Shown here: positions 1 to 37,342 of the stretch, one piece after another
How the letters are laid out: every line of letters begins with the position of its first letter
Numbering within the stretch: the first letter of the stretch is position 1
Assembly: GCA_016938615.1 (NCBI GenBank)
Contig: JAFGUH010000109.1
Coordinates: 1-37,342, forward strand
Length of the DNA: 37,342 nucleotides
Direction of reading: 5' to 3'
DNA from: Halothiobacillaceae bacterium
Lineage (GTDB): Bacteria; Pseudomonadota; Gammaproteobacteria; Halothiobacillales; Halothiobacillaceae
The notes under the pieces: model-generated
What the model was told of the DNA's origin: nothing
Seen by the model: the letters and a program-made list of their open reading frames with translations, nothing else
Database searches by the model: none
Made by a program: the position numbers and the translations under genes

Positions 1-209
1 CGACGTAAGGCGGCCCGAAGGGCGGGGTTCACGGACGAACCCCGCGACGCCGCAGGTGGGCGCCTGGCGGCCCGCCCTGCGGGGCTTACCGGCTTGTCCG
101 TCATCGGTGTTCCCGAACCTCGCCGGGCAATGAGCCCGCCTTCGGATCGGCGCCTTGATGACGAACAAGCCGGTAAGCCAGAGGCATTGGATATTCGTGC
201 AGAGGTTCC
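1..209 (-). mobile_element. Palindromic intergenic element, copy A (5' side cut by window start)
   Basis: Non-coding palindromic element related to the complete copy at 27839-28106, in the opposite orientation. It holds a 23-bp stem (83-105 with 157-179, 22 of 23 matched), a second hairpin with a perfect 9-bp tip (22-30 with 37-45), and one outer arm at 183-209 that reads GGAACCTCTGCACGAAT on the minus strand. The 4 bases after the arm are TTAA (210-213). The matching outer arm should lie just left of the window. I infer a non-autonomous mobile element; no transposase is present. Confidence 0.65.
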
Positions 210-213
210 TTAA

Positions 214-330
214 CGAACCTGCCCTGGGTCGGACCACGGAGGCCCGGTCCACCTGGATGCCCGGCGCCGGGGTTTTCGATGAGCCGAACCCGGGCCGGCG
301 GTGTTGGATATTCGCGCAGAGGTTCCATAG
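214..330. repeat. Second outer-arm copy in the pepA leader
   Basis: A second copy of the outer arm lies at 304-326 in the same orientation as the arm at 183-209 (TTGGATATTCG[C/T]GCAGAGGTTCC). The DNA between contains short GC-rich inverted repeats. This may be a fragment of another element or a tandem remnant. It sits about 85 bp upstream of pepA, so any pepA promoter must lie in or near it. No convincing promoter was identified. Confidence 0.4.
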
Positions 331-411
331 ACTGCCGGCATGACGCAACGCGGTGCCCGGCCGGAGAGCCGGGGCCTGCCCCCATGTACAGCTTGAACGA
401 GGAATACCACC

Positions 412-1935
412 GTGCTCGAATTCTCGGTAAAGAGCGGCGCGCCGGAAAAGCAGCGCACCGCCTGCCTGATCGTCGGCGTCTTCGAATCCCGTCGGCTCTC
501 GGAGGCCGCGGAGACCATCGACCGGGTCAGTGACGGCTTCATCTCCGCGATCACCCGACGCGGAGACATGGACGGCGAACTGGGTGACACCCTGCTCCTG
601 CATGGGGTGCCCAACATCCAGGCCGACCGCGTCATGCTGGTCGGCCTGGGCAAGGAGCGCGAACTCGACACGCGCGGGCTGGTCAAGGCAACGCGCGTCG
701 CGATCGAGGCCCTACGCCACCGCGGCACGGCCGAGTGCGTCAGCCATCTCTCGGAAATCGACGTGCGCGGCAGCAGCATGGAGCAAGTGCTTCGCCAGAG
801 CATCGTGGCGATCGACGACGCGCTCTACCGCTTCGACGAGCTCAAGAGCGAACGCGACCTGGGGCCACGTCGCCCGCTGCGCAAGGTCACGTTCATCCTG
901 CCGACCCGCCGCGAGTTGATGGAGGCCGAACGCTACGTGCGCGAGGCCACCGCAATCAGCAACGGGATGCGCATGGCGAAGAACCTCGCCAACATGCCCG
1001 GGAACCTGCTCACGCCGACCACGATGGCCGAGCACGTGCGCAAGATGACCGAAACCCATATGCATCTCGCTGTCGAAGTGCTGGACCAGTCGCGCATGGA
1101 GGCCCTGGGCATGAACGCCCTGCTCGCGGTAGCGAAGGGCAGCAGCGAGCCGCCGAAGATGATCGTCATGGAGCACATGGGCGCGGAGGCCGACACCCCG
1201 CCGATCGTCCTGGTGGGCAAGGGGGTGACGTTCGACTCGGGCGGCATCTCTATCAAGCCCGGTCCCGACATGGATCAGATGAAGTTCGACATGGGCGGCG
1301 CGGCGGCCACCATCGGTGTGATGTCGGCGGTGGCCGAGATGCAGCTGCCCATCAACGTGGTCGGCATCGTGCCCACCGTCGAGAACATGCCCGATGGGGC
1401 GGCCCTCAAGCCGGGAGACGTGATTCGCAGCATGTCCGGACAGACGATCGAGGTCTTGAACACCGATGCCGAGGGCCGGCTGATCCTCTGCGACGCCCTC
1501 ACCTACGCCTCGCGCTACAAGCCGGCGGCGATCATCGACATCGCCACGCTGACCGGGGCCTGCATCATCGCGCTCGGCCGCCATCCCAGCGGGTTGCTGG
1601 CCAACCACGAGCCCCTCGCCCGCGAGCTGCTCAAGGCGGGGGAAACCACCGGCGACCGTGCCTGGCAGCTGCCACTCTGGGACGAGTACCAGGACCTGCT
1701 CAAGAGCAATTTCGCCGACATGGCGAACATCGGGGGACGAGAGGGGGGCACGATCACCGCCGCCGCCTTCCTGTCCCGCTTCGTCAAGGAGCACAACTGG
1801 GCCCACCTCGACATCGCTGGCACCGCCTGGAAGACCGGCGAAGCCAAGGGCGCGACGGGTCGACCCGTGACCTTGCTTGCAGAATTCCTGATGAATCGCG
1901 CCCGACAGCAGCAGGAAGGCAACGCCAACGGCTAA
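412..1935 (+). CDS. pepA: Leucyl aminopeptidase (cytosol aminopeptidase, M17)
   Basis: 507-residue M17 metallo-aminopeptidase that removes N-terminal residues from peptides in the cytoplasm. In E. coli it also acts as a DNA-binding architectural protein. The two-metal and catalytic residues fall at the E. coli positions: K270, D275, K282, D293, and the NTDAEGRL signature with D352, E354 and R356. The start is GTG, chosen because a GAGGA ribosome binding site sits 7-8 bases upstream and the N-terminus matches the family. It stands alone on the plus strand, convergent with the marR gene. Length is normal and nothing is missing. Confidence 0.96.
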   Translation: MLEFSVKSGAPEKQRTACLIVGVFESRRLSEAAETIDRVSDGFISAITRRGDMDGELGDTLLLHGVPNIQADRVMLVGLGKERELDTRGLVKATRVAIEALRHRGTAECVSHLSEIDVRGSSMEQVLRQSIVAIDDALYRFDELKSERDLGPRRPLRKVTFILPTRRELMEAERYVREATAISNGMRMAKNLANMPGNLLTPTTMAEHVRKMTETHMHLAVEVLDQSRMEALGMNALLAVAKGSSEPPKMIVMEHMGAEADTPPIVLVGKGVTFDSGGISIKPGPDMDQMKFDMGGAAATIGVMSAVAEMQLPINVVGIVPTVENMPDGAALKPGDVIRSMSGQTIEVLNTDAEGRLILCDALTYASRYKPAAIIDIATLTGACIIALGRHPSGLLANHEPLARELLKAGETTGDRAWQLPLWDEYQDLLKSNFADMANIGGREGGTITAAAFLSRFVKEHNWAHLDIAGTAWKTGEAKGATGRPVTLLAEFLMNRARQQQEGNANG

Positions 1936-1956
1936 CCCGTACGGCGCGACACAAGG

Positions 1957-1990
1957 GCAACAGGCCCCGGCGATGGATGGGGCCTGTTGC
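1957..1990 (+). terminator. Hairpin downstream of pepA
   Basis: Perfect 12-bp stem GCAACAGGCCCC / GGGGCCTGTTGC (1957-1968 with 1979-1990) and a 10-base loop, starting 21 bp after the pepA stop. Only a short T-containing stretch follows, so termination strength is uncertain. The hairpin could serve both convergent genes. The remaining spacer (1991-2177) shows nothing I recognise. Confidence 0.6.
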
Positions 1991-2177
1991 GTTCCATGAC
2001 GTACCGCACGGTTCGATGACGGCACGGAACCGGGGATGGTTCGCGATCTTGGCGCCGGCTGGAAGGGAAGACCGGCGTGATGACTCGGGCTTGGCGAGAC
2101 CGATAACCAGGGTGCGGACAAACCCGCCCGCAGAGGCACCATCGGTTCGCACCAAGGGTGCCCAAGCGGGACACGCG

Positions 2178-2699
2178 TCAGCCGGGCGCGGTGAATCGTT
2201 CCAGGGTGCGTCGCCGTTGCTGACGCTTGCGTTCCGGCAGGTTGTCGTGGAGACGGTCACGCAGCGCCACCATGAAACGTTCGACGTCCGCGATATCCAC
2301 GCCGGGCACGTCGACCTCGGCGAACGTCCGCGCGTAGAGCTTCTCGGCACCGGTCCGCAATTCATCGATCAACGGCAGGGCGCGCTCGGTCAGGCGAATG
2401 ATCTTGCAACGACGATCGCTACCGCACTGGACACGCTCGACCCATTCGTCTCGCGACAGGCGATCGACCATGGCAACCAGCGACGGCCCTTCGATGCCCA
2501 ACTCCTCGGCCAACTCCGACTGGATAAGACCCTCGGGGTAGAGCGAAAGGATCGCCATAGTGCGCCACTTCGCTTGGCTGAGTCCATGGTGAGCGAGTTC
2601 GAGATCGAGCAACTGGCGCCAGAGTTGGTCGACACGATGCAGCAGTACCGGAATGCGGTCCTCGGCGCAGATGTCGAATGCGGTCGTCAGGTCGGCCAT
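2178..2699 (-). CDS. MarR/SlyA-family transcriptional regulator
   Basis: 173-residue winged-helix regulator. The recognition region (SELAEELGIEGPSLVAMVDRL) is followed by the wing segment GSDRRCKIIRLTE, a pattern closest to SlyA among MarR proteins. These act as dimers on palindromic operators. The ATG at 2699 was chosen over an upstream in-frame codon because it gives the normal family length and follows AGGGAC; the extension would be atypical. It lies downstream of rpoS on the same strand but is separated by about 390 bp. A large inverted repeat just upstream may be its own operator. Targets cannot be inferred. Confidence 0.85.
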   Translation of the reverse strand: MADLTTAFDICAEDRIPVLLHRVDQLWRQLLDLELAHHGLSQAKWRTMAILSLYPEGLIQSELAEELGIEGPSLVAMVDRLSRDEWVERVQCGSDRRCKIIRLTERALPLIDELRTGAEKLYARTFAEVDVPGVDIADVERFMVALRDRLHDNLPERKRQQRRRTLERFTAPG

Positions 2700-2712
2700 G
2701 CGAAGTCCCTGA

Positions 2713-2768
2713 GTGGTGGCAAAACGAAATCCCGGCCACCAGGACCGGGATACACAGTTTGCCACCAC
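2713..2768 (-). promoter_or_regulatory. Nested inverted repeat upstream of marR-family gene
   Basis: Perfect 11-bp arms GTGGTGGCAAA / TTTGCCACCAC (2713-2723 with 2758-2768) enclose a second perfect 7-bp pair ATCCCGG / CCGGGAT (2729-2735 with 2745-2751). The structure ends 14 bp before the regulator's start codon. It could be an autoregulatory operator or a leader hairpin. Confidence 0.5.
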
Positions 2769-2935
2769 CACCGAGCGGGTCCAACTATTCCCCGGACGAC
2801 TCGATAGTCTATCGGCCCCGGCGCCGGGTGTGCCCAACGAGGTCACTGGGTGTGAGCGCTGCAGAATTCAGTGGATTTCGCCGGCTGAATGACCAAGTCG
2901 TTTTTCCTGGCGTCAACTGCAACGCCTCCCGGGCG

Positions 2936-2990
2936 AAAGTCGGGGACAAAAAGTCGGGGACAACGTGTAGGCAGGCCTCGCGAGACCTGC
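2936..2990 (+). repeat. REP-like GTAG hairpin with a tandem 14-bp repeat
   Basis: AAAGTCGGGGACAA occurs twice back to back (2936-2949, 2950-2963). Four bases later the tetranucleotide GTAG (2967-2970) directly precedes a 20-base imperfect palindrome, GCAGGCCTCGCGAGACCTGC (2971-2990). A GTAG followed by a mismatched palindrome is the layout of REP sequences served by REP-associated tyrosine transposases. No such transposase gene is in the window. The rest of the 2769-3090 spacer shows nothing recognisable. Confidence 0.5.
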
Positions 2991-3090
2991 ACGGGCTGTC
3001 TACGGTGTCGCCTCACTTTCGCAGGATCTACTCTGACATGAGCCGATGCGGATGGAGGGGGCCTGTGGGCGTTGATCCCGGTTTGTCGGA

Positions 3091-4092
3091 CTATTCGTTG
3101 AACACCACGTCGGCAGTTACGCCCTCACTCGCCGCGAACTGCTTGAGACGGCGCACGGCCTCGAGCTGAATCTGACGCACGCGCTCGCGTGTGCAGCCGA
3201 GCAGGCGTCCCACCTGTTCAAGCGTGGCAGGCTCGTGACCGCGCAGCCCAAACCGGCGCATCAGTACTTCTCGCTGCTTGCCCTCGAGCTTGTCGATCAG
3301 TCGATCGAGCAGTTGCAAGACCCCGTCGTCCTGCAATTCGTCCTCGGGGAGCTGGCTGTTGTCGTCCGGGACCATGTCGAGCAATGAAAACTCGCCGTCG
3401 CCCTTGAGCGGGCTGTCGAAGGACGACTCGCGTTCGTTGTACGACATGACCTTCAGCACGTCCTCGACCGGCTTATCGAGGTGCTCGGCGATCTGCTCGG
3501 GCCGCACGTCGCCGTTCTGGCTCTGGGCGATCTTTCGGGCGGCCCGGTTGTAGGAGTGCACTTCCTTGACCACGTGTACCGGTAGCCGCACCGTGCGAGC
3601 CTGGTTCATCAGCGCACGCTCGATGGTCTGGCGGATCCACCAGGTGGCGTAGGTCGAAAAACGGAACCCACGCTCGGGATCGAACTTCTCGACCGCCCGC
3701 ATCAGGCCGAGATTTCCTTCCTCGATCAGGTCGAGAAGGTCCAGACCGCGATTGATGTAGCGCCGGGCAAGCTTGATTACCAAACGCAGGTTGCAGACGA
3801 TCATCTTCTGACGCGCCCACTCCTCGCCCGCCTGGGCTCGACGCGCGTAATCGACCTCCTGCTGGGGGGTCAGTAGACGTTCCGTCTCGACGTCCCTCAG
3901 ATAAAGCCGAACCGGGTCCGGCGATTCGGAGTCCGCAACGTTGAAGTGCCTGGCGAAGGCCGCCGCCTCCGGCTCGCCCCCACTGCGCGCAGCGCGAGGG
4001 GCAACCGACGGGTCGACCTGTCCGGCGGCCAATTCGTCGATTCTGCCGGGCTCGACCTGGTTGCTGCTACCGTGAACGATTGACTGGGCCAT
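3091..4092 (-). CDS. rpoS: RNA polymerase sigma factor RpoS
   Basis: 333-residue sigma70-family factor, the stationary-phase and general-stress sigma. Visible in order: region 1.2 (DPVRLYLRDVE), region 2 (NLRLVIKLARRYINRG, then FSTYATWWIRQTIERA for 2.3/2.4), region 3, and the region 4.2 helix-turn-helix (TLEQVGRLLGCTRERVRQIQ). The size, the absence of a long region 1.1 and the position after nlpD identify RpoS rather than RpoD or RpoH. The ATG at 4092 follows GAGGGA with good spacing; the in-frame ATG at 4131 has no ribosome binding site. The long nlpD-rpoS spacer probably carries its own promoter and leader control. Confidence 0.95.
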   Translation of the reverse strand: MAQSIVHGSSNQVEPGRIDELAAGQVDPSVAPRAARSGGEPEAAAFARHFNVADSESPDPVRLYLRDVETERLLTPQQEVDYARRAQAGEEWARQKMIVCNLRLVIKLARRYINRGLDLLDLIEEGNLGLMRAVEKFDPERGFRFSTYATWWIRQTIERALMNQARTVRLPVHVVKEVHSYNRAARKIAQSQNGDVRPEQIAEHLDKPVEDVLKVMSYNERESSFDSPLKGDGEFSLLDMVPDDNSQLPEDELQDDGVLQLLDRLIDKLEGKQREVLMRRFGLRGHEPATLEQVGRLLGCTRERVRQIQLEAVRRLKQFAASEGVTADVVFNE

Positions 4093-4543
4093 GTCGTATC
4101 CCTCGCTTGTTTGCGCTATTACCGAAACCATCTGTGTACAACTTTTGCACAGTACAGAAAGGGGATCAATCCCCTATTTATCGAATAAAACCACATGACA
4201 GATTCGATTTAATCGGATCTTAACCCCGGAAACGTGCCTGATAGGCGGGGAGATTGTGCTAGCGCCCATTTATCATATACAAATCCTATACAAACCTGAG
4301 ACGCGAGAAGCAGATCCCCTCTCGATTGCGTCCCTCAGGCCTGGACGTGGGCGCGACGCCACGATTTTTCAACCCGGTGGCCGGCCGCCATCAGGCACCG
4401 GCGGAGAGACCACAACCGCTCAACAAACGGCAAAAACAAGGTGGGGCAGCTGGCAAGGTCAACACATCGCCCAAGGCAAGTTACGCGGCGACGCTGCCGA
4501 CCAAACGCAAGCCCGCCGACGAGCGCCGTCGGGCCACAGTGCC
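4093..4543 (-). promoter_or_regulatory. nlpD-rpoS spacer with leader hairpin and tandem AT-rich repeats
   Basis: 451 bp without a gene. The stretch 4110-4300 is clearly more AT-rich than its surroundings and is the likely rpoS promoter/leader region. It contains a hairpin with perfect 6-bp arms AGGGGA / TCCCCT and a 4-base loop (4160-4175), about 70 bp before the rpoS start. It also has two abutting near-identical units, TATACAAATCC (4276-4286) and TATACAAACC (4287-4296). A GC hairpin CCGACG / CGTCGG (4516-4532) lies just after the nlpD stop and may attenuate read-through. No -35/-10 pair can be assigned confidently. Confidence 0.45.
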
Positions 4544-5308
4544 TCAAGGCAGGTAACGCTCCGGGTCGACCGGCTTGCCCTGTCGGCGTATCTGGAAGAG
4601 GAGATGCCCGCCCTTGTCGGGACGACGGTGATCGATCGGCCCGACAAGGGCGATGGTCTCGCCCTGGCGCACCCGGTCGCCCTCGACCACTGACAGACTC
4701 TTGTTGTACGCATAAGCGGACAACCACTCGGCGTTGTGCTTGACGATCACCAGATTGCCGTAGCCGGGCAGACCGTCGCCGGAGTAGACCACCTTTCCGT
4801 CGGCCGCCGCCTTGACTGCCGTATCGACACGCGCACCGAGGATCATGCCCTTCTGGGCCGGGGAACCCTCCGGGAACCGATGCAACACCCGCCCCCGCAG
4901 GGGCCAGTGCCAGTCGACGGGCGAGGAAGCTGCCGGCGGGCGAGAACCGCTGTCGTCGAGCGAAGGCGCGGAGGGACGGGTGGCATGAGCCGGGGCCGAG
5001 GCGACGGCCCGTGGCGGGGCAGACGATCCCGGCGGGTTGAGCCGCAGCCGCTGCCCAATCTTCAGCTGACGGGGGTTATCAATTCCGTTCCAACGGGCCA
5101 GTCGTTGCCAATCGAGGTCGTTGGCCACGGCGATCGAGTAGAGGGTGTCACCGCCCTTGACGTAGTAGACCGGCTGACCACCTTCCCAGCCACGATAATC
5201 GGGTGAGCTGCTGCAACCGAGCAGCAGGAACGCCACCAAGAAGCCCGCCGCCAGGAGTCCCGATCCGTGCGGCGCGATCGCGCGATCATGGACGGGGCGA
5301 GCACCCAT
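4544..5308 (-). CDS. nlpD: NlpD-like murein hydrolase activator lipoprotein (LysM + degenerate M23)
   Basis: 254-residue predicted outer-membrane lipoprotein. A hydrophobic signal region ends in the lipobox LLGC (Cys near residue 32). A LysM domain follows (YYVKGGDTLYSIAVANDLDW), then a proline/serine-rich linker and a C-terminal LytM/M23 domain. The metal ligands of active M23 peptidases are absent: the first motif reads KGMILGARVD and the last HLLFQIRR. This is typical of NlpD, which activates the amidase AmiC at the division septum instead of cutting peptidoglycan itself. An AmiC-type amidase is encoded at 32881-34137. The gene starts 3 bp after yqaA, so they are probably co-transcribed. 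Confidence 0.92.
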   Translation of the reverse strand: MGARPVHDRAIAPHGSGLLAAGFLVAFLLLGCSSSPDYRGWEGGQPVYYVKGGDTLYSIAVANDLDWQRLARWNGIDNPRQLKIGQRLRLNPPGSSAPPRAVASAPAHATRPSAPSLDDSGSRPPAASSPVDWHWPLRGRVLHRFPEGSPAQKGMILGARVDTAVKAAADGKVVYSGDGLPGYGNLVIVKHNAEWLSAYAYNKSLSVVEGDRVRQGETIALVGPIDHRRPDKGGHLLFQIRRQGKPVDPERYLP

Positions 5309-5311
5309 GGC

Positions 5312-5893
5312 CTACATCGTCTGCCAGAGGCCGATGGCGACGAGCAAAAGCACCACGAGCAACCAACCCAGCCATTCGATGTAGCGGCGCAGCGTGGGCG
5401 CAACTCGCGGACCGGCCCAGGCAACCAGGCCCGAGACGAGGAAGAAGCGGGCGCCCCGACCGATGAAAGAGGCGACCACGAATCCCAGTGGGTTCATGGT
5501 CATCGCGCCCGCGGCGATAGTGAATACCTTGTAGGGAATCGGCGAAAAGCCGGCGACCAGCACTGCCCAGAAGCCCCAGGCGCCGAACCAGTCCCGGGCG
5601 CGCTCGAAGCCGGCCGCGTAGTGCGACGAGGCCAGCCAGGGCTGGATCGACTCGATCGCCCAGAGCCCGATCAGATACCCCAGCACGCCGCCGAGCACGC
5701 TCCCGGCCGTCGCGATCAGCGCAAAGCCCCACCAGCAACGCGGACGGGCCAGGGTCATTGGCATCAGCATGACGTCCGGCGGCACGGGAAAGACCGACGA
5801 CTCCGCGAAGCTCAACACCCCAAGCACGACCGGGGCGCGACGATGGGCGGACCAGGCCAGGACACGGTCGTAGAGCGAGCCGAACAGCCTCAT
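5312..5893 (-). CDS. YqaA/DedA-family membrane protein (VTT domain)
   Basis: 193-residue inner-membrane protein of the SNARE-associated/DedA (VTT) superfamily, YqaA branch. Several hydrophobic segments are visible, with the characteristic stretches ESSVFPVPPDVMLMP near the N-terminus and GFSPIPYKVFTIAAG in the second half. Relatives act in membrane lipid transport and membrane homeostasis; the substrate of this protein is not inferable. The ATG at 5893 was chosen because GAGG lies 6 bases upstream; a GTG at 5923 would also be in frame. It sits between pcm and nlpD and is tightly coupled to both. Confidence 0.85.
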   Translation of the reverse strand: MRLFGSLYDRVLAWSAHRRAPVVLGVLSFAESSVFPVPPDVMLMPMTLARPRCWWGFALIATAGSVLGGVLGYLIGLWAIESIQPWLASSHYAAGFERARDWFGAWGFWAVLVAGFSPIPYKVFTIAAGAMTMNPLGFVVASFIGRGARFFLVSGLVAWAGPRVAPTLRRYIEWLGWLLVVLLLVAIGLWQTM

Positions 5894-5926
5894 GCGCACC
5901 TCACGCCAACGGGAAGGGACCACCGG

Positions 5927-6580
5927 TCACGCAAGCGACCCTGGCAGTAATGGAACGAACGAGACGAGATCGTACCAGCGTGTCTGGTATTCGGTATCGT
6001 CGAGCCGGGTGATCACCGTCAGCTTCTGGCCGATCCCCTGGGCCCCGACCGGAATCACGAGCCGACCGCCGATCGCCAACTGCGCCTTGAGTTCCGCCGG
6101 GACGGCATCGGGGGCGGCCGTCACGACGATACCCTCGAACGGCGCCTGCGAGGGCCAGCCCTTGAAGCCGTCCCGATGCATGTAACGAATGTTGAGCAGA
6201 CCCAGCGCCCGGTGTCGGGCCTTGGCCTGGTCGAGAAACGCGCCGATTCGCTCGACGGTGAAAACCGACTGACACATTTGGGCAAGCACGGCGGCCTGGT
6301 AACCCGAACCGGTACCGACCTCGAGCACTCGCCTGAGCCGGCTCTGGCCGGCCGTCACCAGTTCGGTCATCCGGGCGACGATATATGGCTGGGAAAGGGT
6401 CTGCCCCTGCCCGATCGGCAGGGAGCAGTCCTCGTAGGCCCGCACGCTCTGCACCTCGTCGACGAAGGCCTCTCGAGGCACCTCGGCCATCGCCTCGAGC
6501 ACCGCCTCGGAACGGATGCCCTGGGTCACTAGCCGATCGAGCATCGTCTGCCGCGCCCAGTGATAGTTCCGCTGAATCAT
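5927..6580 (-). CDS. pcm: Protein-L-isoaspartate O-methyltransferase
   Basis: 217-residue SAM-dependent enzyme that methylates L-isoaspartyl residues so that damaged proteins can be repaired. The family signature SLPIGQGQTLSQPYIVARMTE and SAM motif I VLEVGTGSGYQAAVLAQM are intact, followed by motif II and the conserved C-terminal fold. It starts 10 bp after surE and ends close to yqaA, in the conserved surE-pcm-nlpD-rpoS order. Length is normal. Confidence 0.96.
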   Translation of the reverse strand: MIQRNYHWARQTMLDRLVTQGIRSEAVLEAMAEVPREAFVDEVQSVRAYEDCSLPIGQGQTLSQPYIVARMTELVTAGQSRLRRVLEVGTGSGYQAAVLAQMCQSVFTVERIGAFLDQAKARHRALGLLNIRYMHRDGFKGWPSQAPFEGIVVTAAPDAVPAELKAQLAIGGRLVIPVGAQGIGQKLTVITRLDDTEYQTRWYDLVSFVPLLPGSLA

Positions 6581-6590
6581 GACACCGACC

Positions 6591-7331
6591 TCAGGCCAGC
6601 CACCGTTGCAGGGCCGGCATGGTCTCGTGGCGCGTCATGTCGAAATGGATCGGCGTCACCGAGACCCAACCTTCGGCCAGGGCCTGGAAATCCGTGCCAT
6701 CACCGGCATCCTCGGCCTCGCCGGCCGCCCCGATCCAGATGATCTCGCGACCACGCGGGTCGGTGTCACGCACCAGCTGGCCGGAGGGATGCCGTCGTCC
6801 GAGGCGTGTCGCCCGCACGCCGCGAATCCGATCGAGAGGGGCGTCGGGGACATTGACATTGAGGAGGCTGTAGGCCGGCAGCGGGTGATTGTCGAGCCGC
6901 CGAATCAGCCACTCGACCCAGTGCGCCGCGGAGCCAAGGTGCTCGGGGGCGAACGCCTGGCAGGAGACCGCGATCGCGGGCAGGCCCAATGCCCGACCCT
7001 CGCTCGCCGCGGCCACGGTGCCCGAGTAGAGCACGTCGTCGCCGAGATTGGCGCCGTGATTGATGCCAGAGACGACCAGGTCGGGCATCGTCGGCAGCAA
7101 ACCCTTTATGCCCAGGTGGACACAGTCCGACGGCGTGCCGTCGATCACCCAGAGCCGGTCTTCGAGTTGGCGCGGGCGCAGCGGTCGCGAGAGCGTCAGG
7201 CTGTTGGACGCGCCGCTGCGATCACGATCGGGTGCCACGATGGTTACCGTGGCGACACGCGCGAGGCGCTCGGCGAGCCGGTTCAGCCCCGGGGAGAGAT
7301 AGCCGTCGTCGTTGCTCAGGAGAATATGCAT
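6591..7331 (-). CDS. surE: 5'/3'-nucleotidase SurE
   Basis: 246-residue metal-dependent nucleotidase/exopolyphosphatase linked to stationary-phase survival. The N-terminal motif LLSNDDGYLSPGL carries the metal-binding Asp pair, and VSGINHGANLGDDVLYSGTV supplies the remaining conserved Asn and Ser/Gly residues. It is the first gene of the surE-pcm-yqaA-nlpD-rpoS unit and is divergent from smrA; the 236-bp spacer should hold both promoters. Confidence 0.96.
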   Translation of the reverse strand: MHILLSNDDGYLSPGLNRLAERLARVATVTIVAPDRDRSGASNSLTLSRPLRPRQLEDRLWVIDGTPSDCVHLGIKGLLPTMPDLVVSGINHGANLGDDVLYSGTVAAASEGRALGLPAIAVSCQAFAPEHLGSAAHWVEWLIRRLDNHPLPAYSLLNVNVPDAPLDRIRGVRATRLGRRHPSGQLVRDTDPRGREIIWIGAAGEAEDAGDGTDFQALAEGWVSVTPIHFDMTRHETMPALQRWLA

Positions 7332-7567
7332 GCCGTGCTCGTGTTGATGTCGTGGGCCTTGTACGGCCGCGGTATCGGTGTCCGGGTCGGGCCATAACGC
7401 CCGGCCCGAGAACGGATCAGAGCGCGGGCCCGAGCCGGACCAGGCCTAGGCCTGACCTTATTCGATACGTACCGGACGCAGTTGGCGGTCGCAAGGATAC
7501 CGCCTGCGGGGCGGCAATTCAGCCCGTGTCGTGGCGGCGCACCAGGCAAGGGGGCTATGATGCGCCC
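7332..7567. promoter_or_regulatory. Divergent surE/smrA intergenic region
   Basis: Must contain promoters for both divergent genes. The only striking element is a perfect 14-base palindrome CAGGCCTAGGCCTG (7441-7454), partly extended by flanking GG/CC bases. It resembles an operator. Promoter boxes could not be assigned. Confidence 0.3.
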
Positions 7568-8116
7568 ATGAGCGACGAGTCACGCATCGCCCCCGAAGAT
7601 CGCGCCCTCTTTCTCGATGCCGTCGGCCCGGTCGACCCGGTCGAGGACGAGCGGGTAGAGCCCGTGCGTCCCCGGCCCAGTGCCCGCCCTCGCCGCGAGC
7701 CTGGCTTCGACCAACTGGTGGACGAGGTCGCCTTCAGCGACCTGGCCGAGGCCCCGGAACAGGGGGAGCAGGTTCAGTACCTCCGCCCAGGCGTGCAGAA
7801 AACGATCCTGCGGAAGCTCAAACGCGGCGGCTATAGCGTCTCGGCCTCACTCGACCTTCACGGCCTGACCGTCGATCAAACCCGCCACGAGGTAGGCGCT
7901 TTCCTACGCAGCGAACGCGGCGAGCTGCGCCGTTGCGTGCGTATCGTCCACGGCAAGGGCTATCGGTCGACGGACGCCCAGCCGGTGTTGAAATCCCTGC
8001 TCAACCGCTGGTTGCCTCAGCGCGACGACGTGGTCGCCTTCTGTTCGGCGCCACCGCACGACGGAGGCACCGGTGCACTCTACGTCCTTCTACGCCGACT
8101 GAAGCCGGGTGACTGA
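7568..8116 (+). CDS. smrA: Smr-domain protein (SmrA/YdaL-like)
   Basis: 182-residue protein with a charged, proline-containing N-terminus and a C-terminal Smr domain (about residues 90-180). The two Smr signatures are present: SLDLHGLTVDQTR and IVHGKGYRS. The end (VVAFCSAPPHDGGTGALYVLLRR) resembles E. coli SmrA more than the ribosome-rescue nuclease SmrB. Smr domains are generally endonucleases or nicking enzymes; the exact substrate is uncertain. The ATG at 7568 gives the expected length. It is convergent with the next gene with only 8 bp between the stop codons. Confidence 0.85.
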   Translation: MSDESRIAPEDRALFLDAVGPVDPVEDERVEPVRPRPSARPRREPGFDQLVDEVAFSDLAEAPEQGEQVQYLRPGVQKTILRKLKRGGYSVSASLDLHGLTVDQTRHEVGAFLRSERGELRRCVRIVHGKGYRSTDAQPVLKSLLNRWLPQRDDVVAFCSAPPHDGGTGALYVLLRRLKPGD

Positions 8117-8124
8117 CGCCCCGT

Positions 8125-8625
8125 TCAACCGCCTGGGGAACGCGAGCGGTCCAGCGCGAACGGCAATCGAACCAGGTACGCCCCCTGGGTGGAATGAATA
8201 CTCAGATTCGCCATCCAGTCGGTCCGGTCCGAGGTGCAGCCCGGCAGGATTATGTCGGCGCGGTACGTCCCGTCCGCCAGCCGTTCGAGCCGGTAGGCAT
8301 TGTTGCCCATGTCCATGCCCACCATCTCGAAATCCACCCGAACTGCGCCGACCGACTCACCCGCCTTGCCTTGCGGCACGACGACGAGCCGGGTTTTCTC
8401 GAGCGGAACGACCGGATCGGGCAGGGTGACACGAAAATCGCCCAGCCCGTTGATCGCGACCGTGCAGCCCTCGCCCTTCAAATGACAATCCGCCGGAGCC
8501 TCGACCTGGGTCAACGCCCCGGTCATCGGCACATCGGTGGACAGCTTGCCTGGCGCCCGTCCCCACAGGTAGGTCAACGCGCCCAGGATCAGCATCGTCG
8601 CGACCAGCCATTTCGCCTGTTTCAT
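8125..8625 (-). CDS. Small membrane-anchored or exported protein of unknown function
   Basis: About 166 residues. An N-terminal hydrophobic segment (LVATMLILGALTYLWG) should anchor it in the membrane or direct export. The rest looks like a single beta-rich periplasmic domain, with a CHLKGEGC motif and a second region VGMDMGNNAYRLERLADGTYRADI. That region recalls FixH/YtkA-like or copper-handling periplasmic domains, but I cannot assign a family. An ATG at 8631 is also in frame; 8625 has the better spacing from AGAAGG. It is the last gene of the secA-side cluster, about 25 bp after the MutT-ThiE gene. Confidence 0.7.
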   Translation of the reverse strand: MKQAKWLVATMLILGALTYLWGRAPGKLSTDVPMTGALTQVEAPADCHLKGEGCTVAINGLGDFRVTLPDPVVPLEKTRLVVVPQGKAGESVGAVRVDFEMVGMDMGNNAYRLERLADGTYRADIILPGCTSDRTDWMANLSIHSTQGAYLVRLPFALDRSRSPGG

Positions 8626-8650
8626 GCTCATTCGCCTTCTCCCCTCAGAG

Positions 8651-9631
8651 TCACCAGAACGCCGAGATCCCGGCTACGCCGAACCCACCGCGGCGCCAGA
8701 TACGTGGCAGGTCAGCCCGGCTCACGCCGCCCAGCGCGTAGACTGGCATCGAGGCCGACTCGGCCAGGTCGGCGAAGGCCGCCCAGCCGATGCCCGGCAC
8801 GTCCGGATGCGTCGCGGTCGCTCGCAGCGGCGAAACGGTGACAAGATCGGCACCCAGTTCATTCGCCCGGTCGAGTGTCGCCCGGTCATGTACGGCCGCG
8901 GTCACCAGGTGGCCGCACAGCTGGGCGCCGCGCACCTTCTGGGCGGAAATCGACATCAGCCGGGCATGATTGAGGTGCAGCCCGACGCGCGGGTCGAGCC
9001 CCTCGGGCCAGGGCCGTTCTCCGGGCGGATTGACCACCGGCCAATGACCGGCCGCCTGCGCCACCCGGGCCAATCTCGGCCAGGACACCTCGCCTGCCTC
9101 GAGCGCCGGACCGGGACGTAAATTGACCAGCATCGGCGCGGGCAAGGCGTTCAGCCGCGATTCCACCTCCACCTGCCAGGCACCCGTTCCGGCGACGCCA
9201 ATGGGCGGCGTGATCGCTAGGCAGCGGGGCAGCAGCAGGGCATTGACCATGCCTCGATTGGCCGGCGGCATTGCTGCCAGCCAATCACCGCGCGTGGCGC
9301 GGTCGAGCGGCTCCGCCACGAGCGTCTGCCCCTCGACCGGGTGAGGATGCCCCTCCCAGTCGGTCACCTCGAAACCGATCAACCGCAGGTGCCGATCCGG
9401 ATAATCCCAGTCAAGGGTAATCAGCCGACGCGCCCGACGCACGCGGATGCCGGTCTCCTCGGCCAGTTCCCGCTCCAGCGCGACGCGCAGGGTCTCCCCC
9501 GACCGGCGCTTACCACCGGGAAACGCGCGGGTACCGGCCAGGTGCTTCCCCTCGGGGCGGACTTCGGTCCAGACGCGGCCGTCGAACTCGCGCAGCAGGC
9601 CGAGGACGATGTCGGTCCGTGGCCGGCTCAT
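8651..9631 (-). CDS. mutT: Nudix hydrolase (MutT) fused to a ThiE-like domain
   Basis: 326-residue fusion. Residues 1 to about 130 are a Nudix hydrolase with a complete box (G40, E46, R54-E55, E58-E59, G61), the type that cleans 8-oxo-dGTP from the nucleotide pool. From about residue 135 the protein resembles thiamine-phosphate synthase (VNLRPGP..., GADLVTVSPLRATATHPDVPGIGW, PVYALGGV). Several residues expected in active ThiE are changed, so this half may not make thiamine phosphate. The fusion is common in gammaproteobacteria. It starts 5 bp after argJ, in one operon. Confidence 0.88.
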   Translation of the reverse strand: MSRPRTDIVLGLLREFDGRVWTEVRPEGKHLAGTRAFPGGKRRSGETLRVALERELAEETGIRVRRARRLITLDWDYPDRHLRLIGFEVTDWEGHPHPVEGQTLVAEPLDRATRGDWLAAMPPANRGMVNALLLPRCLAITPPIGVAGTGAWQVEVESRLNALPAPMLVNLRPGPALEAGEVSWPRLARVAQAAGHWPVVNPPGERPWPEGLDPRVGLHLNHARLMSISAQKVRGAQLCGHLVTAAVHDRATLDRANELGADLVTVSPLRATATHPDVPGIGWAAFADLAESASMPVYALGGVSRADLPRIWRRGGFGVAGISAFW

Positions 9632-9636
9632 AACGA

Positions 9637-10860
9637 TCAGGAACGGTACTCGGCGTTGATCTTGACGTAGTCGTAGGAGAAATCGCAGGTCCAGACCTGG
9701 TCCACCGCCGTGCCGCGACCGAGATCGATACGCATGGTGATCTCGGGTTCGGCCATCACGGCAGCCGCCTCAGCCTCGACGTACTCGGGGTCACGCCCGC
9801 CGTCGACCACCACGCGCACGTCGCCCAACCAGAGACTGACGTTGCCGACGTCCAGGTCGTCAATGCCGGCATAACCGACCGCGGCGAGGATGCGCCCGAG
9901 GTTGGGGTCGGAGGCGAACAGCGCGGTCTTGACCAGCGGGCTGTGCGCGACCGCCTTGCCCACCAGCCGGCACTCGGCCCGGTCGCGCCCGCCGCTGACC
10001 TCGATGGTGACGAACTTGGTCGCCCCTTCGCCGTCACGCGCCAGGGCCTGGGCGAGGAACACGGCCACCTCGGCGGCCGCGTCCCGCAGCGGTGCGTAGT
10101 TCGGGTCGTCGATACCGGTGACCTCGAGGCTGCCCTCCCGACCATTGGCGATCAGCATGAAGGCATCGTTGGTCGAGGTGTCGCCGTCGACGGTCACCCG
10201 ATTGAAGCTCTCCTCGGTCACCTCGTCGAGGATCGACTGCAGCACCGCCTTCGGCACCCGGGCATCAATCCCCATGTAGCCGAGCATGGTGGCCATGTTC
10301 GGGTGAATCATCCCCGAGCCCTTGGCGATACCGGTGATCGTCACGGACGCCCCACCGATCACGCGGGTCAGCGAACGCCCCTTCGGGATGGTGTCGGTGG
10401 TCATGATCGCCGAGGCGGCGCGCAGCCAGTTGTCCTCGGCCGCCTCGGCCACCGCCTGGGGCAGCGCGTCGATGATCTTCTCGGAGGGCAGCGTCTCCAT
10501 GATCACGCCAGTGGAGAACGGCCAGACGGCCCGATCGTCGCAGCCCAGGCGTCCGGCCAGCGCGTGACAGACGGACTCGGCACGCGCCATGCCGTCGGCG
10601 CCCGTACCGGCGTTGGCATTGCCGGTGTTGATCACCAGCGCCCTCGGGGCGACGTCACTCTCTCGCCGCTCGCGGCACATGATGACCGGCGCGGCGCAAT
10701 AGCGGTTCTGGGTGAACACGCCCGCCATGGTCGCCCCCTCGGGCAGCAGCATCACCGCGAGATCGTCGCGATTGGCCTTTCGCACGCTGGCCTGGGCTAT
10801 ACCGATGCGGATGCCCGGAATGGGGTGCAGTGAGTCGGGGGCGGTCAAACCGACGCTCAT
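9637..10860 (-). CDS. argJ: Bifunctional glutamate N-acetyltransferase/ornithine acetyltransferase
   Basis: 407-residue ArgJ. It transfers the acetyl group from N-acetylornithine to glutamate in the cyclic arginine pathway, and may also use acetyl-CoA. The self-cleavage motif HPNMATMLGYM is present, with the nucleophile at Thr191, so the precursor should split into alpha and beta chains. Other conserved segments include VINTGNANAGTG and KGSGMIHP. It lies 13 bp after the DUF945 gene and 5 bp before mutT. Confidence 0.95.
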   Translation of the reverse strand: MSVGLTAPDSLHPIPGIRIGIAQASVRKANRDDLAVMLLPEGATMAGVFTQNRYCAAPVIMCRERRESDVAPRALVINTGNANAGTGADGMARAESVCHALAGRLGCDDRAVWPFSTGVIMETLPSEKIIDALPQAVAEAAEDNWLRAASAIMTTDTIPKGRSLTRVIGGASVTITGIAKGSGMIHPNMATMLGYMGIDARVPKAVLQSILDEVTEESFNRVTVDGDTSTNDAFMLIANGREGSLEVTGIDDPNYAPLRDAAAEVAVFLAQALARDGEGATKFVTIEVSGGRDRAECRLVGKAVAHSPLVKTALFASDPNLGRILAAVGYAGIDDLDVGNVSLWLGDVRVVVDGGRDPEYVEAEAAAVMAEPEITMRIDLGRGTAVDQVWTCDFSYDYVKINAEYRS

Positions 10861-10873
10861 GCCAGTCCCTCTC

Positions 10874-12229
10874 CTATTGTCCAGTGGTGGCGCCGAGCGC
10901 CATGTTCAATAACTGGTTGGCGGGAGTGCCGTTCAGTTCGAGGTTGCCCTGGCGGAAGTCGAGGGTGGTCTTGACCACGCCGTCTTCCACCGTGACCCAG
11001 CCCTGTTCGACCAGAGGCGCAAGCTGCGCCTTGATGTCGCCGGCGCGACCGGGGTCGCCTTGGGCCGCAACCTGCTTTTCCAGCAAGGCGAGCGGCATCG
11101 TCAGCCTTCCCTCCACCGCCATGGCACTGACCAGGGCCATCCACATCATCGGATTGGGTTCGCCCTTGATGACATCGGCCGGCAGCTCGACCGACACGGC
11201 CATTTCGGCATCACCCTCGGGGGTGGTGGCCTTGAGCGGATCGATCGAAATCCGCGGCCCCCGACTCAGCAACGCCGGCAAGGCCTCTTGCATCACCCGG
11301 CCGACCGCCCCTTCGATGTCGGCCCTCTGGGCTGCCCGGGATGTCTGGGGTGCATGTTCCCGAATTTCCTCGAGACGCTGGATAACGGTGCGAACGGCCT
11401 CGGCGTCGAGACGCTCGATGGCCACCCGCAGGCGCGCGTCGGTCAGGGATTCGTCATCGACAGTGGCCGCGCCGGCCTGGTAATCGACGGCAAAGCGAAA
11501 CAGGTCGCCCTCGCGAGCGGACTCGAAGGCCAGGCTCAGATCCTCGGCCGAGCTGCGACGATCGGCCTCTACGACCTGCAAGCGGTCGAGCGACAGCCGC
11601 CCCTGGCCATCCCAGACGAACCCGTCATCGGCAACCTGGCCGGATGCCGCCAGTCGCAGTCCTTGAGTGGTCAGGCGGGTACCGGGATCGACCCCGACCG
11701 CCTGATCGTCCAGCGCGAAGCGGTCGGTCTCGAAGCGGTAGTCGAACCCGCCGTCCGTGGATGTCTCCAGCACCAGGTCCGCGCCGGTGAACTCCATTCC
11801 CTCCCGCTCGATGGCGGGCACGCGCCCGGTCGTGCGAGAGCCGCCGGTCGGGTAGAGCGCGGTGCTCAGTGTGAGGTCGGCCCCGTCGCCGAACAGTTCG
11901 GCCAGTGTCGCTCTGGACGCCGAGTCCGCCGGCTCCCAGCGCGTGTGTACTGTCGCATAGCGTCCATCGAGACCCGGCCAGTGGTCGATGCGATGGGTGA
12001 GCGTCAGGCGCAGCGGTTCACGCTCGGGCAACCGCAGTAGCAGGGCGGATTCAGCATGGGATTCGAGGTAGCCACGCTGGTAGTCCGTGACCTCCAGGCT
12101 CAGGGTCCCTCGTGTACCGGGGAACGGCCCGACCTGCGAGAGCGTACGTTCCATGACCAGCCCGGTGACTAGCGGTGCGGCGGCGATGGCGACCAGGACG
12201 ACCGCCACGGCAAAAATCAGACGTTTCAT
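10874..12229 (-). CDS. YdgA-family DUF945 protein
   Basis: 451-residue protein with an N-terminal signal/anchor segment (LIFAVAVVLVAIAAAPLVTG) and a long, repetitive beta-rich region typical of DUF945 (E. coli YdgA). The early motif TDYQRGYLESHAES matches the family hallmark. The family is envelope-located and of unclear function. It sits 45 bp after secA and 13 bp before argJ, so co-transcription is likely. No truncation is visible. Confidence 0.82.
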   Translation of the reverse strand: MKRLIFAVAVVLVAIAAAPLVTGLVMERTLSQVGPFPGTRGTLSLEVTDYQRGYLESHAESALLLRLPEREPLRLTLTHRIDHWPGLDGRYATVHTRWEPADSASRATLAELFGDGADLTLSTALYPTGGSRTTGRVPAIEREGMEFTGADLVLETSTDGGFDYRFETDRFALDDQAVGVDPGTRLTTQGLRLAASGQVADDGFVWDGQGRLSLDRLQVVEADRRSSAEDLSLAFESAREGDLFRFAVDYQAGAATVDDESLTDARLRVAIERLDAEAVRTVIQRLEEIREHAPQTSRAAQRADIEGAVGRVMQEALPALLSRGPRISIDPLKATTPEGDAEMAVSVELPADVIKGEPNPMMWMALVSAMAVEGRLTMPLALLEKQVAAQGDPGRAGDIKAQLAPLVEQGWVTVEDGVVKTTLDFRQGNLELNGTPANQLLNMALGATTGQ

Positions 12230-12274
12230 TCCCTGTCTCCCAGGACGGACGCGGTGGCTACGGGAAAAGCCCGG

Positions 12275-15076
<2,802 letters not shown>

Positions 15077-15220
15077 GACATTCCCGTGAAAGCGAGACCC
15101 GCGCGCAGGCGGCGCGGCAATGGAAGTAAATGCGCTGAATCTTACGGCAGATGCATGGATAATGATAGGCACCGCACCGGGTGGCAAAACCCGGCACGCA
15201 CGCCGTACGAGGGCCGCGCC
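15077..15220. promoter_or_regulatory. Divergent secA/dciA control region
   Basis: 144 bp between divergent start codons. On the plus strand GATAAT (15158-15163) is a possible -10 for dciA, with no clear -35. A hairpin CCGGGT / ACCCGG with a 6-base loop (15177-15194) lies in the presumed dciA leader. No SecM-like arrest peptide is encoded in front of secA. Confidence 0.35.
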
Positions 15221-15682
15221 ATGAAGCTGGAACACTACCGCCGAAACCCCGTTCTGGCAGGGATTCTCGATCGAGTCGCCTTGATCCGGGCCTACCAGTC
15301 GATCGTCGATGGGCTGGTCCCGGGGCGCAGCGGGCAATCTGTCCAGGTGCTCAACGTCGACGACCGGGTACTCACGCTCGGTGTCGGCAGCGCCGCGATG
15401 GCCAGCCGCCTTCGGTTCGAGGCGAACGACCTGCTAGCTCGGCTGCACCGGGCGCTGGACGATCACCCGAACGCCCCCCGGCCAGCCGCCGTGCGCGTAC
15501 GCGTGGTCACCGAACGTCCCAAAAGAGGCCATTCGTCGCCCACTCGGGAGCGGCCTCGGTCATCCACAGGCAGTCGAGCCCTCGGCTGTCTGGCGGCGAC
15601 TCACGCCGACCCAGCGCTGGCCCGATCGCTCGACCGGCTCGCCCGACTGCTCGACCCAGACACCCGAACCGACACCGACTGA
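15221..15682 (+). CDS. dciA: DciA-like replicative helicase loader (DUF721)
   Basis: 153-residue protein with the DUF721 core in its first two thirds ([20 protein letters not shown], then [26 protein letters not shown]) and a low-complexity, charged C-terminus. DciA is the ancestral bacterial loader that brings DnaB helicase to DNA in species lacking DnaC. Location next to secA and lpxC is its usual gammaproteobacterial context. The ATG at 15221 follows GAGGG with good spacing. Downstream is a GC hairpin and then repeat copy D. Confidence 0.82.
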
Positions 15683-15698
15683 AACCGCTCGCCGCGCC

Positions 15699-15719
15699 GG
15701 GGCAGACCCGGCCTGCCCC
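15699..15719 (+). terminator. Hairpin downstream of dciA
   Basis: Perfect 7-bp stem GGGGCAG / CTGCCCC (15699-15705 with 15713-15719) and a 7-base loop, 17 bp after the dciA stop. No T run follows, so intrinsic termination is only plausible. Confidence 0.4.
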
Positions 15720-15915
15720 CCTCTGCCACCGCGGCCTGACGAGCCGCTAGTGATCAAGGGGCGTCGTTGCCAGCAAGCCGTCAGGCGGGTCTTGATGGCA
15801 ACACCCCAGGGACACGGGCGGGTCGCCAGCCCCGCGGGCCTGCCCGTCCGCGCCCGTTTGGATGGCGTCCAGGTGACCTGGTGTCCGTGGCACTCCAACG
15901 CCGGTACGGAGGGTC
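15720..15915 (+). mobile_element. Palindromic intergenic element, degenerate copy D
   Basis: Diverged relative of the element at 27839-28106, same orientation. The stretch GACGAGCCGCTAGTGATCAAGGGGCGTCGTTGCC (described here by position, 15738-15771) aligns with 27874-27907 of copy C. The segment GGTCGCCAGCCCCGCGGGC (15821-15839) aligns with the far side of hairpin 1. Stems GTTGCCA / TGGCAAC and CCAGGT / ACCTGG (15869-15881) remain. The outer arms are badly eroded and no flanking duplication is visible. It fills the spacer between the convergent dciA and response-regulator genes. Confidence 0.45.
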
Positions 15916-16417
15916 AGACGGCGCGCCAGTCGAAGGGGATCGAATTGCGGCGTTCCGGCAAGCGGCCGTCCTGCACGAGCCGCTCGATCCGCGTGAACAC
16001 CTCGGCGCGCCCGAACGGCTTCTTCATGAAGTCATCCGACCCCAGCCGGTCTAGCACCATCTTCGCCATCGACTTCTCGTCGCCGCTGATCATGATCACC
16101 GGAATATCCGCAGTCACCGGGTGCTGGCGCAAGCGCCGCAAGGCAGCGAAGCCGTTCATGCCCGGCAGGATGATATCGAGAAAGATCAAATCCGGCGGAT
16201 ATTGACGGGCCAGTTGCAGGCCCTCCTCAGCGTCACCGGCGCCGATCGGCTCGAACTCGTTCTGTCCGAGCATGCGGCTCAAGATCTTTACCACGGTGCG
16301 CGAGTCGTCGATGACCAGGACGCGCAGGCCGCGCGAAGCCTCCCAGCGCCGTTCGCGACGACGGTCGACCGTTTTCCGCAGGCCCAGAAGGCCACCGATG
16401 CGGCTGATGTAGCCCAT
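15914..16417 (-). CDS. CheY-like response regulator (PilG/PilH type)
   Basis: 167-residue single-receiver protein. A basic N-terminal leader of about 30 residues (MGYISRIGGLLGLRK...) precedes the receiver domain: the acidic pair in VLVIDDSRTV, the phospho-acceptor Asp in DLIFLDIILPGMNG, the switch Ser in VIMISGDEKS and the conserved Lys in FMKKPFG. There is no output domain, as in twitching-motility PilG/PilH or chemotaxis CheY proteins. The ATG at 16417 follows GGGAG. No kinase or motility gene is nearby, so its partner is unknown. Repeat copies lie on both sides. Confidence 0.82.
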   Translation of the reverse strand: MGYISRIGGLLGLRKTVDRRRERRWEASRGLRVLVIDDSRTVVKILSRMLGQNEFEPIGAGDAEEGLQLARQYPPDLIFLDIILPGMNGFAALRRLRQHPVTADIPVIMISGDEKSMAKMVLDRLGSDDFMKKPFGRAEVFTRIERLVQDGRLPERRNSIPFDWRAV

Positions 16418-16635
16418 GAACACGTCTCCCTGTGTTGTGTTGATCACGCCGGCCTCCATGGCCGGCAACCGACTCGACTCGTGGGCCGAAGGCGCCCGAC
16501 AGTCTTGCCGAAGACAGGCCGGTTGTCCACTCCCTGGATTGACGGTTCGTCCGGCAAGCCGGCGAACGTCGGCTGTCGCCCCGCGCAACGCGAGCGTCGA
16601 TCGATCGGCATTCAGACGGGGGCGGGCAAGCCTAG
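16418..16635. other. Spacer between lpxC and the response regulator
   Basis: The 16418-16728 spacer is partly filled by repeat copy B. The remaining 218 bp hold the presumed promoter and leader of the response regulator. I see no clear promoter boxes, no hairpin of note and no coding evidence in it. Confidence 0.3.
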
Positions 16636-16728
16636 AGAACCTCAGCACGAATGCCAAGCCGCTGGAGCGCGCCTTGATCACGAACGACTCGCTCAGCCCG
16701 AGTGGCAAGGCATTCGTGCTGAGGCTAC
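16636..16728 (-). mobile_element. Palindromic intergenic element, short copy B
   Basis: A 93-bp element. Its ends contain a perfect 16-bp inverted repeat CCTCAGCACGAATGCC / GGCATTCGTGCTGAGG (16640-16655 with 16709-16724). It is flanked on both sides by CTAG (16632-16635 and 16729-16732), consistent with a 4-bp target duplication. Inside it carries GCGAGTCGTTCGTGATCAAG (minus strand), identical to part of copy C. The body matches copy C with its middle missing. The right CTAG contains the TAG stop of lpxC, so the insertion left the protein intact. Confidence 0.7.
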
Positions 16729-17646
16729 CTAGTCGGCGATCTGAGCCGCCGGTCGGGAAAACGACACGGGCGGCGGTTCCTCGTTTTCGAAGGTCACGGT
16801 TTCGTAGGCCGTTTCCTGCGCGAGGAGCGTCCGCAGCAACTGGTTGTTCAGCGCATGACCCGACTTGTGGCCGGTAAAGCTGCCGATCACGCTGCAGCCG
16901 AGCAGGTAAAGGTCGCCGATGGCATCGAGGATCTTGTGCTTGACGAACTCGTCGCCATAGCGCAGCCCGTCCTCGTTGAGGATGTGCTCCTCGCCCACCA
17001 CGATCGCGTTGTCGACCGAGCCGCCCAGCGCCAGGTTACGCGAGCGCATCATCTCCAGATCGCTCATGAAGCCGAAGGTGCGCGCCCGGGCGACTTCCTT
17101 GACGAAGGAGGTCGAGGAGAAGTCGATCTCGGCGAGCCGGGCGGACTTGTCGAGGACGGGATGATTGAAGTCGATCGACATGGCGACGCGGAAGCCCTCG
17201 TGCGGGTCGAAGCGCACCCAGCGGTCACCGTCGACCACCTCGACCGGCTCAAGGATGCGGATGAAGCGCTTGTGAGCGTCCTGTTCCTCGATACCCGCCG
17301 ACTGGATCAGGAAGACGAACGGACTCGCACTTCCGTCCATGATTGGCATTTCCGGGCCGTCGATCTCGACCACGCAGTTGTCGATCCCCAGACCGGCCAG
17401 CGCCGACATCAGGTGTTCGACGGTACTGATCTTGACCCCGTCCTTGACGAGCGTGGTGGACAGCTGGGTCTCCCCCACGTTGAAGGCATGCCCCGGGATG
17501 CTGGCGTCGTTGCCGAGGTCGACGCGGTTGAAGACGATGCCGCTGTCCACGGCAGCCGGTCGCAACGTCAGTCGGACCTGCTCGCCCGTGTGCAGGCCGA
17601 TCCCCGTAGCGCGGATGGTGTTTCGGAGTGTGCGTTGCTGAACCAA
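16729..17646 (-). CDS. lpxC: UDP-3-O-acyl-N-acetylglucosamine deacetylase
   Basis: About 305 residues. Zinc deacetylase of the committed step of lipid A synthesis. The metal and active-site segments are present: [27 protein letters not shown] (zinc His and Asp) and [13 protein letters not shown] (catalytic His). No ATG or GTG start is in frame near the expected N-terminus. TTG at 17646 gives [11 protein letters not shown], which aligns with the family start; TTG at 17659-17661 is the alternative. Neither has a strong ribosome binding site, which suggests weak translation. The stop codon lies in the duplicated target of repeat copy B. Confidence 0.93.
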
Positions 17647-17677
17647 GATCGAAGAACCCAAGCCGGTGAATCTGGGG

Positions 17678-17683
17678 ATTATC
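17678..17683 (-). promoter_or_regulatory. Possible -10 box for lpxC
   Basis: On the minus strand GATAAT lies about 31 bp upstream of the chosen TTG start, in the right place for a short leader. A T-rich stretch is 15-16 bp upstream but does not match a good -35. The rest of the 17684-17873 spacer has one 6-bp hairpin (17719-17724 with 17742-17747) and nothing else recognised. Confidence 0.3.
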
Positions 17684-17873
17684 GCACGCTAACGGATGCA
17701 GAAAAACACGACGTTGGTAGAGGTGCCGCCCGCCTTTACGAACCTCTCCCCGCCTCCCGCAACGCGCGGGTCGACTTGGACCCGGTTCGGTCGACACATC
17801 CCGGCTACCGGAAAAGACCGCCCGGAAGCGCCGGAAGAGTCGGGTGTCCGCACGATCTTGGTCGCGCAGACCG

Positions 17874-19769
17874 TCAGGCCAAAAGCCGGTTCAGGCGGCT
17901 GACGAAATCGGCCGAATCGGCCAGCTTGCCGCCCTCGGCCAGCATTGCCTGCCCGTAGAGGACGTGCGCGATGTCGGCGAAGCGCGCCTCGTCGGACTCG
18001 CCCTCGGCCTGCTTGAGCAGGCGGTGGTCCGGATTGATCTCGAGGATCGGCTTGGTCTCAGGCATCGCCTGACCGGCCTGCTCGAGGATGCGCTGCAGGT
18101 GCAGGCTGACATCACCCTCATCGGTGACGAGACACGCCGGCGAGTCGACCAGGCGACGCGAACGACGCACGTCCTTCACCTCCTCACCCAGGGTGTCCTT
18201 GAGCCGCTTGATCAGCGCCTCGTGCTCCTGCTTCTCCTCTTCGGACTCGTCCTCGTCTTCCTCGTCGACGTCCACCTTGGCCTTGGTGACCGACTTCAGG
18301 GTCTTGCCGTCGAATTCGGTCAGGTGCGCCATGACCCACTCGTCGACGCGATCGGAGAGCAGCAGCACCTCGATGCCCTTCTTGCGGAAGATCTCCAGGT
18401 GCGGCGAGGCGAGTGCGGCCTGGTAGGAGTCGGCGATGATGTAGTAGATCTCGTCCTGGTCCTCGGGCATGCGCTCGATGTAGTCGGCGAGCGAGACCGT
18501 CTCCTCGCTACTCGCGCCGTCGTCCTGGCCTTTCGTGGAGGCAAAACGCAGCAGACCGGCAATCTTCTCCTTGTTGGCGACGTCCTCGCCGACGCCCTCC
18601 TTCAATACGCGACCGAAGGTCTGCCAGAACTCGGCGTACTTCTCCGGCTCGTTCTTGGCCATCTTCTCGAGCAGCGAGAGCACGCGCTTGACCGAACCGG
18701 AACGGATGGTGTCGAGCACGCGGTTGGACTGCAGGATCTCGCGCGAGACGTTCAGCGGCAGGTCGGCCGAGTCGATCACGCCGCGCACGAAGCGCAGGTA
18801 GCGCGGCATCAGCTTGTCGGCGTCGTCCATGATGAACACGCGCTTGACGTACAGCTTCACGCCATGGCTCTGCTCGGGCTCGAACAGGTCGAACGGCGCG
18901 CGCTTGGGGATGTAGAGCAAGGAGGTGTACTCGACCTTGCCCTCGACCTGGTTGTGCGCCCAGGTCAGCGGCGGCTCCCAGTCGTGCGAGACGTGCTTGT
19001 AGAACTCGGTGTATTCCTCGTCCGTGATCTCGCTCTTCGGTCGGGTCCACAGCGCGTTGGCATCGTTGACCGTCTCCCAGCGCCCCGGGATCTCGGTCTC
19101 GTTGCCGTCCTCGTCCTTCTCGGTCTTCGGCGGCACCCACATCTGGACCGGGAAGTTGATGTGATCCGAGTACTTGCGGATCACCGAGCGCAGGCGGAAG
19201 TCGTCGGCGAATTCCTGCTGGTCCTCACGCAGGTGCAGCACGATGCGGGTGCCGCGTTCGGGCTTGTCGAGGGTCTCGATGGTGTACTCGCCCTCGCCGT
19301 TGGAAGTCCAGCGCACGCCGTGTTCGGCGCCGACACCGGCGCGGCGGGTGGTCAGTTCGACGTGGTCGGCGACGATGAAGGCCGAGTAGAAGCCCACGCC
19401 GAACTGGCCGATCTGCTGGAGATCCTGCTTCTTGCCCGCCTCGAGCTGCTCGAGGAAGGCCTTGGTACCCGAGTGGGCGATGGTGCCGATGTGCTCGACC
19501 ACCTCTTCGTGGTTCATGCCGATGCCGTTGTCGTCGATGGTGACGGTCTTGGCCTCGCTATCGAAGGACACCCGCACGCGCAGGTCCTTGTCGTCCTCGT
19601 AGAGGCCGTCGTCGGCAAGGGCCTCGAAACGCAGCTTGTCGCAGGCATCCGAGGCATTCGAGATCAGCTCACGGAGGAAGACCTCCGGGTTGGAGTACAG
19701 CGAGTGGATCATCAGGCGAAGCAGCTGCTTCACCTCGGTCTGGAACGCATGCGTCTGGGCTTGACTCAT
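17874..19769 (-). CDS. htpG: Molecular chaperone HtpG (Hsp90)
   Basis: 631-residue bacterial Hsp90. The N-terminal GHKL ATPase contains [20 protein letters not shown] and the glycine-rich lid ([15 protein letters not shown]). The middle domain follows, with [20 protein letters not shown], and the C-terminal dimerisation region is complete. The ATG at 19769 begins [13 protein letters not shown], the standard family start. A sigma32-type promoter lies about 80 bp upstream. It is followed by lpxC on the same strand after 227 bp, an unusual neighbour. Confidence 0.97.
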
Positions 19770-19846
19770 GAAAGCGGATCTCCGTGTTGTCGCTCGATTT
19801 GAATTCGTGGAACGGGCCGGCCAGGCGGTCACCGTTGACGCGAGCG

Positions 19847-19874
19847 AGATAAGGACGACCGCGAGGATTTCAAG
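19847..19874 (-). promoter_or_regulatory. Sigma32-type heat-shock promoter of htpG
   Basis: On the minus strand the sequence reads CTTGAAA (19868-19874), a 13-bp spacer, then CCTTATCT (19847-19854). The sigma32 consensus is CTTGAAA, 13-15 bp, CCCCATNT, so the -35 is perfect and the -10 region matches at 5 of 7 defined positions. The leader would be roughly 70 nt. HtpG is a classic heat-shock protein, so context and sequence agree. Confidence 0.7.
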
Positions 19875-19890
19875 TCCAGGACGGACCGAC

Positions 19891-20610
19891 TCAATAGACA
19901 ATACGCATGGGCAGACCGGAGGCATCCAGCGGTGGGTTGGCCGGCAGGCATTCGGCCCTGCCACCCACCCGTCGCTGCGTACTCCAGAACACGGCGAAGG
20001 CATCGAGCATGTCATCCTCCTTGACCCGTGACCCGGCGAGATGAGTCACCACCGACTCGATCACAGCCGCGCCAAACGCGTCGGTCACGAGGGCACGACG
20101 ACGGTAAATGCCATCAATGCGGTGCTTGGATGCCGGGAGAGGCTTTCCCGCGTTCATGGCGAGAAAGGATAGCTCGGGGTGCACCTCCACCAATTGCTCG
20201 CGCCGGGTGGCGTCCTCGCCAAGCAGGCTGTCCACTTCGCGCACCCGGCGAAACAACTGCCACGCCTGCGCCGAGATGCCTTTCCCGTTCGCCTGTCGGG
20301 ACAGGGAGGATGCCTCGGCATGCGTGGTCGCGGCCAACGCCGGGCGCAGCGGGGCGGCAAACACCGACGAGCGGCGCGCGCCAAGTCGCTCTCGTGCCAT
20401 CCGATCGCAGTCACGCGGCGCGTCGTCCGACAGACCGATCGGCATGTCGATGCCCGCAAGCCGGATATCGCCGAATACGGACAGCACGCGCGCGAGGTCC
20501 GATGCCACGACGGCCCGAACCGACTGGGCCGGAGCGGAGCATTCCGGGCAGCCGACGGCCACCCAGCCCCCGGGGCAGCCGTCGATGCCGACGATCCAGT
20601 CCCTGCTCAC
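19891..20610 (-). CDS. DUF429 family protein
   Basis: 239-residue protein of the DUF429 family, predicted to have an RNase H-like fold. Motifs seen are [15 protein letters not shown] at the N-terminus, [26 protein letters not shown] and the C-terminal acidic [13 protein letters not shown]. The acidic residues suggest a metal-dependent nuclease-like site, but no activity is established. The start is GTG at 20610 with GAGG 8 bases upstream. It is transcribed towards htpG and ends about 120 bp before it, just in front of the heat-shock promoter. Confidence 0.82.
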
Positions 20611-20654
20611 ATCCGCACCTCAGCAACACCTCATCGACAAAAACCAGCACCCGG

Positions 20655-20694
20655 AAAAAGCAAAACCCCCGTCACCAGCGGTGCGGGGGTTTTG
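20655..20694 (-). terminator. Intrinsic terminator of the rpsP-rplS operon
   Basis: Perfect 11-bp stem CAAAACCCCCG / CGGGGGTTTTG (20661-20671 with 20684-20694). On the minus strand it is followed by C and a run of five T. It lies 20 bp beyond the rplS stop codon, a textbook rho-independent terminator. Confidence 0.85.
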
Positions 20695-20714
20695 GTCCCG
20701 TCGGTGGGCAGCGT

Positions 20715-21062
20715 TCAGCCCAGGCGCTCGCGGATACGAGCGGCCTTGCCGGTACGACCACGGAGGTAATACAGCTTGGCGCGACGAACGTCACCGCGAC
20801 GCTTGACCGTGATCGAGGCGATCTGCGGGCTGTAGGTCTGGAAGACACGCTCCAGGCCCTCGCCGTACGAGAACTTGCGGAGGGTGAATGCCGAATTCAG
20901 GCCGCGGTTGCGCATGGCGATCACGACACCCTCGAACGCCTGCAGGCGCTCACGATCGCCCTCCTTTACCCGGACGTCGACGGAAACCGTGTCGCCGGGA
21001 CCGAACGCCGGCACCTCGCGGGTCATTTGCTCGGCTTCGATTTGCTTGATGATCTCGTTCAT
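20715..21062 (-). CDS. rplS: 50S ribosomal protein L19
   Basis: 115-residue L19, located at the 30S-50S interface. Hallmarks are [45 protein letters not shown] and the C-terminal [18 protein letters not shown]. The length is normal. It is the last gene of the rpsP-rimM-trmD-rplS operon, 16 bp after trmD and followed by a strong terminator. Confidence 0.98.
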
Positions 21063-21078
21063 TTTCCGCCACCTGTTA

Positions 21079-21855
21079 TCAAACGCGTGTCTGTTGGCCA
21101 CCCGGGATCTCATCGCATCCCGCGAGCCAGTGTTTTTCCAGTGCCGCCCGCTCGGTGGCGGACGGCCCGTGTTGCACAAATAGGTCCGGTCGTCGCCGGG
21201 CCGTGGTCAGCAGGGCCTGCTCGGCGCGCCACTCGGCAATCCGCCGGTGATCGCCACTCGAGAGCACCGCCGGCACGCCGCGGCCCTCCCATTCCGGTGG
21301 CCGCGTGTAGTGCGGGTGATCCAGCCGGTCGGCTTCGAACGAATCCTCAACCACCGACTGGGCGTCCCCGACCACGTCCGGCAGGCGTCGGGCGATGGCA
21401 TCGACCACCACCATCGCCACCAGCTCTCCCCCGGAGAGCACCAGGTCACCGAGGGAATACTCGACATCCACCCGGGAATCGAGTATCCGCTGGTCGAAGC
21501 CCTCGTAGCGGCCACAGACCAGCACCAATGGCTGTTCCCTCTCGGCCCAGTCGGCGATCACATGCCGATCGAGCCGCTGTCCCTGCGGCGAGAACGCCAC
21601 GACCAGCGGCGGCTTCGCGCCGGCATCGTCAACGGCGGCGTCTACCGCGCCGCTGGTCGGACCGGGCTGCAGCAACATGCCCGGCCCGCCCCCGAAGGGA
21701 CGGTCATCGACCCGCCGATTGCGGTCCGCCGACCAGTCGCGCGGATTGTAGCCCGCCACGGTCAGGCGCCCTTTCTCGATCGCGGCGCGGACCATGCCGC
21801 AGCGGTTTCCCGCGTCCACCAGCTCGGGGAACAGGGTCACCACCGAAATCCGCAT
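21079..21855 (-). CDS. trmD: tRNA (guanine37-N1)-methyltransferase
   Basis: 258-residue SPOUT methyltransferase that makes m1G37 in tRNA and so prevents +1 frameshifting. The trefoil-knot SAM site is visible: [23 protein letters not shown] and [16 protein letters not shown]. Its ATG overlaps the rimM stop by 1 base (TGATG), which suggests translational coupling. Length is normal. Confidence 0.98.
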
Positions 21856-22376
21856 CAGAAATCGGGATCCCAGTCGACCTCGAGACGCCTGGCACCGATA
21901 TCGACGTCCCGGATCACCTCGTCGGTGAGGAAAGGAATCAGCCTTTCCCGATCACCGTCAACCACCAGCACGTCGTTCGCGCCGGTCTCCAGCATACCCC
22001 GCACCTGGCCGAACGACTGCCCCGACACATGCACGACCTCACAACCGATCAGGTCGCGCCAGTAAAACTCGTCCGGGCCGGCCGGCGGCAGCGCCTCGCG
22101 CCCCACCAGGATCTCAGCGCGGCCTAGTCGTTCGACATCACTCCGGTCCTCGACCCCGTCGAACTTGGCGGTCACCCCCTTGGGGTGCACCGTCAGCTTG
22201 TCGATGCGCGCCGGTTGGACCTGACCGCGGTCGTCCCGCAGGTAAACATCTCGGTAGCGCTCGATGTTGCCGACCGGCCGGGTGAAAACCTGCAGCCACA
22301 CCCAGCCCTTGATGCCGTACGGGCGACCAAGCTGGGCGATGACGACCGGGTCGACCGGTCCCGCCGACACCGTCAC
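21855..22376 (-). CDS. rimM: Ribosome maturation factor RimM
   Basis: 173-residue 16S processing and 30S maturation factor. The N-terminal RimM domain begins VVIAQLGRPYGIKGWVWLQVF. The C-terminal PRC-barrel part carries EFYWRDLIGCEV and DVLVVDGDRERLIPFLTDEVI. It starts 3 bp after rpsP and overlaps trmD by 1 base. Slightly short but complete. Confidence 0.97.
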   Translation of the reverse strand: MTVSAGPVDPVVIAQLGRPYGIKGWVWLQVFTRPVGNIERYRDVYLRDDRGQVQPARIDKLTVHPKGVTAKFDGVEDRSDVERLGRAEILVGREALPPAGPDEFYWRDLIGCEVVHVSGQSFGQVRGMLETGANDVLVVDGDRERLIPFLTDEVIRDVDIGARRLEVDWDPDF

Positions 22377-22379
22377 GCC

Positions 22380-22646
22380 TTACTCGGCGGCGGCCGTCGC
22401 CTGCTTCTTGCTCTCGCGGACCAGGGAAGCGACTCGCTCGCTGGTCTGTGCACCGCGCTCCTGCCAGAAGGCAACGCGATCCAGGTCCAGGCGCAGGCGC
22501 TCTTCCTGACCACGGGCAACCGGGTTGAAGAACCCGATGCGCTCGACGTACGACCCGGCATCGCGCGCGTTGCGCTTGTCGGTGACGACGACGTGGTAGA
22601 AGGGCTTCTTTTTGGCACCAGTACGAGCCAGACGAATCTTGACCAT
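22380..22646 (-). CDS. rpsP: 30S ribosomal protein S16
   Basis: 88-residue S16, a primary assembly protein of the 30S subunit. The start [21 protein letters not shown] and the central [14 protein letters not shown] are diagnostic. It is the first gene of the operon. The signal-recognition-particle gene ffh that often precedes it is not here; purA lies upstream instead. Confidence 0.98.
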
Positions 22647-22764
22647 AACGCTTAACGATTCCTGTTGGATAGTGACTGCCAGACTGCGTCGTCGGTGACG
22701 CCGGTCAACCAGCTGACCGATCTCGCAGCCTCGGCAATGCACCGAGGGAAATTCAAGTGGCGCG

Positions 22765-22792
22765 ATTTTACGGATTTTTGCGCAGAAATAAA
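22765..22792 (-). promoter_or_regulatory. Possible sigma70 promoter of the rpsP operon
   Basis: On the minus strand TTTATT (22787-22792), a 16-bp spacer and TAAAAT (22765-22770) lie about 120 bp upstream of rpsP, in the only AT-rich patch of the purA-rpsP spacer. The -10 is good (5 of 6) and the -35 weak. An imperfect GC hairpin near 22800-22820 could help end purA transcription. Confidence 0.4.
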
Positions 22793-22849
22793 GACCTGCG
22801 ACCCACCGATTTTCCGGCGGGCTGATCCGGACGCGGTGAAATTCGACGC

Positions 22850-25325
<2,476 letters not shown>

Positions 25326-25426
25326 GCGGTTGCAGGGTATCGAGTGATTCGTGGATAAAGGCGCCGCCCCCGGTCGGGTCGACTTCCAGGACACGGGCAA
25401 AACCCGCGTAGTGTAAACGCGGCACA

Positions 25427-25454
25427 CAAAAAACCCCAGCCCGGGCTGGGGTTC
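25427..25454 (-). terminator. Intrinsic terminator after the hfl operon
   Basis: Perfect 22-base palindrome AACCCCAGCCCGGGCTGGGGTT (25432-25453). On the minus strand the downstream arm runs into six T in total, then GTGTG. It separates the hfl/DUF2065 transcript from hisZ-purA, so hisZ should have its own promoter within 25326-25426, where I could not assign boxes. Confidence 0.85.
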
Positions 25455-25476
25455 TTTCCTCGCGATTCGTGCCGGG

Positions 25477-25659
25477 TCAGCCCCAGACCCAGAGTCCGAG
25501 ACCGAGCAGCAGGACCACCAACGCCACTCCCCGCATGCGCGAGTCCGGCGTCAGGGCAATCTGCGCCACTGCCTGCCGATAGGTCCGCGGACTGATGAAC
25601 GGCAACAGGGCCTCGATGATCAGCACCAGCCCAAGCACGCGCAGCAAGTCGTCCATCAT
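25477..25659 (-). CDS. DUF2065 (YjeT-like) small membrane protein
   Basis: 60-residue protein with two hydrophobic segments (VLGLVLIIEALLPFI and GVALVVLLLGLGLWVWG) joined by a short polar loop containing ISPRTYRQAV, the layout of DUF2065/YjeT. Function is unknown. It follows hflC by 17 bp, exactly the position of yjeT in E. coli, and is the last gene before the terminator. Confidence 0.88.
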   Translation of the reverse strand: MMDDLLRVLGLVLIIEALLPFISPRTYRQAVAQIALTPDSRMRGVALVVLLLGLGLWVWG

Positions 25660-25676
25660 GCCGACTCCCCTTGGCC

Positions 25677-26615
25677 TTAGCGCGCCGGCAAGGTCCCGTC
25701 GCTCGAGCCGCCCACTTCGTTGGCTCCGCTATCGGCGCTCGACGCGCCTTCGCCATCCGGTGACTGGAAGTAGCGGAAGAACGGGCTGGCCGGATTGAGC
25801 ACGAAGGTGTCGCTACCGTTGGCGAACACCTGATCGTAGGCCTGAATGCTGCGGTAGAAGGAGAAGAACTCCCTGTCTTGACCGTAGCTCTGGGCATAAA
25901 TCCTGGCCGCCTTGGCGTCACCCTCGCCTCGGATCTGGTCGGCTTCGCGCTCGGCCTCGGAGATGAGAACGACGCGTTGACGATCGGCATCGGAGGTGAT
26001 GCGCTTGGCCTGCTCTTCACCGCGCGAGCGGATCGCCTTGGCCACGGTGGAACGCTCCTTTTCCATCCGCGAGTAGACCGACTCGCGCACTTCCTGCGGC
26101 AATTCGATGCGCATGATGCGCACGTCGACGATTGCCAGCCCCAGACCCTCGATATCCTTGTTGGTCGTATCGATCACGTTACGCATGAACAGGTCGCGAT
26201 CCCCGGAAACCACTTCGGAAATGGTACGGCTGGAGATCTGGCTCTTCATGCTGTCCTTGACGATCTGGCCCAGACGGCTTTCCGCCACGCCTTCCTGGCC
26301 GCCGGTCGCGCGGTAGAAGTTCGACGGATCGGTGATACGCCACTTGATGTAGTAGTCGACAATCAGGTTCTTCTTTTCGCTGGTCAGGAACCGCTCCGGC
26401 GGCGTCGACAGCGAGAGAATGCGCGTGTCGAACAGCCGCACCGAGTTGACGAACGGAAACTTGAAATGCAGCCCGGGCTCGAAATCGGTCTGGATGATTT
26501 CACCCAGGCGGAACTTCACGCCCTCCTGGTATTCGCGCACCTGGAAGGTCGCCGTCGCGTACAGAAAAACGACCACGACGATCAGCGGCAGCAGCAGACG
26601 TGTCACCCAGTTCAT
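25677..26615 (-). CDS. hflC: Protease modulator HflC
   Basis: 312-residue SPFH/prohibitin-family protein with one N-terminal membrane anchor (LLLPLIVVVVFLYATATF) and a large periplasmic SPFH domain (EGVKFRLGEIIQTDFEPGLH). A coiled-coil region follows, rich in Glu, Arg and Ala. HflK and HflC form a membrane cage around FtsH and modulate its proteolysis. The C-terminal tail is Ser/Gly-rich. The start codon overlaps the hflK stop (ATGA), indicating coupling and a fixed ratio. Confidence 0.95.
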   Translation of the reverse strand: MNWVTRLLLPLIVVVVFLYATATFQVREYQEGVKFRLGEIIQTDFEPGLHFKFPFVNSVRLFDTRILSLSTPPERFLTSEKKNLIVDYYIKWRITDPSNFYRATGGQEGVAESRLGQIVKDSMKSQISSRTISEVVSGDRDLFMRNVIDTTNKDIEGLGLAIVDVRIMRIELPQEVRESVYSRMEKERSTVAKAIRSRGEEQAKRITSDADRQRVVLISEAEREADQIRGEGDAKAARIYAQSYGQDREFFSFYRSIQAYDQVFANGSDTFVLNPASPFFRYFQSPDGEGASSADSGANEVGGSSDGTLPAR

Positions 26616-27745
26616 TCGGACCCCCTCGTGCGCAGACCGGAACGGTTGTTGTTGGAGGACGTGCTCGACGAGTCACCGCCCAAGCCCTGGCCGGTTGTCA
26701 GCGAGGGCACGGCCAGCGGCGCGCTGCTGGCGGGGTCCTGAACGATCCTGTCCTTGTTGACCGCGGGCAGGTTCAGGATGTTGTTGGCGTTCGCCGGGTC
26801 GACCACGATCTTGTTGCCCTTGGCGTAAATCTCACCCAGTGTCTCGAGGTACATGCGCTCGCGGATGATCGACGGCGCGATGCGATAGGACTCCAGCAAC
26901 GCGTCAAACCGGGCGGTCTGACCCTGCGCCTTGTTGACCACGCGCGAACGATAACCCTTGGCCTGTTCGAGGATCTGCGCGGCGTCACCGCGGGCCCGCG
27001 GCACGACCTGGTTGGCATAGGCCAGGGCCTCGTTGATGTAGCGCTGCTCGTCCTCGCGTGCCCGGATGGCGTCTTCGAAGGCCGGCTGCACCGGCTCGGG
27101 CGGCTGCACGTCCTGCAGGTTGACCGAGCGGACGTTCAGGCCGGTCTTGTAGGAATCCAGCAGTTCCTGCATGCGGGTGCGGACCGCGTCGACGATTTCC
27201 ACCCGGCCGTCGGTCAGCACGTAGTCCATCTGGCTCGAACCGATCACTTCGCGTGTCGCACTCTGCATGACGTCCTGGAGCGTGCCATTGGGGTCGCGCA
27301 CGTTGAACAGGAAGGAGTACGGATCACGCACGGTGAATTGGCTCGCCAGGTCGACCTCGACGATATTCTCGTCGTTTGTGAGCACGGACATGCTCAACTC
27401 GCGGTCGCGATACTGGTCGACGTTGACCGTGATCACGTCCGAGATCGGGTATGGAGGATGCCAGTGTGGGCCCGGATTGGCCGTGCTGGTGTACTCGCCA
27501 AAGGTCAGCACGATGCCGCGCTCGCCCTCGTCGACGATGTAGATGCCCGAGATCAGCCAGCCGACCAAGACGATGCCGAGGATCGCGAGGATCCCCTTGG
27601 ATCCACCGGCACTGCCCATGCCGCCCCCACCGCCACCGAAGCGGTCTTTCAGGCGCCCGAGGGCATCGTCAATATTGGGCGGTTTGCCCCGGCCGCGAGG
27701 GTTCGACCAAGGATCCTTACCGCCACCCGGCTCATTCCAGGCCAT
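26612..27745 (-). CDS. hflK: FtsH protease activity modulator HflK
   Basis: 377-residue partner of HflC. The cytoplasmic Gly/Pro-rich N-terminus (MAWNEPGGGKDPW, a run of glycines) precedes a single membrane segment (ILAILGIVLVGWLISGIYIV) and the SPFH domain (GIVLTFGEYTSTANPGPHWH). The coiled-coil and an Asn/Ser-rich tail come last. The ATG at 27745 follows GGAG with 8-base spacing; an ATG two codons upstream is possible. Repeat copy C lies about 90 bp upstream, between hflX and hflK, so this pair may depend on its own promoter. Confidence 0.95.
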   Translation of the reverse strand: MAWNEPGGGKDPWSNPRGRGKPPNIDDALGRLKDRFGGGGGGMGSAGGSKGILAILGIVLVGWLISGIYIVDEGERGIVLTFGEYTSTANPGPHWHPPYPISDVITVNVDQYRDRELSMSVLTNDENIVEVDLASQFTVRDPYSFLFNVRDPNGTLQDVMQSATREVIGSSQMDYVLTDGRVEIVDAVRTRMQELLDSYKTGLNVRSVNLQDVQPPEPVQPAFEDAIRAREDEQRYINEALAYANQVVPRARGDAAQILEQAKGYRSRVVNKAQGQTARFDALLESYRIAPSIIRERMYLETLGEIYAKGNKIVVDPANANNILNLPAVNKDRIVQDPASSAPLAVPSLTTGQGLGGDSSSTSSNNNRSGLRTRGSE

Positions 27746-27838
27746 GGGCATCTCCAGTGATGACCGCCGGGGAGCCCGACGGAGATGGGTATTCGATTTC
27801 GAATGGCGCCGGCCGCGTCGAGCGGGCGGACGCGCAAG

Positions 27839-28106
27839 GGAAACTCTGCACGAATGCCATGCCACTGAAGGCTTGGCGAGTCGTTCGTGATCAAGGCGCG
27901 TCGTCGCCGGCGTGCCGGTGCCCACGTCAAGACGACGCAACGCGGAGCACGGACGACTCGCCAGGCCCCGCAGGGCGCGCCTTGAGCCGGGCACCTGCCG
28001 CGTTGTCGTCCTTGGAAAGAGAATAACTCTTCCGCGGCGGACGAGCGCCTTGCATCTGCCCGGCTCAAGACGCGCTTCAGCGGTATGGCATTCATGCAGA
28101 GTTTCC
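27839..28106 (+). mobile_element. Palindromic intergenic element, complete copy C
   Basis: A 268-bp non-coding element whose 32-bp ends are inverted repeats (27839-27870 with 28075-28106, 29 of 32 matched). Inside are two long hairpins: 27870-27892 with 27945-27967 (20 of 23) and 27975-27993 with 28057-28075 (18 of 19). The fold is thus a closing helix bearing two arms. CAAG directly flanks both ends (27835-27838 and 28107-28110), consistent with a 4-bp target duplication. It carries no open frame of note. It splits hflX from hflK, which are usually adjacent. Confidence 0.75.
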
Positions 28107-28167
28107 CAAGGCAGCGCCAGAGTGTAGTGCCCGGCGCCCGACGAGGCAACCGCACGGTCGCGGCGAG

Positions 28168-29520
28168 TCAGTGGTGGTCGCCGCGCTCGGCCAGTACCCG
28201 CTGGAACGGTTCCGGCGTAGCGCCGGCGGGCGGATCGAGAACCATGTCACCCAGCGCCGGCTCCTTCTTCAGCAGTTGCCCCCACCGCGCGACGGGCAGG
28301 ACGACCTCGATGTCCCAGCCGCGTTCGTCGACCGCCTCGTCGACCACGCCGCCCTCGCCTTGCAGCAAGGCATACAAGCGACCGTCAGCCATGGGGATGA
28401 ACAGGTGTCGGGTCACGGTGCTCGGCTCGACCCGCTCGCCGAGGGCATCGCGCAGCGCGTCGAGCCCGCGCCCCGTCTTTGCGGAGACCCAGACGCGGGA
28501 TGGCGCACCGGACGCGTCACGGTCGACCCGCACCACGCCATCCTCGATCCGGTCGATCTTGTTCATCACGGTCAGCATGGGCAACTTGCCTGCGCCGATC
28601 TCCTCGAGCACCGCCTCGACGTCCTCGATCTGCCGGTCGCGCTCGGGCGAGGCGGCGTCGACAACGTGCAGCAGCAGGTCGGCCTCCAGCGTCTCCTCGA
28701 GGGTGGAGTGGAACGCCGAGACCAGCTCGTGCGGCAGATGCCGAATGAAACCGACCGTGTCGGCGAACACCACCGTCAGTTGCGGCGTCATCTCGACACG
28801 CCGGAGGGTGGTGTCGAGCGTGGCGAACAGCTGGTCGGCGGCGAAGGCCTCGGCCACGGTCAGCGCATTGAACAGGGTCGACTTGCCGGCATTGGTGTAG
28901 CCGACCAGGGCCACGGTCGGCACGTCGGACTGCTGGCGCCCCTTGCGGCCCTCGGCCCGCTGCCGGCGCACGCGGGCGATGCGTTCCTTGAGCTGCTTGA
29001 TACGACCGCCGAGCAGGCGGCGGTCCATCTCGAGCTGGGTCTCGCCCGGTCCGCGCAGGCCGATCGAGCCGCCACGCTGGCGTTCGAGGTGCGTCCAGCC
29101 GCGTACCAGGCGGGTGGCCAGGTGATTGAGCTGCGCGAGCTCCACCTGGAGCTTGCCCTCGTGGGAACGGGCGCGCTGGGCGAAGATGTCGAGTATCAGG
29201 CCGGTCCGGTCAAGCACCCGGCACTTGAGCAGCGCCTCGAGGTTGCGCTCCTGGGAGGGCGAGAGCTGCGCGTTGACCATGACCAGTTCCGCCTCGTGCG
29301 CGGCGACCATCTCGGCGAGTTCTTCGGCCTTGCCCTTGCCGATGAAGAGCCGCGGGTCGGGCGTCTGGCGATTGACCGCGCTTTCGGCAAGCACCTCGGC
29401 CCCGGCCGAATGCGCCAGCTCGCGGAACTCGAACAAGTCCTCGTTGGAATCCACGGCGCGCCGCTCGACATGCAGCAGCACCGCCCGTTCACCGCCCTGA
29501 TGGCGTTCGAAGAACTCCAT
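28168..29520 (-). CDS. hflX: GTPase HflX
   Basis: 450-residue ribosome-associated GTPase that splits stalled or heat-damaged 70S ribosomes. The N-terminal HflX domain ends in a basic coiled-coil with GPGETQLEMDRRLL. The G domain follows: G1 GYTNAGKSTLFN, G3 DTVGFI and G4 NKID. A C-terminal region after about residue 370 completes the protein. It starts 5 bp after hfq. The normal link to hflK is interrupted by repeat copy C. Confidence 0.96.
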   Translation of the reverse strand: MEFFERHQGGERAVLLHVERRAVDSNEDLFEFRELAHSAGAEVLAESAVNRQTPDPRLFIGKGKAEELAEMVAAHEAELVMVNAQLSPSQERNLEALLKCRVLDRTGLILDIFAQRARSHEGKLQVELAQLNHLATRLVRGWTHLERQRGGSIGLRGPGETQLEMDRRLLGGRIKQLKERIARVRRQRAEGRKGRQQSDVPTVALVGYTNAGKSTLFNALTVAEAFAADQLFATLDTTLRRVEMTPQLTVVFADTVGFIRHLPHELVSAFHSTLEETLEADLLLHVVDAASPERDRQIEDVEAVLEEIGAGKLPMLTVMNKIDRIEDGVVRVDRDASGAPSRVWVSAKTGRGLDALRDALGERVEPSTVTRHLFIPMADGRLYALLQGEGGVVDEAVDERGWDIEVVLPVARWGQLLKKEPALGDMVLDPPAGATPEPFQRVLAERGDHH

Positions 29521-29525
29521 CGAGG

Positions 29526-29777
29526 TTATTCGTCAGCCCCGCTCTCGTGGGCCTTTGGCTCCGGGTCGATATTGACCGGCCGCGTCGGCACGATCGTGCT
29601 GATGGCATGCTTGTACACCAGTTGGCTGACGTTGTTCTTCAGCAGGACCACGAAGTTGTCGAACGAGTCAATCTGCCCCTGGAGCTTGATGCCGTTACGC
29701 AGGTAGATCGACACGGGGATGTGCTCGCGACGCAGCGTGTTGAGAAACGGTTCTTGCAGTGACTGGCTTTTGGCCAT
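29526..29777 (-). CDS. hfq: RNA chaperone Hfq
   Basis: 83-residue Sm-like hexameric RNA chaperone for small-RNA regulation. The Sm1 motif ([19 protein letters not shown]) and Sm2 motif ([10 protein letters not shown]) are intact, and the proximal-face residues (Q and F of SLQEPFLN) are present. The C-terminal tail is short and acidic. It lies between miaA and hflX, with 274 bp upstream that includes a sigma32-type promoter. Confidence 0.98.
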
Positions 29778-30051
29778 GGTTCTTCCTCGTTGTGATTCAT
29801 CCGGCCGATACCCTCGGCCAGTCGGCCGTTCTCGGCGGCCTGTCGACTATGGCGACCCCGACCCGGCGGCACGGACGCCTGACCCGACCAGTCGACGTGG
29901 GGGCGAGCCGGAGGTTTTCAATCCCGGATCGCCCGAAAGGTTGCCGGAACGGCATGGAGCCTCTCTCACGCCCTCTCTCAAGCCGGGGAGGCTCACTAGT
30001 GTAGCGCCCCGCTTCGAGCATGCGCACCTGACCCGGTCGAGACTTCCAACT
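29778..30051 (-). promoter_or_regulatory. hfq upstream region with sigma32-type promoter
   Basis: On the minus strand ATTGAAA (29916-29922), a 13-bp spacer and CCCCACGT (29895-29902) give a sigma32-like promoter: 6 of 7 at -35, and 6 of 7 defined positions at -10. The leader would be about 110 nt. A heat-shock promoter for hfq is known in the matching E. coli cluster. Further upstream a hairpin GAGCCTC / GAGGCTC (29957-29963 with 29988-29994) may mark the end of the miaA message. The rest of the spacer shows nothing recognised. Confidence 0.6.
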
Positions 30052-31008
30052 TCATGATCGCCCCGCCTCGACAAAGTTCAGTATGCGCCTCTCCACCGCA
30101 TCCGGTGACTCGGCATCCATCGCCTGCCATTCGTTTGTCCCACGAAGCCAGGTGCGCTGGCGCTTGGCGAGCTGGCGCGTCGCGGTTATCGCGCGCTCGC
30201 GCATCGTCGTCCGTTCGATCTCGCCGGCCAGATACGACCAGGCCTGCCGATAACCGACCGCTCGCACGGCCGGCATGCCGGCATGCAGATCGCCCCGCTG
30301 GTAGAGCGCCTCGACCTCGCCGAGCAGACCCGCGGCGAGCATCACATCGAAGCGTTCGGCGACCGCCTGGCGGGTATGCGCCGTGCTCGGCGGCCATAGC
30401 GCGATCGCCAGCAGGGCCTCGTCGGCCAGCGGCGAGACCGGCGGGTGGCGGCGCTGCCACTCGGTCAGGCTCTGGCCGGTGGCGCGATGGACCTCCAGCG
30501 CCCGGCCGATCCGCTGGGGGTCAGTGGCGTGGATGCGGGCAGCGGCCTCGGGATCGACCTCGGCGAGCTGCGCGTGCATCACCGGCCAGCCGACTCGCTC
30601 GGCCTCTTCGCGGACGGCCTCGCGCACGGCCGTCTCGGTCGGCGGCAGACGCGAGAGTCCGCGCAGCAATGCCTGGAAATACATCATCGTCCCGCCGACG
30701 AGCAGCGGCACCCGCCCGGCCGACCGCGCCGCGGCGATCGCCCCGAGCGCATCGCGGGAAAAGCGCTCGACACTGTAGGCCTCGGCCGGGTCGCAGATGT
30801 CGACCAGCGCGTGCGGGTAGCGGGCCAGGAGCTCGGGCGACGGCTTGGCCGAGCCGATGTCCATGCCGCGATAGATCATCACCGAGTCGACCGAGATGAT
30901 CGACACCGGCAGGCGGTCGGCCAGCCGCATGGCGAGCGTGGTCTTGCCGGAGGCCGTCGGCCCGGCGATGGCGACGATCGGCAGCTGCGGCGACGGGGCG
31001 TGCGCCAT
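30052..31008 (-). CDS. miaA: tRNA dimethylallyltransferase
   Basis: 318-residue enzyme that adds the dimethylallyl group to A37 of tRNAs reading UNN codons. The P-loop GPTASGKTTLAMRLA is followed by ISVDSVMIYRGMDIGSAKP, GGTMMYFQALLRGLS and the C-terminal substrate-binding part (RQLAKRQRTWLRG). The ATG at 31008 overlaps the mutL stop by 1 base (TGATG). Length is typical. Confidence 0.97.
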   Translation of the reverse strand: MAHAPSPQLPIVAIAGPTASGKTTLAMRLADRLPVSIISVDSVMIYRGMDIGSAKPSPELLARYPHALVDICDPAEAYSVERFSRDALGAIAAARSAGRVPLLVGGTMMYFQALLRGLSRLPPTETAVREAVREEAERVGWPVMHAQLAEVDPEAAARIHATDPQRIGRALEVHRATGQSLTEWQRRHPPVSPLADEALLAIALWPPSTAHTRQAVAERFDVMLAAGLLGEVEALYQRGDLHAGMPAVRAVGYRQAWSYLAGEIERTTMRERAITATRQLAKRQRTWLRGTNEWQAMDAESPDAVERRILNFVEAGRS

Positions 31009-32810
31009 CACTGCCCCCGCATGAACCAGCGGTCGAGTTCGTCGATCGACAGCGTCCGCCAGGTAGGCCGGCCGTGGTTGCACTGATCCGAGCGCTCGGT
31101 CCGCTCCATGTCGCGCAGCAGCGCGTTCATCTCCGCGACCGTCAGGCGGCGGTTGGCGCGTACCGAGCCGTGGCAGGCCATGGTCGACAGGATCTCGTCG
31201 ATGCGCTCGTCGACGATAGCGCGCGGCACGGTGTCCTCGGCCATGGGCACTCGTCGCAGTTCAGCGAGCATCTCGCGCACCAGTGTCTCGATGTCCGCCT
31301 CGCGCAGCATCGCCGGCACCTCGCGCACGCGCACCCGTTCCGGCCCGATCCGGTCGACCACCACGCCGGCAGCGGCGAATGCGTCCTGCCAGGTCTCGAA
31401 GGCTTCGGCCTCGGCCGGCGACACGCAAAAGTCCACCGGCAACAGCAACGGTGCGCCGGACAGTCCCCGCTGGCGGTAAATCGTCTTGAGCCGTTCGTAG
31501 GTGACCCGTTCGGCGGCGGCATGGGCGTCGACGATCACCAGCCCGTCGCGATTGCGCGCCAGGATGTAGATCTCGCCGAGGTGGTCGACGGCGTAGCCCA
31601 GCGGCGGGATGTCCTCGTCTGTCGGCAGGGGCTCGGCGACGCCGGGCACGCCTGCCGGTTCCTGCCGACTCTGGACGAGTAACGATAGATAGCCCTGCGA
31701 GGCCCGCCCCCCGAATCCGGGCGAGCCGCCCGACCCGCCGACGGACGATGGCATCGAGCGCTCACCGTCCGGCGCATGGGCTTGGTTCGCCGGCAATCGC
31801 TCCACCGCAACCTGCGATCCGCCGGGGGCAGCCAATGCCCGATGAACCGTTTGGAAGAGGAAGTCGTGCACCCCGCGGGCGTCCCGAAAGCGCACCTCCG
31901 CCTTGGTCGGGTGAACGTTGACGTCCACCGCCGCGGGGTCGAGTCGCAGGGAGAGCACGTAGGCGGGGTGTCGACCGTGATGGAGCACGTCGCTGTAGGC
32001 GCGGCGCACCGCGTGGGCGAGCAGTCGATCTCGCACCACTCGCCCGTTGACGAAGAACAATTGCTGGTCGGTCGAAGCGCGCGCGTAATGAGGGCTCGCG
32101 ACCCACCCAGTCAGGGCCAGACCCGAGGCCCCCGAGTCGATCTCGCGAGCCTGCTCGAGAAAGCCGCGCCCAAGCACCTTGGCAATGCGTTCCTCGATGG
32201 CATCGGCATCCACCGCCGGCAGGTCCAGCACGGCCTTGTCGTTGTGACTGAGACGGAAGGCCACGGCCGGGTTGGCCAGGGCAAGCTTGCGGAGCAACTG
32301 GTCGACATGGCCGAACTCGGTGCGCTCGGTGCGCAGGAACTTGCGCCGGGCGGGCACGTTGAAGAACAGATCGCGCACGTCGACCAGCGTGCCGGGTTTC
32401 GCCGGCGTGGGGCGCGGCTCGTCGCATACGCCCGGCGCCAGTTCCCAGCCGTGGTCGATGTCGGTGGTGCGAGAGACAAGGCGCAAACGGGCAATGGACT
32501 GGATGCTGGCCAGCGCCTCGCCGCGAAAGCCGAAGCTGGCGACGGCCTCGAGGTCGTCGAGATCACGGATCTTGGAGGTGGCGTGTGGGGCTATCGCCAG
32601 CGGTATCTCCTCGGGCGACATACCGTGGCCGTTGTCCCGCACCGAGAGCTGCTTGACCCCACCGGCGACCACTTGCACCTCGATACGGTCCGCTCCGGCA
32701 TCCAGCGCGTTCTCCACCAGTTCCTTGACCACGCTGGCCGGCCGCTCCACCACCTCGCCGGCGGCGATCTGGTTGACCAGGGACTGGGGCAGTTGGCGGA
32801 TTTCGGCCAT
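31008..32810 (-). CDS. mutL: DNA mismatch repair protein MutL (endonuclease-type motifs)
   Basis: 600-residue MutL. The GHKL ATPase motifs are present in the N-terminal 330 residues: ELVENALDAGAD, DNGHGM and FGFRGEAL. After a variable linker, the C-terminal domain contains DAHAAAERVTYE from residue 428, close to the DQHAx2Ex4E metal motif of endonuclease-type MutL. ACHGSVRANRR and QCNHGRPTW at the end complete that site. This differs from E. coli MutL, which lacks the motif and uses MutH. The Gln-to-Ala change is noteworthy. It lies between amiC and miaA. Confidence 0.96.
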   Translation of the reverse strand: MAEIRQLPQSLVNQIAAGEVVERPASVVKELVENALDAGADRIEVQVVAGGVKQLSVRDNGHGMSPEEIPLAIAPHATSKIRDLDDLEAVASFGFRGEALASIQSIARLRLVSRTTDIDHGWELAPGVCDEPRPTPAKPGTLVDVRDLFFNVPARRKFLRTERTEFGHVDQLLRKLALANPAVAFRLSHNDKAVLDLPAVDADAIEERIAKVLGRGFLEQAREIDSGASGLALTGWVASPHYARASTDQQLFFVNGRVVRDRLLAHAVRRAYSDVLHHGRHPAYVLSLRLDPAAVDVNVHPTKAEVRFRDARGVHDFLFQTVHRALAAPGGSQVAVERLPANQAHAPDGERSMPSSVGGSGGSPGFGGRASQGYLSLLVQSRQEPAGVPGVAEPLPTDEDIPPLGYAVDHLGEIYILARNRDGLVIVDAHAAAERVTYERLKTIYRQRGLSGAPLLLPVDFCVSPAEAEAFETWQDAFAAAGVVVDRIGPERVRVREVPAMLREADIETLVREMLAELRRVPMAEDTVPRAIVDERIDEILSTMACHGSVRANRRLTVAEMNALLRDMERTERSDQCNHGRPTWRTLSIDELDRWFMRGQ

Positions 32811-32880
32811 GGGGCTCCGTGCAAAGCCGCCATTGTCACCCCGTGTCTCAGCTCAAGACAAGGAGAAGGCCGACTCGGCC

Positions 32881-34137
32881 TCAGAGCATTGCGTAACGGG
32901 TGCCTTGCGGCGCATGGGCCGTGTAGTAACTATTCACGCCCTCGAGGATCGATTCGGCGATCTTGCGCTGATACCAGGAGCTGCGCAGGCGCTTTTCTTC
33001 ATGCGGATTGCTGATGAAGGCGCTCTCGACCAGGATCGACGGGATGTCCGGCGACTTGAGCACCGCGAAACCGGCCTGTTGCACCGACTCCTTGTGCAAC
33101 TCGGCCACGCTGTCGATGCGCTTGAGGACACGATCGGCGAAATCGAGGCTCGACTCCAGCGTCTTGGTCTGCGCCAGGTCGAGCAACACCGAGGCCACGT
33201 CCCGGTCGTGGTCGGCCAGGGACGCCCCGCCGACAAAGTCTGCACTGTTTTCCTTGGCCGCCAGCCAGCGCGCGGCCTCGGAGCTCGCCCCGTTCTGGCT
33301 CAGGCAATAGACCGACGCGCCCTTCGCCGAGGAGAGACGGAAGGCATCGGCATGCACGGAAATGAACAGGTCCGCCTGGTGCCGCCGCGCGATCTCGGTG
33401 CGTTGACGCAGGGGAATGAAGCGGTCGTCCTCGCGAGTCATCACGGGCGTAAGGCCGGGGGTTGCGGCGATCAGGTCACGCAATTGCAGGCCGATGTTGA
33501 GCACGATGTCCTTCTCACGGGTTCCGCGGCGGCCGATCGCGCCGGGATCCTTGCCCCCGTGACCGGGATCGATCGCGACCACGAGATCACGGAACGCGCC
33601 GGAACCGGCACGGGCAGCTGATTCCTGCTGGGGCACGTCGGGTCGTTCGGCGATCACGGTCCGCTCGCCGCCCCCGTGGGGCAGGTCGACCACGAGCCGG
33701 TAGGCACCGCCGTCGGTGGGCGGGAGAATGATGATCTGCGGCCGGGTGCGCTTCTTGAGGTCGAACACCAGTCGCAGATCGTGCCCGTTGCGCACGCCCA
33801 CCCGCAGTCCTTTGACCACCGGCGAATCCGGGGTCGCCGGCATCGATACGTCGTTCAACCGCGTGGAACGCACGTCGATCACCGCGCGCGCCGGATTGTC
33901 GAGCAGCAGGGTTTCGAAATCGACCGGCGAGGAGATCGAGAAGACGTAGCGGGTGAATCCCTTGTGGCGACCGGCCTCCACGCGCGAGACCGCGACCGAT
34001 CGAGCCGCCAGCGCCGAGCCGGCGAACGGCAAGCCAACGGCGGCGACCCCGCCGGCAATCGCCGATCGCAGGAAGCGTCGGCGCTCGCCGTCCAATCGGG
34101 CGAGCGCATCAGGAGCAGGCTGGATTCGCTTGTTCAT
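32881..34137 (-). CDS. amiC: N-acetylmuramoyl-L-alanine amidase, AmiC type (Tat-exported)
   Basis: 418-residue periplasmic amidase that splits septal peptidoglycan during daughter-cell separation. The N-terminus has a twin-arginine signal (RRRFLRSAIAGG followed by a hydrophobic stretch ending ALA). An AMIN domain comes next (about residues 50-160), then an Amidase_3 domain with the zinc site (AIDPGHGGKDPG, TREKDIVLN, FISVHADAF, ILVESAFISN). The ATG at 34137 follows AGAGGTGGAAC. E. coli has amiB at this place; the Tat signal and AMIN domain favour the AmiC name. Its activator NlpD is encoded at 4544-5308. Confidence 0.93.
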   Translation of the reverse strand: MNKRIQPAPDALARLDGERRRFLRSAIAGGVAAVGLPFAGSALAARSVAVSRVEAGRHKGFTRYVFSISSPVDFETLLLDNPARAVIDVRSTRLNDVSMPATPDSPVVKGLRVGVRNGHDLRLVFDLKKRTRPQIIILPPTDGGAYRLVVDLPHGGGERTVIAERPDVPQQESAARAGSGAFRDLVVAIDPGHGGKDPGAIGRRGTREKDIVLNIGLQLRDLIAATPGLTPVMTREDDRFIPLRQRTEIARRHQADLFISVHADAFRLSSAKGASVYCLSQNGASSEAARWLAAKENSADFVGGASLADHDRDVASVLLDLAQTKTLESSLDFADRVLKRIDSVAELHKESVQQAGFAVLKSPDIPSILVESAFISNPHEEKRLRSSWYQRKIAESILEGVNSYYTAHAPQGTRYAML

Positions 34138-34362
34138 GTTCCACCTCTGGCAACACGCCCCAAGATCGTGTTTCATCACACGGCCACTACAGTGTGAGCC
34201 AAAAGGGAATTTTTTCAACAAATGCAAGAGGATAGAGCGCTTTCCTAAACCCGATACACGAACTGCATTTACCAAATGTGGCGCCAGATAAGACGAAAAA
34301 CCACTAGATGATGTGGTTTGGACCGTGTTGAAAAAACACCACGGCAGGAGGAGAAACCGACA
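34138..34362 (-). promoter_or_regulatory. amiC upstream region and tsaE terminator
   Basis: AT-rich spacer. A hairpin AAACCAC / GTGGTTT (34298-34304 with 34313-34319) runs into T residues on the minus strand and probably ends the trpS/nnr/tsaE transcript. The AT-rich 34190-34290 stretch likely carries the amiC promoter. TTGAAA at about 34223-34228 on the minus strand is a possible -35 but has no good -10. Confidence 0.5.
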
Positions 34363-34857
34363 TCAGGAGCGACCGAGGCGCGTCATCCATCGCCGGCCAA
34401 GTGGCCTCAGGGCCCGCAGCACGATGTCACGGTGCTGCGGTCGCCGAGCCTCCCCAGCCAGCGACAGCTCAAGGTCGGCGACAAGTTCGCCCTGTGCCTG
34501 CCCGAGCCATTCGATCAGCAGCAAGGCGTCATCGAGTTCGTCGCGAACCCCGAGGTAGTCGAGTTCCTCGGGATCGGCAAGGCGATAAAGATCAAGATGC
34601 AAAACCCGAGCGGGACCACCGGCCGGCGCCTCGACGTCATAGGGCTCGACCAGGGTGTAGGTGGGGCTGCGAATGGTGCCGGTAACACCGAGCGAGCGCA
34701 GGAAGGCCCGCGCGAAGGTCGACTTGCCGGCACCGAGGTCGCCGCGCAGCGACAGGATGCCCGCCGATGGCGCCAGCGTCGCCAGTCGAGCAGCCAGCGA
34801 CTCGACCGCGGCCTGATCGAGGCCTTTTGCCTCGAACCGGTCTTCACGCTTCGCCAT
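34363..34857 (-). CDS. tsaE: tRNA t6A biosynthesis ATPase TsaE
   Basis: 164-residue ATPase needed with TsaB, TsaC and TsaD to make N6-threonylcarbamoyl-A37 in tRNA. The Walker A motif GDLGAGKST is at residues 39-47, followed by IRSPTYTLVEPY, HLDLYRL and IEWLGQ. The ATG at 34857 has GAGG 6 bases upstream; an adjacent ATG at 34860 is equally in frame. It overlaps the end of nnr by 14 bases. The tsaE-amiC-mutL order is the conserved gammaproteobacterial one. Confidence 0.95.
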   Translation of the reverse strand: MAKREDRFEAKGLDQAAVESLAARLATLAPSAGILSLRGDLGAGKSTFARAFLRSLGVTGTIRSPTYTLVEPYDVEAPAGGPARVLHLDLYRLADPEELDYLGVRDELDDALLLIEWLGQAQGELVADLELSLAGEARRPQHRDIVLRALRPLGRRWMTRLGRS

Positions 34858-36436
34858 CATCACCCTCACCCGAAAACGACGATGCCAGTCGCCAACCGCC
34901 CACCGGGGCCGACCGGCCGTTGATAACCGCACGGATAGAATCGCACAGCTCGCCGGCAGCCATGCCCCACTCGCCGTGATCCAGCGCCTCGAGCTCGCCT
35001 GCCTCGGCATGCACGCAGACCGCTGCCTCCATCGCCGTCAAGCGCGCCATCCCCATGCCGAGGAAGGCGCCCAGCACGCCGGACAGCACGTCACCGCTCC
35101 CGGCAGTCGCAAGGGCGGCAGTACCACGCTGGCACACGGCCAGATGCTCGCCGTCGGTCAACACGCTACCGGCACCCTTGAGCACCACCGCACAGCCGAA
35201 CCGATCCGACAGGGTGCGTGCCGAGGTGAGGCGATCGGCATTGATTTCCGCCGTGGCGCACTCGAGCATCATTGCCGCCTCGCCCGGGTGCGGGGTGACC
35301 ACCGCCTCCCGCCCCTCGAGCGACTGCGAACCCAGCAGCCGCAGCGCATCGGCGTCCACCACCAGCGGCAGCGGGCAGTCACGCAATGCGCGCCACGTCT
35401 CGACGGCCCAGCCGTCACGCCCCAGGCCGGGACCGACCACCACGCTGGTCGCCTCGCCCGCCAGTCGCAGCAGATCGCGGGCGTTCTCGATGCCGTGGAC
35501 GATCAGCTCGGGACGGCCGACATTGAGGGTGGCGGCATGCGCCGGGTGGGTGGCGACGATCACCTTGCCGGCCCCGGCACGCAGCGCGGCTTCGGCAGCG
35601 AGCCGGGCCGCGCCGGGCATGCCGCGATTGCCGGCGACAATCAGCACCGTGCCGAAGCTGCCCTTGTGGCCGTCACGGGGACGAGACCCGAGGCACAGCC
35701 CGCCGGCCAGCAATGCCACGCCGCCAGCGCGATTGGTCAGGGGATGACCCAGCTCGGCCAGCACCCGTTCCCCGCAGGCCGCCAGCGCCGGGCCGGTGGT
35801 CAGCCCCCGCTTGATGCCGAGGAAGGTCACGGTGACGTCGGCGGGCAATGTCAGCGGGTCGAGCACGCCGCTGTCGGCATTCACGCCGGAGGGCAGGTCC
35901 ACGGCCAGCACACCCGGGCGCTCATCCGTGTCGTCGAGTTGCCGTCCCACCCGCTCGAGGAACTCGGCCGCGTTGCCGCCGATCGGCCGCGACAGGCCAA
36001 TGCCGAACAGGGCATCGACGACGACGTCGGCCCGCTCGAGCGCGTTGGTCACAGCCTCGGGCACCGCAGCCACCTCGATCGCCGGCCAGACCTCCCGCAG
36101 TGCGGCCCAGGCGTGCGCGGCACTGCCGTGGAATTCGGGCTGCTGCCAGCCCAGCAAACTCACCTCGAGACCGGCCTGATGGGCCAGCCGGGCGATCACC
36201 AGCCCATCGCCGCCGTTCTGCCCCGGACCGACCAGCACCGTCAGTCGCTTCGCCTCGGGCCAGCGACGCCGCAGCTCGTCGAAGGCCGCCTCGCCAGCCC
36301 GCTCCATCAGCCCATAGGCATCCACCCCACCGGCGAACAACGCCTGTTCGTGGGCCTGAATGCTCTCCACCGACCAGGCCCGAACGAGGGCTGGATCGAC
36401 GACGGGGCGAATGAGCTGCGGGGCGGTGGTCGACAT
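34844..36436 (-). CDS. nnr: Bifunctional NAD(P)H-hydrate epimerase / ADP-dependent dehydratase
   Basis: 530-residue repair enzyme for hydrated NADH and NADPH. The N-terminal YjeF_N epimerase domain (about residues 1-230) contains LVGPGQNGGDGLVIARLA and DALFGIGLSRP. The C-terminal ribokinase-like dehydratase domain contains GNRGMPGAARLAAEAALRAG, VVGPGLGRD, VTPHPGEAAMML and the catalytic ATAGSGDVLSG. Both halves are complete. It starts 17 bp after trpS and overlaps tsaE. Confidence 0.96.
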   Translation of the reverse strand: MSTTAPQLIRPVVDPALVRAWSVESIQAHEQALFAGGVDAYGLMERAGEAAFDELRRRWPEAKRLTVLVGPGQNGGDGLVIARLAHQAGLEVSLLGWQQPEFHGSAAHAWAALREVWPAIEVAAVPEAVTNALERADVVVDALFGIGLSRPIGGNAAEFLERVGRQLDDTDERPGVLAVDLPSGVNADSGVLDPLTLPADVTVTFLGIKRGLTTGPALAACGERVLAELGHPLTNRAGGVALLAGGLCLGSRPRDGHKGSFGTVLIVAGNRGMPGAARLAAEAALRAGAGKVIVATHPAHAATLNVGRPELIVHGIENARDLLRLAGEATSVVVGPGLGRDGWAVETWRALRDCPLPLVVDADALRLLGSQSLEGREAVVTPHPGEAAMMLECATAEINADRLTSARTLSDRFGCAVVLKGAGSVLTDGEHLAVCQRGTAALATAGSGDVLSGVLGAFLGMGMARLTAMEAAVCVHAEAGELEALDHGEWGMAAGELCDSIRAVINGRSAPVGGWRLASSFSGEGDDGEA

Positions 36437-36453
36437 GGTTCAGTCCGGGGCGA

Positions 36454-37342
36454 TCAGCCGAGGATGTCCGGGCGCGGCAGAAAGCCGAGTGCATCGAAGG
36501 CGCGCTGGAGCGTCGGCCGGGCCCGCTCGGCCGCGCGCTCGGCACCCTTGGCGAGGATGGCATCCAGCCCCGCCTCGTCGGCGCGGATCTCGCGGTAGCG
36601 GGCCGTGATCGGCTCAAGATGCGCGATCACCGCCTCGCCGGTCTCGACCTTGAGCTTGCCGTAACCCTCACCGGCCAGGCGGCCCTCGATCGACTCGATC
36701 GACTCGTCGCCGAAGATCGACAAAAGCGTCATGAGATTCGACACGCCCGGCTTGTTCTCCGGATCGAAGCGGATCTCCATGTCCGAGTCGGTCACCGCCT
36801 TCTTGAACTTCTTGAGAATCTTTTTCGGCTCGTCGAGCAGTGCCACGTAGCTCGACTCGCTCGGGTCGGACTTCGACATCTTCGCGGTCGGGTCCTGCAG
36901 CGACATCACGCGCGCGCCCGCCTTGGGGATGAACGGCTCGGGCACGGTGAAGATATCGCCGTAGAGCTTGTTGAAGCGCATGGCCAGATCGCGGGTGAGC
37001 TCGAGGTGCTGTTTCTGATCGGCGCCGACCGGCACGTGCGTGGCCTGGTAGAGCAGGATGTCGGCGGCCATCAGCACGGGATAATCGAACAGGCCGGCGT
37101 TGATGTTGGCCTGGTGGCGCTGCGACTTGTCCTTGAACTGGGTCATGCGCTCGAGCTCGCCCATGTAGGTGTAGCAGTTGAGCACCCAGCCGAGCTCGGC
37201 GTGCGCCGGGACGTGCGACTGGACGAACAGGGTGCTCTTGTCCGGGTCGAGCCCGCAGGCGAGATACAGGGCCAAAAAGTCGTAGCAGCGCGAGCGGAAC
37301 TCGGCCGGGTCCTGGCGCACGGTGATCGCGTGCAGGTCGACC
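36454..37342 (-). CDS. trpS: Tryptophanyl-tRNA synthetase (5' end beyond window)
   Basis: C-terminal part, about 296 residues, of a class I tryptophanyl-tRNA synthetase. The frame stays open to the window end, where [12 protein letters not shown] is read, so the N-terminal HIGH-type motif lies outside. Visible are [33 protein letters not shown] and the KMSKS loop in TAKMSKSD. The C-terminus is complete. It precedes nnr by 17 bp and is probably in the same operon. Confidence 0.95.

Follow-up and report, generated by a model that had tools for sequence, protein, structure and literature searches.

MITEs, small transposons that lack a transposase of their own, are usually regarded as decayed transposons, inside which nothing is selected. 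A second group of small, intergenic, mobile repeats, the Correia repeat enclosed elements of Neisseria, has inverted ends that fold, and is accompanied by a duplication of TA. Correia elements are described, in the part of PMC2649163 that was available, as able to act on neighbouring genes. MITEs that fold are also on record, as seen in the accessible portions of a review (PMC10969869) and of the papers on Thiomargarita (PMC4853749) and on MITEAba12 (PMC6382973), none of the elements in those portions being the one described below.

Here we describe an element found in the window (i.e., the whole analysed stretch of 37,342 nucleotides), which is contig C245 of a genome (G000) of 2.4 Mb in 267 contigs, the host genus most likely being Guyparkeria. 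In this case the interior of a MITE is conserved in shape, and it is common to elements with different ends. The starting point was a hairpin noticed in two copies of a repeat, and what was seen there proved to be one small part of an extensive family of MITEs with twin hairpins.

The Element and Its Copies in the Window

The features of the three copies, A, B and C, are collected in Table 1. The fold plan of copy C comprises an end stem, hairpin 1 (class X) and hairpin 2 (class Y), with X and Y each of about 100 nt and inverted relative to each other; compared with shuffled sequences, the fold has z values of -13.1 and -14.1 on the two strands. Other subfamilies in the same genome have the same fold plan, with stem letters that are largely different.

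The flanks of copy B are CTAG at 16632-16635 and at 16729-16732. This copy directly abuts the end of lpxC, and its right CTAG target repeat contains the stop codon of that predicted gene (16729-17661, - strand). Upstream of pepA (1-330), two elements or their remnants are neighbours: copy A, and an end repeat that is probably from another, broken copy.

Table 1. Features of the element copies in the window
Feature	Positions	Strand	Basis
Copy A, diverged family member, truncated by the contig end at 1	1..209	-	end motif match at 193
Copy A end repeat	193-209	-	end motif match
Copy A hairpin (class X), arms	83..105 and 157..179	-	inverted repeat, 96% complementary
TTAA adjoining copy A end, candidate 4-bp target duplication, other side off the contig	210..213	.	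sequence; 4-bp duplications of other copies
Second end-repeat-like sequence adjoining copy A	310..326	-	end motif search
Copy B, 93-bp internally deleted form (ends and part of one hairpin arm)	16636..16728	.	repeat and end-motif searches
Copy C, complete 268-bp element	27839..28106	+	end motifs; empty site in two genus-mates
Copy C left target duplication CAAG	27835..27838	.	empty-site comparison, end motifs
Copy C right target duplication CAAG	28107..28110	.	empty-site comparison, end motifs
Copy C left end repeat (GGAAACTCTGCACGAATGCC...), one end-stem arm	27839..27869	+	repeat search
Copy C right end repeat, other end-stem arm	28076..28106	-	repeat search
Copy C hairpin X, own strand +	27868..27969	+	R1 E 8.7e-10
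Copy C hairpin Y, own strand -	27974..28076	-	R1 E 3.3e-24; same place recovered in class and phylum searches

The preliminary description had compared the hairpin arms of copy A with those of copy C (27870-27892 and 27945-27967). When A is read on the - strand and C on the + strand, the arms indeed align without gaps over 23 positions; the stems differ at positions 6, 7, 10, 11, 13 and 20, where both arms have altered and Watson-Crick pairing is kept at each, and position 16 is T.G in both copies, all as had been reported. The stem of copy C also contains two features absent from that account, a T.G pair at position 4 and a true A.G mismatch at position 21. The hairpin thus compared is one half of an inverted hairpin pair inside an IS5-type MITE.

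Mobility and Kinship with IS5

With its IS5-type ends, its length of 268 bp and a YWAR-like target duplication of 4 bp, the element is a MITE; it is short and, from the list of open reading frames, non-coding, and its ends are common to an autonomous IS5 element. The empty site of copy C, with a single CAAG, survives in two genus-mates (G006 and G005), which marks copy C as a recent insertion; the flanks also lie close together without the element in five further genomes (G003, G010, G001, G007 and G002). End motifs with at most one mismatch occur 146 times (72 + 74) in the genome of the window, compared with 0 for the reversed control. Nine of ten genus-mates contain the element, the genome without it being 64% complete. 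Identical 4-bp flanks were found for 23 of the 99 copies that have both flanks; in 1000 shuffles the expectation was 4.9 and the highest value 12. Of the 23, 19 are YWAR, three are TTAT and one is CTGG. At one locus in the same genome (L016, contig C174), two full-length copies lie head to tail and share the TTAT between them.

A search of a named genome collection with the end pattern gave 65 stretches, mainly from Guyparkeria, MAGs named Halothiobacillus, and Comamonadaceae. At two Acidovorax loci (L139 and L161), such ends lie 1.19 kb apart with an IS5-family transposase between them (PF01609 and PF05598; matches to NF033581 at 1e-97 for L139 and 1.4e-95 for L161). Acidovorax MAG_42 has a further partial IS5 element of this kind (L189) together with several MITE copies. 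The PF01609 search of 11 genus genomes was positive in one (G002), for an unrelated copy without these ends, and found nothing in the genome of the window; a matching mobilising transposase was thus found in none of the 11, and a resident transposase was rejected as the mobiliser on these grounds.

Two copies in a genome of another family (L205 and L238 in G170, family f147) are Guyparkeria-like with nearly identical ends, which suggests horizontal transfer. The plasmid search with copy C gave no match, and that with L252 gave one 57-base match, in Azotobacter chroococcum.

Covariation within Full-Length Copies

For the analysis of covariation, 102 unique copies aligned over 225 bases or more were taken from the genome of the window and from G001, G002, G003 and G005-G010; shorter matches, two duplicates, and alignment columns filled in fewer than half of the rows were left out. 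An R-scape-like test was written for this analysis: a G-test with APC, in which substitutions are redistributed along the tree, with 40 null sets. At E 0.05, this tree-aware test found six significant column pairs among 34,980, all of them stem pairs (18-275, 19-274, 31-262, 33-260, 55-130 and 194-202); the covariation implied by the two copies of the preliminary description was therefore borne out with more copies. By Fitch reconstruction, 173 changes of both arms fall on a single branch of the tree (60 internal, 113 terminal), compared with 35-43 when the partner column was slid by 1-3. The conclusion that the fold has been conserved beyond chance and beyond relatedness is supported, the function of the fold being a separate matter.

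Changes of one arm only, starting from Watson-Crick pairs and taken together for every stem in the 102 copies, gave 202 G.U, 179 A.C and 193 other mismatches. The share of the other (non-wobble) mismatches is alike on internal (41/119) and terminal (152/455) branches, i.e., they have not been purged.

Insertions shared by two species show what happens to copies that have settled. Such copies decay mostly by one-arm changes: in 11 shared-insertion contrasts there are 89 one-arm and 13 both-arm changes, eight of the latter being from Watson-Crick to Watson-Crick; 3.7 would be expected if the arms were independent. The 11 contrasts were treated as independent, and one old pair (L049/L121) supplies eight of the 13 both-arm changes. 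Of the one-arm changes, 25 of 89 are between Watson-Crick and plain mismatch. Summed over contrasts, differences occur at 37 of 502 loop sites and 115 of 2390 stem sites.

The Wider Hairpin Family

The exact pattern of hairpin Y, GATGCAAGGCG N25-55 CAACGCMGCAGATG, was found in 8 of 369 genomes of the class (4 of 271 genera), and the reversed pattern in none. In three genomes (G108, G231 and G375) the pattern lies within elements that are built alike (an end stem, then a hairpin, a CCCGCAGGG-like linker and a second hairpin in inverted orientation), and the end sequences of these elements differ from those of the Guyparkeria element. A covariance model, R1, was built from 24 such hairpins (alignment A2, with 88.2% of cells paired vs 74.3% when shuffled and 37-45% when slid). 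With the best 10 candidates per genome scored, so that copy numbers are lower bounds, R1 matches at E up to 1e-4 were found in 94 of 369 class genomes (75 of 271 genera). In a sample of the phylum, scored in the same way, 50 of 398 genomes (34 of 213 genera) have matches; 27 of the 50 are from the same class, including the genome of the window. Beyond the class, the matches cluster in a single family (f207), the genome sizes being 1.2-3.1 Mb. A decoy model was made by reversing 20 of the 24 sequences behind R1, with the pairing and the per-position information matched to those of R1; this decoy, which has no positive control, had no match in the 369 class genomes nor in 29 loci.

Within the window, R1 matches both hairpins of copy C (Table 1) and also the hairpin of copy A (91-171, - strand, E 2.9e-4), which supports the relatedness of X and Y. 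Outside Guyparkeria, 38 foreign loci were available (29 + 9, from two locus sets). In 25 of the 38, a match on the + strand is followed by one on the - strand after a gap of 4-8 nt (17 of the 25 at 5 nt), and the reverse order, - then +, was found in none of the 38. The remaining 13 have a single R1 match, and several of these fold with a second hairpin. The inverted hairpin pair recurs inside ends of different sequence. At two loci (L239 and L247) the second hairpin is either extended or of a different design, as though another sequence had inserted into it.

In a structure-fitted alignment of the wider set, 92.7% of cells are paired, compared with 62.2% when shuffled and 36-41% when slid; this figure includes ten antisense matches of 61, which were excluded from the counts for the remaining 51 hairpins. 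In their own orientation, the outer stems of these 51 foreign hairpins are on average 43% identical and yet 97% paired. The unpaired motifs CAAGGCG and CAAC and a spacing of 62-65 nt have been conserved while the stems turn over.

There are 23 loci outside Guyparkeria, nearly all in Comamonadaceae, that have the ends of the Guyparkeria element; 11 of these match R1 at E <1e-5, mostly as one hairpin in a MITE of ~165 bp, with L134 also twin. A script found a 4-bp duplication with an end repeat at 18 of the 23, which was not counted as evidence because some registers are likely wrong (GTAC, GATC, GGCC). Six loci of Acidovorax (L131, L137, L142, L163, L182 and L193) are ~165-bp MITEs with the same IS5-type ends and one family hairpin, not two. 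R1 had no match at E <1e-5 in the IS5-bearing loci L139, L146, L161 and L189.

Strand Preference and Gene Context

The wobbles were sorted by hairpin and by the strand on which each hairpin is read. In the 51 foreign hairpins in their own orientation there are 133 G.U and 48 A.C wobbles. Because a model that accepts G.U may select hairpins rich in G.U, 20 partner hairpins, found by their position beside a match, were counted separately; their outer stems have 35 G.U, 9 A.C and 2 others (p=1e-4). In Guyparkeria, the G.U:A.C events in own orientation are 84:42 for hairpin X (p 2e-4), 90:79 for hairpin Y (hp2; not significant) and 39:47 for the end stem. These p values are guides only, because alignment cells and events are not independent. 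The own strand also folds better, in 45 of 51 foreign hairpins with RNA parameters and in 46 of 51 with DNA parameters, and in 92 (X) and 85 (Y) of 102 Guyparkeria copies. The pooled ratio of 202:179 had suggested that there is no strand preference; after sorting by own strand, this was revised for X and the foreign set, and is unchanged for Y. The G.U bias on the own strand, which holds for the foreign set and for X, would point to selection on a single-stranded fold, which could be either RNA or ssDNA. The inverted arrangement of X and Y makes the strand favoured by one the opposite of that favoured by the other. No single transcript explains both hairpins, but a unit that is recognised single-stranded and occurs once per strand could do so.

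Copies sit between genes, with a median gap of about 60 according to a simple gene finder based on codon usage. Counting one copy per shared site (89 of 102), host transcription at tandem-gene sites runs along the - strand in 35 and along the + strand in 17 (p=0.018); the remaining contexts are divergent in 23, convergent in 8 and undecided in 6. The direction of the host genes was considered as a determinant of wobble type and had no effect (G.U:A.C 19:21 for ++ and 42:32 for --).

Explanations for the Retained Fold

As the shape has been retained despite changed letters, something seems to depend on the folded, single-stranded form. The explanation that we favour, and hold to be moderately probable, is a MITE with IS5-type ends and a twin-hairpin core, the folded hairpin of which is used single-stranded, with selection being helped by template switching. 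Copies A, B and C belong to a MITE with ends of the IS5 type and a YWAR-like target duplication of 4 bp; the conserved core within its ends consists of two ~100-nt hairpins, which lie on opposite strands in a head-to-head arrangement with 4-8 nt between them. The folded hairpin may be recognised or used as a single strand, i.e., as RNA read through the element or as ssDNA during replication or transposition, and through its inversion the pair would ensure that one correctly oriented hairpin is present on whichever strand is exposed. Selection would act mainly on lineages that keep moving, and copies that have settled would be left to deteriorate through changes in a single arm. Template switching probably produces some of the double changes in a single step, and selection would then sieve them. 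Less probable is that the two inverted ~100-nt hairpins, with their conserved A-rich internal loops, are an ancient, undescribed module that is present in proteobacterial elements with differing ends and is recognised as a folded single strand.

Mutation alone might also keep the arms paired, if a polymerase switches template within the palindrome and copies one arm to the other without any selection. The mix of transitions and transversions is similar in rare double types (34:29) and rare single types (124:129), and both-arm transversions in the end stem are as common as transitions (35:35), both of which are expected if one mutation is copied across the arms; the persistence of non-wobble mismatches fits as well, and the mechanism has been described for RNA hairpins in the available part of PMC8794818. 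Such copying predicts, however, that G.U equals A.C and that other mismatches are many, which is not the composition of the 20 partner hairpins, and it leaves unexplained why unpaired motifs and spacing should be conserved amid the turnover of the stems. As an explanation without selection it is unlikely. The preliminary description had suggested selection on the fold, with gene conversion between arms as the caveat. The suggestion has gained from the wider family, in which outer stems remain paired at low identity and wobbles lean to G.U on the own strand; the caveat still stands, in view of the end-stem transversions, the similar mix in double and single changes, and the excess of one-arm over both-arm changes in shared insertions.

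Two further explanations place the cause elsewhere. If the fold were a structured RNA in host transcripts (e.g. protecting or processing read-through mRNA), selected for the benefit of the host at each site, the position of copies between genes and the excess of tandem sites along the - strand would be accounted for. Settled copies nevertheless decay by one-arm changes, including those between Watson-Crick and plain mismatch, wobble type is independent of host direction, and the two hairpins favour opposite strands; all of these make a host-transcript RNA distinctly improbable. Still harder to credit is an ordinary MITE, in which the ends match for the transposase, the inner hairpins are passengers, and the paired differences mark subfamilies spread by transposition. 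Its IS5-type ends, 4-bp duplication, many subfamilies and end stem without strand bias are those of the element here, but an inner core that recurs in many families with other end sequences and the same pair geometry is unlike a passenger.

Use of the fold as a single strand is the best reading of the sequences, and template switching probably assists. Should the fold be in use, many proteobacterial repeats have a common structural core that is unnamed as far as we have searched; if the reading as a single-strand module is true, this would be a novel type of signal, independent of orientation, within non-autonomous transposons. The family also lends itself naturally to testing the long-standing question of whether stem arms change together via two selected steps or via one copying event.

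Comparison with Known Systems

Rfam 15 gave no match in the window (gathering threshold) nor in seven foreign loci (E up to 0.1), and a known RNA family was ruled out on this basis. No description of the twin-hairpin core was found in a literature search whose scope was set outside subscription papers, ISfinder and Dfam. In the searched text of two Guyparkeria genome papers (PMC9032823 and PMC6504805), the terms 'transpos', 'insertion sequence' and 'MITE' are absent.

The element shares with REP/REPIN sequences that it is a dispersed intergenic palindrome. In the available part of PMC3733652, REP/REPIN units are 20-40 bp and fall into GTAG- and CGTC-tagged families, whereas the unit here is 268 bp with IS5-type ends, and REP/REPIN was rejected on the criterion of unit size. 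Coxiella QMITE1 and QMITE2 are, like the element here, strongly folding gammaproteobacterial MITEs; compared by their description in the accessible portion of PMC5896051, they differ in having duplications of 2-4 bp (WW, SS or GAAG) and of 7-9 bp. Hairpins kept by template switching during DNA replication show changes of both arms in one step, as some of those here probably do, but the part of PMC8794818 consulted describes them for RNA genes and not for mobile twin hairpins.

The element here has a 4-bp duplication rather than TA, and for this reason was not classed as a Correia element. The end sequence of Correia elements differs as well, and we know of no twin-hairpin core in them. A close likeness is to the IS5-group MITEs: the ends held in common with the 1.19-kb IS5 elements of Acidovorax, the type of target duplication, the lack of an open reading frame and the high copy number are all those of that group. 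It differs from them in that the genus yielded no matching transposase in the PF01609 search, and in that, inside its ends, it has a conserved inverted pair of ~100-nt hairpins.

Follow-up and report, generated by a model that had tools for sequence, protein, structure and literature searches.

Evidence for a non-autonomous, MITE-type element of Guyparkeria with IS5-type ends and a conserved two-hairpin interior

Results and discussion

The 268-bp fold-back element at positions 27839–28106 of the window (the whole stretch of 37,342 nucleotides that was analysed) is, with a probability of roughly 0.8, a non-autonomous MITE-type element of Guyparkeria, which has IS5-type ends, would be moved by a transposase supplied in trans, and carries a conserved cassette that would fold as a single strand. 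Its mobility and its MITE-type nature are as good as shown. The element is short and non-coding, and it has terminal inverted repeats, a target-site duplication, dispersed copies and empty sites in related genomes. The interior is common to elements with different ends, and its structural constraint reaches far beyond this locus.

Architecture of the element

The element is flanked on both sides by CAAG (27835–27838 and 28107–28110), an exact duplicate which the initial annotation had pointed out and which the sequence bears out. The outer arms, 27839–27870 on the plus strand and 28075–28106 on the minus strand, represent the terminal inverted repeats and pair over 32–33 bp with 91% complementarity; the first 17 bp of the left arm, GGAAACTCTGCACGAAT, form an IS5-type end. 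Enclosed by this outer stem are two further inverted repeats: hairpin 1 (27870–27967), with its sense on the plus strand, and hairpin 2 (27975–28075), an inverted relative of hairpin 1 with its sense on the minus strand. They are separated by a small central hairpin, CCCCGCAGGG (27966–27975), which has equivalents in other families, for example CCCTTCGGG. Hairpin 1 contains a conserved internal loop with CAAGGCGC on its 5′ side (27892–27899) and CAACGC on its 3′ side (27938–27943), both of which are placed by alignment to the covariance model R1 and correspond to conserved columns among 42 further hairpins (see below).

Folding of the element as single-stranded DNA yielded −105.1 kcal/mol in comparison with −63.5 ± 4.1 kcal/mol for shuffled sequences (z = −10.25), and none of 200 shuffles equalled this value. 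Together with the inverted repeats, this confirms the palindromic organization proposed earlier, with ends pairing over 32 bp and two inner hairpins. Inspection of the open reading frames revealed neither a credible gene nor a transposase ORF within the 268 bp. At only 268 bp, the element lacks what defines an autonomous IS5 element, a transposase gene between the ends.

Insertion between hflX and hflK

The element occupies the gap between hflX, whose stop codon is at 28168, and hflK, which starts at about 27730; both genes are on the minus strand and were named from their translations. The hflX gene is present in all 11 Guyparkeria genomes, and in the other 10 the gap between hflX and hflK is without the element. 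Orthologous loci carrying the same sequence with no empty sites, the outcome which the initial annotation had set against its own reading, were thus found in none of 10 relatives. In the two closest ones (G005 and G006), the sequence is uninterrupted, with one CAAG where the source genome has CAAG–element–CAAG. Synteny across 29–38 kb in six relatives agrees with an insertion at this position. The reverse case also occurs: for a 177-bp B-type element of another Guyparkeria genome (G010, L079:8355–8531), the syntenic site is empty in the window, near 8116–8158.

The first step of the mechanism that we propose is well supported: the ends of about 17 bp are recognized by a DDE transposase, with duplication of a 4-bp YTAR-type target upon insertion, here CAAG. 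In this way the element came to lie between hflX and hflK in a single species.

The location within an operon might also be expected of a regulatory or structural element that is kept by the host and is not mobile, such as an operon processing or termination signal at hflX–hflK, and a related cassette on a Pseudomonas aeruginosa plasmid likewise lies between two co-directional genes. Against such a signal stand the empty site in 10 of 10 relatives, the target duplications and the copies scattered genome-wide. It is very improbable as an explanation of the element and is refuted as an alternative to mobility; at most, insertions may have such an effect secondarily.

Target choice

A perfect 4-bp duplication was present in 29 of 99 elements resembling families A, B and C (family A being that of the 268-bp element), as opposed to 0–2 of 99 when the test was shifted by 1–6 bp. 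The base counts at the flanks of these 99 elements are C/T, T, A and G/A, and so agree with the YTAR preference suggested previously. When the two sides of each insertion site were joined, none of the 99 sites attained the median coding score of the window genes and 11 reached its 5th percentile; the intergenic set used for calibration was made imperfect by gaps in the gene list. Judged from these low scores, the insertions are essentially intergenic.

The duplications also bear on a different mode of transposition. A Y1 (RAYT) transposase mobilizes elements of the REP/REPIN type in the form of single-stranded DNA. Like REPINs and BIMEs, the element forms an inverted pair of imperfect hairpins with internal mismatches and has a high intergenic copy number. 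Unlike them, it has clear terminal inverted repeats, 4-bp target duplications and a conserved internal loop in the middle of the stem, and transposition of single-stranded DNA by Y1 enzymes does not produce target duplications. We regard a REPIN-type origin as scarcely credible.

IS5-type ends and the putative partner transposase

Full IS5-family elements on plasmids of beta- and gammaproteobacteria have nearly identical 17-bp ends and YTAR duplications. The autonomous element on pADP-1 has the end GGAATCTCTGCACGAAT and the duplication TTAG; further elements were found in Acidovorax DW039 (CTAA), Comamonas, Cupriavidus (CTAG) and Methylibium (TTAA), and a Comamonas IS5 transposase fragment bears the same ends (PF01609, E = 2.5e-28). 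In the elements of pADP-1, Acidovorax DW039 and the Comamonas aquatica plasmids, the ends match those of the 268-bp element over most or all of the 17 bp, with YTAR duplications. These insertion sequences differ from it in being 1.2 kb long with a transposase gene, and R1 detected the hairpin cassette in none of the IS5 loci tested. The same ends with CTAG or other YTAR flanks also occur on unrelated small elements from Acidovorax, Thiomicrorhabdus, Nitrosomonas, Binataceae and one Gemmatimonadetes genome; the simple MITEs of this kind in Binataceae and Gemmatimonadetes are without the cassette.

The Guyparkeria genomes searched, two of them consisting of a single contig, yielded no IS5 transposase. 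PF01609 was not found in the source genome, PF05598 was found only as a fragment in one other genome (G004), and a search for matching proteins of the genus gave no hit. A full insertion sequence with the same ends, for which the initial annotation had proposed to look, therefore exists on plasmids of other bacteria and was not found in the Guyparkeria genomes searched. Since none was found in this genus, we only infer the partner transposase. The ends, the target and the precedent of MITEPsy1 argue strongly for mobilization by an IS5-group enzyme, which would act in trans and whose gene does not have to reside in the source genome. The earlier interpretation as a MITE-like element of the IS5 group gains support from the copies, the empty sites, the YTAR duplications and the IS5-type ends.

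MITEPsy1 of Pseudomonas syringae is an IS5-like MITE with CTAG/YTAA insertion which was trapped transposing (PMC3189936). Like the element described here, it is gene-less; it has the 18-bp IS5-like end GGAAGGTCTGAAAAAGCC and a 4-bp CTAG/YTAA duplication, and with 100 bp it is shorter than the 268-bp element.

Several candidate partners were rejected. The ends of an IS4-type transposase element in one genome (G002) are GAATGGCGCTAAGTTAAGC, and similar ends are absent from the PF05598 fragment of G004. The resident IS5 elements of sister genera are not exact partners, as their ends differ (GGAAGGTCTGATCAAT, GGAACCTCTGATTGAAT). When viral contigs were scanned for the end pattern, 29 isolated matches resulted, which look like chance and have no partner ends. 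Among the IS5-type elements of the sister genera, those at L249:1401–2611 (GGAAGGTCTGATCAAT, TTAA) and L257:1132–1363 (GGAACCTCTGATTGAATC) have related yet different ends.

Copies in the window, the source genome and the genus

Two relatives of the element within the window, noticed already in the initial annotation, are real: a C-type copy at 1–209, whose left part is cut by the contig start and which is followed by TTAA at its right end, and a short copy of 93 bp at 16636–16728, with CTAG on both sides. The third one, placed at 15720–15915, turned out to be no more than a degenerate remnant of hairpin 1 (15724–15844, about 73%) without recognizable ends. The source genome, a 2.4-Mb draft in 267 contigs, contains about 20 near-full copies with 79–100% identity as well as about 30 partial ones, so that the lack of other copies, also considered beforehand as an argument against mobility, did not materialize. 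The copy number is probably underestimated, because the repeat is likely to break the assembly, as contig ends at copies indicate; contigs C34, C265, C45, C100 and C212 begin or finish inside or beside a copy. The closest copies within this genome are only about 95% identical and hence do not point to bursts in the very recent past.

The family is present in nine of the 10 other Guyparkeria genomes, the exception being a genome that is 64% complete, and was not found by BLAST in 16 genomes of sister genera. Family B (...CGATRG..., about 266 bp) and family C have the first 15–17 bp in common with family A. Family B also occurs in a genome belonging to another GTDB family (G172).

Some copies deviate in their architecture. 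Solo-end derivatives of 42–59 bp consist of barely more than the two ends (L125:1501–1559, L141:1501–1555, L239:1017–1058), and two of them are flanked by perfect 4-bp duplications (TTAC for L141, TTAG for L239). The copy L022:1501–1767 (contig C158 of the source genome) has hairpin 2 inverted with respect to its remainder, with a match of about 92–93% on the opposite strand, which suggests an exchange between hairpin arms. Four longer forms of 332–338 bp (L024, L027, L102, L140) have an additional stretch in their interior that resembles a hairpin, so the number of hairpins varies in a modular fashion.

Conservation of the interior

Families A, B and C differ in about one-third of their letters yet keep the fold, with 95.9% of the cells pairing. 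Compensatory changes were found in 40 of 83 pairs, the covariation being 0.352 as compared with 0.138 for shuffled and at most 0.08 for slid alignments. The CAAGGCG/CAACGC internal loop is fixed in both opposite-facing hairpins while the stems covary: its letters are mispaired and almost invariant across families, whereas the stems change completely.

The same hairpin core was obtained upon folding of elements that look unrelated, from Acidovorax (161 bp, one hairpin), Nitrosomonas europaea (270 bp) and Thiomicrorhabdus chilensis (282 bp, two hairpins). It can be written as S1-AAGGC-S2-GYM-S3-loop-S3′-RA-S2′-AAC-GCR-S1′. Among four genera whose elements show no BLAST similarity, AAGGC and AAC are at equal distances from the element end. 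The covariance model R1 was trained on families B and C together with the Acidovorax, Nitrosomonas and Thiomicrorhabdus elements, and is limited to one class of hairpins, with a stem 2 of 7 bp, because this stem is either 7 or 8 bp long; covariation in its training alignment is 0.484 versus 0.177. R1, which was trained without them, detects the two large hairpins of the 268-bp element on opposite strands: hairpin 2 at 28063–27988 on the minus strand (55.6 bits, E = 4e-13) and hairpin 1 at 27881–27955 on the plus strand (36.1 bits, E = 1e-7). Viral control contigs (246,542 bases) gave zero matches up to E = 10. In 42 hairpins from 25 loci outside the training set, 24 of 26 pairs covary (0.700 versus 0.184, at most 0.11 when slid), a set which was found and aligned by R1 and is therefore biased towards its structure, alignment A1 (based on BLAST and ends) being the cleaner pairing test. 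AGGCG and CAAC are nearly invariant in these 42 hairpins. A T–C mismatch in stem 3 (AATGGCC...CCCTT; columns 37/58 of alignment A4) is kept in about half of the hairpins.

Covariation combined with invariant, mispaired loop letters shows the interior to be a constrained structure, and it is not visibly derived from IS5. Another reading would be an ordinary IS5-derived MITE with a functionless palindromic interior, in which mutation alone keeps the pairing, the template being switched from one arm to the other during replication. The correction of quasi-palindromes, a well-established mutational process, would yield covariation without selection; arm exchange does occur, as in the copy with the inverted hairpin 2, and the solo-end derivatives show that the interior is dispensable for the survival of a copy. 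However, template correction would erase mismatches, and the loop letters are mispaired yet almost invariant; moreover, in the four genera the loop recurs equally far from the element end. We consider a functionless interior unlikely. The initial annotation, well founded in its MITE and IS5 reading, had missed this interior structure, which is shared far beyond the element.

Strand polarity and possible role of the cassette

On the CAAGGCG strand of hairpin 1, G–T pairs outnumber A–C pairs by 146 to 13, or by 39 to 13 without three wobble-majority pairs. For hairpin 2 the counts on its own strand are 29 and 14, with one invariant internal-loop column pair set aside, and for the outer stem 53 and 17, or 19 and 17 without two frequent-wobble pairs; these exclusions were picked after the counts had been seen, only one strand was used for predicting the structure, and the sequences are not independent of each other, being related. 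The modest G–T excess would fit a single strand of defined polarity and is suggestive only.

The interior cassette consists of two opposite-facing hairpins with fixed CAAGGCG/CAACGC loops, lies beneath an outer stem pairing the ends, and would fold strand-specifically, as RNA or single-stranded DNA. It may have been kept for this folding with a definite polarity, in which case two facing copies would ensure that each strand has a hairpin in the right orientation. The cassette might either aid movement of the element or render its insertion harmless to the host. The odds are about even that the hairpin cassette is itself a mobile module, which resides in MITEs of Pseudomonadota whose terminal sequences are of at least six different kinds and is selected for the action of its predicted single-stranded fold (binding of a host or transposase factor, or transcript protection) rather than being a leftover of an insertion sequence.

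Relation to known elements

In the usual description, MITEs are IS elements with an internal deletion, and nothing but their ends is of importance. In the present case, the interior is clearly constrained in its structure and is common to elements with different ends in about one-third of the sampled gammaproteobacterial genomes. If this interpretation is true, it offers a concrete, testable reason for the wide spread of some gene-less elements, and a ready model with which many unannotated intergenic repeats could be annotated. QMITE, Chunjie and other bacterial MITEs are likewise small, non-coding and foldable with inverted ends; the searched passages of a review on them make no mention of a covariation-supported interior shared by MITEs with different ends (PMC10969869). 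No family of Rfam 15 matches the element or its relatives, the gathering-level matches being confined to t44 and tRNA in flanking DNA. A description of the cassette or of its end and loop sequences was not found in the open literature searched, subscription literature and ISfinder lying outside the scope. Provisionally, we regard the cassette as new, with no record in Rfam 15 or the open literature searched.

Distribution of the cassette and its different ends

R1 matches were found in 121 of 369 gammaproteobacterial genomes, representing 94 of 271 genera (E ≤ 1e-3 per genome), and in the positive genomes frequently all 13 candidates scored gave a match. Among genomes drawn phylum-wide, 97 of 398 contained matches (E ≤ 1e-4). 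The E-values are rough, yet scores of 60–88 bits recur. The matched elements that were examined are palindromic and about 155–285 bp long.

The elements carrying the cassette have at least six kinds of terminal sequence. The first is GGAAxCTCTG-like with YTAR as target, the second and third are (CTA)GTACTCTTTCAAGG and (CTA)GTGTCCCTTAAC, both with TA, and the fourth is GAACGTGTTKACGATCTC with TTA/TAA. The fifth is CTAGGGYCTGTTGACGTTTCG, whose carriers include Azotobacter chroococcum, Halomonas sp. PA16-9 and the Pseudomonas aeruginosa plasmid, which has no annotation for it, and the sixth is CTAGGAGCCTGTCGGACTTAA. Some of these kinds may belong together as subgroups within a single transposase family. 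In family f207, which is outside the class, many genomes contain the hairpin core; the cassette is not confined to Gammaproteobacteria.
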